DNA from: Candidatus Mancarchaeum sp.
Lineage (GTDB): Archaea; Micrarchaeota; Micrarchaeia; Micrarchaeales; Micrarchaeaceae
Direction: 5' to 3'
Length of the DNA: 14,431 nucleotides
Assembly: GCA_027364995.1 (NCBI GenBank)
Contig: DAHXOG010000010.1
Location: 1 to 14,431 of the forward strand
Shown: positions 1 to 14,431 of the stretch, piece by piece
Layout of the letters: every line of letters begins with the position of its first letter
How positions within the stretch are numbered: position 1 is the stretch's first letter
Notes under the pieces: generated by a model
Told to the model about the DNA's origin: nothing
The model's database searches: none
What the model saw: only the letters and a program-made list of their open reading frames with translations
Translations under genes and position numbers: made by a program

Positions 1-1767
1 TTTCGCGATAAGGAAAAGCATGCTAATGCTCCAAGGCGCCTGCACAAGCCAAAGTTAATACTGGGCAAGCCTTTGACATCATTGCCGAAATGGGCATGGA
101 TATCAGCAATAGCAATAACGGTTATAATAGCGATAATATTCGTGGCCGGCACCGGTCATTATAGCAATGGCATCTATTGCATAGACGCATCGTGCTCCGA
201 TGCGCTTTACCATGTTGGCATAGGCTATTCAGTAGCATACGGGAGCTACCCTCCAAAATACCTGTTTACAATAGGCACAATGAACGTGTTCCCATTCATG
301 AGCGATTTGTATATGGGCATGCTTCACAGGACGGGGCTGGGCATAGTCGATTCGATACTGCTTCCCGACGTCATGCTGATATTCTCCTTTGTATGGCTCA
401 GCATGATGGTGGCGTATGCAATATCGAAAAGCACACGCATATCCATAATGGCTTCAATAATGTTCTGGTTCGGCGGCGTTGGATTCATAAAGATATTGGA
501 CTTCCCATTCATAAAGCAGATAACGCCATTATTCCAGCCTGCACACCTATTCTACCTGCCGCAGCCTCATAACACAATACCGACGCTGATATACTCTGTC
601 CTCAAAATGTCCGAGATACCAACGAGCTATTGGACAAGCATAATAAACAGCATGCTTTTGGCGCAGAGGGACCTTATGCTCGGGCTGCCACTGGCCTTGA
701 TTGTCATATACATCGTATATCAGGCATTCTTCGCCGAAGAGAAATTTGGCGTAAAGGAATATCTGTTTCTGGGCGTATTGGCAGGGTTGATGCCTCTGGC
801 AAATGCCGAAAGCGTGGTCATGGTGGTAATGCTTGCGGCCTTCACGCTCATATACGTGCTTTTCAGGAAAGGCAGGCTAAAAAACCTTTACAATATAGTG
901 CTTACGGCAATACCGTTCGCGGTAATAGGGATAATGGAGTTCATGTACATGGATTCCCAAAAGCGCCAGTCCAACTGGTCGTATTTCATCTATCAAAATT
1001 TTATGATACATGCGAACAATTCGCTAATAACATTTATTTTCAGTTTTGAAAACATAATATTCTTCTGGCTCCAGGTCGCAGGCATACCTGTAATACTGGG
1101 CCTAATTGGGCTGTATTACGCCAAGAGGAACTCTAAGATGTTCTTTGTGCCGTTCTTCGCACTGTGGGTATTTGTAACGGTTTATACTCCGCAGCCAAAC
1201 TCGGCAGACTCGAACAAGATGTTCATATACATATTCCTCATGCTATGCATATTCATGGCATATCTAGTCGATAGATTATGGAAAAAAGGAAAAATCGGTG
1301 CGGTTGTTGGCATAATACTTGTGGCATTGGTAGTCATAAACTTCCCGTTATTCTTTGTCCATGACGTCTTTGCATTCAAGCAGCCCTTACTAACAAACGC
1401 GGAGCTGGCTGCTTCATCATATATACTAAACAATACGCCGACAAATTCAATATTCGTGTTAAACGACTACGACGCATTCAGGAATCCTGTTTCAAGCGTC
1501 GCAATGCGCGATACTCTAATATCAATAGGCCAGTATGTAGGCGGGATTTACAAATATCCTCCCCAAACCATGATAAGCGCTACCGAGAGCATAATAAACA
1601 ATGCAAGCTGCAGGACCGCCGAAAGGTACAATGTATCGTATGCCTATCTGGATAACCCAAGCAATGGCATATTGTCCAAGTTTAACGCTTCAGGGTTCAA
1701 AATGGTGTTCAACTACTCACAGCCATCCATTCCGCAAAAGATTTATGTATATAAACTCAATTGCTAA
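1..1767 (+). CDS. GT-C-like polytopic membrane glycosyltransferase (5' partial)
   Basis: This is a large membrane protein with about 10-11 hydrophobic segments and a C-terminal soluble domain of about 130 residues. The first segment (WAWISAIAITVIIAIIFVAG) is followed by an outside loop containing DALYH and a YPP turn, as in GT-C enzymes that take sugars from polyprenyl phosphates. Later landmarks are QRDLMLGLPLAL, a GVLAGLMPLANAES loop and SADSNKMFIY, which resemble conserved positions in uncharacterised GT-C proteins. The frame stays open to base 1 with a basic, cytoplasm-like stretch and no ATG. A TTG at 73 would give 564 residues, but I prefer a gene truncated by the window edge. It is followed after 23 bases by an unknown gene and then by a GT2 polyprenyl-phosphate sugar synthase, which fits donor-lipid synthesis and use. 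The sugar and acceptor are unknown. GT-C membership is by pattern, not by search. Confidence 0.65.
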   Translation, partial: FRDKEKHANAPRRLHKPKLILGKPLTSLPKWAWISAIAITVIIAIIFVAGTGHYSNGIYCIDASCSDALYHVGIGYSVAYGSYPPKYLFTIGTMNVFPFMSDLYMGMLHRTGLGIVDSILLPDVMLIFSFVWLSMMVAYAISKSTRISIMASIMFWFGGVGFIKILDFPFIKQITPLFQPAHLFYLPQPHNTIPTLIYSVLKMSEIPTSYWTSIINSMLLAQRDLMLGLPLALIVIYIVYQAFFAEEKFGVKEYLFLGVLAGLMPLANAESVVMVVMLAAFTLIYVLFRKGRLKNLYNIVLTAIPFAVIGIMEFMYMDSQKRQSNWSYFIYQNFMIHANNSLITFIFSFENIIFFWLQVAGIPVILGLIGLYYAKRNSKMFFVPFFALWVFVTVYTPQPNSADSNKMFIYIFLMLCIFMAYLVDRLWKKGKIGAVVGIILVALVVINFPLFFVHDVFAFKQPLLTNAELAASSYILNNTPTNSIFVLNDYDAFRNPVSSVAMRDTLISIGQYVGGIYKYPPQTMISATESIINNASCRTAERYNVSYAYLDNPSNGILSKFNASGFKMVFNYSQPSIPQKIYVYKLNC

Positions 1768-1777
1768 TTGCTTTATT

Positions 1778-1786
1778 AGGGGCGAT
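1778..1786 (+). promoter_or_regulatory. Ribosome binding site deciding the start of the 1791 gene
   Basis: AGGGGCGAT lies four bases before the ATG at 1791 and differs by little from the GGAGGTGAT complement of the archaeal 16S rRNA 3' end. It supports 1791 rather than the in-frame TTG at 1761. Confidence 0.5.
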
Positions 1787-1790
1787 TAAT

Positions 1791-2519
1791 ATGCCAACCA
1801 TTACGGGCAATAATAAAAAGGAGGTGCACACCAATTCAGAGCGCATTCTTAACGCTTCAATAATGAAACTCTCATTAATGCTTGGCGAGGATCCAGAAAA
1901 GCTGCTAAGCATAAAGCCCAAAATAACAGTTTCGGAACCGGACGCGGAACCATATGTCAAATACGACGTATCAGAAAATACAATAGCTATACACGGCATT
2001 AAAATCGACGAAAATTTCCTAAAGTATGTGATTAATGGGATAATTGGATTCCACTATTATAAAGAAAAAATGGCAAAGCGCTCAATACATGATAATGATA
2101 TTCCATCAAATTATTCTATTGAAAATATACTTATCATGAGCTTTTCCAGCCTGTTCGGGGCAGAGGCTTCAGAAGATGAAAACAAGTCTGCAACTATAGC
2201 TCCAAACATATTCAAAAAGTCCGAATTGATCGATATCCAAAATCTTTTATCAACAATTATCTACACGTATGAAAATATACTATCCGACTCGTTTGAAAAA
2301 TTTCTGAATAATATGTATGATAAGTCAAACACAGACCAGATTGAGATGATGAGCAGGATTCTTGCTTCAGTGCTTGTAATTGCAAACAACGGTGACACAA
2401 TCAGAACTTTAAGGAGCATATACTACAATGGCTATGCCGCTCTAAACTCCATAAAAAAAATTGACATGGAATCATTTTCAAATAATGCCAGGCTGTTTTT
2501 CAACACCGCTGCAAGATAA
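1791..2519 (+). CDS. Uncharacterised soluble protein between two glycosyltransferase genes
   Basis: I do not recognise this protein of 242 residues. It has no signal peptide or convincing membrane segment and looks mostly helical and acidic to neutral. I chose the ATG at 1791. It is preceded by AGGGGCGAT (1778-1786), close to the archaeal GGTGAT-type ribosome binding site, whereas the upstream TTG at 1761 would overlap the preceding gene. Residues about 55-90 read as a short strand pair (KYDVSENTIAIHG) followed by a helix with GFHYYKE. This is faintly like the strand-then-HExxH layout of small zinc proteases, but the second His and the Glu are not in the right register, so no activity is claimed. 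The DNA is visibly more AT-rich than the flanking genes. It lies 23 bases after the membrane glycosyltransferase and 12 bases before the GT2 gene, so it is probably co-transcribed and may assist that pathway. Confidence 0.75.
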   Translation: MPTITGNNKKEVHTNSERILNASIMKLSLMLGEDPEKLLSIKPKITVSEPDAEPYVKYDVSENTIAIHGIKIDENFLKYVINGIIGFHYYKEKMAKRSIHDNDIPSNYSIENILIMSFSSLFGAEASEDENKSATIAPNIFKKSELIDIQNLLSTIIYTYENILSDSFEKFLNNMYDKSNTDQIEMMSRILASVLVIANNGDTIRTLRSIYYNGYAALNSIKKIDMESFSNNARLFFNTAAR

Positions 2520-2531
2520 ACAGGCAATATA

Positions 2532-3320
2532 ATGAAAGTATTCATAATAATACCGGCATATAATGAAGAAAAGCGAATACTGGAAACATTAAAAAATTAC
2601 CAAACCTTATTTCGAAGCAAAGGCATAGAGCCATATCTAGTTATAGTATCGGAATCTACGGACAAGACAAACCGCATAATACGCAGCGTAGCCAAGGGCA
2701 ATAAGAGGATATTGCAGATATATACAAAAAAAAGACTGGGCAAGGGCGGGGCAATAATAAAAGGATTCTCCATGGCTGTAAGGAAATCCAGCAAATCCGA
2801 CATAATAGGATTCGTGGATTCGGATAACGCAGTGCACGTGTCTGAAATAACTAAAATGCTAAATTATCTGCAAAAGCATAAGGGATTCGACGGTATTATA
2901 GCATCAAGGTATATAAATGGCAGTTCAATATACGGTCATCTGCCGTTATCGAGGCTTATAGCAAGCAGGGGGTATAACATGCTTATAAGGTTGCTTTTCG
3001 GGTTGGATTACAGCGACACCCAATGCGGCGCAAAGCTGTTCAGGTACAACGCCGTAAAAAGCATACTTTCAAGCCTTTCAATAGTGGATATGAGCTTCGA
3101 CATAAACCTATTGTATTCCTTAAAAATATACGGATTCAGAATAAAAGAATTCCCGATAAAATATAACCAAGTTAACGAGGGCTCAAGGCTGATATTGCAT
3201 AAGCAGGTCCCTCAAATGCTGATAGCTACGCTGGGATTCAGGCTTTCTAGATCCAGGTTCGGAAAGCTGTTTCCGGATTCAGTAAAGGGATACATATACG
3301 ATAAGGTAAAGCGATGGTAG
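2532..3320 (+). CDS. GT2 polyprenyl (dolichyl)-phosphate sugar synthase, ALG5/DPM1-like
   Basis: This family 2 glycosyltransferase of 262 residues probably moves a sugar from a nucleotide donor to dolichyl or polyprenyl phosphate at the cytoplasmic face of the membrane. It starts with the nucleotide-binding strand FIIIPAYNEEKR, carries the metal-binding DxD as VDSDN (about residues 95-99), and has the DPM1/ALG5 signatures ASRYINGS and DTQCGAKLF, followed by FDINLL and a KEFPIKYNQ strand. The usual VDDGSTD nucleotide-binding turn is VSESTDKT, so the Asp pair is replaced by Ser-Glu. There is no C-terminal membrane anchor, so it is the short soluble form. It lies 12 bases after the unknown gene and in the same unit as the GT-C-like membrane protein, which could use its product. 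The gene ends 3 bases from the convergent membrane-protein gene. The sugar cannot be told from sequence. Confidence 0.88.
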   Translation: MKVFIIIPAYNEEKRILETLKNYQTLFRSKGIEPYLVIVSESTDKTNRIIRSVAKGNKRILQIYTKKRLGKGGAIIKGFSMAVRKSSKSDIIGFVDSDNAVHVSEITKMLNYLQKHKGFDGIIASRYINGSSIYGHLPLSRLIASRGYNMLIRLLFGLDYSDTQCGAKLFRYNAVKSILSSLSIVDMSFDINLLYSLKIYGFRIKEFPIKYNQVNEGSRLILHKQVPQMLIATLGFRLSRSRFGKLFPDSVKGYIYDKVKRW

Positions 3321-3323
3321 GCC

Positions 3324-3710
3324 TCAACGCCCATGCCTCAACAATATTATGGTCCCGGCCAAGGCGATCAGGAATCCTGCTCCAAATCCCCAAAAACTAG
3401 GTATTTCTACAATGTAGAGCACCAAGGCGATAACGCCCCATTTTTCGGAATTTTCCCTTTTCAACGTATAAGAATTGGCACCGCTTGCCAGTATGGCAAC
3501 GCCTATTATTATTCCAAAACCCATATCTGCTAACGACAAATAGGGTGCGCTTGAGAATGCGATATAACCGAGAATAATGCTCGCGGCTATCGCGATAAAT
3601 CCTGATATCACTATCAAGGCTGACCCTAGTTTCGGCTTCCTCTTAAACTCTGACTTTGCTTTTACTGCCTTTTTCTTATTCTTGCTTAAACGCCTATTAC
3701 TTCGCGCCAT
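3324..3710 (-). CDS. Small multi-span membrane protein, unknown function
   Basis: This is a hypothetical protein of 128 residues from the ATG at 3710 (MARSNRRLSK...). It has a strongly basic N-terminal tail of about 28 residues, then hydrophobic spans around LGSALIVISGFIAIAAS, ADMGFGIIIGVAILASG and WGVIALVLYIV, with a last span GFLIALAGTIILL before a short basic end. Three or four membrane passes with the N-terminus inside are expected. The frame is open further upstream to an ATG at 3785. However, that extension covers a possible BoxA (3753-3762) and the spacing downstream of carB, so a start at 3710 or at the in-frame ATG 3719 is more likely. It follows carB after about 95 bases on the same strand and could be read through from carAB or transcribed alone. 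It ends 3 bases from the convergent GT2 gene. I see no catalytic motif and assign no function. Confidence 0.65.
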   Translation of the reverse strand: MARSNRRLSKNKKKAVKAKSEFKRKPKLGSALIVISGFIAIAASIILGYIAFSSAPYLSLADMGFGIIIGVAILASGANSYTLKRENSEKWGVIALVLYIVEIPSFWGFGAGFLIALAGTIILLRHGR

Positions 3711-3752
3711 TAATACCATTTTATTACGATTAAACACTATTACCAAGAAACC

Positions 3753-3762
3753 ATAAAATAAA
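3753..3762 (-). promoter_or_regulatory. Possible BoxA for the small membrane protein gene
   Basis: On the minus strand this reads TTTATTTTAT. It would place the transcription start near 3732, about 13-22 bases before the candidate ATGs at 3719 and 3710. The T-rich strand could also help end carB transcription. Confidence 0.35.
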
Positions 3763-3804
3763 AGCCTTTGCGATTCGTAAAGCACATGTATGCAAATTCA
3801 TTAA

Positions 3805-6800
3805 TTACCTGTAATGCCTTAGCTCATAGGCCTCTGTCGTTGCCCCTAAGCTTTTCGACAATTCAGTTCCCAAATCGGAATCCAGCACTATAGGCACATT
3901 GAAATCTGCGCACGCCCTTCTTATCCCGTAATCGTATTCTGGCATATCTCCATCCGTAAAGACCGCGTCTATGGCATTTATCTTTATCATTTTTATGGCA
4001 TCATTTATGCTAAGCTTTTTTGCGCCATCCTTTAAGCCATCAACTGAGCTGTCTAATGAGTATAAATGCAGCCCGTCGTTCCATCTCCTCATCTCATTGC
4101 CTATAATGTCTGCATTATTGCCATATATCAATGCGGCGTTCAAAGGCAACCTGTTAGGCTGCACAGAAAGCCAGCTCTTGAGCAATGCGGCTTTGATATT
4201 GCTGTCAAAGGCAGCTACCTCTCCCGTGCTGTGCATTTCTGGACCCAATGCAGGATACGCCCCTTTCATCTGTGCCCACGAGAACTGCGGAGATTTTACA
4301 CCATAAGCCTTTATGCGCGGCTCATAAAATCCTTTCCAGTCGAACTGGCTGATGCTGCCATGCATGGCGTATTCCATGAGCTCAAACCCCGAGCCCTTGG
4401 AGCTGAAAGGCATTGACCTGCTCGCCCTGAGATTCAACTCTATAACATAAGCATTATTGTCCTTCAGTGCAAACTGCAGGTTGAACGGGCCCTTTATGTT
4501 AAGCCTTTTCACGAGCTTTATGACATCATCCTTCATTTCCTGCAATACACGAATTCTGGGTTTCATCTCTTCAGAGTCCGAAGGGAAAATCATCATCGTC
4601 GAATCCCCGCTGTGTATGCCTGCCTTTTCTATATGGAACATAGGTATGCCGATTGCCGCATTCCCATCCGCGGCGCAATCCATGTCTGCCTCCTCGGCAT
4701 TTTTTATGAATTTCGATATCACTATGGGCTTTTTCTTATAAATGTTCTCGATCTTGGAAATCCTTTCGATTAATTTGCTCTCATTATTTGCAACCCCCAT
4801 GGAAGATCCGCTAAGCACGAAGCTGGGCCTTATCAACACAGGATACTTGATTCGCTCGGCGAAAGCTATTGCATCCTTAATGGAAGTTACCTTCTGCCAT
4901 TCTGGCTCCTTTATGCCCAACTCGTCTGTTATTCTCGAGAACGATTCCCTGTCCTCGGCCATTGCTATTGATCTTGAATCACTCCCTATTATACGCATGC
5001 CATTCCTGCTCAGCTCGCTTGCGATATTGTTCCCTATCTGCCCTCCTGCAAATATTATTACATCCTTTATATTCGTGCTTTTCGATATTGAGTTTATGGA
5101 CTTTGCACTTAGCTGGTCAAAAAATAGCATATCGGAACGGTTCCAATCCGTTGATACCGTTTCAGGATTGCAATTCAGCGTCGCAACAGAGTAACCCCTG
5201 CTTTTGGCTATGCTGCCTATGATTGTAGTAGCGTAATCGAACTCTACGGATACCCCTATCCTAAAGCATCCCGCACCCAATACCAAAACCTTTTTGCCTT
5301 GTATATCCCCGAAATCGCTTTCGCAGGAATCTGCATTCTTTGTCAAATACATGTAATTCGTATTCGAGTGCCATTCCCCCGCAAGCGTATCTATGCGCTT
5401 TGGCTTCTCGCTTTCCATTTCGCATTTGAGCTGTGCTTCAGAGAATCCCTTCCTAAGCATGTAATTAAGCATAACCCTTTTCTCTGACGCGCTTGCTCCT
5501 TTAAAGTTAATATAATCCTTTACTATTCCGTAAATCTTGCTTATGAAAAACCTGTTTATTCCTGTAACGCCTTCCACCTCATCAATGCTGGCTCCCTCAA
5601 TGAATGCCTGGGCTGCATAAAGGAACCAATAAGGTTTCCTGTTTCTCAATGCATCAAGTGCATCGTTTCTCTTAATGGATGTTATTTTAGAGTTCACGCT
5701 TACGATGCCATGTTCTCCTATATCAAGCATGCGGACGGCCTTTTGCATGGCCTCTTCGAAATTCCTCCCTATGCCCATTACCTCTCCTATGCTCTTCATT
5801 TCGCTGCTTAGGCTTTGATCGACCCTCTCGAATTTCTGTATGTCCCATCTCGGTATTTTTATCGCTATGTAATCAAGGCTGGGCTCGAAGTAAGCGCTAG
5901 TGCTATTGGAAATCTCATTGCTAAGCTCGTGCATTCTAAATCCGAGCGCCAGCTTTGTCGCGACATAAGCTATAGGATATCCTGTCACTTTGCTTGCAAG
6001 CGCGGAAGACCTTGACATCCTTGGATTTGTCTCTATAACATAAAAGTCGTAAGAGTTCGGATCCAGCGCGAACTGCACATTGCACTCTCCTACAAGGCCT
6101 ATTGCATCGGCTACTCGAATGGCAACGCTCCTCATCCTTTGGTATATATGATTATCCAATGTCTGTGCAGGTGCAACAACTACGGATTCACCAGTATGGA
6201 TACCCATTGGGTCAATGTTCTCAAGGCATGCAATTATTGCTGAATTGCCGTCAATATCCCTCATTACCTCGTACTCCAATTCCTTCCATCCGTTGAGGTA
6301 CTTCTCCACGAGCGCCTCGCCAGTACCGCTTTGCGCGAAAGCCTTGTTTATCGAATCCTTGAACTCTTCCATATTGTAAGCTACGAAAGATCCCCTGCCT
6401 CCTAAGTTGAAGCTTACCCTGCATATTACCGGAAATCCCAGGCTATTCGCTGCTTTTATGCCCTCCTCTGCGTTTTTGACGCCGAAGCTCGGTGGAACGG
6501 GAATTTTTTCCTTGCGCATAAGCCTCTGGAAATCGGCTCTTGCAAGCGCCTTTCTTATTCCGCTTGGGTTAGTGCCTACGAACTCAACACCATTCGCCTT
6601 GAGGAATCCGCTGTCCCATAATTCAAGTCCGGCGGTTAAGGCAGTCTGCCCTCCAAACCCGCACAACAACGCATCTGGCTTTTCCGCAAGTATGACCCTT
6701 TTAATATACTCAAATGATATCGGCAGTATGTATACGGAATCTGCCATCGTGTAACTCGTTTGCACCGTGGCTATATTCGGGTTCATTACTATGCTCTTTA

Positions 6801-6921
6801 TCTTCAAATCTCTGAGAGCCTGCAATGCCTGGGATCCGCTATAATCGAATTCCGCGGCTTCTGCTACCTTTATGCCTCCAGAGCCTATCAAAAGCACCTT
6901 TCTGGGAAGTTTTTTTGCCAT
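3805..6921 (-). CDS. carB: Carbamoyl phosphate synthase large subunit
   Basis: CarB of 1038 residues makes carbamoyl phosphate from bicarbonate, ATP and ammonia supplied by CarA, for pyrimidine and arginine synthesis. Both ATP-grasp halves are visible. The first carries EFDYSGSQA, GGQTAL, RVSFNLGGRGS, GWKELEYEV, GIHTGES and NPRMSRSSALASK. An oligomerisation domain follows (about 400-540, ending KRIDTLAGEW). The second carries NCNPETVSTDWNRSD, GGQIGN, RPSFVLSGSS, GIHSGDS and NLQFAL. Wording such as MNPNIATVQTS and GECNVQFAL resembles eukaryotic CAD and some archaeal enzymes more than E. coli CarB. The C-terminal MGS-like allosteric domain is only about 110 residues and weakly conserved, against roughly 140 in E. 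coli. I chose the ATG at 6921: GGTGAT (6930-6925) lies just upstream and overlaps the carA stop. An ATG at 6933 would add four residues and overlap carA. Confidence 0.97.
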   Translation of the reverse strand: MAKKLPRKVLLIGSGGIKVAEAAEFDYSGSQALQALRDLKIKSIVMNPNIATVQTSYTMADSVYILPISFEYIKRVILAEKPDALLCGFGGQTALTAGLELWDSGFLKANGVEFVGTNPSGIRKALARADFQRLMRKEKIPVPPSFGVKNAEEGIKAANSLGFPVICRVSFNLGGRGSFVAYNMEEFKDSINKAFAQSGTGEALVEKYLNGWKELEYEVMRDIDGNSAIIACLENIDPMGIHTGESVVVAPAQTLDNHIYQRMRSVAIRVADAIGLVGECNVQFALDPNSYDFYVIETNPRMSRSSALASKVTGYPIAYVATKLALGFRMHELSNEISNSTSAYFEPSLDYIAIKIPRWDIQKFERVDQSLSSEMKSIGEVMGIGRNFEEAMQKAVRMLDIGEHGIVSVNSKITSIKRNDALDALRNRKPYWFLYAAQAFIEGASIDEVEGVTGINRFFISKIYGIVKDYINFKGASASEKRVMLNYMLRKGFSEAQLKCEMESEKPKRIDTLAGEWHSNTNYMYLTKNADSCESDFGDIQGKKVLVLGAGCFRIGVSVEFDYATTIIGSIAKSRGYSVATLNCNPETVSTDWNRSDMLFFDQLSAKSINSISKSTNIKDVIIFAGGQIGNNIASELSRNGMRIIGSDSRSIAMAEDRESFSRITDELGIKEPEWQKVTSIKDAIAFAERIKYPVLIRPSFVLSGSSMGVANNESKLIERISKIENIYKKKPIVISKFIKNAEEADMDCAADGNAAIGIPMFHIEKAGIHSGDSTMMIFPSDSEEMKPRIRVLQEMKDDVIKLVKRLNIKGPFNLQFALKDNNAYVIELNLRASRSMPFSSKGSGFELMEYAMHGSISQFDWKGFYEPRIKAYGVKSPQFSWAQMKGAYPALGPEMHSTGEVAAFDSNIKAALLKSWLSVQPNRLPLNAALIYGNNADIIGNEMRRWNDGLHLYSLDSSVDGLKDGAKKLSINDAIKMIKINAIDAVFTDGDMPEYDYGIRRACADFNVPIVLDSDLGTELSKSLGATTEAYELRHYR

Positions 6922-6924
6922 TGC

Positions 6925-6930
6925 ATCACC
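6925..6930 (-). promoter_or_regulatory. Shine-Dalgarno of carB overlapping the carA stop codon
   Basis: Minus-strand GGTGAT matches the archaeal anti-Shine-Dalgarno exactly and sits three bases before the carB ATG (6921). The carA stop TGA (6928-6926) is inside it, which suggests translational coupling giving equal amounts of the two subunits. It decides for 6921 over 6933. Confidence 0.7.
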
Positions 6931-8050
6931 CATGTAAAGTCAGCTTTCCCGCCTTACGGGAGCGTGTGCTGTTTTTAACCATGCTGTCAAATTCCTCAAA
7001 TACCCTAAAACCGTCGTTGGGCCCCGGCCTTGCCTCCGGATGGAACTGAACGCTTATTGCGTTTAGGCTGTCTATCCGAATGCCTTCAATAGTCTTATCG
7101 TCTAACGATATGTGTGAAATTTTGACGTGCTTTGGTATATCACCTGCAACAGCATATCCATGGTTATGTGTAGTTACCATGCATCTCCCGTTTCTTAAAT
7201 CGATTACTCCCTTGTTTATCGCCCTATGCCCAAATCGCATTTTATGTATTTCCATGCCCTGCGACATTGCTATGAGCTGGTGACCCAAGCATATGCCTAA
7301 TGTCGGTATCCCATGCTCTAGCAAATTCGAAACGGTTTCTGTCTCTTTTTTAAGCAAAAGCGGATTGCCTGGTCCATTGGAAAGCACTATTCCAACAGGA
7401 TCGTAGGAGAACACCTTTTTTTCGCTGGAATCGTAAGGCATCCTTGCAATCGAATATCCCATGGAATGCAGACAGTCCAATATGCCCTCTTTCATTCCAT
7501 AATCGATTACTGCCAGTGTAGGACCTTCATTGTCGTAAAATATTGGCTTTTTCACGGAAACGCTTTTCATGAAATTTATCTTTTCGTAATCATCGAAGCC
7601 CTTTGCGTCCTTGTTATTCGTTATGACCCCTGGCATGGATCCATGTTCCCTGATATGCAGCGTCAACGCCCTTGTGTCAATGCCTGCTATTCCCGGGATA
7701 CGCTCCTCCCTGAGCCATTCATCAAGCGTTTTTTCGGAATTCCATTCATGGCCATCGGTTATCTCGCCAAGCACTAATCCAGATGCCTGTATATTTCCGG
7801 ACTCGAAATTTTTCAATATACCTTTTTCCCTGATTATTTTCGGCACACCGTAATTACCTATCAAAGGATGCGTCATTGCAAGTATTTGCCCTTTGTAAGA
7901 GGGATCAGAAAGCGATTCGACATAACCGTTCATGGCTGTAGTGAATACAACCTCGCCATTGGCTAAGCCCTTATGGCCGAAATAATAACCTTCAAAAACA
8001 AGACCGTCCTCAAGAACAAGATATGCTGTATCCTTTCTACTGAGGCTCAT
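6926..8050 (-). CDS. carA: Carbamoyl phosphate synthase small (glutaminase) subunit
   Basis: CarA (374 residues from the ATG at 8050) hydrolyses glutamine and passes ammonia to CarB. The N-terminal CarA-specific domain shows AYLVLEDGLVFEGYYFG, FTTAMNGYVESLSDPSYKGQ and PGIAGIDTRALTLHIRE. The C-terminal class I amidotransferase domain shows SNGPGNP, the nucleophile in GICLGHQL (Cys254), FGHRAINK, THNHGYAV and VQFHPEARPGP, giving the His337/Glu339 pair. All triad members are present, so the subunit should be active. An in-frame ATG lies at 8077, but the minus-strand BoxA at 8086-8079 abuts it and would place the transcript start near 8057. The ATG at 8050, with a leader of a few bases, therefore fits better, and it also matches the usual CarA N-terminus. 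carA is first in the carAB unit, and its TGA sits inside the carB ribosome binding site. Confidence 0.97.
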   Translation of the reverse strand: MSLSRKDTAYLVLEDGLVFEGYYFGHKGLANGEVVFTTAMNGYVESLSDPSYKGQILAMTHPLIGNYGVPKIIREKGILKNFESGNIQASGLVLGEITDGHEWNSEKTLDEWLREERIPGIAGIDTRALTLHIREHGSMPGVITNNKDAKGFDDYEKINFMKSVSVKKPIFYDNEGPTLAVIDYGMKEGILDCLHSMGYSIARMPYDSSEKKVFSYDPVGIVLSNGPGNPLLLKKETETVSNLLEHGIPTLGICLGHQLIAMSQGMEIHKMRFGHRAINKGVIDLRNGRCMVTTHNHGYAVAGDIPKHVKISHISLDDKTIEGIRIDSLNAISVQFHPEARPGPNDGFRVFEEFDSMVKNSTRSRKAGKLTLHG

Positions 8051-8078
8051 CAAATCTATAAACAATTTTAAGAGCATA

Positions 8079-8086
8079 GATATAAA
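8079..8086 (-). promoter_or_regulatory. BoxA (TATA) of the carAB promoter
   Basis: Minus-strand TTTATATC is near the archaeal BoxA consensus. Its centre is about 33 bases before the ATG at 8050, predicting a nearly leaderless carA transcript and arguing against the upstream ATG at 8077. Confidence 0.5.
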
Positions 8087-8167
8087 TTACAGTAAGATTC
8101 GCGGCAACGGCTTAACCTTACATACAGATAAAACAGGATTTAACAAAGCGCTATATTACAAATGCGT

Positions 8168-8216
8168 CTTATGTGCCGAGCATAAGCTTGCGCCCATTTC
8201 ATTAAGCTCTGAAATG
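8168..8216 (-). repeat. Two small tandem hairpins between the lipid enzyme gene and carA
   Basis: The non-coding stretch 8087-8226 holds no gene that I can support. It does contain two back-to-back inverted repeats: CATTTC (8195-8200) with GAAATG (8211-8216), and CTTATG (8168-8173) with CATAAG (8181-8186). Read on the minus strand they come directly after the stop codon at 8227 and before the carA promoter. They could stabilise the 3' end of the operon transcript or help termination. Neither is followed by a strong T-run, and six-base stems can arise by chance. Confidence 0.3.
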
Positions 8217-8226
8217 CAAATGCATA

Positions 8227-8868
8227 TCAGCCATGCGTAGCCTCGTATATTTCTGCGATTCCCCTTATAAGGATGTAAGCGGTCAGTATGCCTATTAATA
8301 TGTAGCCGATCCACAGTGGATATTCAAGCACATACACCAGCGTAAGGTACGCGAATGTAACGAATTTTGTTATCTGTATGCCGGCCCTGCTTGCATTGGA
8401 GGCGTATAACGCCCTTGCTATTTTGGAATGCATTTTCGAGGATGTGCCCTTTGCACCTAGCAGTGCGTCAGCAAACGAATGCCTTATTATGATTATGAAC
8501 AATACGAAAAGCGGCACTATGCCAAGATACGTAAACGTTACCCAAAGAACATATTCGCTTATCCTGTCCCCTGCGATGTCTATCCTTGGGCCATACGGTG
8601 CAGATTCGGAAGCCTTCTGCTTTATCTTATGCACTATGTCCCATTCCTTCTTGTTTCCAGTTGCGGCCCTTACATAAGTGATAAATCCTATCTTGCCATT
8701 GCTCTCTTCCCTTACTGCAAAATATCCATCTATTGCATCAGAAAGCATTGCTACTGCTAGCAGGAATATTATTATGAACGCGTTGAATCTTACTATTACA
8801 AGATACGCAAGCGCTATTATCAATGCAGTCCTGAGGTATGTTACCAGATCCGCGCTTCTTATTCTCAT
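8227..8868 (-). CDS. CDP-alcohol phosphatidyltransferase-like membrane enzyme
   Basis: This membrane protein of 213 residues is probably of the CDP-alcohol phosphotransferase superfamily, which joins a CDP-activated lipid (or alcohol) to an alcohol with release of CMP. The signature is visible but split: DAIDGYFAVR (D44, D47, G48, A51) and GPRIDIAGD (G93, D97, D101). This gives the D-x2-D-G-x2-A and G-x3-D-x3-D halves with all four aspartates. Normally about 8 residues separate the halves; here about 39 do, with a charged, soluble-looking insertion. Hydrophobic spans lie around residues 12-28, 30-46, 107-130 and 165-205. It starts 38 bases after cysN on the same strand and is probably the last gene of the regulator-cysD-cysN unit. 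An archaetidyl-type head-group enzyme is likely; the substrate is unknown. The insertion may define a subfamily. Confidence 0.8.
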   Translation of the reverse strand: MRIRSADLVTYLRTALIIALAYLVIVRFNAFIIIFLLAVAMLSDAIDGYFAVREESNGKIGFITYVRAATGNKKEWDIVHKIKQKASESAPYGPRIDIAGDRISEYVLWVTFTYLGIVPLFVLFIIIIRHSFADALLGAKGTSSKMHSKIARALYASNASRAGIQITKFVTFAYLTLVYVLEYPLWIGYILIGILTAYILIRGIAEIYEATHG

Positions 8869-8906
8869 TTATACATCCATTATATTACAACGCAATAATG
8901 CAGGGT

Positions 8907-10142
8907 TCAGCCGATCGCCTTCTCTACAATGCCTATTCCGGAGAACTCGTTCCCACTGTAGAAAACGAACCTGCCCAGCTCCCTGAAGCTTGAAAACTCT
9001 TCCAATGCAACCTTGTCCTTGAGCCTTATCACACATTCTCCAGCATCCAGCTCCAAAGGCATTTTCACGTCATCCTTTACTGTGCCTGTTGTGGTGTCCA
9101 AAACCTTGTCTATCCTTACTGTGCCCTCTACTGCGTTTCCGTTGAACCTGAGCTCTACCTTGTTCTTTATGGGCTTCACGAAAAACATCATTACGCTTAC
9201 CATCCTGGCCGCCTTTGTGCGGTTTGAATTGCTTATTATGGAGCCCCTCATATTGCCATTGATATTGCCGGTGTCTGCGGCCATATCTATTGCTATATTC
9301 TCCTCTTTCGTTGCGCTTTTGGCTACCCTTCCGTTAACATAAAGGCTTTTTATAACCACATTCTTATTCGCTGGAAGCACTTTTACCTTGGAGCCGACTT
9401 CAATCTTTCCGCTAAGCATCTTTGCGGTGTACGCAACGCCATTTTTAGTATCTATTGTACCCTGTATTATCGCCCTCACGTAATTGTCGTTTGCTCCGTT
9501 TTTGTTATAGCACGTAGCGAGCAGATCCATCAATGGCTTGCCCCTATACCATGACATATTCTCGGATTTTGAAACCAGGTTCTCCGACTTATAAGCGGAT
9601 ATCGGAACAAAGTTTACCTTTTGCTTATGCAAGCCTATGCTGTCTAGGTATGGCTCTATTTCGCTCTTTATGCTGTAGAACCTGTTTTGATCATATTGCA
9701 CTGCATCCATCTTGTTTACCGCTATTATAAAGTGCTCTATGCCAAGCATCTTCGCTATGAACACGTGCCTCTTCGTCTGCGCCATTATTCCTTCATCCAT
9801 ATCCGCCGAGATTACAAGCACGGCTGTTTTGGCGTATGCGGCTCCGCTTAGCATGTTCTTTATGAGCTCCTCATGCCCTGGCACGTCTATGAATTCGAAG
9901 GCCTTGTTCTTGTACTTTATCTGGGCCCTTGCTGTGTCTATTGTAAGTCCGCCTTCCCTCTCTTCCGAGAAAGCATCAAGGATGTAAGCAGGCTCAAACC
10001 TCCTGCCTAACTTCTTGCTCGTCTTTTTCGCATCGTTGACGCGCTCTTCCGTCGATGAGCCTGTGCTCATCAATAAGGAGCCTATGAGAGTCGATTTGCC
10101 GTGGTCTTTGTGCCCGAGCAGCGTTATCTGTTCAATGTGCAT
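8907..10142 (-). CDS. cysN: Sulfate adenylyltransferase subunit 1 (GTPase)
   Basis: This EF-1A-like GTPase of 411 residues is called CysN, the regulatory half of the CysDN ATP sulfurylase, whose GTP hydrolysis drives formation of adenylyl sulfate (APS). GTPase motifs are complete: P-loop GHKDHGKST (10-18), switch I Thr67 in EEREGGLTID, DVPGHE (86-91), NKMD (143-146) and an SAYKSEN G5 region. ENMSWYRGKPLMDLL corresponds to the CysN SESMPWYSGPTLLEVL region. Two beta-barrel domains follow, ending LGRFVFYSGNEFSGIGIV. EF-1A itself is the main alternative, but adjacency to cysD and the short N-terminus favour CysN. No APS kinase domain is fused. The ATG at 10142 is nine bases after the cysD stop, and TGAGGT spanning that stop is a likely ribosome binding site, so the pair is translationally coupled. 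Confidence 0.88.
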   Translation of the reverse strand: MHIEQITLLGHKDHGKSTLIGSLLMSTGSSTEERVNDAKKTSKKLGRRFEPAYILDAFSEEREGGLTIDTARAQIKYKNKAFEFIDVPGHEELIKNMLSGAAYAKTAVLVISADMDEGIMAQTKRHVFIAKMLGIEHFIIAVNKMDAVQYDQNRFYSIKSEIEPYLDSIGLHKQKVNFVPISAYKSENLVSKSENMSWYRGKPLMDLLATCYNKNGANDNYVRAIIQGTIDTKNGVAYTAKMLSGKIEVGSKVKVLPANKNVVIKSLYVNGRVAKSATKEENIAIDMAADTGNINGNMRGSIISNSNRTKAARMVSVMMFFVKPIKNKVELRFNGNAVEGTVRIDKVLDTTTGTVKDDVKMPLELDAGECVIRLKDKVALEEFSSFRELGRFVFYSGNEFSGIGIVEKAIG

Positions 10143-10151
10143 GCAACAACC

Positions 10152-10940
10152 TCACATGTAGCCCAGTGCCCTGAGCTTCTCCATTATATAGGCCGTTTCC
10201 TTATCCTGTTCCCTGCCGCTCCTCTCTTCTTTTTTAGTGCTCTTGAGCTCCTTTATTATCTTGTCTATGCTGTCAGCATTGGATTCTACAGGCACGGTGC
10301 AATGCGTGCATCCAAGGCTTCTGTACCTCATGCCATTCCTTGCGAGGTATAAGCTGTTTATCGGGATCCTTTGCTTTTTGATATAATTCCAAATATCAAT
10401 CTCGTTCCAATCCAGGAGAGGATGTATCCTTATGTGGCCTCCCTTCTCCGGTTTTCTCCAATAGTCGTTCCAGAGCTCCGCAGGCTGCTCCTTGTAATTC
10501 CACTTGAACTCCTTTGTCCTGGGCGATACGTAACGCTCCTTCCCCCTTATTCCGTGCTCGTCCCTCCTTATTGAGACTATAAGCGCGTCGAACCCGTATT
10601 CTTTCATCACCTTTTTCAGAGCCTGGGTTTTGTTTGCCCCGCAGCATGCATATCCCGATACTTCGGGCTTTATCTCGCTTTTCTGCACTATAAGGTCCAG
10701 ATCCCACTGTTTCGCCAGCTTCTCCCTGAATTCGTAGGTCTCAGGGAAATCTATTCCGTTGTCTATGTGTATTACGGGGAACGGAACCTTGTTCATAAAT
10801 GCCTTCCTGGCAAGCGCAAGCATCGCTGTGCTGTCCTTGCCCATGCTCCATAACGCAGCGATATTCTTGAAGCGCTCCTTAGCCTCCCTTAATATGTATA
10901 CGCTTTTTCCTTCCAACTCACTTAAATTTTGCTCTATCAT
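10152..10940 (-). CDS. cysD: Sulfate adenylyltransferase subunit 2, with APS-reductase-like cysteines
   Basis: This PP-loop protein (262 residues from the ATG at 10940) matches CysD, the catalytic half of ATP sulfurylase. It carries SMGKDST (32-38) for ATP pyrophosphate, LARKAF, HIDNGIDF, IRRDE, KERYVSPR, ELWNDY, RIHPLLDWNEIDIW and the CysD-type end PVESNADSIDKIIKEL followed by ERSGREQDKE. The first residues align well with E. coli CysD, so ATG 10940 is preferred to an in-frame TTG at 10958. Unusually it also has Cys99-Cys100 in CCGANKTQAL and Cys211/Cys214 in LGCTHCTVPV. These stand in the register of the CCxxRKxxPL and GCxxCTRPV cluster-binding motifs of APS reductases. E. coli CysD lacks three of these four cysteines. 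An iron-sulfur or zinc site is possible. The C-terminal tail KLRALGYM is nearly repeated in the upstream regulator. Confidence 0.9.
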   Translation of the reverse strand: MIEQNLSELEGKSVYILREAKERFKNIAALWSMGKDSTAMLALARKAFMNKVPFPVIHIDNGIDFPETYEFREKLAKQWDLDLIVQKSEIKPEVSGYACCGANKTQALKKVMKEYGFDALIVSIRRDEHGIRGKERYVSPRTKEFKWNYKEQPAELWNDYWRKPEKGGHIRIHPLLDWNEIDIWNYIKKQRIPINSLYLARNGMRYRSLGCTHCTVPVESNADSIDKIIKELKSTKKEERSGREQDKETAYIMEKLRALGYM

Positions 10941-10985
10941 ATAACCAACTTGCAACAATATGTATGGATTATCATCAATGTGCCA

Positions 10986-11216
10986 TCATTGTATATAGCC
11001 AAGCGCCTTAAGCTTCTTTACGACCTCGCTGTCTTCGTTCTGCTTGCCCTTTTTGCATGCATTAAGCTCCGCAGTAGTCTCTCTCAAAACATAGGTAGCA
11101 TAATCAGATACCGAAGAGAACCCTGTCTTTTCTATGCGCTTGCTTATGCTGTCAAATAGCGGCGTCGGTATTGTTATTGTAGTATATTTGCGCTTCTCCT
11201 TCTCTTGTTTTGCCAT
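10986..11216 (-). CDS. Ribbon-helix-helix (CopG-like) regulator with CysD-like tail
   Basis: This small DNA-binding protein of 76 residues has a basic start (MAKQEKEKRK), a strand YTTITIP (about 11-17) that would enter the major groove in a dimer, helix A PLFDSISKRIEKTG and helix B SVSDYATYVLRETT, the ribbon-helix-helix fold. After a polar linker it ends DSEVVKKLKALGYIQ, almost the same as the CysD end MEKLRALGYM. The gene heads the cysD-cysN unit; cysD starts 45 bases downstream. A BoxA (11261-11268) and an array of AATGTT/AACATT half-sites (11233-11260) lie in front, so autoregulation and control of cysDN are likely. The signal sensed is unknown. No metal or ligand site is evident. The ATG at 11216 is preferred as it fits the promoter spacing. 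Confidence 0.88.
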   Translation of the reverse strand: MAKQEKEKRKYTTITIPTPLFDSISKRIEKTGFSSVSDYATYVLRETTAELNACKKGKQNEDSEVVKKLKALGYIQ

Positions 11217-11232
11217 GCATTCACTATATATT

Positions 11233-11260
11233 TTAATGTTACAACATTATATAACATTAA
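11233..11260. promoter_or_regulatory. Candidate operator: inverted and direct half-sites before the RHH-cysDN operon
   Basis: TTAATGTTA (11233-11241) and TAACATTAA (11252-11260) are perfect 9-base inverted repeats separated by 10 bases. A third half-site AACATT (11243-11248) lies between, giving AATGTT-2-AACATT and then AACATT again exactly 10 bases, one helical turn, further on. The block sits between BoxA and the ATG, over the predicted transcription start, where a ribbon-helix-helix repressor would block initiation. Confidence 0.6.
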
Positions 11261-11268
11261 TATATAAA
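11261..11268 (-). promoter_or_regulatory. BoxA of the RHH-cysD-cysN operon
   Basis: Minus-strand TTTATATA is a consensus archaeal BoxA. It predicts a start near 11239 and a leader of about 23 bases to the ATG at 11216. It directly abuts the half-site array. Confidence 0.6.
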
Positions 11269-11304
11269 AACCTTTACAGTATGCGTACCATTAAGGGCTA
11301 ACAG

Positions 11305-11353
11305 TAAAAAATAGATATAAAGAAAGAAAAGAAAAAAAATAAAAATAAGAAAA
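11305..11353 (-). terminator. T-rich terminator after the DUF981-like gene
   Basis: On the minus strand several T-runs (up to eight T) begin right after the stop codon at 11360-11358. Oligo-T tracts without a hairpin are the usual archaeal intrinsic terminators. It separates this gene from the RHH-cysDN operon downstream. Confidence 0.6.
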
Positions 11354-11357
11354 TGAT

Positions 11358-11930
11358 TTATGGCGGTGCTAACAGGTGGCTGTATACTGCCCCATAGCCT
11401 ATTACCAATGCTGCTAATGCCGTTAGAATCAATAGCGCTGCAAGCAGGCAATACGCATACTTGCCTCCCTGTGTCTTTGGGTTCAAATATACCATAGGTG
11501 AAAGCAGTCCTGAAAGGCCTGCAAACACATAGAATCCTACTGCAAGCACTTTGTCCAATCCTGTTTCCAAACCAGGTATGCTTATTATCCCGAATGCCTC
11601 AATAAGTATGTATATTCCCAATAAGAATCCCAGCCCTGAAAGCACTTTAAAGTCCATGTTCTTGAATATCATTATTGCAGCAGAGACCATTATGATTCCT
11701 AAAAACAGTATCGGATCCCCGAACAGTATGTTATACGCGCCAGGGAGTGGCCATGTGAAAGACATGACGAAGCCGCTTACAGCATCGAATATTCCAAGCA
11801 TAAGCATTGGGACAGCCAAGCTTTGTATGCTCTTTTTCTGTCTTACAACCATTATGAAGTACAACGCTATGATAGCGGCGCTAGCTCCTGCCGCAAGCAA
11901 CATTACAGCCAAAGAATCAACAAATGCCAT
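11358..11930 (-). CDS. DUF981-like archaeal membrane protein
   Basis: This is a hydrophobic protein of 190 residues with about six membrane spans and short polar loops. The pattern MAFVDSLAVMLL at the start, a basic loop VVRQKKS, then LGIFDAVSGFVMSFTWPLPG and YNILFGDPILFLG strongly reminds me of the DUF981 family of archaeal membrane proteins, whose function is unknown. That assignment is from memory of the pattern. I start at the ATG at 11930 because GTGAT lies just upstream and a BoxA (11961-11968) predicts a start near 11939. An in-frame ATG at 11945 would lie above that point. The gene is divergent from an HxlR-type regulator with which it shares a promoter region of about 60 bases, so the regulator may control it. 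A T-rich terminator follows. Confidence 0.8.
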   Translation of the reverse strand: MAFVDSLAVMLLAAGASAAIIALYFIMVVRQKKSIQSLAVPMLMLGIFDAVSGFVMSFTWPLPGAYNILFGDPILFLGIIMVSAAIMIFKNMDFKVLSGLGFLLGIYILIEAFGIISIPGLETGLDKVLAVGFYVFAGLSGLLSPMVYLNPKTQGGKYAYCLLAALLILTALAALVIGYGAVYSHLLAPP

Positions 11931-11960
11931 ATTTATCACATACATATACGGGAATAAGAG

Positions 11961-11970
11961 CGTATAAATA
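11961..11970. promoter_or_regulatory. Shared BoxA region between divergent DUF981-like and HxlR-like genes
   Basis: CGTATAAATA reads TATAAATA on plus and TTTATACG on minus, so one AT box could serve both directions. On minus the start would fall near 11939, just before the ATG at 11930. On plus it would fall near 11992, next to the GTG at 11994. Confidence 0.45.
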
Positions 11971-11975
11971 CATAA

Positions 11976-11990
11976 CTTACTTAAGGTAAG
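11976..11990. promoter_or_regulatory. Near-palindromic candidate operator
   Basis: CTTACTTAAGGTAAG has 5-base arms CTTAC/GTAAG around TTAAG, with one further matching pair. It lies between the shared BoxA and the start of the HxlR-like gene, the usual place for the operator of a dimeric winged-helix repressor. Confidence 0.4.
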
Positions 11991-12001
11991 CTGGTGGTTA
12001 T

Positions 12002-12394
12002 ATTAAAAAGGGTGCAGGATACGCAATAACAAGCGATTCGGATATCTGTTACTTTAATGCATTCCTAGAAAATAACAATAATGCCAGAGAGTCCGTTCTG
12101 TCAATTATAAAATCAAACTGGCAATACAGCATAATGGCACTACTTAGCAGCGCAAAGGACGGCATGTATTATAACGATATCCTGCACATTTCAGGGCTAA
12201 ACCCCAAAACGCTGTCATCCATACTTAAAAAACTAACAGCAAACGGCATAGTGCTTAAATCAACAACTAACGAGAGTGGAGTACGCACCAAATATGCATT
12301 GTCAAAGCAGGGATTAAAGATCATATCAATCCCGTGCCCAATCATGTCGCTAAAGCAGAATATCCATAATGGCAATGGGATAAGCACCATGTAA
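12002..12394 (+). CDS. HxlR-type winged-helix regulator with unresolved start
   Basis: The continuous frame gives about 130 residues. Residues from ESVLSIIKSNWQYSIMALL through YYNDILHISGLNPKTLSSIL, KKLTANGIV and RTKYALSKQGLKII follow the HxlR/DUF24 pattern (IGGKW, FNEL, GISPKTLS, L-GLV, wing, LTELG). The first ATG (12134) falls inside the first helix of this domain and would give only 86 residues, so the true protein must begin upstream. No ATG, GTG or TTG exists in frame there. A GTG at 11994, right where the shared promoter predicts a leaderless start, runs VVILK and then leaves the frame at an A5 run (12005-12009), so one extra A would join them. Either a frame error or mutation, a frameshift event, or a rare ATT start at 12002 must be invoked. 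It is divergent from the DUF981-like gene, its likely target, and may bind the near-palindrome at 11976-11990. Confidence 0.75.
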   Translation: MKKGAGYAITSDSDICYFNAFLENNNNARESVLSIIKSNWQYSIMALLSSAKDGMYYNDILHISGLNPKTLSSILKKLTANGIVLKSTTNESGVRTKYALSKQGLKIISIPCPIMSLKQNIHNGNGISTM

Positions 12395-12410
12395 AGCGGC
12401 ACTGCTTATT

Positions 12411-14210
12411 CTAGCCGGACTTAATCCTATTGGCCTTTTTATCCTTCTTCAAAATTCCCTTTCTAAGCATCTGCTCTATGTGCCATCGTGTGCCTTCGTA
12501 AGACAGACCATGGTATTCAAGCTCTTTCTTTATCTCATAAACCCTATTCCTGCCTTTTTCCACAGAGTTTAATATCTGCTTTTCCACATCCGTGTTTCTT
12601 ACCCTCTTTTTCCTGGCTTTATCGTGCATTTCAAAAACCGTCCTTGCATCATCAAGCAACTCAGTGCTTTCAGTGTATGCTTTAATGCCTTGGTAATTTC
12701 TATCGCTTTTTATGGCAGTTTGTATGGCTTCATAGATTTTCATGCCATTATTGCTGTATCTATGAGATTCCAATGCTATATCATAAAGCCAAGCCAATGC
12801 ACTGTCCCATACAAGCAATGTATTATCATTTGCCCTTATCGACGAACGCTTCTCATTCCATACAACATTGCGTTTAAGGATTCCGGCTTTTGATAGCATA
12901 ACCAAATATTTTGATGACTGGTCTAAATCAGCTCCCGAGACTTTTGCTATGTCATGCCTGCTTACCTCATTTCCAGTGTTCTTATTAATAAAATCAATGG
13001 CTTTCGATAATACTCTTGCGGTATTCGGCCTGCTAATAAAGCCTTTCTCTACGAGTTCCGCAAAGCTTGTGCTTCTCATTATCTCATACGATGCCGGTTT
13101 CCTAATGCCCGAGCTCGGACTGGAATTATAATCCAGAATATGCTTTTCAGAAAACTTTGTCCTAATCTCATGCCTTACGCTTTTGCTATCCAATATATTT
13201 TGTATCTCGTGCAATTGGAACTCGGATCCAGGATTTTCCGCCAGCAATTTTATCAATCCAAAAATATTGTGTGCCTGCGCAACACGCTGGCCAGGGGCCA
13301 CCGAAGTTGAAAATATGTCATCTAATGTAAGCCCTACCCCTGTCAAATGGTTGGCCATTGCCATTATTCCGTGGGCGGATATAAAATCAAAGATTTCATG
13401 TGATTCGGGTTTTGAATAAACCGTAATATCATTGCCATCATGCACCTTTGTACTGCTTTCTACGGCTCCTATTGAAACAAGGCTTTCCATCACAGATTTT
13501 ATGTTTATGTGCTTATCGATCTTACTGATTTTTGTATTTAAAATATCAGCCATGCGCTTTGCTATCATAGGCCTGGTGTATTCTACTGGATACTCCATGC
13601 AGATGTATATCAATGGTTTTATGCTCGAGCCAAGCATCATGGTAAATATGGAAAGGATCTCCTCAATTTTTCCATTTGTTACATATTTAGAGCCGTTAAT
13701 CTGCACATTGGCATCCTTGCTGTGTTCCTCTTTAGCTTCCTCTTTTAAGGCGCCAGGCCCTGCAATGTCCTCATGCTGCTTAACGCTTGATGCATAGTCA
13801 TTATTGTATAAACCCAATCCACCATTTTCAGATTCTTTATTCTCCAAATCCCTGAAAAGCTTGCTATAAAAATCCTCAATATTCTCATCTTCGCGTATGG
13901 GTTTTTTGTCTTGTGCGATGAGCCTTTCTATATTATCATTTCTGATCCTCCATTTGTTCAGCCTCCACGTCTTGCCATTATATAGCGTCTCAACGGTCTT
14001 TACGGTATCGACTATGCCTATCTCTTCCATGGAATAAAATATGTCCCTGTCATAATTTTCAAGCATGTTGTCTATTATCTCCGTGCCATAGCCGAAAAAG
14101 CCAAGCAGATATTCAGCTATATCTACGGCATCGTCTTTAGCCATATCCAAGCCCTTGCCCTTATAACTAGAGATTATCGCAATGGCTAGCTTTTCTACTG
14201 GGTTTTTCAT
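12411..14210 (-). CDS. Multi-winged-helix protein with DUF6015-like N-terminus
   Basis: This is a 599-residue soluble protein. Residues 1-95 (GFFGYGTEIIDNML, YDRDIFYSMEEIGI, NGKTWRLNKWRI) resemble the DUF6015 family of archaeal winged-helix-like domains; that name is from memory. A polar, acidic linker (about 96-175) follows. The remainder reads as a chain of helix-turn-helix or winged segments near 195-265, 310-365, 398-455 (VSRHDIAKVSGADLDQSSKYL, AGILKRN) and 540-599 (VYEIKKELEYHGLSYEGTRW, LRKGILKKDKK), separated by helical stretches. A very basic patch (KARKKRVR, 531-538) precedes the last one. It is probably a DNA-binding regulator or chromatin-associated factor; no enzymatic motif is seen. 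It is convergent with the HxlR-like gene (16-base gap) and divergent from a secreted-protein gene. The ATG at 14210 is the only good start. Its DNA is more AT-rich than carAB. Confidence 0.8.
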   Translation of the reverse strand: MKNPVEKLAIAIISSYKGKGLDMAKDDAVDIAEYLLGFFGYGTEIIDNMLENYDRDIFYSMEEIGIVDTVKTVETLYNGKTWRLNKWRIRNDNIERLIAQDKKPIREDENIEDFYSKLFRDLENKESENGGLGLYNNDYASSVKQHEDIAGPGALKEEAKEEHSKDANVQINGSKYVTNGKIEEILSIFTMMLGSSIKPLIYICMEYPVEYTRPMIAKRMADILNTKISKIDKHINIKSVMESLVSIGAVESSTKVHDGNDITVYSKPESHEIFDFISAHGIMAMANHLTGVGLTLDDIFSTSVAPGQRVAQAHNIFGLIKLLAENPGSEFQLHEIQNILDSKSVRHEIRTKFSEKHILDYNSSPSSGIRKPASYEIMRSTSFAELVEKGFISRPNTARVLSKAIDFINKNTGNEVSRHDIAKVSGADLDQSSKYLVMLSKAGILKRNVVWNEKRSSIRANDNTLLVWDSALAWLYDIALESHRYSNNGMKIYEAIQTAIKSDRNYQGIKAYTESTELLDDARTVFEMHDKARKKRVRNTDVEKQILNSVEKGRNRVYEIKKELEYHGLSYEGTRWHIEQMLRKGILKKDKKANRIKSG

Positions 14211-14237
14211 ATAAACATTACTAGATAAAATTAGGCG

Positions 14238-14246
14238 TTATATTTA
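14238..14246 (-). promoter_or_regulatory. BoxA of the multi-winged-helix gene
   Basis: Minus-strand TAAATATAA is BoxA-like. It predicts a transcript start near 14216, six bases before the ATG at 14210. Confidence 0.45.
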
Positions 14247-14269
14247 TGCGTTTGTGCTAAACAATAACA

Positions 14270-14277
14270 TATATAAA
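14270..14277 (+). promoter_or_regulatory. BoxA of the right-edge secreted-protein gene
   Basis: TATATAAA lies about 35 bases before the ATG at 14309 and predicts a start near 14299. GGTG at 14300-14303 may act as a ribosome binding site. Confidence 0.5.
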
Positions 14278-14308
14278 CATTGGTAAATACATACTATACG
14301 GTGCAAAA

Positions 14309-14431
14309 ATGCGCAACAATATTACAAAATACGTTTCAATATCCGTAATTGCCTTCTTATCGCTTATAATGGTTTCTTTTGCAGCAACGCCCAGTGGAGT
14401 TGCGTTCTCTTCCGTGAATCAAAGCCACGTA
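14309..14431 (+). CDS. Secreted or membrane-anchored protein, N-terminus only (3' partial)
   Basis: Forty-one codons are visible before the window ends. They form a typical Sec signal peptide: a short n-region with few charges (MRNNITKYVSIS), a hydrophobic core (VIAFLSLIMVSF) and a small-residue cleavage region (AATPSG). A mature chain then begins with Ser and Asn residues. The ATG at 14309 is supported by GGTG six bases upstream of it and a BoxA at 14270-14277. The gene is divergent from the multi-winged-helix gene, which could control it. Nothing can be said about function because the mature domain lies outside the window. Confidence 0.7.
   Translation, partial: MRNNITKYVSISVIAFLSLIMVSFAATPSGVAFSSVNQSHV

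What the first reader, a model, noticed from the sequence alone, without database searches (positions are those of the whole stretch)
10152..10940. CysD homologue carrying the CC...CxxC cysteine set of iron-sulfur APS reductases
The protein is CysD-like over its whole length, yet CCGANKTQAL and LGCTHCTVPV fall in the register of the APS reductase motifs CCxxRKxxPL and GCxxCTRPV. Those four cysteines hold a [4Fe-4S] cluster in assimilatory APS reductases. E. coli CysD has only the GC of the second motif. This may be a metal-containing ATP sulfurylase subunit, an intermediate between the two PP-loop families, or an enzyme with a different reaction. The spacing between the two pairs (about 110 residues) is longer than in the short APS reductases, because the CysD insertion lies between them.
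Basis: partly seen in the sequence, partly recalled or inferred. Interest (0 to 1): 0.72.

Follow-up and report, generated by a model that had tools for sequence, protein, structure and literature searches.

The report
Sulfate-activating enzyme with likely iron-sulfur site
A tiny archaeon carries a version of the sulfate-activating enzyme CysD that keeps the four cysteines which hold an iron-sulfur cluster in a related sulfur enzyme, so the familiar E. coli enzyme may be a stripped-down form of a metal-containing one.

Summary
The gene is on the minus strand (10152-10940, ATG start, 262 aa); its only four cysteines (C99, C100, C211, C214) stay in the columns of the cluster cysteines of APS reductases even when masked before realignment. 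Both pairs are in 121 of 121 closest proteins; 120 of those 121 have no other cysteine. The site is not private to this archaeon: 274 of 375 sampled CysD-like proteins, archaeal and bacterial, have all four (sampled by similarity). Others keep three, two, one (E. coli type) or none; the second CxxC cysteine never occurs without CC (275 against 0).

It is a CysD by broad family score, predicted fold, tail and GTPase partner, and lacks the ECG motif of the reductases. Best reading: a GTP-coupled ATP sulfurylase with a structural [4Fe-4S] cluster. Cluster and activity are inferred; sulfur distances could not be measured.

In 60 genomes (own one included) no sulfite reductase, sulfotransferase (two families) or convincing APS kinase was found. 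Alkaline-phosphatase-superfamily genes lie near cysD more often than chance (23 against 2.65), pointing to a non-reductive use of APS.

The parts
10152..10940 (-). cysD-like gene, 262 aa from the ATG (TTG at 10958 gives 268 aa)
   Evidence: PRK05253 CysD over cut-off; PF01507
10629..10646 (-). CCGANK: first cysteine pair C99 C100 and the invariant Lys104
   Evidence: Lys in 375 of 375 CysD-like, 8 of 8 CysH and 6 of 6 paralogues
10296..10313 (-). GCTHCT: second cysteine pair C211 and C214
   Evidence: register with APS reductases
8907..10142 (-). cysN-like GTPase, 411 aa, 9 bases downstream of cysD
   Evidence: under the cut-offs of both CysN and EF-1 alpha models; a second, 425-codon relative (31% identity, probably EF-1 alpha itself) lies at G000:C53
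10986..11216 (-). small gene (76 aa) upstream of cysD; looks like a ribbon-helix-helix protein by eye only; ends in KLKALGYIQ like the CysD tail KLRALGYM
   Evidence: no Pfam or NCBIfam match; family found in 46 of 63 named neighbourhoods
8227..8868 (-). CDP-alcohol phosphatidyltransferase-like gene after cysN (context; weak Pfam score)
   Evidence: PF01066, 24 bits against cut-off 22

Best explanation
The gene encodes the catalytic subunit (CysD) of a GTP-coupled ATP sulfurylase, working with the CysN-type GTPase next to it. The PP-loop domain binds ATP and transfers AMP to sulfate to give APS, and GTP hydrolysis by CysN drives the reaction. C99, C100, C211 and C214 ligate a [4Fe-4S] cluster beside the active site, as the equivalent four cysteines do in assimilatory APS reductases; its role is most likely structural and electrostatic (holding the loop with Lys104 near the substrate), not redox. 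The cluster site is shared with APS reductases by descent and has been lost step by step in other CysD lines, E. coli's included. Shown: sequence, register, conservation, the pattern in which the four cysteines are kept, family score, CysN-like neighbour, absence of the reductase motif. Inferred: the cluster, its type, the ATP sulfurylase activity, and the direction of change (loss, not repeated gain).
For: Register independent of the cysteines themselves and in profile-profile comparison (probability 99.8). Quartet in 121 of 121 closest proteins; no other cysteine in 120 of 121. Second CxxC cysteine occurs only together with CC: of 375, 275 have both, 47 have CC without it, 53 have neither it nor a complete CC, and 0 have it without CC. 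The Lys of CCxxxK is invariant in 375 CysD-like, 8 CysH and 6 paralogues. CysD: PRK05253 over cut-off, 1zun_A is the first match by Foldseek and by VIA-align, 2goy_A the second by Foldseek and 2goy_B the fourth by VIA-align, SxGKDS in 374 of 375. CysN-like gene directly downstream with GTPase motifs by eye; cysD followed directly by cysN on the same strand in 56 of 63 named loci, gaps -95 to 66. cysD found in 49 of 60 genomes, own one included, of 0.5-1.2 Mb (51 matches, two of them only the distant paralogue).
Confidence: 0.6

Rival explanations
1. The four cysteines bind zinc (structural Zn(Cys)4) in an otherwise ordinary CysD.
For: Four cysteines as two pairs could bind zinc; PMC10322725 cites a zinc-binding ATP sulfurylase (title seen in its reference list; by recall of the unrelated Sat type).
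Against: The adjacent CC pair in the exact register of the cluster site of APS reductases points to that cofactor.
Confidence: 0.15
2. A repurposed PP-loop enzyme: CysDN-like, but activating another substrate or transferring sulfur (as TtuA, NcsA and LarE do with a [4Fe-4S] cluster), because these genomes have no recognised pathway that uses APS.
For: No SiR (0 of 60), no sulfotransferase of two families (0 of 60 each), no aprA over cut-off (0 of 60; no control genome passed it either), APS kinase only as weak P-loop hits (16 of 60 at E <= 0.001, 5 over cut-off, best 3.7e-5; none in the window's genome). TtuA, NcsA and LarE are among the structural matches.
Against: CysD features (whole-length family score, C-terminal tail, CysN-like partner, SxGKDS) are kept; the four-cysteine cysD of Ilyobacter is in a row with cysC. 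TtuA, NcsA and LarE match at lower Z (12.4-13.9) than 1zun_A (24.0).
Confidence: 0.17
3. An APS reductase or a bifunctional sulfurylase-reductase.
For: Shares the cluster cysteines and invariant Lys with APS reductases.
Against: ECG motif in 0 of 375 CysD-like against 8 of 8 CysH; 374 of 375 have no cysteine in the last 45 residues. No sulfite reductase domain in 60 genomes.
Confidence: 0.03
4. The quartet was gained within CysD by convergence and is not the APS reductase site by descent.
For: The four-cysteine CysD rows could be one clade (p-AU 0.354); the root lies on long branches.
Against: Exact register of all four plus the Lys, and the residual third cysteine in E. coli-type proteins.
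Confidence: 0.25

Closest known systems
CysDN, heterodimeric GTP-coupled ATP sulfurylase (E. coli; Pseudomonas syringae 1zun)
   Same: Broad family score, fold, PP-loop SxGKDS, C-terminal tail, adjacent GTPase gene
   Different: Has the CC..CxxC quartet that E. coli-type CysD lacks (H-T-C-L); lacks an insertion of about 28 residues between the motifs
Assimilatory APS reductase, CysH with [4Fe-4S] (2goy, 7lhs)
   Same: Four cluster cysteines and the Lys of CCxxxK in register; related fold. A passage of PMC10322725 states one [4Fe-4S] per monomer for the Pseudomonas aeruginosa enzyme
   Different: No catalytic ECG motif; longer spacing; CysN-like partner; under the APS-reductase cut-off (62.4 against 235.3)
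Cysteine-less PF01507 paralogue of some Micrarchaeota (six rows, L143-L148)
   Same: PF01507 fold family, C-terminal LRxLGY tail, same small gene family nearby
   Different: F-N-S-D at the four positions; L148's copy scores best as PAPS reductase but under cut-off; no ECG motif by eye
TtuA/NcsA and LarE [4Fe-4S] PP-loop sulfur transferases
   Same: PP-loop domain with a cluster (structure titles)

Membership tests
CysD (sulfate adenylyltransferase subunit 2) | Passes NCBIfam PRK05253 CysD cut-off over the whole length | tested here: met
   300.7 bits, cut-off 195
CysD (narrow model TIGR02039) | Passes the TIGR02039 cut-off | tested here: not met
   217.6 bits, cut-off 396.6; four-cysteine relatives P0122 and Ilyobacter, and Skermanella, also fail it; E. 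coli passes
CysD | PP-loop SxGKDS and the C-terminal GY[FLM] tail | tested here: met
   SMGKDS and LRALGYM in the query; 374 and 371 of 375 in the set
CysDN | Adjacent CysN-type GTPase | tested here: inconclusive
   8907-10142 has GTPase motifs by eye and is not the genome's only relative of EF-1 alpha, but it misses the cut-offs of both CysN and EF-1 alpha models
CysDN | GTP-stimulated APS synthesis | not testable with these tools
   needs the purified complex
[4Fe-4S] APS reductase (CysH) | CC..CxxC in register | tested here: met
[4Fe-4S] APS reductase (CysH) | C-terminal ECG catalytic motif | tested here: not met
   0 of 375 CysD-like, 8 of 8 CysH
[4Fe-4S] APS reductase (CysH) | Passes TIGR02055 cut-off | tested here: not met
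   62.4 bits, cut-off 235.3
[4Fe-4S] protein | Iron and labile sulfide in the protein | not testable with these tools
   no metal data; sulfur distances not measurable, no coordinates

The most novel reading that the evidence does not exclude
The common ancestor of the ATP sulfurylase CysD and APS reductase was an iron-sulfur protein. Micrarchaeota and a range of bacteria still have the cluster-bearing CysD, while the textbook enzyme is a degraded form. In Micrarchaeota, in which no APS kinase, sulfotransferase or sulfite reductase was recognised, the APS it makes is used directly, without PAPS, by alkaline-phosphatase-superfamily and glycosyltransferase enzymes whose genes often lie nearby, to modify surface glycans.
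Probability: 0.15. Interest if true: 0.85.

Novelty: new variant of a known kind. Interest (0 to 1): 0.6.

Why it matters
As far as I recall, CysD has been treated as the cluster-free counterpart of APS reductase. A large subfamily that keeps the complete cluster site, with relatives that have three, two and one of the cysteines, makes the history of this enzyme pair testable and predicts that many ATP sulfurylases depend on iron and are oxygen-sensitive. Named holders that are cultured, by recall, are Ilyobacter polytropus, Gemmatirosa kalamazoonensis and Sedimentisphaera salicampi, so one purified protein would settle it. In Micrarchaeota it also raises the question of what a very small genome does with activated sulfate that, by the families searched here, it can neither reduce nor transfer.

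Tried and rejected
Rejected: an APS reductase (no ECG motif). Rejected: a chance pair of motifs. Rejected: a feature private to Micrarchaeota. Rejected: the CysN-like gene being the genome's only EF-1 alpha relative.

Led nowhere: distances between the four sulfurs (no coordinates handed out); finding the APS consumer. The aprA matches (40 of 60 at E <= 0.001) are all under the cut-off and I take them for other flavoproteins; in that search no control genome passed the cut-off either (5 of 14 rang below it), so it has no positive control. Controls in the other calls: SiR rang in 11 of 14, APS kinase in 11, each sulfotransferase family in 2. Rfam on the window: none. tRNA: none.

Not proven: independent losses. 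One clade of 21 rows with CC and the fourth cysteine (20 CCCC and P0157, CCRC) was not rejected; the two trees differ in where the Ilyobacter/Gemmatirosa pair and the E. coli type sit; CysH rows are long branches; in the counts of changes P0157 was labelled 'fewer'.

Sampling limits: the 358 P-rows are the query plus the best 120 hits of three searches (in the last two only the 8000 candidates sharing most words were scored), not a random sample; counts of states hold for this sample only. A cruder pattern called both pairs in 113 of 120 of the second search; in the alignment all of those 120 but P0157 have the four cysteines. The Alphaproteobacteria fragment L085 (GCAPCT, N-terminal part missing) was left out of all counts. 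For the tree 53 of the 358 P-rows were kept by identity thresholds, plus 17 other CysD, 6 paralogues and 8 CysH = 84 rows; 70 rows.

Literature: nine searches (PMC open-licence library only) listed no paper that, by title, abstract start or the passages I opened, reports an iron-sulfur CysD. Seen: listings for all; passages for PMC6286981, PMC12153355, PMC10322725 (12 of 24 places) and PMC4438317; no paper was read whole. Subscription papers are not covered. Recalled, from no call: that exactly these cysteines ligate the cluster of APS reductase, the structural or electrostatic role of the nearby Lys, ECG as the catalytic motif, the ribbon-helix-helix look of the small gene, PF16347 as a sulfatase C-terminal domain, and adenylyl-sulfate cleavage by HIT proteins.

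Full report
What is there. The window is part of a 740 kb archaeal genome in 146 contigs whose closest named relatives are Micrarchaeota, for example Candidatus Micrarchaeum sp. A_DKE. The finding's gene reads on the minus strand, 10940 to 10152, from an ATG. It is followed after 9 bases by a CysN-like GTPase (8907-10142) and preceded by a small gene (10986-11216). Its product has four cysteines and no others: C99, C100, C211, C214.

Is the register real? In an unguided alignment of 389 rows the four positions fall on the four cysteines of all six CC..CxxC CysH proteins. Because cysteines could pull the alignment, I masked them in all CysD-like rows of the 84-row set and realigned: the register held in three of three modes, 6 of 6 CysH. 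A profile comparison with the six CysH gives probability 99.8 and pairs CCGANK with the CC..RK motif and LGCTHCT with IGCEPCT (cysteines not masked there).

Is it kept? Both pairs are in 121 of 121 closest proteins, and 120 of those 121 have no further cysteine. The gene itself is in 49 of 60 genomes, own one included (two more, G028 and G033, matched only through a cysteine-less paralogue). Across the phylum 132 of 292 genomes at 60% completeness or more match, four of these only through the paralogue. Nine of the matches lie in the same class but outside the order; eight of these nine have all four cysteines and one (G117) has three.

How wide is it? A search from one of those nine (G138) gave bacterial and archaeal holders by name: Acidobacteriota, Omnitrophica, WOR-3, Sedimentisphaera salicampi, Woesearchaeota, Methanofastidiosum (seven named rows printed, all with CC and CxxC). 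In the plasmid collection Ilyobacter polytropus and Gemmatirosa kalamazoonensis have it, among eight records looked at. Of 375 CysD-like proteins, 274 have all four cysteines. The others form a series at the four columns: CCCI and the like (46 rows with the first three), CSCI or CACI, VCCI, VNCI or VTCI, HTCL in E. coli, Sinorhizobium and Parabacteroides, and none in Skermanella, Roseomonas and Niveispirillum. The second cysteine of CxxC is not found where CC is incomplete (0 of 53), while it is found in 275 of 322 with CC. That is what one expects if the pairs serve one ligand, though relatedness inflates such counts. The Lys of CCxxxK is invariant in all 375, and in the 8 CysH and 6 paralogues, so it belongs to the shared active site and not to the cluster alone.

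Which way did it go? With CysH as outgroup, four-cysteine CysD rows occur in three places and the least number of changes between 'four' and 'fewer' over the 84 rows is 5; on a careful tree of the 70 CysD rows it is 4. This suits an ancestral quartet with repeated loss, but the outgroup branches are long and the data do not reject one clade of 21 rows (p-AU 0.354). I therefore hold ancestral presence as likely, not shown.

What does it do? It is not an APS reductase: the ECG motif is in 8 of 8 CysH and 0 of 375 CysD-like proteins. A GTP-coupled ATP sulfurylase is the direct reading. The use of the product is open. In the 60 genomes there is no sulfite reductase domain, no Sulfotransfer_3 or Sulfotransfer_1, no aprA over cut-off (without a positive control), no second strong PF01507 protein beside CysD (G012, G048 and G051 have weak further hits; in the phylum scan G193 and G263 do have the paralogue beside CysD), and only weak matches to APS kinase (16 of 60, 5 over cut-off, none in the window's genome). 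So APS is probably not reduced. In 63 named neighbourhoods a small-gene family occurs in 46, an unclassified family of about 100 aa in 48, a glycosyltransferase family in 21, a phosphodiesterase family in 16 and a sulfatase family in 15. Across the 49 genomes with cysD, 23 of 115 genes of Pfam PF01663 or PF00884 lie within 10 kb of cysD against 2.65 expected by length, in 22 genomes. This was tested for these two families only, not for glycosyltransferases. In the window itself no gene of the two families lies near cysDN (own-genome matches are on other contigs). The pattern favours a role in sulfated or otherwise modified glycans, with APS itself as possible donor; that last step is speculation.

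What was in print. PMC6286981 (passages, all 11 places for CysD, CysN and iron-sulfur) describes CysDN in ANME archaea and iron-sulfur clusters in APS/PAPS reductases; none of the passages speaks of a cluster in CysD. PMC10322725 (12 of 24 places) describes an unusual PAPS reductase and PAP phosphatase in a methanogen and shows CysDN in a tree legend. PMC12153355 (passages) mentions a sulfate adenylyltransferase gene 'sat' in CPR and DPANN genomes. Nine searches listed no iron-sulfur CysD.

Verdict. A real, conserved and, within those searches, unremarked cluster-type site in a broad CysD subfamily: a new variant of a known enzyme, worth one purification.

Noticed in passing
window 10986-11216 (-) and its relatives in named loci L021-L084: The small protein upstream of cysD ends in the same tail as CysD (KLKALGY / KLRALGYM). 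The tail is in 32 of 46 small proteins, 60 of 60 CysD and 1 of 830 other neighbourhood ORFs, and also in the six cysteine-less paralogues; it may be a shared docking peptide, for instance for CysN.
   Followed up: partly
L143-L148, for example L148:35-829 and L147:8849-9637: A cysteine-less PF01507 paralogue (F-N-S-D at the four positions) with the same C-terminal tail, often beside a sulfatase-family gene and the same small gene; in G028 and G033 it is present where the four-cysteine cysD was not found.
   Followed up: partly
L152:2403-7734 (Ilyobacter polytropus plasmid pILYOP02): Four-cysteine cysD in a row with cysC, an adenylyl-sulfate reductase alpha subunit, a ferredoxin family gene and a GTP-binding gene: a compact sulfate-activation and reduction cluster in a named bacterium.
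   Followed up: no
P0242-P0358 (for example P0242, P0249, P0299): 46 rows have the first three cysteines but not the fourth (CC..C..I); such a site could hold a cluster with an open iron, as in some sulfur transferases.
   Followed up: no
P0252: CysD-like protein of 366 aa listed with PF01507 and PF16347 in one chain; by recall PF16347 is found at the C-terminus of sulfatases, which would fit a link between CysD and sulfatase-type genes.
   Followed up: no
L137:7462-7908 (-): A gene that looks like a HIT-family protein sits between cysD and cysN in genome G138; by recall some HIT proteins cleave adenylyl sulfate.
   Followed up: no
family 2, for example L043:1906-2211: An unclassified protein of about 100 aa is present in 48 of 63 named loci, by eye mostly directly before cysD, but not in the four closest ones (L021-L024) or the window; one member tested had no Pfam match.
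   Followed up: no
window 12411-14210 (-) and 11358-11945 (-): Genes with domains of unknown function DUF6015 and DUF981.
   Followed up: no
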